Shown piece by piece: positions 1 to 39,947 of a stretch of 39,947 nt of DNA (positions within the stretch are counted from its first letter, which is position 1; the number at the start of each line of letters is the position of its first letter). Location: assembly GCA_031272205.1 (NCBI GenBank), contig JAISUH010000061.1, positions 1-39,947 of the forward strand, in the 5' to 3' direction. This DNA is from Dysgonamonadaceae bacterium. Lineage in GTDB: Bacteria > Bacteroidota > Bacteroidia > Bacteroidales > Dysgonomonadaceae. The position numbers were made by a program, and so were the translations under genes. Below the pieces are notes generated by a model. The model was not told where the DNA came from and ran no database searches. It worked only from the letters and a program-made list of their open reading frames with translations.

Positions 1-209
1 TCACCCACGTTTTTCCACGAGAGGATTTCCTTTGAAGAAAATTTGATTTTGAAATGTTTTTCTTCCGCCACAATCAGTTGAATGTGAGTCAGCGAATCCC
101 ACTCGTCAATGTCGTTGGCAGTTGTTTCCTCGGTCAAAACAATTTCCTCGTTATCGAGTACGTCGCGGAAAATTTCCTGCACTTCCGCTAAAATTTCTTG
201 GTTTGTCAT
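1..209 (-). CDS. Acyl carrier protein (partial, C-terminus beyond window)
   Basis: Reading the minus strand from the ATG at 209 gives 69 residues with no stop before the window edge. The start is MTNQEILAEVQEIF. The phosphopantetheine attachment motif is D-S-L in EWDSLTHIQLI, with Ser39 as the expected 4'-phosphopantetheine site. The length before the edge and the acidic helix I fit a stand-alone ACP of about 75-80 residues, so only a few C-terminal residues are missing. It starts 7 nt after the stop of the FkbH-like gene, so the two are almost certainly cotranscribed. FkbH-type proteins load a glyceryl unit from 1,3-bisphosphoglycerate onto a dedicated ACP, and this ACP is the natural partner. 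The pathway it serves lies left of the window and cannot be named. Confidence 0.88.
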   Translation of the reverse strand, partial: MTNQEILAEVQEIFRDVLDNEEIVLTEETTANDIDEWDSLTHIQLIVAEEKHFKIKFSSKEILSWKNVG

Positions 210-216
210 ATTTCTT

Positions 217-1974
217 TTATTTTAATGCTATAAAACACTCTTTTTGTTGATATTCACCCACATTCAGGACGTATAAATTTTCGCCCGCCTGCGAAAATCC
301 CAAATCGCGGTAATGATTTTCCACCATTCCATTTTTTGCGGTCGGTATATATTCGCCTATAATCTGTTTGAAACCGTTTGTACGGGCGTAATCGACAATG
401 GTGTTGAGCGTGAAATTTTCCATTCCGCGTTTCAAGACGCGGCAACTCATAAACCACGTGTCGATGAAAAGACCTAAACCTGTTAGGTTTTCAAAACCTA
501 ACAGGTTTTTAGGAATACGTTTTTCCAATATCACCACACAAATCAGCCCGTTATCGCCAAATTTATCGGACAGCGTAAAACTGAAAGTCGCATAATTTTC
601 ATCCTTCGACAGGCGTTCAATATCGGCTTCTGTATAGCGTATTGTCCTTAAATTGAATTGGTTACTGCGTTGCGAAAGTTGCGCCACACGCGGCGTATTG
701 AACTTGTTAAAAGGCGCCACTTCTGAAATCATATTCAGCGATTTGAGAAAATCGGCTTCGTTGGCAAATGATTTTTGAAGCGAAACTCTTTGTGCTTCAA
801 CTTGATACTGCTTTGTGCGTTCGGCGTCGGCAGCGGAATACGAAACGGTTTCAAAAAGATTGAGCGCGTAAAGATATTCGAGGTATTCGCCCGGGTCTTC
901 CGGCAGTTCGGGGACACAGATTTGTGGGATATTTTCGCGGACGATATTGCGCTCAAATGGATTATCATCCAGAAAAACCATCGAATCGAAACCAATATTG
1001 AGTATCTGCTGAATGGCGCGGATATTATCGACTTTGGTTTCCCAATTCGCCATAAAAACCGAAATATCGTCCAAATGCAACACCATATCGGGATGTTTCA
1101 GAAACGGCTCTTTGGCGGTCTCTTCGTTGTTTTTGGAGCAAACGGCAAGAATTATTCCTCTGTTTTTCAGTTTCTTAATCCAAAGTTGGAACTCCGAAAA
1201 CGCCTTGCCGATACCGAGTCCGTGTCCCAGTTGGATATTCTCCAATCCGTCGTCGCCGATAACGCCACCCCAAAGCGTATTGTCTAAATCGAGAATCAGG
1301 CATTTTTTGAACTGCCCCTGCGCAGCACAAATTATATCCATTGTCCGCGAGGCGACGTACGGCACGGCGTCAATAGACAGCACCATTTCCGTACTCACGT
1401 AAACCGAAGAATCGAACAACCAATTTCGTCCGAAAATATTTTGCAACGCGGCAATATCGCAGATGAACAGATTCGGATTTCGCCGCGCCAAGTTCATCAG
1501 TTCATAATTCAGTTTCCGGATTTGATAAGTGAACGAACTTTCCACTTTATTCGCAAAACTGCCGAAAACGCTGTCGTCGATTTCCGCATAATTGAAATAG
1601 ATGATACGACCTTTGACGGAATTACAAATTTGCTCGACAAATTGCAGACGCTCGTCGGCTAACGCACTTTGCTTTTCCACAGGCAATTCGCTGTATTTTT
1701 CGCAGAGTTTATGCGCCGATTGAAAAACGACGACATAGTCCGCCTGAAACGCATACAGTTCCGATGTGGGGTCGAGAATTTGCCGTTCCACCTGATTGTA
1801 TTCCGCCTCAAAGAGGTCGAGGTTGTAGCCGCGCTCAATCGCCACGCCGCGCAATGCAGTGGCGAGAAACTGAGTAGCAGTGTCGCCGAGCAAAGCCACT
1901 TTTATGACCGGCAAGGCGCTGGTGTCGCGTTTTAGATTGCGCTTAAGCTGTTTGAAGTCGGGGATATGATTCAT
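217..1974 (-). CDS. FkbH-like HAD-superfamily protein (glyceryl-ACP type) with C-terminal GNAT-like domain
   Basis: A protein of 585 residues from the ATG at 1974. The N-terminal ~220 residues resemble the SGNH-like region common in FkbH proteins. A HAD phosphatase-type core follows, with the DxDxT motif in LDLDNTLWGGVIGDDG (Asp229 and Asp231) and the later VFLDDNPFERN motif. The C-terminal ~140 residues look like a GNAT acyltransferase fold ending in NHYRDLGF. FkbH family members dephosphorylate and transfer a glyceryl unit to an ACP. An in-frame TTG at 1986 would add four residues and overlap the upstream stop by 4 nt, but the ATG is preferred. A perfect 33-bp palindrome lies inside the coding region at 476-508 and encodes NLLGFENLTG in frame. 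The ACP gene follows after 7 nt. The family is clear; the final product is unknown. Confidence 0.85.
   Translation of the reverse strand: MNHIPDFKQLKRNLKRDTSALPVIKVALLGDTATQFLATALRGVAIERGYNLDLFEAEYNQVERQILDPTSELYAFQADYVVVFQSAHKLCEKYSELPVEKQSALADERLQFVEQICNSVKGRIIYFNYAEIDDSVFGSFANKVESSFTYQIRKLNYELMNLARRNPNLFICDIAALQNIFGRNWLFDSSVYVSTEMVLSIDAVPYVASRTMDIICAAQGQFKKCLILDLDNTLWGGVIGDDGLENIQLGHGLGIGKAFSEFQLWIKKLKNRGIILAVCSKNNEETAKEPFLKHPDMVLHLDDISVFMANWETKVDNIRAIQQILNIGFDSMVFLDDNPFERNIVRENIPQICVPELPEDPGEYLEYLYALNLFETVSYSAADAERTKQYQVEAQRVSLQKSFANEADFLKSLNMISEVAPFNKFNTPRVAQLSQRSNQFNLRTIRYTEADIERLSKDENYATFSFTLSDKFGDNGLICVVILEKRIPKNLLGFENLTGLGLFIDTWFMSCRVLKRGMENFTLNTIVDYARTNGFKQIIGEYIPTAKNGMVENHYRDLGFSQAGENLYVLNVGEYQQKECFIALK
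476..508. repeat. Perfect 33-bp palindrome inside the FkbH-like gene
   Basis: The arms are 16 bp each (476-491 and 493-508) with one central base at 492. The core reads CCTGTTAGGTTTT on one side and its exact complement on the other. It is read through in frame. Short palindromes with a CCTGTTAGG core resemble dispersed repeats I recall from Bacteroidota genomes, but that is memory and not a search. No second copy was noticed in this window. Confidence 0.85.
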
Positions 1975-1982
1975 AAAAAAAC

Positions 1983-3413
1983 TCAAAACGAAAAATCAAC
2001 TCCGGCGGCAAACACCTTATTGGTGCGGGAATAAGTTAATGTCATCAGCGGAGTTAACGACGACACTACGGAGTTATTGTCGGGATTTTTCTTATAATCC
2101 GTATAATTTGTCCAAAAGTAGCCGATATTAATCAATACGTTTTTCGCGACTTTCACCGAACCGCCCATGCCTATTGAGTAGGAATCGAGGGAGAAACTCA
2201 GGTCGGATTGAAAATCGTCGCTCAGTCCGTAATCGGTAACTTGTGCGCCGCCGCTTATGGCGAACATATCGTTTATTTGGTATTCCAAACCGAAGAGGTA
2301 TTCGTTTGTTCCTCCGGTTAATGACTTCTGTTTGTTGTTTGCCATTCCGGCCTGTTTGTCGGAAAAATAGTGGTATCCGGCGCTAACTAACAGTTTCGGG
2401 AATTGATAGGTCGCGCCTACCGTAAACAGTCCGGGTATGTCGTGCGGCGTGTTCACGCCGTCGGCAAACAGGCCGGTATCGTCTATTTCCGTTTTGTTTT
2501 CGACGTTGAGGGCATTGCGGAATTCGTATTTCATCCCGATATTCCAATTGTCGTAACTGAAATTTACTCCCAGAATGGGCGTTACGCCCCAACCCGACTG
2601 GGTGCATTTGAGGTGTTTGTCCTGAGTAGATTGGGCATAACCCAAAATGACATCTTTATAAGCGGCGAGGATAGGGGAAGAGGCGAGTCCTGTCAGATAG
2701 GCGTTTGCCGAAATCATTTCGCCCGATCCGAATCCGGACATTGGGGATGAAGGATTGATCATTATGTTTGTGATATTGCCTTCATAAGCGTTGTTTACGA
2801 TATTCAAGCGGAAGCCTCCATAAGCCGAAAACATCTCGTTTATTTTGTAGCTTCCACCCATCTGCAACCCGTAAATATAGGACGCACCGCTCATATAGGA
2901 TTGCACCGAATATTTATCCACGGTAACGGGCAGACTGTATTGTGAGGCAAAACTTTGGAGCAGAATGGGTAGCATGGCTACCGAGCTTTCAAAGGTGGGC
3001 AAGCCTCTGTTGAACGTGGCTTTTCCGCCTCCGCCGGAAACCGACAGGTTGCCCGACAGCACCCAGTTTCCCGTTTTATATGCGGCCTGAATGCTTGGAA
3101 CAATCGGTGCGGAGGCGTTTCCTACAAATTCTTTGGTCGTATTGTCGCCGTATCCTGCAAACGGTGCAAAATTGGCAGTTATGGTTCTGGTTTGAAAAGC
3201 ACTCTGATTTGAAACGGAGAAATGAAATCCGTCGTTGAGCTTCACCAACCCCGCCGGATTATAGTATGCGGCATCGATTGTCGTGATGCCGTCTAAGGCT
3301 ACGAGCCGGATGAAACGTGCCGACTGGTTTGTATTGGTAAGGATGCCTCCTGCGAAAACGACAGGCATCTGAAACAATGCAATGAGTATGCAAATTAAAT
3401 TTTTTTTATTCAT
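1983..3413 (-). CDS. FadL/OmpP1/TodX-type outer-membrane transport protein
   Basis: A 476-residue beta-barrel protein beginning with a signal peptide (MNKKNLICILIALFQMP, predicted cleavage after VFA). The mature N-terminus carries the region ITTIDAAYYNPAGLVKLNDG, whose YNPAG element is the signature of the FadL/OmpP1 family of hydrophobic-compound channels. The rest alternates short aromatic beta strands, for example WNIGMKYEFRNA and LFGLEYQIN, and ends in a terminal aromatic strand (AAGVDFSF). The usual length for the family is 420-500 residues. It is the first gene of an operon with the FkbH-like and ACP genes; its stop lies 8 nt before the FkbH ATG. Fatty acids or other lipids are the likely cargo by family, which fits an operon containing an ACP, but the actual substrate cannot be read from sequence. 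Confidence 0.85.
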   Translation of the reverse strand: MNKKNLICILIALFQMPVVFAGGILTNTNQSARFIRLVALDGITTIDAAYYNPAGLVKLNDGFHFSVSNQSAFQTRTITANFAPFAGYGDNTTKEFVGNASAPIVPSIQAAYKTGNWVLSGNLSVSGGGGKATFNRGLPTFESSVAMLPILLQSFASQYSLPVTVDKYSVQSYMSGASYIYGLQMGGSYKINEMFSAYGGFRLNIVNNAYEGNITNIMINPSSPMSGFGSGEMISANAYLTGLASSPILAAYKDVILGYAQSTQDKHLKCTQSGWGVTPILGVNFSYDNWNIGMKYEFRNALNVENKTEIDDTGLFADGVNTPHDIPGLFTVGATYQFPKLLVSAGYHYFSDKQAGMANNKQKSLTGGTNEYLFGLEYQINDMFAISGGAQVTDYGLSDDFQSDLSFSLDSYSIGMGGSVKVAKNVLINIGYFWTNYTDYKKNPDNNSVVSSLTPLMTLTYSRTNKVFAAGVDFSF

Positions 3414-3466
3414 ATCCAGAAGTTATAGATTAAATATTCATTGGTTTTGTTGAATTTTTGAAAGTG

Positions 3467-3474
3467 CAAAGATA
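3467..3474 (-). promoter_or_regulatory. Bacteroidota -7 box for the FadL-FkbH-ACP operon
   Basis: Reads TATCTTTG on the minus strand, an exact match to TAnnTTTG, about 54 nt upstream of the FadL-type start codon. No convincing -33 TTTG is visible at the expected distance, so only the -7 element is claimed. Confidence 0.45.
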
Positions 3475-3515
3475 CATCAAGAATTTGTTAAATCGGCACA
3501 TTATTCTTTCATTTT

Positions 3516-3545
3516 CTTGATTTTCCCGAATAAATACTATCTTTG
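3516..3545 (+). promoter_or_regulatory. Promoter of the SpoIID-domain gene
   Basis: The -7 box TATCTTTG lies at 3538-3545, with a TTG-containing -33 element at 3516-3519 and an 18-nt spacer. Transcription would start near 3552, giving a leader of about 44 nt before the ATG at 3596. This supports that start and the absence of a longer, signal-bearing N-terminus. Confidence 0.6.
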
Positions 3546-3595
3546 CCGTATAAAAAAATACAAGAAATATTAACCTGCTTTTAATCCGGTTTAAA

Positions 3596-4918
3596 ATGAA
3601 CGAGCCTGTGATCCATGTCGGAATTTTATCCGCGCCGCAAATTCAATTCACGCTTTTTGTTCCGTATCGGCTGAACGGCGAAGTTTTGCCCTCAGGCGAT
3701 TATTCGGTTGAATTTTCGAAAGGGAGCATCCTGTTTCGCGGTCAAAAATACGATGAATTTACTTTGGAGTCCGGCGATATTCATTCCGGTTCTTTTGAAT
3801 TGAAAGATGTCGTTATCGGAATAAATTTTCATTGGGAACGAAAAGAAAATCAACGTTTTCAAGGCAATCTGAAGTTTATCGTCGAAGGTGATTCGGCGAG
3901 GGCGATAAACGTTGTTTCGCTGGAAGATTACCTGACGAGCGTCATTTCGTCGGAGATGAGCGCGACGAGTTCCGAAGAACTGCTGAAAGCGCATGCCGTC
4001 ATATCCCGCAGTTGGTTGCTGGCACAGATTCAGAAAAGTAAATCGCTCGAAAACGAGGGACAAAAATACCGTTCTTTGCATCAGTCCTCGACGGAAATAA
4101 TCCGCTGGTACGATCGCGAGGATCACGACCGTTTTGACGTTTGCGCCGACGATCATTGTCAGCGTTACCAGGGCATAACCCGTGCGTCCACGTCCTTAGT
4201 GAAAAAAGTTATCGGCGAGACGAGAGGGGAAGCGCTGATGTGGGATGATGCCATTTGTGATGCCCGTTTTTATAAATGTTGCGGCGGGGCGATGGAAACC
4301 TTCGAGAATACATGGGAACCGGTTCTTCATCCTTATTTGGTGGCGAAAGCGGATAACCTGAATCCTGAATTTGTTTTGCCCGATTTGACCGGCGAAGAGG
4401 CCGCCGACCGCTGGATTCGCACTTCGCCCGAAGCTTTTTGCAACACATCGGACAGCCGTGTGTTGAAGCAGGTTTTGAACGACTATGATCAAGAGACGGC
4501 TCATTTCTACCGATGGAAAGTGGTTTATTCGCAAGACGAACTTTCGACGCTGATAAAAGAACGATCGGGAATCGATTTTGGTGAAATTATTGCTCTTGAA
4601 CCCGTTGAGCGCGGTTTTTCCGGCCGTATCATCCGCCTGAAAATTATCGGAACGAAACGGGTGATGACGGTCGGAAAAGAGCTGGAAATCCGTCGGACGT
4701 TGTCGAAAACGCATTTGTACAGTTCGGCCTTTGTTGTCGATGCCGAACATGAAAACGATGAAGGCATCCCCCAACAATTTACCCTTACCGGCGCGGGATG
4801 GGGACATGGCGTAGGTCTTTGTCAGATTGGTGCGGCGATGATGGCGGAAAAAGGGTACGGATACCGACAGATTTTAGCGCACTATTTCCCCGGTAGCGAA
4901 ATCGAAAAGCGTTATTGA
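3596..4918 (+). CDS. SpoIID/LytB-domain protein
   Basis: 440 residues. The N-terminal part (IHVGILSAPQIQFTL) is followed by the SpoIID core: SLEDYLTSVISSEM with Glu120, the position used as catalytic acid in SpoIID lytic transglycosylases, then AHAVISRSW. The C-terminal signature GWGHGVGLCQIGAAMMAEKG and a final HYFPGSEI are also typical. A Bacteroidota version of this domain without a recognisable signal peptide is seen here; the mapped promoter leaves no room for one. By family it would cut glycan strands of denuded peptidoglycan, but no sporulation exists in this phylum, so the biological role is uncertain. It stands alone on its transcript, or may read into the AraC gene beginning 79 nt downstream. 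Confidence 0.85.
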   Translation: MNEPVIHVGILSAPQIQFTLFVPYRLNGEVLPSGDYSVEFSKGSILFRGQKYDEFTLESGDIHSGSFELKDVVIGINFHWERKENQRFQGNLKFIVEGDSARAINVVSLEDYLTSVISSEMSATSSEELLKAHAVISRSWLLAQIQKSKSLENEGQKYRSLHQSSTEIIRWYDREDHDRFDVCADDHCQRYQGITRASTSLVKKVIGETRGEALMWDDAICDARFYKCCGGAMETFENTWEPVLHPYLVAKADNLNPEFVLPDLTGEEAADRWIRTSPEAFCNTSDSRVLKQVLNDYDQETAHFYRWKVVYSQDELSTLIKERSGIDFGEIIALEPVERGFSGRIIRLKIIGTKRVMTVGKELEIRRTLSKTHLYSSAFVVDAEHENDEGIPQQFTLTGAGWGHGVGLCQIGAAMMAEKGYGYRQILAHYFPGSEIEKRY

Positions 4919-4997
4919 GTTTGAGTTAGCGGGAAAAGTGTTGAAGACAGATACTGATCTATCCAATTTTTATAAAACTCTTTTAAACGAAACTTTG

Positions 4998-5894
4998 ATG
5001 AATGTGTGGCAGAAAATAAGTGCTATCCGTGAAATAACTCCGCTTTCGGAGAAAGATTGTTTCTACATCGCCGACCGGAACAAGAACGAATTTACGTATC
5101 CTATCCATTCGCACGGCGAATACGAATTGAATTTTATTTCAAACGCTTCGGGGGTGAAACGCATCGTCGGCGACTCCATCGAGATCATCGGCGATTATGA
5201 CCTCGTCCTGATCGGGAGCAAGGATTTGGAGCATGCGTGGGAACAAAACGATTGTAAATCAAGCAATATACGGGAGATAACGATTCAGTTCTCGCCCGAT
5301 TTGTTTTCGTCCGAGTTGTTGAACAAAAACCAGTTCAATTCGATCCGCAAGATGCTGAAAGAGGCACAATGCGGTCTGAGTTTTCCGCTTCCGGCTATCA
5401 TGAGCGTCTATTCGTTGCTCGACAAGCTGTCGGGTGAGCAGAACGGGTTTTATGCTTTTGTCAGTTTCCTTAAAATTCTGCACGAACTGTCGCTCCATTC
5501 GTCCGAAGCAAAACGGTTATCGACCTCTTCTTTTGCCAAGATAGGCAGTCATTCCGATAGTCGGCGGATACAAAAGGTGCAGGAATACATCAACGCGCAT
5601 TACAAAGAAGAAATACGGTTAAACGAGTTGGCCGATGTAGCGAAAATGACTCCGGCAGCATTCAGTCGGTTTTTCAAATTGTGTACGGGGAAAGGCGTGG
5701 TTGATTATGTTATTGATCTGCGATTGGGCTATGCCGCACGCTTGTTAGTCGATTCCAACATGTTGATTTCGGAGATTTGTTATGATTGCGGCTTCAACAA
5801 CGTGTCCAATTTCAACCGCTTGTTTCGCAAGCATAAAAAATTGTCGCCCAAAGAGTTTCGTGAAAATTACAGAAAGAAGAAAATCGTAATCTGA
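4998..5894 (+). CDS. AraC-family transcriptional regulator, adjacent to mannan locus
   Basis: 298 residues from the ATG at 4998. A GTG at 4938 would add 20 residues (a start just 19 nt after the SpoIID stop) and cannot be excluded. An N-terminal cupin-like sensing domain has the HxHxxxE pattern in YPIHSHGEYELNF. The C-terminal ~100 residues form the double helix-turn-helix of AraC/XylS: the first HTH in IRLNELADVAKMTPAAFSR, the second in ISEICYDCGFNNVSNFNR, followed by the conserved KLSPKEFRE. No membrane segments, so it is a soluble cytoplasmic regulator, unlike the hybrid two-component sensors often linked to such loci. Its position next to susD suggests it controls the mannan genes, sensing an intracellular sugar such as mannobiose or mannosylglucose; that is inference. 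Confidence 0.88.
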   Translation: MNVWQKISAIREITPLSEKDCFYIADRNKNEFTYPIHSHGEYELNFISNASGVKRIVGDSIEIIGDYDLVLIGSKDLEHAWEQNDCKSSNIREITIQFSPDLFSSELLNKNQFNSIRKMLKEAQCGLSFPLPAIMSVYSLLDKLSGEQNGFYAFVSFLKILHELSLHSSEAKRLSTSSFAKIGSHSDSRRIQKVQEYINAHYKEEIRLNELADVAKMTPAAFSRFFKLCTGKGVVDYVIDLRLGYAARLLVDSNMLISEICYDCGFNNVSNFNRLFRKHKKLSPKEFRENYRKKKIVI

Positions 5895-5906
5895 CAATAA
5901 AAAAGC

Positions 5907-5944
5907 AACGGGGCTGTTTGAAAAACGTTTCAAGCAGCCCCGTT
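5907..5944. terminator. Bidirectional hairpin terminator between AraC gene and susD
   Basis: A 17-bp stem with one G-U pair (5907-5923 with 5928-5944) and a 4-nt loop. On the minus strand it is followed by a T run (GCTTTTTTATT), making it a good intrinsic terminator of the susCD transcript. On the plus strand the T run is poor, so it may act there mostly as a 3' stabilising hairpin. Confidence 0.8.
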
Positions 5945-5969
5945 ATCGTTACACTATCTTATCTCAGAT

Positions 5970-7727
5970 TTACCATCCGGGGTTGTTACTCCCAAACAGT
6001 TTGTTTTGCGTAATTTCCGATGTGGGTACCGGACACAACAAACTTCGTTCTTCGCGTACTCTGGAAATCACATTGTTATGGGGCGTAAGTTGCACAACGG
6101 TGGCATTCATTACATTCATATACATTCCCCATCGAAGCAGGTCGAAACGGCGTTTGTATTCCAAAGCATATTCCAATCCGTTTTCCTGAAAGATCATGCT
6201 GCGCAACTGTACTTTATCGGTGGTGGTAACCGGAGCGGCATGCACCCTGTTACGAATCACTTGCAAGTCAGCCAATGCGCCGCCGGCATCATCCAATTCG
6301 TTACGCGCTTCCGCCCGCAGCAGGTAGGCCTCGGAATAGCGAATCAGAATCATATCCTGATTGACTTTACTGTTCATTCTTGCATAGACTACGTTTGGAT
6401 TGGTTAGCGATCCTCCATACCATTTTGTAGAAAAAGCGGAAGGACGATAATAGGTGCCGTCTTCGTACATATCCTTCACATCTGCATCGCTGCTTGCCGG
6501 CCGTATTCCGTCCGGAGCGGTATTGTATCGCATATCGCCTGTCGGGAAACGGTACCATTGGCGTCCCAAATCGAATGTCGCATCTTTCACGTAATGAAAA
6601 ACGCCGCTTACCACACGTTCGTCGTTTACCGGATTTGCCGAATTGTAATTATACATTTTATAACAGCCGTCGGACAAAAGAATGACCCCTCCACCGCCCC
6701 AAGTTGGCGGAATAGTGTAATAGGGAGCGCCTTCCGATAAAAATTGATTGTCGTCGGAACTGGCAATACCCCATACAAATTCTTTGTTGCGTTTATTGGC
6801 ATCACCCCATATCTGATACCATTCCGGCAACAAATCGAAACTTTCGCCTTTACGGGCAATCACATCGCTGCACAACGATGCCGCCAATCCGTAAAGTTCT
6901 GTGGCGTTGAATGAGGCATAGCCGTCCTCGATGCGACTGCCCATCACTTTTTGCGTGGTGAAACGTGTCCATACAAGGGTGGCCGTTGCTATCGGATCGA
7001 CTTGTGTTTCCGTTCCGGACTGATTGAGGATATTGACATACATCTCCGTACCGTCTCCGGCTAATTTGCCGGATGCCATCGTGCAATAGACCCGTGCCAG
7101 CAGTAATTCGGCTGCGGTTCTGTCGGCATGTCCGAATCCTCCGACAGCGGCGTGTCCGCCATATTGCATATTGTTGATGGCATCCTTCAAATCTGATACG
7201 ATTTGCTCGTAAACTTCGGCTATCGGAGCGCGTGGACTGTCGTTATCGGAAGCTACCGACAAACGGATGGGTACAGGACCGTACATGCGTACAAGATGGA
7301 AATACGACCATGCCCGCAGAAACAGAACTTCTCCATATCGGTGAGCGATATTGACATCCGATAAATCGGAGGTTTCCAATGCCGCTTTAGCCGAATTGCA
7401 ACGGGAAATAATGATATAGAAATTTCGGAATGGGTCGGAATCGTTGTTGTATCCCCAATGGTTGGCAAAATTACCCATTCCGGCGCCATTTAAGGCCCAG
7501 TCCCATCCAATCGACAGATCGTGATCGTATTCTACCCATTCCCAATAGGTTTTGGTCATGAGGTAGGAACTCCAAAAACGATTGTAGATTCCGGTAACTA
7601 ATTGTTCTGCGCCTTGCTTGTCTTGTGCTAATCCTTCGGCAGTGATGCGTGCCGGATGTTCTTCGAGGCTGCATGAGAAGAAGACCATAAAGAAGCACAA
7701 TGTGAATAATGTTATTGTTTTTTTCAT
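5970..7727 (-). CDS. SusD/RagB-family nutrient-binding lipoprotein
   Basis: 585 residues from the ATG at 7727 (a TTG at 7742 is less likely). A lipoprotein signal ends at Cys19 (MVFFSCSLEEHPA), placing it on the outer membrane. The SusD features are visible: TPR-like helices with VLFLRAWSYFHLVRMYGPVPI, the acidic loop region, and the C-terminal region RYSEAYLLRAEARNEL followed by RRFDLLRWGMY and NPGW at the end. It is the lid over the SusC barrel, binding glycan chains before import. It starts 11 nt after the susC stop and is cotranscribed with it. Given the neighbouring GH26, GH130 and epimerase genes, the ligand is most likely a mannan or glucomannan oligosaccharide. Confidence 0.95.
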   Translation of the reverse strand: MKKTITLFTLCFFMVFFSCSLEEHPARITAEGLAQDKQGAEQLVTGIYNRFWSSYLMTKTYWEWVEYDHDLSIGWDWALNGAGMGNFANHWGYNNDSDPFRNFYIIISRCNSAKAALETSDLSDVNIAHRYGEVLFLRAWSYFHLVRMYGPVPIRLSVASDNDSPRAPIAEVYEQIVSDLKDAINNMQYGGHAAVGGFGHADRTAAELLLARVYCTMASGKLAGDGTEMYVNILNQSGTETQVDPIATATLVWTRFTTQKVMGSRIEDGYASFNATELYGLAASLCSDVIARKGESFDLLPEWYQIWGDANKRNKEFVWGIASSDDNQFLSEGAPYYTIPPTWGGGGVILLSDGCYKMYNYNSANPVNDERVVSGVFHYVKDATFDLGRQWYRFPTGDMRYNTAPDGIRPASSDADVKDMYEDGTYYRPSAFSTKWYGGSLTNPNVVYARMNSKVNQDMILIRYSEAYLLRAEARNELDDAGGALADLQVIRNRVHAAPVTTTDKVQLRSMIFQENGLEYALEYKRRFDLLRWGMYMNVMNATVVQLTPHNNVISRVREERSLLCPVPTSEITQNKLFGSNNPGW

Positions 7728-7738
7728 TGTCGTGAATG

Positions 7739-10700
7739 TCAAAAATTAAAATTTAAACCAAAAATAAAGGAACGCGCCTGCGGATAACCGCCGCCGTCAA
7801 TACCCCGTATGGAAGGGCTTGAGTTAAACGAATTGACTTCGGGGTCGAACCCGCTGTATTTGGTAAATGTAAACAGATTATTACCGGATGCGTATAAACG
7901 CATATTGTTGAGTCCCTTGATATTACGGAATGTATAACCCAATGAAATGCTGCGGATTTTGCAATACGAACCATTTTCGTAATACAGAGAACTCATTTTA
8001 AATTCTCGACCGTAATCTTCGTACAGTTTAGGCAATGTTCCGTCGGGGTTTTCCGGCGACCATGCTCTCTTGAGTGCATCTACCGGCAGGTTGCGGGAAC
8101 CGCCGATATCATAGAAACGCAGCGCCGGCTGGTTGAATATTTTGTTTCCATATACACCTTGCAACAGGACGTAGAGGTCGAAATTTTTAAAATTGACCGA
8201 AGAAGTAAAACCGTAAATAAAATCCGGATTTGTGGTGCCGAGGAATGTCTGGTCTTTCTCGGTGATATTCGGATCGTCGTCCAAGTTCTTGTAACGAATT
8301 TCACCCACCCATTTTTGTTTGATGAGTATTTCGGTCGCTGCTGTGTTGTCGCTAACGGAATATCCCGGATATTTTGCCTGAAACTGTTCGCTGTTGATCA
8401 CTTCTTCACGTGATTTCCATATACCGTCATATACATAGCCATAGAGCTGTCCTATCGGGTGTCCTTCGGCATTAATGAACGCATCGCCAATACCGCCGTA
8501 AGCTACTCTGGGGAAGAAATCGCCAAATCCCAAACGGGTGATTTCGTTTTTGTTGGCGCTAAAAGTGGCGCCTACATCCCATTTCAACGAATTTTCCCTG
8601 TTATTGATGAGGTGTGCATTTAATGTAACTTCTATTCCTTGATTCATGATTTCCCCGATGTTGTCCATCATTTCAATAACGCCTGTACTTGGCGACAATT
8701 CGCGCGGTTGCAGCACATTGGTTGTCTTTCGGTGATAGAGATCGACCGTTAAATCCACTTTGTTGAACAGCCCGACATCCAATCCCATGTCGATTTGTTT
8801 GGTTGTTTCCCATGTCAGGTTGATATTACCGGGGTTGTAGGGATCCATGGCGTATCCGTTGACAACGTCGCTGCCGAAAGGATAATTAGCGCCTGTCATC
8901 AGGGAAAATGTCGCATAGGAACCGATTGCCTGATTTCCTGTATGTCCGTAGCTGAGTCGCAGTTTGAGGTTGTTCAATTTGTCGGCGATCGATTCCATGA
9001 ATGGTTCCTGCGTCATCGAATAGGCCAGTCCGACGGACGGAAAAAAGCCTCCTTTGTTGCCTTTGGCAAATTTGCTGGAGACATCGTAGCGGCCTGTAAG
9101 TGTCAAGTAGTATTTTAAACTGTAATTGTAGGCAGCACGGAAAATGCCCGACAACAATTGCGCTTCAGACTGTCCCGACTGTACATAATTGAACGTTGAT
9201 GCATCGCCGAGATACCAACCTTGACTGTAATCCGATGCAAAGCCTTGCACGCTCAGGTATTTGTAATAACTTTCCGACTGCTCCCACGATGACGACAAGG
9301 TGGCGCTGATATTGTGTTTGCCTATGTCGTGGTTGTACATCAACATGTTTTCAAACAGCAACGATGACCATGTGTTATCGCCTGCCAGCGCCAAACCGTT
9401 CTTAGGCGTTCTCCCTTCCCACAGTTTTGTGCTGAAATACTGATTCTGCTCATTGACGGATGTGCTGTATCCAAGTACGGTTCTGAATACCAATCCTTTC
9501 ATCAGCGTGATGTTGGCATAATTGGAAGTGTAGGTTGAATAGCCTTTGGTCTGATTCAAAGGTGTGGTATAGGTCAGCGGATTGGTCGCCATGGCCTGTA
9601 CTCTGTCGTCCAATACGCGCGGGTCATCGACACGAAAAGTCGGTGGAAAAAACAGGGCGGAACGGATCACTCCTTCATCTCCGTTGTTGTAGTTGTTTGT
9701 TGCATTTTTCAACATGTTGGAGATGGTATAGGATATGTTGATGATGGATCCTATTTTCAACCATGTTTTCAATTCTTTGTTCAGCGTAAGTTTTCCGGAA
9801 TAGCGATCGAAAGATGAATTTTTCACCACCCCTTCCTGATTCGACAGGCTGCCCAGAAACGACCAGTCGAAACTTTTACCCGATCCGCTTAAATCAATAC
9901 TTAAATCGTGGGTAATAGCCGTGCGGAAAATTTGGTCTTGCCAGTAACTGTTGTCGTTGTCCGGAAAATCGTCAGGCAACTCATTGTATCGCTGTTCCTG
10001 TTCATTCCATTGTCCGTTGTATGGCGATACGCTACCCGGCAATACGGTAGTAGCGCCGTTCAATAGAGCCGTATTGATTTTCGTTTGATTGACATAATGG
10101 GCATATTCGCGGCTGCTGAGCATCTGCAGCCTGTTGGCCGCCTCCGAAACGGACACATTGTAATTTATATTAATGCGATCGCGGTTGGAGTTTTGGCCGG
10201 ATTTTGTTGTGATAAGCACGACCCCGTTCACCCCCCTCGAACCGTATAAAGCGATAGACGATGCGTCTTTAAGCACTTCGATGCTCTCAATATCGTTGGG
10301 GTCAAGGAACGATAGCGTATTGGATGTCGCTACATCGTTTCCGCTGTTCAAATTAGACATGTTGCTGACCGACAGAGGAACGCCGTCTAATACATATAGC
10401 GGCTCGGTTGAGCCGAAAAGGGTGCTTGTGCCCCTTATCTGTACATTGACGCCTCCACCGGGAGCGCCGTCGGAACGTGTTACATTCACGCCGGCGATAC
10501 GCCCTTGCAAAGCCTGTTGAACATCCCCTTTACCCACTGCAAAATTCTCATCGCTTCGCAATATGGAAATTGCACCCGCGAGGTCTTTCTTTTTTACCAT
10601 GGCATAATTTGCCAGAATAACGACTTCTTCCAAAGCGCTGGCCGTCGGAACAAGCGCTATGGTCATCTTGTCTGTAACGGATACTGTTTGCGCTTCATAA

Positions 10701-10927
10701 CCAAGATAACTTATGGTTATTTGTTTTACAGAGGCAGGCAGTACAAAAGAAAATCGCCCCTGATAATCCGCAACTGTAGCATAATCGCTACCCCCCACTA
10801 TTGTAGCGCCAATCAAAGGCTCGTTCGTTTCTTTATCAATTATGACGCCCGAAACGATTCTTGATTGCGCATATCCCCATCCTGTGCTTAACAGGCAAAA
10901 CAGGAAAACAAAAAATTTTTGTCTCAT
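7739..10927 (-). CDS. SusC/RagA-family TonB-linked outer-membrane glycan importer
   Basis: 1062 residues with signal peptide (cleavage near GYAQ). An N-terminal carboxypeptidase-D regulatory-like domain spans about 24-100 (VSGVIIDKETNEPLIGATIV). The TonB plug domain comes next, with VEVLKDASSIALYGSRGVNG and VVLITTKSG, then a long 22-strand barrel ending in the aromatic FGLNFNF. Length is normal for SusC (950-1100). It imports oligosaccharides through the outer membrane using TonB energy, together with the SusD downstream. Transcription is leftward, away from the five-gene enzyme operon that starts at 11211, so the two halves of the locus need separate promoters. No good -33/-7 match was found for the susC side. 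Confidence 0.95.
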   Translation of the reverse strand: MRQKFFVFLFCLLSTGWGYAQSRIVSGVIIDKETNEPLIGATIVGGSDYATVADYQGRFSFVLPASVKQITISYLGYEAQTVSVTDKMTIALVPTASALEEVVILANYAMVKKKDLAGAISILRSDENFAVGKGDVQQALQGRIAGVNVTRSDGAPGGGVNVQIRGTSTLFGSTEPLYVLDGVPLSVSNMSNLNSGNDVATSNTLSFLDPNDIESIEVLKDASSIALYGSRGVNGVVLITTKSGQNSNRDRININYNVSVSEAANRLQMLSSREYAHYVNQTKINTALLNGATTVLPGSVSPYNGQWNEQEQRYNELPDDFPDNDNSYWQDQIFRTAITHDLSIDLSGSGKSFDWSFLGSLSNQEGVVKNSSFDRYSGKLTLNKELKTWLKIGSIINISYTISNMLKNATNNYNNGDEGVIRSALFFPPTFRVDDPRVLDDRVQAMATNPLTYTTPLNQTKGYSTYTSNYANITLMKGLVFRTVLGYSTSVNEQNQYFSTKLWEGRTPKNGLALAGDNTWSSLLFENMLMYNHDIGKHNISATLSSSWEQSESYYKYLSVQGFASDYSQGWYLGDASTFNYVQSGQSEAQLLSGIFRAAYNYSLKYYLTLTGRYDVSSKFAKGNKGGFFPSVGLAYSMTQEPFMESIADKLNNLKLRLSYGHTGNQAIGSYATFSLMTGANYPFGSDVVNGYAMDPYNPGNINLTWETTKQIDMGLDVGLFNKVDLTVDLYHRKTTNVLQPRELSPSTGVIEMMDNIGEIMNQGIEVTLNAHLINNRENSLKWDVGATFSANKNEITRLGFGDFFPRVAYGGIGDAFINAEGHPIGQLYGYVYDGIWKSREEVINSEQFQAKYPGYSVSDNTAATEILIKQKWVGEIRYKNLDDDPNITEKDQTFLGTTNPDFIYGFTSSVNFKNFDLYVLLQGVYGNKIFNQPALRFYDIGGSRNLPVDALKRAWSPENPDGTLPKLYEDYGREFKMSSLYYENGSYCKIRSISLGYTFRNIKGLNNMRLYASGNNLFTFTKYSGFDPEVNSFNSSPSIRGIDGGGYPQARSFIFGLNFNF

Positions 10928-11090
10928 TTTTTTGAGTTGTTTTTAATTAGTTCATAACCGGAATAATTTTTTCAGTGGTAAAAACTCATAATTGGTGTCA
11001 ATCCATACGCAAAGGAAAAGCTTATTTCATAATTAAAATAATATTATTTTAGCAGATATTGATACTTTGCTGCATAAGATGCAAAAAACA

Positions 11091-11121
11091 TTTGTAAACA
11101 ATAAAATATAACCTATTTTTG
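11091..11121 (+). promoter_or_regulatory. Promoter of the SGBP-GH26-GH130-MFS-epimerase operon
   Basis: A perfect -33 TTTG at 11091-11094, a 19-nt spacer and a perfect -7 TATTTTTG at 11114-11121. This is the textbook Bacteroidota sigma-ABfr promoter. It predicts a start near 11127 and a leader of roughly 84 nt. Confidence 0.75.
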
Positions 11122-11138
11122 TAGTCTGAAATTTGATT

Positions 11139-11160
11139 TTTCATGGTGAAATTTCATGGT
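11139..11160 (+). repeat. 9-bp direct repeat in the operon leader
   Basis: TTTCATGGT occurs at 11139-11147 and again at 11152-11160, 13 bp apart start to start, just downstream of the predicted transcription start. Direct repeats about one helical turn apart are usual for AraC-type operators, so this is a candidate regulator site; chance cannot be excluded. Confidence 0.3.
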
Positions 11161-11210
11161 TGGGAATGTCAATCTTAACATAATGTATAATTAAAACATT
11201 GAATTTAATC

Positions 11211-12398
11211 ATGAAAATTAAAATTTTAAGAATGATTTTTTTGTGCGTCGTCGTTATTGTTGCAGTGAGTTGCAATAAAAATGATGCCACTTGGCTTGTG
11301 GAAACTACCGACAGCCCAATCGTGGTTGAAAAAGTAGTAGATCCTACAAGTTACGATACTCCTGTAACAGGCGCCTCTCTCGAACAGCTAATCAAAGTGA
11401 TTGGTACGAATCTGGCGAATACCGCTTCGGTATATATCAACGATGTGGAGGCGGAGATGCCGCTTTATGCAAATGTGGTCAACGGCATTTTGTATATTCG
11501 AGTTCCGTATATCGCTCCCACAATTGTGGATAATAAGATTAAAATAACCGATAAAAACGGAAATACGACCGAAATTCCCAATTTTGTCATTACGTTGCCG
11601 CACATGCAGGGCAATGGTCCGACCGGACAGATGGAATGGGTTGAACCCGGAAAAGAACTGACGATCAGCGGCGATTATTTTGATTTGTATCGTATGGACG
11701 AGACAACAGGCGGCGTTGTGAAAATAGGAAATCAAAATGCACAGATTGTCAGTATGTCAAAAACAGAAATCAAAATCATTGTTCCTGCAAGCGCGACGCC
11801 TAACAGCGATATCACGCTGATAAGCCCGACAGGCGAAACGGTCATCTGTAAGAATCGTTATCGCGATGGACGCTGGTTGATGACTGATTTTAACGATAAA
11901 GCAGGCAATGGCAGTCTTGTCTATTCCAATTGGATTTATCAGTCGAGCGCGCTTGCAAACGGCGATCCCGAACCTGTGGACGGGACATACCTTTTATACA
12001 GCGGCGTCTATCCCGGAGGATACAGTGCGCAAGGTTGGGGTGTGCTTGATATGTTTGGTTTGTCAACCATCCCCGATAACATCAATACCGAAAGAGATCA
12101 ATATTATTTTAAGTTTGAAGCGTGGACGGAGTTTCCGCCGATTATGTTTTGCCGTTTTGAATTTGAATCGTGGGATCCCAACGAAACTCGAACGTGGTGG
12201 CATTACGATAATTCGGGCAACATTCCCGTTACCGCTCCGGTTTTGGGACAATGGTACACGGTTTCGATACCTGCCGAAATGATAACAAGTAATGTGGGAG
12301 GAATAGGAGTGATAAAATGTTTTCGTATTGTGGATCAGGGTTCTACTGCCGGAGCGGTGCATGCCGCTATCGATAACCCTCGGTTTTCGCTTAAATAA
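11211..12398 (+). CDS. Surface glycan-binding lipoprotein with IPT/TIG domains (SGBP-B-like)
   Basis: 395 residues from the ATG at 11211 (a TTG at 11199 is the alternative). The lipoprotein leader ends at Cys21 (VVVIVAVSCNKND). Two IPT/TIG immunoglobulin-like repeats follow: one around 45-120 (LEQLIKVIGTNLANTASVYI) and one around 125-210 (WVEPGKELTISGDYF ... ITLISPTGE). A C-terminal beta-rich domain begins near MTDFNDKAGNGS and is rich in Trp (SNWIYQSSA, RTWWHYDNSG), like the xyloglucan-binding domain of SGBP-B proteins. It would hold polysaccharide at the cell surface for SusCD. It is the first gene of the plus-strand operon, 8 nt ahead of the GH28-like/GH26 gene. Ligand specificity for mannan is inferred from context. 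Confidence 0.85.
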   Translation: MKIKILRMIFLCVVVIVAVSCNKNDATWLVETTDSPIVVEKVVDPTSYDTPVTGASLEQLIKVIGTNLANTASVYINDVEAEMPLYANVVNGILYIRVPYIAPTIVDNKIKITDKNGNTTEIPNFVITLPHMQGNGPTGQMEWVEPGKELTISGDYFDLYRMDETTGGVVKIGNQNAQIVSMSKTEIKIIVPASATPNSDITLISPTGETVICKNRYRDGRWLMTDFNDKAGNGSLVYSNWIYQSSALANGDPEPVDGTYLLYSGVYPGGYSAQGWGVLDMFGLSTIPDNINTERDQYYFKFEAWTEFPPIMFCRFEFESWDPNETRTWWHYDNSGNIPVTAPVLGQWYTVSIPAEMITSNVGGIGVIKCFRIVDQGSTAGAVHAAIDNPRFSLK

Positions 12399-12406
12399 AC
12401 GATGCA

Positions 12407-14974
12407 ATGAAAAAAATCATTGTAACAGTCATTCTATTGATGATTGCCGGTCGGTTTTTTGCTTCAACTTACAATGTTTTGGATTTTGGAGCAAAACCGG
12501 ACGGCCGAAATCTTGCCACGACGGCCATTCAAAAAACAATTGACTTTTGTGCGGCGCAAGGCGGCGGAGTTGTAATTGTTCCTACCGGAAATTACTTGGT
12601 GGGCACTTTGAATTTGCGATCCAATGTGGAATTTCATTTCGAACACGGCGCACGCCTGATTGCTACGACCGATTTGTCGAACTATCAAAAGCACAACGAT
12701 GAATTGGCCGGCGTATTTTATACGGAAGATGCTTCGCATGTCGCGATTACAGGCGGTGGAATCGTTTTCGGACAAGGGTTGGAATTTATGTATGCCGACA
12801 GCGCCAAAGTAATTGGGCACGACGACAGAAAATGGCTTCGGCAGGGTGATGATTTTCGAAAAGTAAGCAACGGCGTCGGAGACGGTCCCTTGTATCCCAA
12901 AGAACGATTCCATCAAATGATTGTATTCAGCAATTGCACGGATGTCGTATTGAGCGATTTTGCATGTATTGATGCTCCGTATTGGACCTTTCTTATTGTT
13001 CATTGCAACGGTGTTCGGGTTAGCGGTCTTAGGATCGACAACAATCTGCTCATTCCCAACAGCGACGGATTGGACATTATTTCGTCGAGCAACGTGAATG
13101 TTTCGGATTGTAATTTTTCGTGCGGCGATGATGCCATTGTTTTGGCCGGATACGATTGGCATTTTGGCGACCCCGGCTTTAAAAGGATAAATCGTCCGTC
13201 GCATCACATCAATATATCCAATTGTATCTTGCGTTCGCGATCCAGCGCCATTCGTATTGGCGGATGGGATCAAAACCCCATGTCGGATTATTTTTTCAGC
13301 AATATCATTATTTATGAAAGTAATGCCGGTATTAATTTTAATGTGCGTGATTCGGGAGGCATTGAAAATGTGTTTTTTAACAATATACGGATAGAAACAC
13401 GTTTGCATACCGGCGATTGGTGGGGAAACGGCGAACCGATACGCATTTCCGCCATGCGTGGAGTGCCTGACCATAAACTTGGGGTAATCCGAAATGTGTT
13501 TTTCAATCATATTTCGTGCGATTCGGAAAATGCGATTGTTTTGTTGTCGTCCGACGAAAGCGCTTTGGAAAACGTGTCGTTTACCAATTTTGATTTTCAT
13601 TTGCGACAAGGGGCGCTCGATGATGTTGCCGGCGGAAATATTGATTTGCGTCCCAACATTGTCGATGGCAAATCGTTTTATCAGTCGGATATTCCGGTGG
13701 TACTGATAGAACACGCGAAAAACATTCGATTTGATGGAGGAACCATCACTTGGGGCGATATGACAAAACCGTATTATACGCATGCTATTTCGGCAAGCGA
13801 TGTAGATGGATTGAAAATTTTGAATGTCAGCGGCAGCGCTTCACCGTCAAATCCGAAAATGGCTCCTGTTTTGCTGAAAAATTGCCGCAATGTACAAAAC
13901 ACGCTTCCTTCTTTACCTGCTCCTGTCGATTCGCAAGCGACTTCTGAAACAAAATCCTTGTTTGCAGGTCTGCTTAACTATTTGGACAAAGGCATCATGT
14001 TGGCTCATCAGGACGATACGGCCTACGGTTTCAATCGTTATACCCGCAAAGGTTATTCGGATATAAAAAAAGTGGCGGGCGACTATCCGGCTGTTGCCGG
14101 TTGGGATTTGGGACATATAGAAAACGGCGCGGACTACAATCTCGACAGCGTGTATTTCTCGGATATGAAACTCCGGATGCGCGAAGTCTATGAACGTGGC
14201 GGAATTAATACCCTAAGCTGGCATGTTGACAATATTGCGACCGGTGGTTCGGCCTGGGATTGCGCTCTGGATACGGTCGTTCGCAGCGTCTTGCCCGGCG
14301 GCGCCAATCATGCCCGATTTCTGACGGAACTCGACCGGTTAGCTGCATTCTTTAACGACTTGAAAGACAGTAAAGGGAAGTCGTTTCCGGTACTTTTTCG
14401 CCCCTATCACGAGCATACCGGTTCGTGGTTTTGGTGGGGTGCGCAACAGTGTACGCCGGATGAATACAATCGCCTGTATCGCATGACTGTTCGTTATTTG
14501 CGCGACGAGAAAAACGTGCATAATCTGCTGTATTCCTTTTCATCTGCCGATATTTCTACGGAGCAGGAATTTATAGAGCGTTATCCGGGCGACGAATGGG
14601 TGGATATTGTCGGTTTCGATTGCTATTTTTCCGATGACAAAACAGATGCTTCACTTGCCCGTTACCGGCAGCAGATGGATATCGGGTTGAACATCGTTAC
14701 TTCTTTTGCCTCAGCGCACAACAAGATTCCTGCCATCACCGAAACCGGTTTGGAAGGACTGGGTCGAAGCAACTATTTCACCGAAATCCTTTTGCCGGCG
14801 ATAGAGCCGTATAAAATCAGTTATGTACTGTTGTGGCGAAACGCATGGAACCGAACCGATCATTTCTACGCACCTTATCCCGGACATGTTTCGGCTCCGG
14901 ATTTTATCAAGTTTATTAACCATTCAAAAATTTTAATGAATAAGGATATTTCCTCAATATACAAATCATTATGA
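12407..14974 (+). CDS. Two-domain glycosidase: GH28-like beta-helix fused to GH26 beta-mannanase
   Basis: 855 residues. A type I signal peptide (cleavage near FFAS) has no lipobox Cys, so a periplasmic enzyme is expected. Residues ~22-495 are a right-handed beta-helix of GH28 type, starting [13 protein letters not shown]. Two GH28 motifs are kept: NSDGLDI (Asn218, Asp220) and CGDDAIVL (Asp241, Asp242). The expected GHG position reads SSAIRIGG and the RIK position reads AGINFNV, so the His and Lys are absent. A Pro-rich linker (~498-516) leads to GH26 (~519-848), with acid/base Glu669 in FRPYHEHTG and nucleophile Glu779 in AITETGLEG. Their 110-residue spacing is normal for GH26. The GH26 part probably releases mannobiose for the downstream transporter, epimerase and phosphorylase. 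The beta-helix part has no assigned substrate. The stop overlaps the GH130 start by 4 nt. Confidence 0.9.
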
Positions 14975-16140
14975 CTTTATTCGATGAATCTTTCAAACGT
15001 CTTCTAACACAGCATGAAGCGTTATTGTCTCAAAAAAATATCAAAGCTATTGGGGGTAATGGTATTTACGATCGTTATATTCATCCGGTTGTTACTGCCG
15101 ATCATGTGCCCTTGACATGGCGATATGATTTTAATCCGGCCACTAATCCGTTTTTAATGGAACGTATCGGGGTGAATGCCGCCATGAATTCGGGCGCGAT
15201 AAAATGGAAAGGGCGCTATATTTTGATAGTGCGTATAGAAGGCGTTGACCGGAAATCGTTCTTCGCTGTTGCGGAAAGTTCCAATGGAGTGGACGGTTTT
15301 CGCTTCTGGGACGAACCGATCGAGATTCCCGAAACCGACAATCCCGATACCAATGTTTATGATATGCGGCTTACGCTTCACGAAGATGGATGGATTTACG
15401 GTTTTTTTTGCACCGAGCGCAAAGATACTCAGGCTGACAAAGGAGATTTGTCGTCGGCAGTAGCGACAGCAGGGATTGTTCGCACCAAGGACTTGAAAAC
15501 ATGGGAGCGGCTGCCCGATGTACGATCGAAGAGCCAACAACGTAACGTGGCGCTCCATCCGGAATTTGTAGAGGGCAAGTATGCACTTTATACCCGGCCG
15601 CAGGAAGGTTTTATCAATGCAGGCAATGGTGGCGGTATCGGATGGGCTTTGATCGACGACATTATGCAGGCTGAAATCAAAGAAGAAAAAATCATCAATT
15701 TTCGTCATTATCATACCATCAAAGAGACGAAAAACGGCGAAGGGCCGCATCCCTTGAAAACATCAAAGGGGTGGCTGCATTTAGCGCACGGCGTAAGAAA
15801 TTGCGCTTCTGGTCTGCGTTATGTACTCTATCTCTATCTTACCGATTTAAAAGATCCGACAAAACTTATTGCCGAACCTGCCGGCTATTTTATGGCGCCT
15901 CAGGGAGAAGAACGCATCGGTGATGTGTCGAATGTACTTTTCAGTAATGGTTGGATTGCCGACGACGACGGGATGGTATTTATTTATTACGCTTCGAGTG
16001 ATACACGGATGCACGTGGCAACTTCAACTGTCGATAAATTGCTTGATTATGTGATAAATACGCCTGCTGACGGTTACCGTTCGGCAACTTCGGTAGCGGC
16101 AATCAAACAACTTATCAAGAAAAACACTACTTTTGTGTAA
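14971..16140 (+). CDS. GH130 4-O-beta-D-mannosyl-D-glucose phosphorylase
   Basis: 389 residues, the usual size for GH130 subfamily 1. No signal peptide, so cytoplasmic. The five-bladed propeller fold is reflected in repeats such as [19 protein letters not shown] and [16 protein letters not shown]. The proton donor Asp131 lies in NVYDMRLT, the same residue number reported for the Bacteroides fragilis enzyme. Phosphate-binding residues are expected in [11 protein letters not shown] and in GEGPHPLKT. The reaction is mannosyl-glucose plus phosphate giving alpha-mannose 1-phosphate and glucose. Its ATG overlaps the GH26 stop (ATGA), so it is translationally coupled. Together with the epimerase and symporter downstream it forms the intracellular part of the mannan pathway. 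GH130 members acting on mannan oligosaccharides (subfamily 2) are the main alternative, but length, context and gene order favour MGP. Confidence 0.93.
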
Positions 16141-16170
16141 ATCAATACGCTAAATAATACCATACGAACA

Positions 16171-17550
16171 GTGAAATTAAAAGAAAAAATCGGTTACGGA
16201 TTTGGCGACATGGCATCGTCTATGTTTTGGAAACTGTTTGGTTCTTATCTGATGATTTTTTATACCGACGTGTTCGGGTTGCCTGCCGCTGTGGTGGGGA
16301 CGATGTTTTTGATTACCCGTGTTTGGGATTCGTTTTTTGATCCGATTGTCGGGTTGATTGCTGACCGTACCGTTACACGCTGGGGGAAATTTCGCCCATA
16401 TCTGCTGATATTAGCAGTTCCTTTCGGCATCATAGGCGTTATTACTTTTTTTACGCCTTCATTGGGGATTTCCGGGAAAATCGTATATGCCTACATCACT
16501 TATTCGCTCATGATGATGATTTATTCCGCCATCAACGTTCCTTATGCTTCGCTGTTGGGTGTGATGAGTCCGAATCCTAAGGACAGGAATGTGCTTTCCA
16601 CTTTCCGTATGGCCTTTGCCTATATCGGCAGCTTTTTTGCCTTGTTGCTGTTTATGCCGATGGTTAATTTTTTCAGCAAAAATAGCGATGATGCGATGAT
16701 GCAACAACGCGGATGGGTTTTGAGCGTGGCCGTCATTGCCGTTATTTGTGCTGTACTGTTTTATGCCTGTTTTGCTTTTACGAAAGAGCGTGTAAAACCC
16801 ATCAAAGAAAAGCAAGCTTCATTAAAAGCCGATTTGAATGATTTGCTTAAAAACAAACCGTGGTGGATTCTGCTTGGAGCAGGTATTGCGGCATTGTTGT
16901 TCAATTCTATTCGCGACGGCGCGACGGTGTATTATTTCAAATATTTTATTGTCGAAGAAAGTTTCGGGACGGTCAATCTGTTGAATATTCCCTTTGTTTT
17001 AAGTGGCATATATTTAGCTGTCGGGCAGGTAGCAAACATTGTTGGCGTCGTTTTGGCTGCGCCTGTAAGCAACCGCATCGGAAAAAAACAGGCGTATATG
17101 GGAGCAATGCTTATAGCAACGGCGTTAAGTATTGTATTTTACTGGTTGAACAAAGACAACCTTGCGCTGATTTTCATCATTCAGGCGCTTATAAGCATTT
17201 GTGCGGGCAGTATTTTTCCACTGCTTTGGTCGATGTACGCCGATTGTGCAGATTATTCCGAATTGAAAACAGGTAATCGAGCTACAGGGCTGATTTTCAG
17301 TTCTTCGTCCATGTCTCAAAAATTCGGGTGGGCTATTGGTAGCGCAGTAACAGGTTGGTTGTTAGGATATTTTGGATTTGAAGCCAATGCGATTCAAAGT
17401 GAAGAAACGATCCATGGTATCAAAATGTTTTTGAGTTTTCTGCCTGCTGTTGGAACCGCTCTGTCTGTTGTCTTTATCTATTTTTATCCTTTGACGGAAA
17501 AAAAACTTTTGGAAATTACCGGTGAATTGCAGAAAAAACGCCTGAGTTGA
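16171..17550 (+). CDS. GPH/MFS-type sugar:cation symporter (probable mannobiose transporter)
   Basis: 459 residues with 12 predicted membrane spans, beginning at a GTG codon (KLKEKIGYGFGDMAS). This N-terminus is the standard opening of the glycoside-pentoside-hexuronide:cation symporter family, so the GTG start is accepted. The family loop motif is visible as DPIVGLIADRTVTRWGKFRP after helix 2, and a central cytoplasmic loop lies near KEKQASLKADLNDLL. It would move a disaccharide, most likely beta-1,4-mannobiose, from periplasm to cytoplasm by cation symport. It follows the GH130 gene after 30 nt and runs directly into the epimerase gene, the same position as the symporter in the B. fragilis mannan operon. 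Substrate is inferred from that synteny. Confidence 0.9.
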   Translation: MKLKEKIGYGFGDMASSMFWKLFGSYLMIFYTDVFGLPAAVVGTMFLITRVWDSFFDPIVGLIADRTVTRWGKFRPYLLILAVPFGIIGVITFFTPSLGISGKIVYAYITYSLMMMIYSAINVPYASLLGVMSPNPKDRNVLSTFRMAFAYIGSFFALLLFMPMVNFFSKNSDDAMMQQRGWVLSVAVIAVICAVLFYACFAFTKERVKPIKEKQASLKADLNDLLKNKPWWILLGAGIAALLFNSIRDGATVYYFKYFIVEESFGTVNLLNIPFVLSGIYLAVGQVANIVGVVLAAPVSNRIGKKQAYMGAMLIATALSIVFYWLNKDNLALIFIIQALISICAGSIFPLLWSMYADCADYSELKTGNRATGLIFSSSSMSQKFGWAIGSAVTGWLLGYFGFEANAIQSEETIHGIKMFLSFLPAVGTALSVVFIYFYPLTEKKLLEITGELQKKRLS

Positions 17551-17567
17551 AAAAAACGAACGATACA

Positions 17568-18755
17568 ATGAATTTCAAAGATGAATTTGAACGTGAATTG
17601 ACGAAAAATATTTTGCCTTTTTGGATGACAAAAATGCAAGACCATGACTCTGGCGGTTTTTACGGGGAAATCGACGGCCATGACCGATTGACGGTCGCTG
17701 CGCTCAAAGGCGGGATTTTGAACGCTCGCATCCTCTGGACTTTCGCCTCGGCAGCTCGTATGCTGCAATCGGATGAATACTTGACTGTTGCCCGAAAAGC
17801 CAACGATTACATTGTTGAAAAGTTTTTTGATGCGGAATATGGCGGCACATTCTGGGCGCTTCAGGCCGACGGAAGACCGGCCGACTCAAAAAAACAGATT
17901 TATTCGCAGGCATTTTTTATCTATGCCTTGACGGAATATCATTGTGCAACCCGAGACAAACGTGCCTTGGAACGAGCGATCGAACTGTATAAATTGATCG
18001 AGCGTTACAGTTTCGACCCCATCAATAACGGTTATTACGAGGCATTCAGTCGTGATTGGAGTTTGCTCGACGACGTGCGTCTGAGCGATAAAGATGCCAA
18101 TGAAAAGAAGACGATGAATACACATCTGCATATTTTAGAAGCATATACCCATCTTGCGCGTGTTTGGAACGACGAAAAACTGCGTCTTCAACTCCGAAAT
18201 CTGATTCTGCTCTTCCTTTTCAAAATGATCGACTCGCAAACAGCGCATCTGAATCTGTTTTTTGATGAAGTTTGGAGCTGTAAATCAACAATTTATTCTT
18301 ATGGTCATGACATCGAATGTGCTTGGCTGTTGTATGAAGCAGCAGAGACGCTTGGTGATCAAAATCTGCTTGTGCAGGTGCGTGATGTGTCGCTAAGGAT
18401 GGCGCAGGCCGCTTCGGAAGGGCTTTTGCCGGATGGCAGTTTGGCCAGCGAAACGGATTATGTTGCCGGGCATACCAATACCTATCGTGAATGGTGGCCG
18501 CAGGCCGAAGGTGTTGTGGGTTTTTATCATGCTTACCGACTTTCGGGCGATGCCAAATGGCTCGATCGTTCCAAAAAATTATGGAATTACATACGTGAAC
18601 ATTTGATAGATGCAAACAACGGCGAATGGTATTGGGGCGTATTTCCCGACGGTAGTATAGACACGGAAAAACCCAAAGCCGGATTCTGGAAATGTCCCTA
18701 TCACAATGGACGTATGTGCATGGAATTGTTTAAAGCATCACCGGTTTTGCGCTAA
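17568..18755 (+). CDS. Cellobiose 2-epimerase (AGE family)
   Basis: 395 residues from the ATG at 17568. A TTG at 17547 overlapping the previous stop would add seven residues but is less likely. It is an (alpha/alpha)6-barrel of the N-acylglucosamine 2-epimerase family without signal peptide. The catalytic His pair is visible: His247 in YSYGHDIECAWLL and His379 in KCPYHNGRMCMEL, with the conserved WWPQAEGVVGF between them. The spacing of 132 residues matches characterised cellobiose 2-epimerases. It converts beta-1,4-mannobiose to mannosyl-glucose, the substrate of the upstream GH130 phosphorylase. It is the last gene of the operon. Plain N-acylglucosamine epimerase is excluded mainly by context and by the His pattern. 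Confidence 0.92.
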   Translation: MNFKDEFERELTKNILPFWMTKMQDHDSGGFYGEIDGHDRLTVAALKGGILNARILWTFASAARMLQSDEYLTVARKANDYIVEKFFDAEYGGTFWALQADGRPADSKKQIYSQAFFIYALTEYHCATRDKRALERAIELYKLIERYSFDPINNGYYEAFSRDWSLLDDVRLSDKDANEKKTMNTHLHILEAYTHLARVWNDEKLRLQLRNLILLFLFKMIDSQTAHLNLFFDEVWSCKSTIYSYGHDIECAWLLYEAAETLGDQNLLVQVRDVSLRMAQAASEGLLPDGSLASETDYVAGHTNTYREWWPQAEGVVGFYHAYRLSGDAKWLDRSKKLWNYIREHLIDANNGEWYWGVFPDGSIDTEKPKAGFWKCPYHNGRMCMELFKASPVLR

Positions 18756-18813
18756 TCTCCTCTTCGCGGGTAATTTTTTGCGCAGATTGAGATGAAAATC
18801 CTTTTTTTGCCCT

Positions 18814-18838
18814 GTTTGTGTCAAAAAATGACACAAAC
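18814..18838. terminator. Inverted repeat after the epimerase gene, possible 3' hairpin
   Basis: Perfect 10-bp arms (GTTTGTGTCA and its complement) around a five-A loop, 59 nt past the epimerase stop. There is no T run immediately after, so it is at best a 3'-end hairpin or a protein-binding palindrome. Confidence 0.35.
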
Positions 18839-18850
18839 GAAAATCGCGAG

Positions 18851-18865
18851 TTGCGAATTTCGCAA
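18851..18865. repeat. Short palindrome TTGCGAATTTCGCAA
   Basis: Seven-bp arms with a single central base, immediately followed by TTTTATAAAAATTT. As RNA it gives a 5-bp stem with a 5-nt loop and a short T run, a weak terminator for the mannan operon. It may equally be a regulator site. Confidence 0.3.
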
Positions 18866-19117
18866 TTTTATAAAAATTTAACATAGACTTTTTCTTTTTA
18901 TACGTGAAAATCTTTTTCTTTACGAACAATTTAGCATGGACTATTTAACGCTAACTGTATAACTCTATGGTATCCTTAATTTTATTCGGATGTACTGTCC
19001 TTGAATTGCATATTGTCGGATTTCCGCAGTTTTCAAGTTGTATTTATATTCCCCCCCATCTTCCTTTAAGAGAGTAGGGAAAGCCATTTTTTTGTCTCGT
19101 GATTCGTCGAAATAGCC

Positions 19118-19149
19118 CTAAAAACTAAAAACTAAAAACTAAAAACTAA
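19118..19149 (+). repeat. Heptamer tandem array CTAAAAA x4.5 before the small gene
   Basis: Four exact copies of CTAAAAA at 19118, 19125, 19132 and 19139, plus a partial copy from 19146. The array ends 10 nt before the ATG at 19160, so it would lie in the leader. Copy-number changes would alter leader length by 7 nt each. Confidence 0.9.
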
Positions 19150-19159
19150 CAGTAAAACT

Positions 19160-19339
19160 ATGTACAGAAAAACCATCCAAAAAGAAAAAAAGCGACCTTA
19201 CGCAGTGCCAGTCCTTGAAGTAACTGATGTCGGTATTGAATCCTTCTTAGCATCCTCGCTCAATATGAGATCAACGCCCCAAATAGCGGATCCGGAAGAA
19301 GGAGGAGTGGTGGACGACGATGTAATCTTCGGACTGTAA
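19160..19339 (+). CDS. Small 59-residue protein upstream of the FISUMP/fimbrillin-like lipoprotein
   Basis: An ATG-to-TAA frame of 59 residues starting MYRKTIQKEKKRPYAVPVLE. The layout is a basic N-terminus, a YxxP element, a hydrophobic stretch VTDVGIESFLASSLNM, and an acidic C-terminus (DPEEGGVVDDDVIFGL). There is no signal peptide or membrane helix. Small proteins with a Y-x-x-P element, an ExxL-A-S segment and an acidic tail commonly precede fimbrillin-like or FISUMP genes in Bacteroidales; I recall the pattern but know no assigned function. It ends 42 nt before the lipoprotein ATG, and both starts are preceded by the same kind of heptamer array, which suggests a functional pair. Evidence for translation is codon use, context and the C-terminal coding pattern. 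Confidence 0.65.
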   Translation: MYRKTIQKEKKRPYAVPVLEVTDVGIESFLASSLNMRSTPQIADPEEGGVVDDDVIFGL

Positions 19340-19344
19340 CAAAA

Positions 19345-19379
19345 CTAAAAACTAAGAACTAAAAACTTAAAACTTAAAA
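19345..19379 (+). repeat. Degenerate heptamer tandem array before the FISUMP lipoprotein
   Basis: Five units in strict 7-nt register at 19345, 19352, 19359, 19366 and 19373: CTAAAAA, CTAAGAA, CTAAAAA, CTTAAAA, CTTAAAA. It fills the gap between the small gene and the ATG at 19382. It matches the unit of the array at 19118, so the same repeat precedes both genes. Confidence 0.85.
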
Positions 19380-19381
19380 TT

Positions 19382-21322
19382 ATGGCTTTTACATTTCCAA
19401 AAATTGAGAAATACGGCCGATCGTTGGCCTGTTGTTTAGTCGGCGCATTGATTTATGGTTTAACCTCTTGTACGGATGAAATAAACCGGGCGTTGTCGGG
19501 TACCGGCACGCTTACCTTTATCGTGGGAGGTATAGCCGAAGGTGGCGCCGAAACATTGACCCGCGCCCAAATAGAGCCTCAAGCGGTAAGACAGGATTTG
19601 GGCGACGGCCTCTCTTTGATTTATACCCTGTCGATTGTCCCACAGACAACCACTCGTGCCAACGCTTCAGATATGGATGAAGGAAAGAAATACCGCGTTA
19701 TTGTTTACAAAGCATCCGACAACAGCTATGTTACCCAAAAGGAGTTCACTGTTGGAGAGTCGGACAATACCATTACCGGACTGTCAAACGAGCCATACAA
19801 ATTGGTAGCCATTTCCTACAACACTACCGCTGTTCTCGCAGACATAGGCTCGACGGCGACCACTATCACCGTCGATCCATCGAATGACCTGTTACATTGG
19901 GTGGGCAGTGTGGATTTGACTTCCGGATCGCCATCTTCTCCCATCAGCATCCTTTTTAAACATCGCTTTACAGAGTTGACGGTACAGGCTGACGCCTCGC
20001 TTACGGGTAACCCCATCATCAAATTGCCGGCCACCGCCACGCTGACCCCCGTTTACAAGGGCGTGCTGACGCTTCTCTCCGATGCGACTGTGGCTATGGC
20101 TACGACCGGCGGAGCTTCGGCTCAGAATTTCGACTTGCCGACCTCGCCATCAACACAACCCCCGGCGAGCAATACCCGTTTTGTTTTTACGGGTAATACC
20201 AACCCAGTGAAGCTGCAATTCAACGGGGATGTGGTGGTTTACGCTCCTTCGGGCAACAGGACGCTTACAAGTCCCAAGGCATCATTCGCTACAGTGCTGC
20301 TGGGCGGCTACTCTTACACGCTCAATATGCGCATAGAGGCCAGCAAGGGCGATTATTACCCCTACAGCGATAAAGTCGGCCATGATTACGAAGCCGTGAT
20401 TCCTATCGAGGCGGGATATAATGCCACTAACAGCCTGACCTTTTTAACCTACAACCTTGGCGCCGACCCTGAACTATCGCCCAAGGAGCAGATGGCCTAC
20501 CCGCATACCGACGACAAAAACATCCGTGTATATGGCGGCTTCTACCAGTGGGGACGCAAGGACGTGATACATTCCCTTCGCGACAATTATGATGATGCTC
20601 AAAATTTCTTTACGAAAACTCTATATTTAAGCACAAACTATAATCCATCCAACGATACTAAATTTGTACATGATATACAGACAGCGAACGATGACTGGGT
20701 GAGCGACCATTATGACAGTTCGAATATGTGGGGTAACGGCGGTGGGCCTGCAAACCAAGAGAATTTTTCCTACAACAGCGGAATGCCATATACAGTTGCC
20801 AATCAAAACGATCCATGTCCTAATGGTTATCGCGTACCCACCCAGCTCGAATGGTCTTTGATTGTGGGCGGAGAGTCTTTTATTGATAGCAAGCCGTATG
20901 AAAATCCGAATAAGATCTATTGGGTTCCTGTTTCGGATGGGAAGATGGTTGTTAACTGGTCGCTGGGAAAGATGAACGGCTTTGCTTTATATGCGAGTTC
21001 GGTGTGGAATGTTGCTGATGCAGGTTACAAAGACGGGACCAAGTCTCTTACCGAAGAGGCTGCTCCAATTCCTTTGATGTTTCTGCCTGCGGCCGGTTCT
21101 CGGCTCTCCGGCACGAATGCTGAGCTTCAAAATGTTGGCTATTACGGTTACTATTGGAGCAGTACGGTTGGAGATACTAATATTGTTGATGATTGTGGTC
21201 AATCGCATGCTGTATTTTTTGGCTATGATGTCGGGTTTCAGCCTAAGCGAGTGCTGTTTCGTACGACAGAATGCAATACCCGCACTATTGGGGAGTCGGT
21301 ACGTTGTGTGAAAGCGAATTAG
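19382..21322 (+). CDS. Fimbrillin-like lipoprotein with C-terminal FISUMP domain
   Basis: 646 residues. The signal ends at a lipobox Cys30 (GLTSCTDE). The N-terminal ~360 residues are Thr/Ser-rich beta structure resembling Mfa-like fimbrillins, including repeated TRA segments (LTRAQIEPQ, TTRANAS) and KYRVIVYKASDNSYV. The C-terminal ~280 residues are a FISUMP-type domain (Fibrobacter succinogenes major paralogous domain), starting near LTFLTYNLGADPELSP. Its hallmarks are VYGGFYQWGRKD, DPCPNGYRVPTQLEW near residue 480 and the terminal ESVRCVKAN. It is probably exported to the outer surface as a fimbrial or adhesin-like component. Base composition changes from G+C-rich to A+T-rich within the FISUMP part (near 20590). 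The role is inferred; the exact ligand is unknown. Confidence 0.8.
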   Translation: MAFTFPKIEKYGRSLACCLVGALIYGLTSCTDEINRALSGTGTLTFIVGGIAEGGAETLTRAQIEPQAVRQDLGDGLSLIYTLSIVPQTTTRANASDMDEGKKYRVIVYKASDNSYVTQKEFTVGESDNTITGLSNEPYKLVAISYNTTAVLADIGSTATTITVDPSNDLLHWVGSVDLTSGSPSSPISILFKHRFTELTVQADASLTGNPIIKLPATATLTPVYKGVLTLLSDATVAMATTGGASAQNFDLPTSPSTQPPASNTRFVFTGNTNPVKLQFNGDVVVYAPSGNRTLTSPKASFATVLLGGYSYTLNMRIEASKGDYYPYSDKVGHDYEAVIPIEAGYNATNSLTFLTYNLGADPELSPKEQMAYPHTDDKNIRVYGGFYQWGRKDVIHSLRDNYDDAQNFFTKTLYLSTNYNPSNDTKFVHDIQTANDDWVSDHYDSSNMWGNGGGPANQENFSYNSGMPYTVANQNDPCPNGYRVPTQLEWSLIVGGESFIDSKPYENPNKIYWVPVSDGKMVVNWSLGKMNGFALYASSVWNVADAGYKDGTKSLTEEAAPIPLMFLPAAGSRLSGTNAELQNVGYYGYYWSSTVGDTNIVDDCGQSHAVFFGYDVGFQPKRVLFRTTECNTRTIGESVRCVKAN

Positions 21323-21376
21323 ATCACACAAGAGGCTGTCTCAAAAGTAGAAAATAAAACAGTGCAAAAAAAGCGT

Positions 21377-22339
21377 CTAATATTTTAAAATCCACGCATC
21401 GCGATATGCCCGGTGGTTGGTGCGTATGTTTTTCACATAAGCTTGGGCTTCTTCTTTATTGCTAAAAGATGCAGTGTAGATGTGCTGGCGGCCGTAACGC
21501 TTCAGGATATGAACCTCCGAAAATCCGTCGGCATTCAGCATTGCGCTTACTTTTTGCGCTTTTGTTACCGTTTCAAAAACGCCCATCACGACGTAATACT
21601 TGGGTGAATCTTCCGGTATAATTGTTTCCGGAACAGAAGAAGGCGCTTCCGGAATGATATTTTCGGCTTCGGGTGTTTTGGTTACAACCGGATTGACGGT
21701 TTCAAGCGGGACAGGAGAACTATTGGCGCACTTGTTGGCGTGGTGGCCAAACAACCCCGATTCGAACAACATACGGGCGGTTTGGAGATTCAATTTTTCG
21801 CCATTGATGGGAAAAATGAACATTATTGCCGTGATGACGGCAGCTACAGCGGCACCAATTCCGATGTTGCGGAGCGCAACTTTGCGTGCAACCGGTTTGT
21901 CGTCCTCTTTTATGAGCGGTTGAATTTGGATAATGGGCTTGAGCGTGGCTTTTGTCAATCCGAACAGTTCGGGACGGATAAACGCACCGGGTGTATAAAC
22001 CAACCGTAACGCACTGTCTATGGAGAAAGAACCCAAATCGCCTGCCGATATCGATTTCCGTTCATCTAACTGTTGATGCAGTTCGTTCACCGCCTGTTTG
22101 ATTTTCAGCGTAGCGGCATCAAACGAAACCTTATCGGTTTTCATATAAGACTCGGCAAGCAATCCATCGTTGTGTGTTAATTCGCGGTTGAATACCAATT
22201 CGCTTTTCGGTGTTTCTACCACCGACAAACCATCGTACCGCGCCGGCGTGTAATTAACTACAAAGCCGCCAAAACCGGGAACAATCACACAATTGTGCGA
22301 ATGGAGAAGAAATTCGATGTGCGAAATTAACTCATTCAT
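21377..22339 (-). CDS. HU-CCDC81-like/SPOR-domain inner-membrane protein
   Basis: 320 residues. The N-terminus (MNELISHIEFLLHSHNCVIV) and PGFGGFVVNY mark the Bacteroidota CCDC81-type HU domain 1 (1-60). A second HU-like domain follows (about 62-135), with ISAGDLGSFSID. A single membrane helix spans about 157-177 (GIGAAVAAVITAIMFIF). The C-terminal ~75 residues are a SPOR domain (KYYVVMGVFETVTKAQ to the end), expected to bind glycan strands lacking stem peptides in the periplasm. With the HU part in the cytoplasm, the protein could connect DNA or another cytosolic partner to the cell-wall division site. That is inference; the domain order is typical of the family. Confidence 0.88.
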   Translation of the reverse strand: MNELISHIEFLLHSHNCVIVPGFGGFVVNYTPARYDGLSVVETPKSELVFNRELTHNDGLLAESYMKTDKVSFDAATLKIKQAVNELHQQLDERKSISAGDLGSFSIDSALRLVYTPGAFIRPELFGLTKATLKPIIQIQPLIKEDDKPVARKVALRNIGIGAAVAAVITAIMFIFPINGEKLNLQTARMLFESGLFGHHANKCANSSPVPLETVNPVVTKTPEAENIIPEAPSSVPETIIPEDSPKYYVVMGVFETVTKAQKVSAMLNADGFSEVHILKRYGRQHIYTASFSNKEEAQAYVKNIRTNHRAYRDAWILKY

Positions 22340-22343
22340 ATTG

Positions 22344-22376
22344 CAAAAATAAAAAATATTCGTCTATGTTATCAAA
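22344..22376 (-). promoter_or_regulatory. Candidate short-leader promoter of the HU/SPOR gene
   Basis: The minus strand reads TATTTTTG at 22344-22351, with TTTG at 22373-22376 and a 21-nt spacer. The -7 box ends only 4 nt before the start codon, so transcription would begin at or very near the ATG, giving a leaderless or very short-leader mRNA. Confidence 0.4.
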
Positions 22377-22479
22377 AGATCGGCTGATTTTTTATCAACA
22401 AATAATAGACATTGATAAAATTATGCGTATATTTACCCCGCGAATAAATTTAATCTATTAACTATTTAAATTTGACAAA

Positions 22480-25134
22480 ATGAAAATCCGAAAACGACCT
22501 TACCTTAGCATCAGTCTTGTTTGTTTTGTTTTTATATTCTCTTCCTGTAACGAAAAAACGCCGGATTACCTCAATACCCGGCTTTCTTTTGAAGTGCGAG
22601 CCGACGATTTGCTATCGCGGATGACCTTGGAAGAAAAAGTGCAATTCATGCGTTACGATTCCCCTGCTATCGACAGCTTGGGTATTCCCGCCTATAATTG
22701 GTGGAACGAGTGTCTGCACGGCGTTGCCCGTTCGGGTTTGGCGACCGTTTTTCCGCAGGCTATCGGTATGGCGGCCATGTGGGATACGCAGCAAATGTTT
22801 GAAATAGGGGATGTTATATCCGACGAAGCCCGCGCCAAATACCACAAATATGCCTCGGAAGGCAAGCGCGGCATTTATCACGGTTTGACCTTTTGGACGC
22901 CCAATATCAATATTTTTCGCGATCCGCGATGGGGGCGGGGCATGGAAACCTATGGCGAAGACCCTTATTTAGCCGCAGAATTGGCCATCCCCTTCATCAA
23001 AGGGATGCAGGGCGACGACCCGAAATACCTGAAACTCGTTGCCACTGTGAAACATTTTGCGGTTCACAGCGGACCGGAACCCATCCGCCACCAATTCGAC
23101 GTGTTGCCTTCCGATTATGACATGGCGGAAACCTACCTGCCTCATTTCATGCGTTGCGTAAAGGAAGCCGACGTTTATTCCGTAATGTGCGCCTACCAGC
23201 GTTTGCGGGGCGAACCCTGTTGCGGCAACAAATACCTCGAAGATCTGTTGCGGAATAAATGGGGCTTCGAAGGTTATATTGTTTCGGATTGCTGGGCGAT
23301 AAATGATTTTTACAACGAAAGATTTCATCACATCGTCAATACCCGCGCCGAAGCGGCGGCTATGGCTGTGAAAGCGGGAACCGATTTGAATTGCGGCGCA
23401 TCCTACGATCCGGGCTTGCTCGAAGCGGTAAAAGAAAATCTGATTACCGAAAGTGAAATCGACGTATCGGTCAGACGCCTGATTGTTGCACGAATGAAAT
23501 TGGGGCAGTTCGATCCCGATAAAAACCAGAAGTACGCACAAATCCCCATATCGGTGTTGGATAACGAAAAACACCGCCTCGCGGCATTGATTTCCGCCCG
23601 CAAATCGATGGTCTTGCTGAAAAACGATAACCGGATATTACCCTTCTCCAAAGAAGTAAAAAAAGTGGCGGTCATCGGGCCCAATGCCGATGATGCGAGC
23701 GTGCTGCTGGGGAATTACAACGGTTTTCCGTCGCATCCGGTTACGCCTTTGCAGGGCATCAAAGAGAAACTACCGCAGACCGAAGTCGTTTTTGCACAAG
23801 GATGTCGTTTGGCCAAAGAATTGCCTTGTCTGACAACCATCCCCGCCGAATATTTCTTTACCGACGAAAGTAAAAAAACAGGAGGCCTCAACGCCGAATA
23901 TTATGATAATGGCGATTTTCAGGGTGAGCCCAAACACAAACAAGTGGATGCGAACATCAATTTCCGTTGGTGGGATACGGCGCCTTTCAACGATTTGGAC
24001 GCACAACATTTTTCCGTCCGTTGGAAAGGGGTGTTGGCGCCTGCCGTTTCGGGAGAATATGCCATCGGGATAGAGGCGTCCAGCGGTTTCGAATTGAAGC
24101 TTGACGGCAAACTCATCCTCAGAGGAAAGAATGAACACAGCCCCGAAAACAGATACGAATTTGTTTCTTTGGATGCCGGAAAAGTATATGAAATTGAGGT
24201 GGATTACGTCCAAGACCAATCGGAATACGCCATCGCCCGCATGACATGGGATGCCCCCAACCCGAATTTGAAGAAGGAGGCCGTAGCCCTCGCCAAAACC
24301 TCCGATTTGGTGGTGCTTTGCATGGGTTTAAGCCCGATGCTGGAAGGGGAAGAGATGCCCGTGAGGGTCGAAGGCTTCAAAGGCGGCGACCGCATCCATA
24401 TCGGCTTGCCCGATTCGCAAACCGAATTGATCCGGACGATTCACAAACTTGGCAAACCCACGGTTTTGGTTTTGCTCAACGGTAGCGCATTAGCTATCAA
24501 TTGGGAGGCGGAGAACCTGCCCGCCATCCTCGATGCATGGTATCCCGGACAAGCCGGAGGAACGGCGATTGCCGATGTTCTTTTTGGCGATTACAATCCT
24601 GCGGGACGGCTGCCTGTTACGTTTTATAAAGGCATCGACCAGCTCCCCGATTTCGAGAATTATGACATGGCCAACCGCACATACCGCTATTTTTCGGGCA
24701 TTCCGCTCTATGAATTTGGCTACGGGTTGAGTTATACCGATTTCGAATACACGCTCAAAAACTTTCCTTCGTCTGTGAACGCGGGCGACAGCATCCGCGT
24801 TTCTGCCGATGTAAGCAATATTGGCGCGATGGACGGCGATGAAGTGGTGCAATTGTATGTTTCGTTGCCCGACAGCAAACTGAGGAAGCCCATTCGTTCG
24901 TTGCAGGGGTTTAAGCGCATTCATCTTAAGAAAGGTGAAACGCAAACCGTGGAATTTGTGCTGCAACCCAAGCAGTTTGCCGCTCGCGACAGCGAGAATG
25001 TGCCCGTTGTGGAGGCAGGAAACGTGCAGATTTCTATTGGCGGGAAGCAACCCGACGCCCAATCCATCGCTGCGAAGCGCGTCGTAACCGCGACGATTGA
25101 TGTGAAGGGAGATCATTATTTTGTGCAGGAATAA
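22480..25134 (+). CDS. GH3 glycoside hydrolase lipoprotein with PA14 insert (beta-glucosidase/xylosidase type)
   Basis: 884 residues. A lipobox Cys23 (FIFSSCNEK) marks a lipoprotein. The N-terminal GH3 TIM-barrel has YNWWNECLHGVAR and DPRWGRGMETYGEDPYL, the motif KHFAVHSGPEP and the nucleophile Asp270 in VSDCWAIND. The GH3 C-terminal alpha/beta sandwich is split by a PA14 domain (about 468-590, GGLNAEYYDNGDFQG to ARMTWDAPNP). A fibronectin III-like domain ends the protein (about 780-870, VSADVSNIGAMDGDEVVQLY). The overall form resembles Bacteroidota beta-xylosidases/beta-glucosidases; the exact sugar cannot be fixed. It sits 3.7 kb from the mannan operon, in a separate unit, and could remove beta-glucosyl residues from glucomannan fragments, but this is only a suggestion. 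Confidence 0.92.
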   Translation: MKIRKRPYLSISLVCFVFIFSSCNEKTPDYLNTRLSFEVRADDLLSRMTLEEKVQFMRYDSPAIDSLGIPAYNWWNECLHGVARSGLATVFPQAIGMAAMWDTQQMFEIGDVISDEARAKYHKYASEGKRGIYHGLTFWTPNINIFRDPRWGRGMETYGEDPYLAAELAIPFIKGMQGDDPKYLKLVATVKHFAVHSGPEPIRHQFDVLPSDYDMAETYLPHFMRCVKEADVYSVMCAYQRLRGEPCCGNKYLEDLLRNKWGFEGYIVSDCWAINDFYNERFHHIVNTRAEAAAMAVKAGTDLNCGASYDPGLLEAVKENLITESEIDVSVRRLIVARMKLGQFDPDKNQKYAQIPISVLDNEKHRLAALISARKSMVLLKNDNRILPFSKEVKKVAVIGPNADDASVLLGNYNGFPSHPVTPLQGIKEKLPQTEVVFAQGCRLAKELPCLTTIPAEYFFTDESKKTGGLNAEYYDNGDFQGEPKHKQVDANINFRWWDTAPFNDLDAQHFSVRWKGVLAPAVSGEYAIGIEASSGFELKLDGKLILRGKNEHSPENRYEFVSLDAGKVYEIEVDYVQDQSEYAIARMTWDAPNPNLKKEAVALAKTSDLVVLCMGLSPMLEGEEMPVRVEGFKGGDRIHIGLPDSQTELIRTIHKLGKPTVLVLLNGSALAINWEAENLPAILDAWYPGQAGGTAIADVLFGDYNPAGRLPVTFYKGIDQLPDFENYDMANRTYRYFSGIPLYEFGYGLSYTDFEYTLKNFPSSVNAGDSIRVSADVSNIGAMDGDEVVQLYVSLPDSKLRKPIRSLQGFKRIHLKKGETQTVEFVLQPKQFAARDSENVPVVEAGNVQISIGGKQPDAQSIAAKRVVTATIDVKGDHYFVQE

Positions 25135-25154
25135 AAAGGCCTGTTTTTTGGGAC

Positions 25155-25186
25155 ATTGATTTTTTTTTTAAAATCGTATAATTTTG
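25155..25186 (+). promoter_or_regulatory. Promoter of the DUF3857 gene pair, very short leader
   Basis: The -7 box TAATTTTG at 25179-25186 and ATTG at 25155-25158 are separated by 20 nt. The -7 box ends 10 nt before the ATG at 25197, so the leader would be about 5 nt or absent. Confidence 0.55.
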
Positions 25187-25196
25187 TTATTTTTCT

Positions 25197-27149
25197 ATGA
25201 GACATTTCTTCTTTTTATGGTATGCCTTGTTAACCTTTACTGCCGTTAATGCGCAAAACACATTCAAATTCGGCGAATGTCCGAAAGAACTTGCCGCTCA
25301 ATCTTCGTATCCGGATGACGCCGACGCGCCTGCTTTTGTCGTTTACGAATCGAAATGCGTCTATTTTAAGCCGAGTTTGGGTGTGTTGGAACAGGTTAGG
25401 GATTATGTAGTCAGAATAAAAATTCTCAATCAGGATGGGGTAAATAAATATTCGGAGGCTTCGGTTGTGTATTACGAAGCGAGCGACAGGCGTGAAAAGG
25501 TTTCGGGATTAACCGGATTTACCTATAATATTGAAAACAATAAAGTTGTAAAGGAGAAACTTTCCAAGGATTACATTTTCAAGGAAGATATTAACGATAG
25601 AGTAAAAAGGATGAAATTTGCCCTTCCTTCGGTAAAAGTGGGTTCCGTCATTGAGTATAAATACAGTTTGTCTTCACCTTTTTTCTATAATATAGGCGAT
25701 TTTGTATTTCAATGGGATATCCCCGTTCAGTATGGGAAACACGAGATCCGGATTCCTTCTTATTTCTCTTTAAATAAAGAAATGAAAGGATTTGAGGTGA
25801 TTAATGTTTCTTCGCGAAAAGCGAACGATACAATGTGGGGCAGTGTGGAAGAATTTACGGCTAACGTGAACAATCTTCCGGCATTAAAAGATGAAAGTTA
25901 CGTGTGGAATTACAATGATTTCCGCAGTCGAGTGTCGTTTGAGCTCCGCAGTATTCAAATTCCCGGCCGCCCCAGTCAGGATTATACCGTAACGTGGGCA
26001 AATGCTGCCGAAAGAATGAGGGATGACGATAATTTTGGTAAGCAGTTGAAAAATAAAGGAATATTAAAAGAAGATCTGCCCGGTACGCTTGCAGGAAAAA
26101 CGAGCGCTGAAGATTCCATACGGGCGATTCTGAATTTGGTGCGTTCGAAAATAAAATGGAATAACGGGACAACGATGTGGATAAGCAGCATGTCTAAAGC
26201 TCTGAAAGACGGCGTCGGGTCGAGCGCCGATATAAATGCAGTATTGCTTAATGCGCTGCGAAATGCGGGATTTAATGCTTTTCCGGTTGTTATGAGTTTG
26301 CGATCAAATGGCAGAATACCAATGTCTTATCCAAGTATAGAGAGTTTTAACTATTTCGTTGTGGGGGTATTTGTTGAAAACAAAACGTATTACCTTGACG
26401 GTACACGATCTTACACCGATCTGAATGTACTTCCGATTGAATGTTTGGTGGAAAATGCCCTCACGATTTCGGATTTCGGATTCGACAGAGTAAACCTTTC
26501 GGAAATAAGCGGCAGCGCCAACCGTGTGATTCTCCAACTCTCGTTTAATGAAAACGGTTTTTTGAAAGGCACTGTATATGATAATTATGTTGGAGAATTT
26601 GCCTATCAATTCAAATCTGCTTATGACCGGGCAAATAATGAAACCGGATTTGTAGGGGATTTGGAAACAAAAAACGCCATTGCAATCTCCGATTATAAAA
26701 TGGAAGAACGAGTCATTGCACAGTCGCTCGGATATTTGGAGCGTTATAATTTTGAGAAAAAAGATGTTCAACTCGATGGTCATACCATAAGTTTCAATCC
26801 ATTATCGTTTTGTGCCATGAAAGAGAATGTCTTCAAATCGGAAACGCGCAAACTTCCGGTTGAATTTCCTTATCTGATGGAGCAGTTGATTAATGTTTCA
26901 ATCATTATTCCAAAAGGCTATATCGTTGACGGACTGCCAAAATCCGAACGTTTCCTGTTCGGAGAAAAAAACGAAATAGAAGCCTCCTATTTAGTGCAGC
27001 AAGAGAAAACTACGATTCACATTTCGTATCGAACAAAAATCGGCATGCCCATTGTTCCCGTTACCGATTATTCCGATTTAAGAGACCTGTGGTCGAAATT
27101 GTATAACAAAGAGAATGAAATGATTACGCTAAAAAAAGTTGATGAATAA
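25197..27149 (+). CDS. DUF3857/transglutaminase-like exported protein, catalytic residues lost
   Basis: 650 residues with a signal peptide (MRHFFFLWYALLTFTAVNAQ). A DUF3857 domain covers about 50-220, with VRIKILNQDGVNKYSE and VGSVIEYKYSLSSPFFYN. A transglutaminase-like core follows (about 295-400), then a DUF3858-like C-terminal part. The motif that normally reads GDCKD is GSSAD here, with Ser343 where the Cys should be, and the usual His in NHV is Tyr386 in FNYFVV. The Asp of YYLDGT remains. It is therefore unlikely to be a working Cys-protease or transglutaminase and more likely a binding or structural partner. Its stop overlaps the start of the second DUF3857 gene by one base (TAATG), so the pair is translated together. 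Function unknown. Confidence 0.85.
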   Translation: MRHFFFLWYALLTFTAVNAQNTFKFGECPKELAAQSSYPDDADAPAFVVYESKCVYFKPSLGVLEQVRDYVVRIKILNQDGVNKYSEASVVYYEASDRREKVSGLTGFTYNIENNKVVKEKLSKDYIFKEDINDRVKRMKFALPSVKVGSVIEYKYSLSSPFFYNIGDFVFQWDIPVQYGKHEIRIPSYFSLNKEMKGFEVINVSSRKANDTMWGSVEEFTANVNNLPALKDESYVWNYNDFRSRVSFELRSIQIPGRPSQDYTVTWANAAERMRDDDNFGKQLKNKGILKEDLPGTLAGKTSAEDSIRAILNLVRSKIKWNNGTTMWISSMSKALKDGVGSSADINAVLLNALRNAGFNAFPVVMSLRSNGRIPMSYPSIESFNYFVVGVFVENKTYYLDGTRSYTDLNVLPIECLVENALTISDFGFDRVNLSEISGSANRVILQLSFNENGFLKGTVYDNYVGEFAYQFKSAYDRANNETGFVGDLETKNAIAISDYKMEERVIAQSLGYLERYNFEKKDVQLDGHTISFNPLSFCAMKENVFKSETRKLPVEFPYLMEQLINVSIIIPKGYIVDGLPKSERFLFGEKNEIEASYLVQQEKTTIHISYRTKIGMPIVPVTDYSDLRDLWSKLYNKENEMITLKKVDE

Positions 27150-29047
27150 TGAAAAAGTTCCGTTTCAGTTTTTTATTGGTATCGCTTACAATATGCGCAA
27201 AAAGCGTTGACGCTCAAACGTATCTTGTTTCAAAAATTCCGGAAGAACTAAAAAAAGATGCATTCTCTGTTGTTAGGGAATATTCACAGGAAATCAATCA
27301 GTTGGATTTGAACAATGGGGTTATAAAGACCATTTTCACCGTAACTGTTTTGAACGATAAGGGCAACGGAATGGCCAACTTTCATGTTTACGAAGATAAT
27401 TTTTGCGAATTAACCAATTTTTCCGGCGAAATATTCAATGCCGAAGGGAAATCTATAAAGAAAATCAAGAAGAAAGACCTTTCGATATCGGGTCTATCCT
27501 CGCATCTTGCAACCGACGGAAAACATGTTTTTTACGATCTTCATTCGCCCGTTTATCCGTTTACCGTGAAATATGTTTACGATATCAAACTAAAAAATGG
27601 GGTTTTAAGTTATCCGGCGTTTCACCCTCTTGCAAATTACAATGTTGCCGTTGAAAAAGCGGAATATCGTTTGGAAATACCGGCCGATTATGTGGTGCGG
27701 GAAAAAAAACTGAATACAAATGTTGAAGCGACGGAAAAAAACGACTTGAAAAGAAAATCGCTATATTATAAAGTTGAAAATCTCAAACCTTTGTTTTTTG
27801 AGCCGTATTCTCCTGAGGAAGATATATTTCCGGTTGTTTATCTTTCTCCCGAAAAATTCTGTTCGGAAAAATTTGTTGGAGATTTTACTTCTTGGGAATC
27901 TTTCGGGAAATGGCAAATCGACCTGTTGAAAGACAGAAATACCCTGCCGCAATCGACCATCGATAAAGTGAAAGAACTGACAAAAGACGCCGGCAGTCAG
28001 CGGGAAAAGGCAAAAATACTCTATCAATATCTTCAAAATAAAACGCATTATGTGAGTATTCAATTGGGAATAGGAGGCTGGCAACCGATGCTGGCGGGCG
28101 AAGTTGACCGCACGGGTTTTGGCGATTGCAAAGCTTTGTCCAATTATATGAGAGCCCTGTTAAATGCGGCCGGAATCCCTTCGTATTACACCGTTATCCG
28201 TCTGGATGCGAAGAAAAAACGATTGATGAGAGATTTCCCGAATTTTTCGCAAAACAATCACGTGATATTGACCATCCCTTTCGAAAAAGATTCTGTGTAT
28301 TTGGAATGTACGAGCCAAATTTTGCCTTTTGGTTATATCCACAGAGGCATTGCCGGCCATGACGCGCTTGCGGTAGGCGACGATGAAGCGTATTTCATTA
28401 CCTTGCCTGATTATCCCAATTCGATGAATAGGGAAATCAATGCCGTCGATATTCGTCTTTCATCGGAGGGAAACGCAGAGATGACCGTTAATTCCCGTTA
28501 TGAGATGCAGAATTTTGAAGCTGTTTATCACAAACTTTTTGGAATGACGGCAAAAGAAGAAACGGATTTTATCAGCTCGTTATTGCATACGAATAAACCG
28601 CAAATCAGCAACATACAAAAAACGCAGAATCTGTCCGAAACGCCGTCGATGGAATTGTCGTACAACCTTAAATGCGACGAGTATGCGTCGATAACAGGGG
28701 CGCGGATGTTTATTCAACTCAATCCCGCTCTGACGTCCATGCCGAAATTGGGCAAATACAGAAGAAACGATTTGATTCTCGATTTCGGACTGAACGAAAC
28801 GGATACCATAAAAATTCATCTTCCGGAAAATTACAAGTTGGAAAATCCCTTAAACCCGACGGACTTTTCTTCGCCTTACGGTATCTTCCATTCTGAGGCG
28901 GAAGTATCTGACGATCAGATTATTTACATTCAACGAGTTGAATTGTTCCCCGGCCGCTTTTCGGTGGCGGAATATGAGGAAGTGAAAACATTCTACGATA
29001 AAATCGAAAGCATGCAAAACCGAAAAATCGCAATAATCAAAAAATAA
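27149..29047 (+). CDS. DUF3857/DUF3858 transglutaminase-like exported protein
   Basis: 632 residues. Signal peptide MKKFRFSFLLVSLTICAKS, cleaved near VDAQ. DUF3857 domain at about 50-210 (FTVTVLNDKGNGMANFHVYE, PFTVKYVYDIKLKNG). The transglutaminase core contains Cys327 in FGDCKALSNYMRALL and His371 in QNNHVILTIP, and the acidic third residue falls in VYLECTSQILPFGY. A DUF3858-like domain completes the protein. Unlike the upstream partner it keeps the Cys and His, so it could be catalytic. Both are exported and probably act in the periplasm. The start codon overlaps the upstream stop by one base. Members of this family are widespread in Bacteroidota; no reaction has been assigned with confidence. 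Confidence 0.87.
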   Translation: MKKFRFSFLLVSLTICAKSVDAQTYLVSKIPEELKKDAFSVVREYSQEINQLDLNNGVIKTIFTVTVLNDKGNGMANFHVYEDNFCELTNFSGEIFNAEGKSIKKIKKKDLSISGLSSHLATDGKHVFYDLHSPVYPFTVKYVYDIKLKNGVLSYPAFHPLANYNVAVEKAEYRLEIPADYVVREKKLNTNVEATEKNDLKRKSLYYKVENLKPLFFEPYSPEEDIFPVVYLSPEKFCSEKFVGDFTSWESFGKWQIDLLKDRNTLPQSTIDKVKELTKDAGSQREKAKILYQYLQNKTHYVSIQLGIGGWQPMLAGEVDRTGFGDCKALSNYMRALLNAAGIPSYYTVIRLDAKKKRLMRDFPNFSQNNHVILTIPFEKDSVYLECTSQILPFGYIHRGIAGHDALAVGDDEAYFITLPDYPNSMNREINAVDIRLSSEGNAEMTVNSRYEMQNFEAVYHKLFGMTAKEETDFISSLLHTNKPQISNIQKTQNLSETPSMELSYNLKCDEYASITGARMFIQLNPALTSMPKLGKYRRNDLILDFGLNETDTIKIHLPENYKLENPLNPTDFSSPYGIFHSEAEVSDDQIIYIQRVELFPGRFSVAEYEEVKTFYDKIESMQNRKIAIIKK

Positions 29048-29075
29048 GCAGCTTCATCGAAAAATAGAGAATCAA

Positions 29076-32000
29076 TCAATTGTACTCGTTCCAACTTTTT
29101 ATCTCGATATCGTCGGCATCTATATGGCAAAAAGCATGAATGAACGCGCTGGCCAATCGGCTGTTGGTGATGAGCGGAACATTGAAGTCGATAGATGACC
29201 GGCGAATGCGGTATCCGTTGTCTAACTCGCCCGGCGTAAGGTTCTTGGGGATGTTGACCACCAGATCGATTTGCCGGTTGTGAATCATTTCAATCGCATT
29301 AGGACTTTCATTTTCGTTCGGCCAATACACTTTTGTTGCCGGAACGCCGTTTTCGACAAGGAATTTTTGCGAACCGCCCGTGGCGAACAGGTTGTATCCT
29401 TTTTCGTGCAATAGCCGCGCCGATTCTAACAAGTCGGCTTTCGAGCGGGCAGGGCCGGTGGAGAACAGTACGTTCTTTTTTGGGATGGAGTAGCCTACCG
29501 AAAGCATGGCTGTAAGCATTGCTTCGTGAAAATCGTCGCCGATGCAGCCCACTTCGCCTGTCGAAGACATGTCCACGCCCAAAACCGGATCGGCCTTTTG
29601 CAGTCGCGAAAAGGAGAATTGCGATGCTTTAATTCCGACGTAATCCAAGTCGAAGGCGCTTTTGTTCGGTTTTTCGACCGGAATACCGAGCATTACTTTC
29701 GTCGCTAATTCTATTAGATTTATTTTCAGTACTTTAGATACAAAAGGGAAGGATCGTGAAGCCCGCAAGTTACATTCGATAACCCGCACATTGTTGTCTT
29801 TGGCGAGGAATTGGATGTTGAAGGGCCCCGAAATATTCAGCGCTTTTGCAATTTGCCGCGATACTCGTTTGATTTGCCGCGCCGTTTCCACATAAAGGCG
29901 TTGCGGCGGGAATTGTATGGTGGCGTCGCCCGAATGGACGCCGGCAAATTCCACGTGTTCCGAAATGGCGTACATGAGGACTTCTCCTTTATTGGCTACC
30001 GCGTCAAATTCGATTTCTTTTGCGTTCTCGATAAAACGGCTCACCACCACCGGATATTTTTTTGAAACGTCGGCGGCGAGTTGCAGGAAATTTTTCAATT
30101 CTTCATCGTTCGAACAGACGTTCATTGCGGCGCCCGAAAGCACATAAGAAGGGCGTACCAACACCGGATAGCCTACTTCCTCCACAAATTGGTGAATATC
30201 GTTGAGCGAGGTCAGTTCTTTCCATCGCGGTTGGTCGATACCCAACGAATCGAGCATGCTGGAAAATTTATGGCGGTCTTCGGCGTTATCGATGCTCTTG
30301 GCCGAGGTTCCGAGAATGTTCACCTTCTCATTGTCGAGCCTCAGCGCGAGGTTGTTGGGGATTTGTCCGCCTACCGACAGGATCACGCCGTGCGGATTTT
30401 CCAGCTCGATAATGTCCATCACGCGCTCAAAGGTGAGTTCATCGAAATAGAGGCGATCGCACATATCGTAATCGGTAGAAACCGTTTCGGGATTGTAATT
30501 GATCATCACCGACCGGTAGCCTTCCTTGCGCACGGTCAGCAGTGCGTTCACCGAACACCAGTCAAATTCGACCGACGAACCGATGCGGTACGCGCCCGAA
30601 CCGAGGACTATCACCGACCGGTGGTCGCCCTTGTAATCCACATCGTTTTCGATGCCGTTGTACGTGAGGTAGAGGTAGTTGGTTTGCGCCGGATATTCGG
30701 CGGCAAGCGTATCGATTTGTTTCACGCAAGGCACGATACCGAGTTTCTTGCGGTAGGAGCGCAGGATTTTCATGTTTTCCACATCGTCCATCCGGTCTTT
30801 CCACAATGCGCGGCAAATCTGAAAATCTGAAAAACCCTGTTTTTTGGCGAGCCTCAGCAGTTCGTCGAATTTGGGATTCTCCGATTTCTCGAAATCGATG
30901 TTTTTCGGGGAGAATTTCTCCAATTCTTCGGCGGTTGTTATGATGTAATAAAGCTTTTGCAGGAACCATTTATCGATTTTCGTCAGGTCGTGTATCTGAT
31001 CGATAGTGTATCCTTTGCGGAAGGCTTTACTAATGACAAAGATGCGTTTGTCTGTCGGTTCGCGGAGGGCTTTGTCGATATCTTCTATTTTCAGTTCTTT
31101 GTTTTCCACGAAACCGTGCATTCCTTGTCCGATCATGCGCAAGCCTTTTTGGATAGCTTCTTCAAAACTGCGTCCGATGGCCATGATTTCACCGACCGAT
31201 TTCATGCTCGACCCGATTTCTCTTGAAACGCCGGTAAATTTTCCCAAGTCCCAGCGCGGAATTTTTACCACGATATAGTCGAGCGCGGGTTCGAAAAACG
31301 CGCTGGTGGACTTCGTTACCGAGTTTTTCAGATCGAAGAGGCCGTAACCCAGTCCCAATTTCGCTGCTACGAAGGCCAAGGGGTAGCCCGTTGCTTTCGA
31401 TGCTAAGGCCGATGAGCGGCTCAGGCGGGCGTTTACCTCAATCACGCGGTAATCTTCCGATTCGGGGTCGAAGGCGTATTGTACGTTACACTCGCCCACG
31501 ATGCCGATGTGGCGCACGATGCGGATGGCCAGCTCGCGCAGTTTATGATATTCCGAATTGCTCAGCGTTTGCGACGGCGCTACCACGATACTCTCGCCCG
31601 TATGGATTCCCAGCGGGTCGAAATTTTCCATGTTACACACCGTGATGCAGTTGTCGAAACGGTCGCGCACCACTTCGTACTCGATTTCTTTCCAGCCTTT
31701 CAGCGATTTTTCCACAAGGATTTGCGGAGAGTAGGAGAGCGCTTTTTCGGCGAGGATTTTCAGTTCTTCGGGATTGTTGCAGAATCCCGAACCCAATCCA
31801 CCGAGCGCGTATGCTGCCCGCACGATGACGGGATAACCCAGTTCTTCGGCTGCTTTGAGCGTGTCGGGTAAGTTTTCTACCGCTGTGCTCTTGATGGTTT
31901 TCATGCCGATTTCGTCGAGTTTCTTCACAAACAACTCGCGATCTTCGGTGTCCATAATCGCCTGTACGGGTGTCCCCAGAACTTTCACGTTGTATTTTTC

Positions 32001-32354
32001 GAGGATCCCGTTCAGGAAAAGCTGCACGCCGCAGTTCAACGCGGTTTGTCCGCCGAAGGCGAGCAGGATGCTGTCGGGGCGTTCTTTCGCGATAACTTTT
32101 TCCACGAAATAAGGTGTAACGGGCAGAAAATAAATCTTATCGGCCGAACCTTCCGATGTTTGCACCGTGGCAATATTCGGATTGATAAGGATGGTTTCCA
32201 CCCCTTCTTCGCGCAAGGCTTTCAGCGCTTGCGAACCGGAGTAATCAAACTCGCCGGCTTCGCCGATTTTCAGTGCGCCCGAACCGAGCAACAATGCCTT
32301 TTTTACGCTTGCGTTTGTGCCGGATGGCTTGTTTGGTATGTTGAGATCTGTCAT
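29076..32354 (-). CDS. carB: Carbamoyl-phosphate synthase large subunit
   Basis: 1092 residues, close to the family norm of about 1075. The N-terminal half has the ATP-grasp motif set starting VKKALLLGSGALKIGEAGEF and the segment VRAAYALGGLGSG. The linker helices follow, and the second ATP-grasp unit begins near VIVLGSGAYRIGSSVEFDWC. The MGS-like allosteric domain is at the C-terminus (LHEKGYNLFATGGSQKFL). It joins bicarbonate, ATP and ammonia from CarA into carbamoyl phosphate for arginine and pyrimidine synthesis. It lies 50 nt downstream of carA, in the same transcript. No hairpin is seen at its 3' end in the 28-nt gap to the convergent DUF3857 gene. Confidence 0.97.
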   Translation of the reverse strand: MTDLNIPNKPSGTNASVKKALLLGSGALKIGEAGEFDYSGSQALKALREEGVETILINPNIATVQTSEGSADKIYFLPVTPYFVEKVIAKERPDSILLAFGGQTALNCGVQLFLNGILEKYNVKVLGTPVQAIMDTEDRELFVKKLDEIGMKTIKSTAVENLPDTLKAAEELGYPVIVRAAYALGGLGSGFCNNPEELKILAEKALSYSPQILVEKSLKGWKEIEYEVVRDRFDNCITVCNMENFDPLGIHTGESIVVAPSQTLSNSEYHKLRELAIRIVRHIGIVGECNVQYAFDPESEDYRVIEVNARLSRSSALASKATGYPLAFVAAKLGLGYGLFDLKNSVTKSTSAFFEPALDYIVVKIPRWDLGKFTGVSREIGSSMKSVGEIMAIGRSFEEAIQKGLRMIGQGMHGFVENKELKIEDIDKALREPTDKRIFVISKAFRKGYTIDQIHDLTKIDKWFLQKLYYIITTAEELEKFSPKNIDFEKSENPKFDELLRLAKKQGFSDFQICRALWKDRMDDVENMKILRSYRKKLGIVPCVKQIDTLAAEYPAQTNYLYLTYNGIENDVDYKGDHRSVIVLGSGAYRIGSSVEFDWCSVNALLTVRKEGYRSVMINYNPETVSTDYDMCDRLYFDELTFERVMDIIELENPHGVILSVGGQIPNNLALRLDNEKVNILGTSAKSIDNAEDRHKFSSMLDSLGIDQPRWKELTSLNDIHQFVEEVGYPVLVRPSYVLSGAAMNVCSNDEELKNFLQLAADVSKKYPVVVSRFIENAKEIEFDAVANKGEVLMYAISEHVEFAGVHSGDATIQFPPQRLYVETARQIKRVSRQIAKALNISGPFNIQFLAKDNNVRVIECNLRASRSFPFVSKVLKINLIELATKVMLGIPVEKPNKSAFDLDYVGIKASQFSFSRLQKADPVLGVDMSSTGEVGCIGDDFHEAMLTAMLSVGYSIPKKNVLFSTGPARSKADLLESARLLHEKGYNLFATGGSQKFLVENGVPATKVYWPNENESPNAIEMIHNRQIDLVVNIPKNLTPGELDNGYRIRRSSIDFNVPLITNSRLASAFIHAFCHIDADDIEIKSWNEYN

Positions 32355-32404
32355 TATCGAATGTTTTCTTTGTTTGTTGGATTTATATTTAAACGATATT
32401 TCGG

Positions 32405-33475
32405 TTAGAGCATCTGTACAAATTCCTTAAAGAAAAATTCCGTATCGGTGGGGCCTCCTGCCGCTTCGGGGTGGAATTGTACGGAAAAAAACGGTTTCGA
32501 TTTGTGGCGGATGCCTTCGTTGGTACCATCATTCATGTTCACGAAATAGGGTTCCCAATCGCTACCCAACAGTTTTTCGTCCACTGCATAACCGTGGTTT
32601 TGCGAAGTTACGAAACAGGTGTCTGTTCCCACTTTGCGCACGGGTTGGTTTGCCCCGCGATGACCGTATTTCAGCTTGTAAGTGTTTGCTCCGGCCGCTT
32701 TCGACAGCAATTGATTTCCCATGCAGATGCCGAAAATCGGTTTATCTTTTTGCAGGGCTTTGCGCAGGTTTTCTACCGTAATCTCGCAATGATCGGGATT
32801 GCCGGGGCCGTTGGAGATAAACAGCCCGTCGTAGTCGATTTGGTTGAAATCGTAGTCCCACGGCACTTGTATGAGGTGTACGTTTTGTTTGATGAGCTTA
32901 CGCACAATATTGAGTTTTACTCCGCAATCCACCAGCACCACTTTTTTGTTACCGTGTTTGTATTCGATAACTTCACGGCAACTGGCTTTAGCCACTTGGT
33001 TTTCCGATTCGGGGTCGTACAGATCCACTTCATTATCGTTCCCAAAAACAATTTTTCCGAGCATTGCGCCTTTTTCGCGCAACACTTTGGTAAGCAAGCG
33101 CGTGTCGATATCGCAAACGCCGGGGATGTTTTCGTCTTTCAGCCATTGGCCGAGGCTTCTTTTCGCATTCCAATGCGAATATTCCTGCGAATAATCCGAA
33201 ACGATCAGCCCTTTCACGTGGATGCGGTCAGACTCAAAAAAATCGGAAATCCCGTTTGTTTGGCTGTTTGCCGGAACACCGTAATTTCCGATTAAAGGAT
33301 AAGTGAGCGTAAGTATCTGTCCTTCATAGGATGGGTCGGTGAGACTTTCGTTGTACCCGACCATGGATGTGTTGAAAACGACCTCGCCGGACATTGCTTT
33401 TTCTGCTCCAAACGATTTTCCATGAAAAATCATCCCGTTTTCAAGGATTAATCGCACTGGTTTGTATTTGTGCAT
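32405..33475 (-). CDS. carA: Carbamoyl-phosphate synthase small (glutaminase) subunit
   Basis: 356 residues, normal for CarA. The N-terminal CPSase small domain has GEVVFNTSMVGYNESLTDPS and YEGQILTLTYPLIGNYGV. The class I glutamine amidotransferase domain has the nucleophile Cys251 in PIFGICMGNQLL and the His335/Glu337 pair in VQFHPEAAGG. It supplies ammonia to the large subunit encoded just downstream. The first gene of the minus-strand operon, with a good promoter about 50 nt upstream. No upstream leader peptide or attenuator hairpin was recognised. Confidence 0.97.
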   Translation of the reverse strand: MHKYKPVRLILENGMIFHGKSFGAEKAMSGEVVFNTSMVGYNESLTDPSYEGQILTLTYPLIGNYGVPANSQTNGISDFFESDRIHVKGLIVSDYSQEYSHWNAKRSLGQWLKDENIPGVCDIDTRLLTKVLREKGAMLGKIVFGNDNEVDLYDPESENQVAKASCREVIEYKHGNKKVVLVDCGVKLNIVRKLIKQNVHLIQVPWDYDFNQIDYDGLFISNGPGNPDHCEITVENLRKALQKDKPIFGICMGNQLLSKAAGANTYKLKYGHRGANQPVRKVGTDTCFVTSQNHGYAVDEKLLGSDWEPYFVNMNDGTNEGIRHKSKPFFSVQFHPEAAGGPTDTEFFFKEFVQML

Positions 33476-33527
33476 GTTACGCTTTAATTAATATAATGTT
33501 TAGTTGATGATACTTGATATTAGAAGA

Positions 33528-33559
33528 CAAAGGTACGCATAATAATTGATTTGGGCAAA
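33528..33559 (-). promoter_or_regulatory. Promoter of carAB
   Basis: On the minus strand: -33 TTTG at 33556-33559, a 20-nt spacer, and -7 TACCTTTG at 33528-33535. Predicted start near 33521 with a leader of about 45 nt. It is back to back with the rpsP promoter, about 58 nt between the -33 boxes. Confidence 0.75.
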
Positions 33560-33617
33560 ACGGAAAATACAAAAATGACGAATAAACGAATATTATAAAA
33601 TTAAAACCGTCGAAACC

Positions 33618-33648
33618 ATTGTCGTCAAAGAAAAAATACCTATCTTTG
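33618..33648 (+). promoter_or_regulatory. Promoter of rpsP
   Basis: -33 ATTG at 33618-33621, a 19-nt spacer, and -7 TATCTTTG at 33641-33648. Predicted start near 33655, giving a leader of about 54 nt. Confidence 0.75.
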
Positions 33649-33708
33649 CAGCCGCAAACAAGATTTGCACATACAAAAATCTCTAACTCAATAAAAAAGA
33701 ACTACTAA

Positions 33709-34344
33709 ATGGCAACAAAACTGCGTTTACAAAGACGAGGACGTAAAAATTATGCGTTCTATCAGATTATCGTTGCAGATAGCAGGGCTCCACGAGATGG
33801 AAAGTACATTGAAAGGATAGGTTCTTATAATCCGAACACTCATCCTGCTACAATCACTTTAGATTTCGATAGAGCTTTGTATTGGCTGCAAACAGGCGCT
33901 CAACCCACCGACACCGTGCGTAACATTTTGTCGGATGAAGGCGTATTGATGAAAAAACACCTTTTGGGAGGCGTTGCAAAAGGCGCTTTCGACGAAGCGG
34001 AAGCTGAAAAGAGGTTTAATGCTTGGAAAAACAACAAACAACAAGCCATTCAATCATTAAAGAGTAAAGATGCCGAACAAAAACGGTCCGAAGAAAAAGC
34101 TCGTTTGGATGCGGAAAAGAAGGTGAACAAGGAGAAAGCCGACGCTTTGGCTAAGAAAAAAGCCGAAGAAGAAGCCGCTAACGCTCCTGCACCGGAAGTT
34201 GCGGAAGAACCTGCTATAGCTCAAGAAGCTCCTGCTGCTGAGGCTGAAACTCCGGCTGTTGAAGAAGCTCCTGCCACCGAAAGTGCAACGGAAGCCCCTG
34301 CCCAAGAAGGCGAAGCCGAAGAAACTTCCGCCGCTGCCGAGTAA
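33709..34344 (+). CDS. rpsP: 30S ribosomal protein S16 with long C-terminal tail
   Basis: 211 residues. The first ~85 are a normal bS16: [40 protein letters not shown] and a final [10 protein letters not shown] type region. Most bacteria stop here (about 80-90 residues). This protein continues for about 125 residues with a Lys/Glu-rich helix (around 115-155, [20 protein letters not shown]) and then a low-complexity Ala/Pro/Glu tail ending EETSAAAE. Long S16 tails are common in Bacteroidota. The gene has its own promoter and a strong terminator, so it is monocistronic here, unlike the rpsP-rimM-trmD operon of many other bacteria. Confidence 0.97.
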
Positions 34345-34380
34345 AGCTTCGTGATTGAATCGATAAATTTTTGATGATAA

Positions 34381-34416
34381 AAATAAAGCGCCCCTGTTTT
34401 GAGGCGCTTTATTTTT
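34381..34416. terminator. Intrinsic terminator of rpsP, usable in both directions
   Basis: A 12-bp A+T/G+C stem (34381-34392 with 34403-34414) around a 10-nt loop, followed by a T run. It lies 37 nt after the rpsP stop. Because the stem base is A-rich, the minus-strand copy also ends in T residues and can serve the convergent GH78 gene. Confidence 0.85.
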
Positions 34417-34465
34417 TGTGGATACGGCCGCTGTCATGAACTGCAGAAACCGTTTTCCATCCGTT

Positions 34466-37225
34466 TTATTTGCAGGGTGCACTGAAATTGTATTTTCCAG
34501 AGCCGATTTCGTAAACGGCATAGCCGTCGCGAAGCTCTACGAATTTCACATCTTCCACTGTTGAAGCTTGTTTTCCGCTTTCGGAAACTTCGTTTTCGGC
34601 GGTGGCCGGGATGTAAACTACGGCCGTTGTATTGGCCGGAACGGTGATTTTCCAAATGAAGGTTTCGGCTTCTTTTTTCCAAGCGCTCTCAATTTTTCCG
34701 TAAACGGAATTGAGTGAAGCGTTTACGAAATTCAATCCTTCGGGAGTGCAGGGCTTCATCTCGATTTTCTTGAATCCGGGTTCGGCAGCTTTTATCCCTC
34801 CGAGGTATTCGTAAAACCAAACGACCAAGTCGCCGAGCAGCATCACGTGGTTGTGAGAATTCATACCCGGATCGGCTGTATTGCCGTTCCACAGTTCCCA
34901 TATCGTAGTAGCGTCGTTTTCAACCATGTAACCCCAACTGGGATAGTCGCGGTTAGTTACGATTTTCAGGGCGATATCAGGTCGGCCATAGTCGGTCAAT
35001 CCACGCATAAGCCATTGAGCTCCAACAAGTCCTGTGCTTACATGGCCTTTGAAATCGTCGAGCGTTTTGGCGACAATATTATCGAAAACGCCTTTTTGAT
35101 ATTCTTCCGGAGTCATTCCGTAGCAGAGCGCCAACAAGTTGGCTGTAACGGTATTGTTGCTGTACTGCATGGTTTCGGTATTCAGGTATTTCGCATTGAA
35201 AGAGGCTTTTACTGCGGTGGCTTCATCGGCGAACAACTGAACGTCGTCTGATTTGCCCAGCATTTTGGCATATTTTTCGAGCAAGGTTAACATTCTGAAA
35301 TAAAACGTTGTACCCAGAACGGCGGCATCTGTTTTTCGTGCAGGATCTTCGGAATGAATCAATTCGGGCGATTCGGGAGGCATGCACCAGTCGCCATAAG
35401 TATCTTTTGCCATAATATTGTCTTTCACATACTTACTGCGAATGTAAGACATCCACCGTTTCATCGAATCGTAATGTTTGACAATCGGTTCTTTGTCTCC
35501 AAACTGTTCGTAGAGCATATTTGCGATGATGACGTAGGCGCCGGGCCAGGTCATGTTATCGGAATAAATTGGCCAATAGTTGGGTGCAACATCAGGAATG
35601 CTACCGTCTTCGCGTTGCGATTCTTCAATATCGTCGAGCCATTTGGCATAGAGCAGGTGGTTGTCGAAGACAAAACTTTCGCCTTGAGAACCCACTGCAC
35701 GGTCGCCGAGCCAGCCCATACGTTCGTCACGCTGAGGGCAGTCGGTCGGCATTCCGCGATAGTTGCCGCGTATGCCCCAATAAGCATTTTTATAGATTTG
35801 ATTGACCGTCGTATCGGAAGATTCAAAACGTCCGGTGTTTTCCATTTCGTCGTAAATCACTTTACCTGCAAAATGGGCCACTGTCGGAACGCCCGGAAAG
35901 CCCGTTATTTCCACAAACCGGAAACCGTGATAGGTGAACGAAGGCTCCCATGTCTCCGATTTTTCGCCTTTCAGCGTGTAGCTATCGGTAACCTGAGCGC
36001 CGCGGATATTTGCCAAATAGAGTGAGCCGTCGGGTTGCAGAACTTCGGAAAAACGCAATTTCACCTGTTTGCCTTTTTCGCCGCTAACCGTCATTTGCAG
36101 CCATCCAACCATATTTTGTCCCATATCGAGAATGTAAGTATCCGAATTTAACTGACTGATAGAAATCGGTTGAATAGTTTCCATTATTTTGATATTGGGG
36201 TTCAGTTGGCCTTCGAGTTTTCCGGCCGGAGCAGCAACAAGTTCCGCCGCTTGCCATGCGCTATCGTCGTAATCGACTTTGTTCCAGCCTGCGAGTTCTT
36301 TGGTTGCATCGTATTCTTCACCGTCGTATTCATTGTTGGCGCGGATGGGGCCGTTGGTGGTGATTTTCCACGAATCATCGCTTGCAACGGTTTGCAGGCT
36401 GCCGTCGGAATAAGTTATTTCGAGCTGTGCGAGCAGTTTGGGAAAGCCGAAATACTGTCGTCCCGTCAATTCTTGATTGTCATCGAAACGCATTCCGAAA
36501 TAGCGGCCGTTACCAAGGGTTACACCGATGGCATTTTTGCCTCCGGCAATCAGTTTTGTAACGTCAAAAGTGTTGTATTTCACTGATTTATCGTAATCAG
36601 TAGGGGTGGGGGAGAACACCTGATCTCCGATGCGGGAGCCGTTGATATAGGCTTCATACAGCCCCAATCCGGAAATATAGAGCGTTGCCGACTTGACTGT
36701 TTTATTTTCCGTCTCAAACTCTTTTCTCAAATAGCGTGCAGCGAGGCGGGTTTTGCCTTTCAGAACATCATCGGGCGAGGCTTTGTCCAATCCGGCCCAT
36801 TGCGCTTTCCAATCGGCATCATTCAGCAACCCTATTGACCATGAGGCTGTTTCGCTCCATTCCTGTTCGTCTTTGTTGGTCGTTACTTTTACTTTCCAAT
36901 AGCAGTTTGTCCGGCTTTTGAGCGCTTGACCGGCATAAACGATGTTTTGCGAAGCGTCGCTTTCCACGATGCCCGAATCCCACAAATCACCGGTATCGGC
37001 GTTTAAAAGGTCAAGGCTTGAAGCGACTAAAATTCGGTAAGATAATTGCTTGACATCCCGTTCGTCGGAGACCATTTTCCATGAAAGACGGGGAGTAAGA
37101 ATGTCAATTCCTTGAGGGTTGATTGCGTATTCGCAACGTAGATCGGTGATTTCCTTATTTATTTTATCGCATGAGGAAAACAAAAACATGCTTAACAGTA
37201 CAAAAAAAATCGATTTTTTTTTCAC
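34466..37225 (-). CDS. GH78 alpha-L-rhamnosidase lipoprotein
   Basis: 919 residues. The lipobox Cys19 (FLFSSCDKINK) suggests a membrane-anchored lipoprotein. Beta-sandwich domains occupy the first ~420 residues: the rhamnosidase N-terminal region ITDLRCEYAINPQGIDIL and TPRLSWKM, and the carbohydrate-binding part YISGLGLYEAYINGSRIGD. The (alpha/alpha)6 catalytic domain carries the GH78 motif DCPQRDERMGWLGDRA, with Asp500 and the general acid Glu501. The base Glu777 is in TTIWELWNGNT. A C-terminal beta domain follows. It removes terminal alpha-L-rhamnose. It has its own -7 box and ends at the rpsP terminator, so it is monocistronic. A small lipoprotein gene and a GH106-like gene lie upstream in the same direction. 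Confidence 0.93.
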   Translation of the reverse strand: MKKKSIFFVLLSMFLFSSCDKINKEITDLRCEYAINPQGIDILTPRLSWKMVSDERDVKQLSYRILVASSLDLLNADTGDLWDSGIVESDASQNIVYAGQALKSRTNCYWKVKVTTNKDEQEWSETASWSIGLLNDADWKAQWAGLDKASPDDVLKGKTRLAARYLRKEFETENKTVKSATLYISGLGLYEAYINGSRIGDQVFSPTPTDYDKSVKYNTFDVTKLIAGGKNAIGVTLGNGRYFGMRFDDNQELTGRQYFGFPKLLAQLEITYSDGSLQTVASDDSWKITTNGPIRANNEYDGEEYDATKELAGWNKVDYDDSAWQAAELVAAPAGKLEGQLNPNIKIMETIQPISISQLNSDTYILDMGQNMVGWLQMTVSGEKGKQVKLRFSEVLQPDGSLYLANIRGAQVTDSYTLKGEKSETWEPSFTYHGFRFVEITGFPGVPTVAHFAGKVIYDEMENTGRFESSDTTVNQIYKNAYWGIRGNYRGMPTDCPQRDERMGWLGDRAVGSQGESFVFDNHLLYAKWLDDIEESQREDGSIPDVAPNYWPIYSDNMTWPGAYVIIANMLYEQFGDKEPIVKHYDSMKRWMSYIRSKYVKDNIMAKDTYGDWCMPPESPELIHSEDPARKTDAAVLGTTFYFRMLTLLEKYAKMLGKSDDVQLFADEATAVKASFNAKYLNTETMQYSNNTVTANLLALCYGMTPEEYQKGVFDNIVAKTLDDFKGHVSTGLVGAQWLMRGLTDYGRPDIALKIVTNRDYPSWGYMVENDATTIWELWNGNTADPGMNSHNHVMLLGDLVVWFYEYLGGIKAAEPGFKKIEMKPCTPEGLNFVNASLNSVYGKIESAWKKEAETFIWKITVPANTTAVVYIPATAENEVSESGKQASTVEDVKFVELRDGYAVYEIGSGKYNFSAPCK

Positions 37226-37262
37226 GGCAGTTTATTTTTAATATTAATATTAAATTTCGTTG

Positions 37263-37270
37263 CAAAAATA
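37263..37270 (-). promoter_or_regulatory. -7 box upstream of the GH78 gene
   Basis: Reads TATTTTTG on the minus strand, an exact TAnnTTTG match, 38 nt from the start codon. No -33 TTTG within 18-22 nt, so the call is tentative. Confidence 0.4.
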
Positions 37271-37362
37271 CACATTCCTTTTGAAATACAGAGAAATCAA
37301 TAAATTTTAACAACTTCTCATCTTTTTTGTACTAAAATCGCAAAGATGCTTATATAGAGAGA

Positions 37363-37782
37363 CTAATAAGCAAGCCTTTCTTTATAGGCTTTTACATTTT
37401 CCTGCCACAAAGAATCCAAATTCAATTTTACGCTTTGTTCAGTTTCCTGATAATGATTAATTTCTTCAAAATTTTTCATCAACAAATCGTAATATTTTTC
37501 GGGAATACCCCTATTGATAAAACTTTCCTTGCTTAAATTAAACTCGAATTTATGATCTTTCACCGTTGTATTTTCCATGATTGTTTTCTCTAACAAGTCG
37601 AATAACGCCAACTCGTCGGCCGACATGCTGTCGCGATGGTTAAGGTGTTTAATATGAACGTAGTCGGAATAATCAATTTTGGCGTTCTCGTTTGCAGTTA
37701 CATTTGCGGATTCCGATTCTTTTGTTTGAGTGCATGAAAGAGAGAGTAAAACGAAACTTGCAATTAAATACTTAATTTTCAT
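37363..37782 (-). CDS. Small lipoprotein of unknown function
   Basis: 139 residues. A lipoprotein leader with lipobox Cys17 (LLSLSCTQTK) is followed by a Ser/Asn/Glu-rich linker. A largely helical, charged domain then runs from about 36 to the end (IDYSDYVHIKHLNHRDSMSADELALF, given here as its start and end elements only, and the later YYDLLMKNFEEINHYQ). No family was recognised and no catalytic motif is apparent. It is A+T-rich and has its own spacing from both neighbours: 137 nt to the GH78 start and 140 nt to the GH106-like stop. It is probably a single-gene unit in the envelope. The frame is supported by the clear leader and an uninterrupted coding pattern. Confidence 0.7.
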   Translation of the reverse strand: MKIKYLIASFVLLSLSCTQTKESESANVTANENAKIDYSDYVHIKHLNHRDSMSADELALFDLLEKTIMENTTVKDHKFEFNLSKESFINRGIPEKYYDLLMKNFEEINHYQETEQSVKLNLDSLWQENVKAYKERLAY

Positions 37783-37872
37783 ATTATTAAAATTTTATTG
37801 TGATAAAAAAAACGACCATTCACTCTTAAAGAGCGTATTGTTGAGAAACGAAGATACAAAAAAAAATTTAAC

Positions 37873-37905
37873 AAAAAAAGGCGATTCATGAAAACCGCCT
37901 TTTTT
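37873..37905. terminator. Terminator of the GH106-like gene
   Basis: A G+C core of AGGCG pairing with CGCCT (37879-37883 with 37896-37900), extended by A/T pairs outward, with a 12-nt loop. On the minus strand it is followed by TTTTTTTG, a good intrinsic terminator 18 nt after the stop of the gene ending at 37923. The plus-strand copy also ends in T residues. Confidence 0.75.
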
Positions 37906-37922
37906 AAAAATCTTTTAACAAA

Positions 37923-39947
37923 TTATTGTGTAGCCACTCTGCGGATAAGGACGGGGCCGAAAAGGCCGGAGGGCAGGGGTTTGTCGTCCTTCCTCCAATG
38001 ATGCCATGTGGTGAAGGTATAGCGACCCGTAGGGCTGGGCTTGCCTTCCTTGACCCATTGCGGCATGGTTTTGAGGTGGATACCTTCCCATTCGAGGTCG
38101 TCGGGCTGCTGCTCGTCGCCTATCAAACGGTTAGGCCACAGGTTTGTAACACGTATCTGCAGCGTGTTCGCGCCCTGTTTCAGTACGTCGGTAACGTCCA
38201 AACGGTAGGGCGGCTTCCACAGCAAAGGTAACTGCTTACCGTTGAGCGTAACCTCGGCGAAGTTCTTCAGGTAACCGAGGTCGAGGACGAGGCGTTGCGA
38301 GGCGTCTACCGGCGCGTTCCATTCAAACGATTTGTCGTAAACCGCCGTGCCGGAGAAGTATTTCACGCCGGCGTCGGGATGCTCTGTCCACGAAATCAGT
38401 TTCGAGAGCCTAACCTTTTCGGGAGCGCCCCATCCGGCGGGGAACGAGAGCGTCCACTCGCCCGCGATTTCTACCGGCGCAGGCACCGCAGCCGCCTTAA
38501 CGGTCTCTTTCTTGCCCGATTTCCAAACGGCTTCGAACACGCCCGGACGCCATGCGCCGAAAACGACTTTCCCGTCGGGAGCGGCAGTAACATCCCATTG
38601 TGGTACGGGTATCTCTTCTTCGGGTTCGGGCGGCAGCAGCAAGCGTCCGTTCTCAGCTATGCGGGCAAGCCCTTTGACGCCGTCAACAGAATACTCTACG
38701 CGCACTTGTTTGGGAAGTCCGGGCGCCGCGTCTTTGCCGTCGTTAAGTGCGTTGTTGACTTTCGTATTGAGAAGACCTTCCTGTACCAATTCGCTGAGCT
38801 TCTTGGTAATATCGGTCAGTTGCTGTACGGGTTCAACATCCGGAACGTTAGCCGTTTCGCCGTAGTAGGCATATTTAACGACAGCTCCTTCGGGCAGTTT
38901 GATGCTCTGATCTTCTTTCACCTCTTCGGTTTTTGTAGCGTTTGATAATGTGTATATTATCCGTAAGTTTTTAATTGTGCCATAGCAGGGGTCGCCGCCC
39001 ATATCGCTATTGGTGGCGCGGATGACGCGCTTGCCTTCGGCAACAGCTTTTTGCACGCGGGCGGTTACGTCGAAGCATTTTTCAAAGCCGTCGTCGCCAA
39101 AGAAGCCGTACTCGGCTTTGAGTATTTTCAGTTCGGGGTGGCGTTCCGACGGGTCTTTATCCGCCTTAAAATCAACGCTAACGAGATGTTCTTCGGCGGC
39201 AGGTTTGCGGAAGACCACGAACACCGAGCCGGACGGGTCGAAGCGTAGCGGTACGGTGGTCAGACCGTCTTTCTCGCTGTAAACAGCCGCCGTCTCTATC
39301 TTGCCGCTTTCGGGTCGCCACAGTTCGGGCGCCCTGCCCGCGACGCGGAACGTACATTCCACATCGCAGCCGCGAAGGGTGGGCGTGCAGACGAAATAGA
39401 CGTCCGCGCCGTCGATGTTGCGATGAATATATTTCAATGCCGCCGCCTCGTCGTTGCAGGCGAAATCCGGATTAATAATCTCTTTTACAGCCTCTTCTGG
39501 CGTTTTGCCGGTGATGAGTTTCGCCCATACGCGCTCTAAGGAGGCTTGCAGGCGGCGGTCGCTTTCGGGATAGTTCTTCAGTCCGGGCGCGTGAACAGGC
39601 TTCTGTTGGGCGACGATTTTTGCGCCCGCAGACGCCAATTTATCAATCGTTTCCAATATTTCGGGCGACATAGTGTCGTCTTTCGGCAAAACGAGCATCC
39701 TGTATTTCATGCCCGAAGGGAGTTCGAGCAGTCCGTCCTTGACTTTCAGCATCTTAAGCGCCTTTGTGTCGCAGCCGTCGTAGTCGTATCCGGCAGGCAG
39801 TTTGGCGTTACGCAGTTCGTTAGGCGCACCCTCGCCGCTGTAGAACAGCACATCGGCAACGAAGAGACCTTCCTGCAGCATGAACTGCACGCGCGCCTGA
39901 TAGCGCAGCCAGTCTTTCGCCTGCGACCACCACGTCAGCGTGCGCTC
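37923..39947 (-). CDS. GH106-like alpha-L-rhamnosidase, partial (N-terminus beyond window)
   Basis: 674 residues are visible and the frame stays open to the window edge, so the start lies outside; the first in-window start-like codons are internal. The visible N-terminal part (TWWSQAKDWLRYQ, then GLFVADVLFYSGEGAPNE) and YIHRNIDGADVYFVC match GH106-type rhamnosidases. The C-terminal end is a GH2-like sugar-binding beta-sandwich (VTLNGKQLPLLWKPPYRLDV, NTLQIRVTNLWPNRLIGDEQ) finishing with SGLFGPVLIRRV. The catalytic Glu residues cannot be assessed from this fragment. Base composition is clearly richer in G+C, with GCG/GCC/CTG-type codons, than the A+T-rich gene next to it. It would remove alpha-L-rhamnose, perhaps from the same polysaccharide as the GH78. 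Confidence 0.82.
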   Translation of the reverse strand, partial: ERTLTWWSQAKDWLRYQARVQFMLQEGLFVADVLFYSGEGAPNELRNAKLPAGYDYDGCDTKALKMLKVKDGLLELPSGMKYRMLVLPKDDTMSPEILETIDKLASAGAKIVAQQKPVHAPGLKNYPESDRRLQASLERVWAKLITGKTPEEAVKEIINPDFACNDEAAALKYIHRNIDGADVYFVCTPTLRGCDVECTFRVAGRAPELWRPESGKIETAAVYSEKDGLTTVPLRFDPSGSVFVVFRKPAAEEHLVSVDFKADKDPSERHPELKILKAEYGFFGDDGFEKCFDVTARVQKAVAEGKRVIRATNSDMGGDPCYGTIKNLRIIYTLSNATKTEEVKEDQSIKLPEGAVVKYAYYGETANVPDVEPVQQLTDITKKLSELVQEGLLNTKVNNALNDGKDAAPGLPKQVRVEYSVDGVKGLARIAENGRLLLPPEPEEEIPVPQWDVTAAPDGKVVFGAWRPGVFEAVWKSGKKETVKAAAVPAPVEIAGEWTLSFPAGWGAPEKVRLSKLISWTEHPDAGVKYFSGTAVYDKSFEWNAPVDASQRLVLDLGYLKNFAEVTLNGKQLPLLWKPPYRLDVTDVLKQGANTLQIRVTNLWPNRLIGDEQQPDDLEWEGIHLKTMPQWVKEGKPSPTGRYTFTTWHHWRKDDKPLPSGLFGPVLIRRVATQ

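Follow-up and report, generated by a model that had tools for sequence, protein, structure and literature searches.

The two heptamer arrays that precede successive start codons in the window, by which is meant the whole analysed stretch of 39,947 nt from a Dysgonamonadaceae bacterium, are on balance best read as slippage-born heptanucleotide repeats that lie in untranslated, A-rich leaders within a surface lipoprotein operon of two genes and that would affect translation by degrees at most. TRF assigned a period of 7 to both arrays, with 4.6 copies of the unit CTAAAAA and 100% matches in array 1, and 5.6 copies and 90% matches in array 2, which occupies the intercistronic gap. An initial annotation, made by reading the DNA alone, had placed the arrays immediately before the two ATGs, and TRF together with measurement of the gaps reproduced both distances (Table 1). 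The extent given there for array 1 was likewise recovered, but the second array begins at 19341 by TRF, and not at 19345.

Table 1. Coordinates of the arrays, the two genes and upstream features in the window.
Feature	Coordinates	Strand	Remarks
Perfect palindrome TGTGTCA-N5-TGACACA	18817..18835	.	~340 nt 5′ of the small ORF
Upstream block common to the window and cassette C46	18945..18985	+	88% identity over 41 nt
Heptamer array 1, (CTAAAAA)4.6	19118..19149	+	ends 10 nt 5′ of the small-ORF ATG (19160)
Small acidic protein, 59 aa, first cassette gene	19160..19339	+	without Pfam or NCBIfam family
Heptamer array 2, imperfect (CTAAAAA, CTAAGAA and CTTAAAA variants)	19341..19379	+	ends 2 nt 5′ of the lipoprotein ATG (19382)
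Lipoprotein, 646 aa, lipobox ..LTSC	19382..21322	+	C-terminal Fib_succ_major (FISUMP) match, below cut-off

Array periodicity was quantified with a simple period-7 (lag-7) score on 70-nt leaders, for which a threshold of ≥11 was chosen after the data had been seen. The two window leaders score 25 and 24.5 against a best shuffle of 16, and none of 20,000 dinucleotide-preserving shuffles per leader reached the score of either array. Within the assembly, the exact 21-mer (CTAAAAA)3 is present only at the window locus, and its looser relatives number 78 matches, compared with 3 for a reversed control. Each array contains stop codons in every reading frame, so the arrays lie in untranslated leader, and a 7-nt unit can slip there without frame cost, as the annotation had maintained. 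For the same reason, a frame-based switch is excluded, and phase variation by frame-shifting was ruled out as an explanation. Array 2 is probably transcribed, as it sits between two same-strand genes, and array 1 is presumed to be. No known RNA families were found in the window.

The small protein and the FISUMP lipoprotein together form a cassette that is present in up to 12 paralogous copies in the genome. By sequence search, six paralogs of the small protein were retrieved from its own genome and none from 60 relatives. A profile of the family found nine members in its own genome, where the window protein has six close paralogs and two remote ones, and two in the sister species. Members of this family share a conserved Y-x-x-P, and their acidic C-termini mostly have GL as the last two residues. 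For the lipoprotein, the Fib_succ_major match scores 31 bits, against a Pfam cut-off of 33.9, and a profile of the N-terminus found 12 copies in the same genome, five in the sister species and four in one further species. The predicted lipoprotein structure was unusable (mean pLDDT 34).

With at most one mismatch, the palindrome TGTGTCA-N5-TGACACA has only two sites in the assembly, in the window and at C19:18482-18500, each of them upstream of a cassette. Half-sites lie upstream of most other cassettes, and TTGCG-type palindromes also occur upstream of other cassettes. Judging by this distribution, the palindrome is a possible shared operator of the cassettes; it might also form an RNA hairpin.

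The initial annotation had suggested a search for the same arrays before other FISUMP genes. Period-7 arrays do lie in the same place in several paralogous cassettes, but some of them consist of other units and some cassettes have no array. A score of ≥11 was reached by 7/21 cassette leaders of the same genome, as opposed to 3/232 background leaders (Fisher p ~1e-6), where the background starts are naive ORF calls and the genome statistics come from sampled stretches. After removal of the window's own two leaders, 5/19 cassette leaders remained (p = 7e-5). These p-values overstate independence because the paralogs are related by descent, and when the enrichment was collapsed to about 3 independent events, p = 0.005 was obtained. 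Arrays are borne by the leaders of both genes in C10 (the window cassette) and C24, of the small gene in C46, and of the lipoprotein gene in C49 and C22. The units are CTAAAAA/CTAAGAA in C10, C24 and C46, whereas the intercistronic arrays of C49, C24 and C22 consist of TAGAAGT/TAGAAAT. Clear arrays were not found in cassettes C97, C19, C30, C4, C67 and C59, and periods 5 and 6 gave no comparable signal. In the sister species, 1/5 cassettes has an intercistronic array.

These paralogs would also be the setting for a proposal in which the repeated heptamers are recombination substrates that enable the exchange or duplication of lipoprotein cassettes. The sister species has no cassette at the syntenic site, although the neighbours HU-SPOR and GH3 are kept there (76% and 87% aa); this speaks for the proposal and also makes a same-locus comparison between the two species impossible. 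One sister-species cassette is flanked by CTAAAAA arrays, the lipoprotein leaders of C4 and C30 are identical, and gene rearrangement has been proposed for heptamers in Bacteroidetes (PMC4679880). However, arrays of 32–39 nt are short for homologous recombination, and the units differ between paralogs; such a role is highly improbable.

Heptamer arrays are not confined to cassettes. In an unbiased 295-kb sample of the same genome, 7 was the commonest period among short arrays, and in an array-enriched sample, five heptamer arrays lay near starts, 31 elsewhere and one in coding sequence. Most are intergenic, far from starts and found in both orientations. Exact CTAAAAA arrays occur in 8/393 genomes of the order and a reversed control is about equally sporadic, which ruled out an order-wide, conserved CTAAAAA signal. 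Relatives also have such arrays before peptidase, transketolase and other ordinary genes, and some of their arrays are in reverse orientation. When the orthologous peptidase leader was compared across seven genera, an array was found in one species only. From the dominance of period 7, the arrays away from starts, the sporadic exact arrays and the arrays at ordinary genes in relatives, it follows that heptamer expansion is a general mutational habit, with the leader as one of the sites at which such expansion arises or persists.

The same observations bear on the neutral alternative, in which the genus is generally prone to gaining extra 7-nt units wherever DNA is non-coding and A+T-rich, as leaders simply are, and the copy number is without effect. 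It is favoured by the prevalence of period 7, by the intergenic position of most arrays in either orientation, and by the differing units between genomes together with the equally sporadic reversed control. Against it, arrays are far commoner in cassette leaders than in other leaders, and their A/G-rich strand is in the mRNA sense. Neutral expansion is a possible explanation, but not the preferred one. Because most of the genome's heptamer arrays lie apart from starts, the position of the window arrays beside start codons may be incidental. The idea of a dedicated tuner of surface proteins is weakened, because arrays precede housekeeping genes in relatives and most arrays lie far from starts.

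A dispersed element of the form CCCCGAAGA-[ACTAWRA]n-ACTACCC occurs in 14 copies with n = 1–9 and fixed flanks (C4:13000-32900 and other contigs of the same genome). These elements are intergenic, lie in both orientations and are often followed by runs of the heptamers ATTCTCA or CTTCTAA. They resemble the window arrays in their same or near-same heptamer units and in their variable copy number, but their fixed flanks are absent from the window arrays, and membership of the window arrays in this element was ruled out for want of those flanks. Just 3′ of the lipoprotein gene, at 21330-21355, lies GAGGCTGTCTCAAAAGTAGAAA, the reverse complement of a flank of the dispersed element. In the sister species, ~32 heptamers with a higher-order pattern are found at contig ends (L083:11438-11664 and L084, at the ends of C39 and C53). 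These contig-end arrays lie 90 nt downstream of a lipoprotein cassette, and the assembly seems to break inside the array.

Length variation of the arrays was compared with one genome per species, so that the differences described are those between paralogs and between congeners. The C10 and C46 leaders can be aligned with little gapping across some 240 nt, a leader/promoter region that includes the shared upstream block (Table 1), and once more from shortly before the start codon into coding sequence. Between these aligned parts, the array regions differ in length by 43 nt. Another genus has species whose transketolases are 94–95% identical but whose transketolase leaders carry three CTAAAAA units in one species and a single unit in its congener. 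Given the C10/C46 difference in array length and the one versus three transketolase units, the array is, in these alignments, the most length-variable part of the leader and the part that mutates. Turnover of arrays is correspondingly supported on an evolutionary scale, as far as paralogs, congeners and the dispersed element indicate. A contig search for near-identical strains gave remote relatives only, and none was found among viral contigs.

The leaders themselves have the features expected of initiation regions that do without Shine–Dalgarno pairing. The initial annotation had suggested that the A-rich repeat may be the ribosome-loading site in a phylum without such pairing, and background leaders in the genome are indeed A-enriched at −3, −6 and −11 to −14, with a Shine–Dalgarno-like motif in 3% of them. 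The lipoprotein leader has A at −3, −6, −12 and −13 (all four), and the small-ORF leader has A at −3, −6 and −12 and T at −13. Both array leaders rank within the top 3% for A content; leader 1 is predicted to be fully unstructured and leader 2 to have a weak fold. Baez et al. (2019, PMC6847099) reported that A at −3, −6, −12 and −13 is associated with increased translation in Flavobacterium johnsoniae, and bS1 may bind the upstream A residues of the leader in Bacteroidota (PMC6847099). The window leaders are like the A-rich, Kozak-like initiation regions of Bacteroidota (PMC6847099) in that they have A at −3, −6 and about −12/−13, little structure and no Shine–Dalgarno sequence. Those regions need not be repetitive, whereas the A-richness of the window leaders is that of tandem heptamers.

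Under the preferred reading of slippage-born leader repeats, the arrays would have begun when an A-rich heptamer already present in the ribosome-loading region was duplicated. In Bacteroidota this region, with A residues at −3, −6 and about −11 to −14, takes the place of Shine–Dalgarno pairing and is possibly bound by bS1. Extra copies would lengthen the unstructured, A-rich loading site, and arrays may for this reason be tolerated or mildly favoured. A change in copy number would then raise or lower the translation of both cassette genes by degrees, with no ON/OFF switch. In a more elaborate version, which is rather unlikely, the whole surface lipoprotein cassette family of this gut-type Bacteroidales genome would be tuned paralog by paralog via interchangeable heptamer units at the ribosome-loading site, with slippage setting a heritable, graded level for each paralog.

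If a leader can gain or lose A-rich 7-nt units by slippage, this would be a simple natural means of adjusting the amount of a surface protein. The paralogous cassettes and the one- and three-unit transketolase leaders offer a ready series for relating copy number to translation. If copy number were without effect on translation, the case would show that the heptamer habit of a genome can by itself mimic regulation.

Repeats of this kind have already been described in other bacteria. MacGregor (2015, PMC4679880) described direct repeats of the heptamer TAACTGA before start codons in Beggiatoaceae, Cyanobacteria and five Bacteroidetes, and proposed binding by S1, Csp or Csr. In the Bacteroidetes cases, several heptamers are mixed and are perhaps tied to gene rearrangement (PMC4679880). 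The window arrays share with them tandem 7-nt units on the sense strand, a position mostly a few nt before starts, and the lack of a Shine–Dalgarno sequence, but their unit is CTAAAAA and its variants. In addition, the TAACTGA repeats are mostly start-proximal, whereas most arrays in the present genome are not, and those that are start-proximal are concentrated in a single lipoprotein cassette family. Because unit and genome-wide placement differ, the window arrays are like the TAACTGA set in form but are not members of it.

Heptamers also precede surface-protein genes in Haemophilus influenzae. According to PMC2651432 (citing Dawid 1999), 13–38 copies lie about 70–106 nt upstream of hmw1A and hmw2A, in the promoter region, and are reported there to affect expression. 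The likeness lies in non-coding 7-nt repeats upstream of surface-protein genes, for which tuning is expected over frame switching. The hmw repeats are longer and belong to the promoter region, and the window arrays, with 4.6 and 5.6 copies and the second imperfect, have no pure tract of 13 or more copies. By analogy with hmw, the copy number of array 1, array 2 or both might change often within a population and tune the lipoprotein, as a dedicated bet-hedging switch. The surface-lipoprotein target, the exact repeats of array 1 and the heptamer precedent at hmw1A/hmw2A agree with such a switch; 4.6 copies and an imperfect second array, set against the 13–38 pure copies at hmw, and the arrays before housekeeping genes in relatives argue that it is quite unlikely. 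The closest published case to the window arrays is that of the TAACTGA repeats, and the functional precedent is that of the hmw heptamers.
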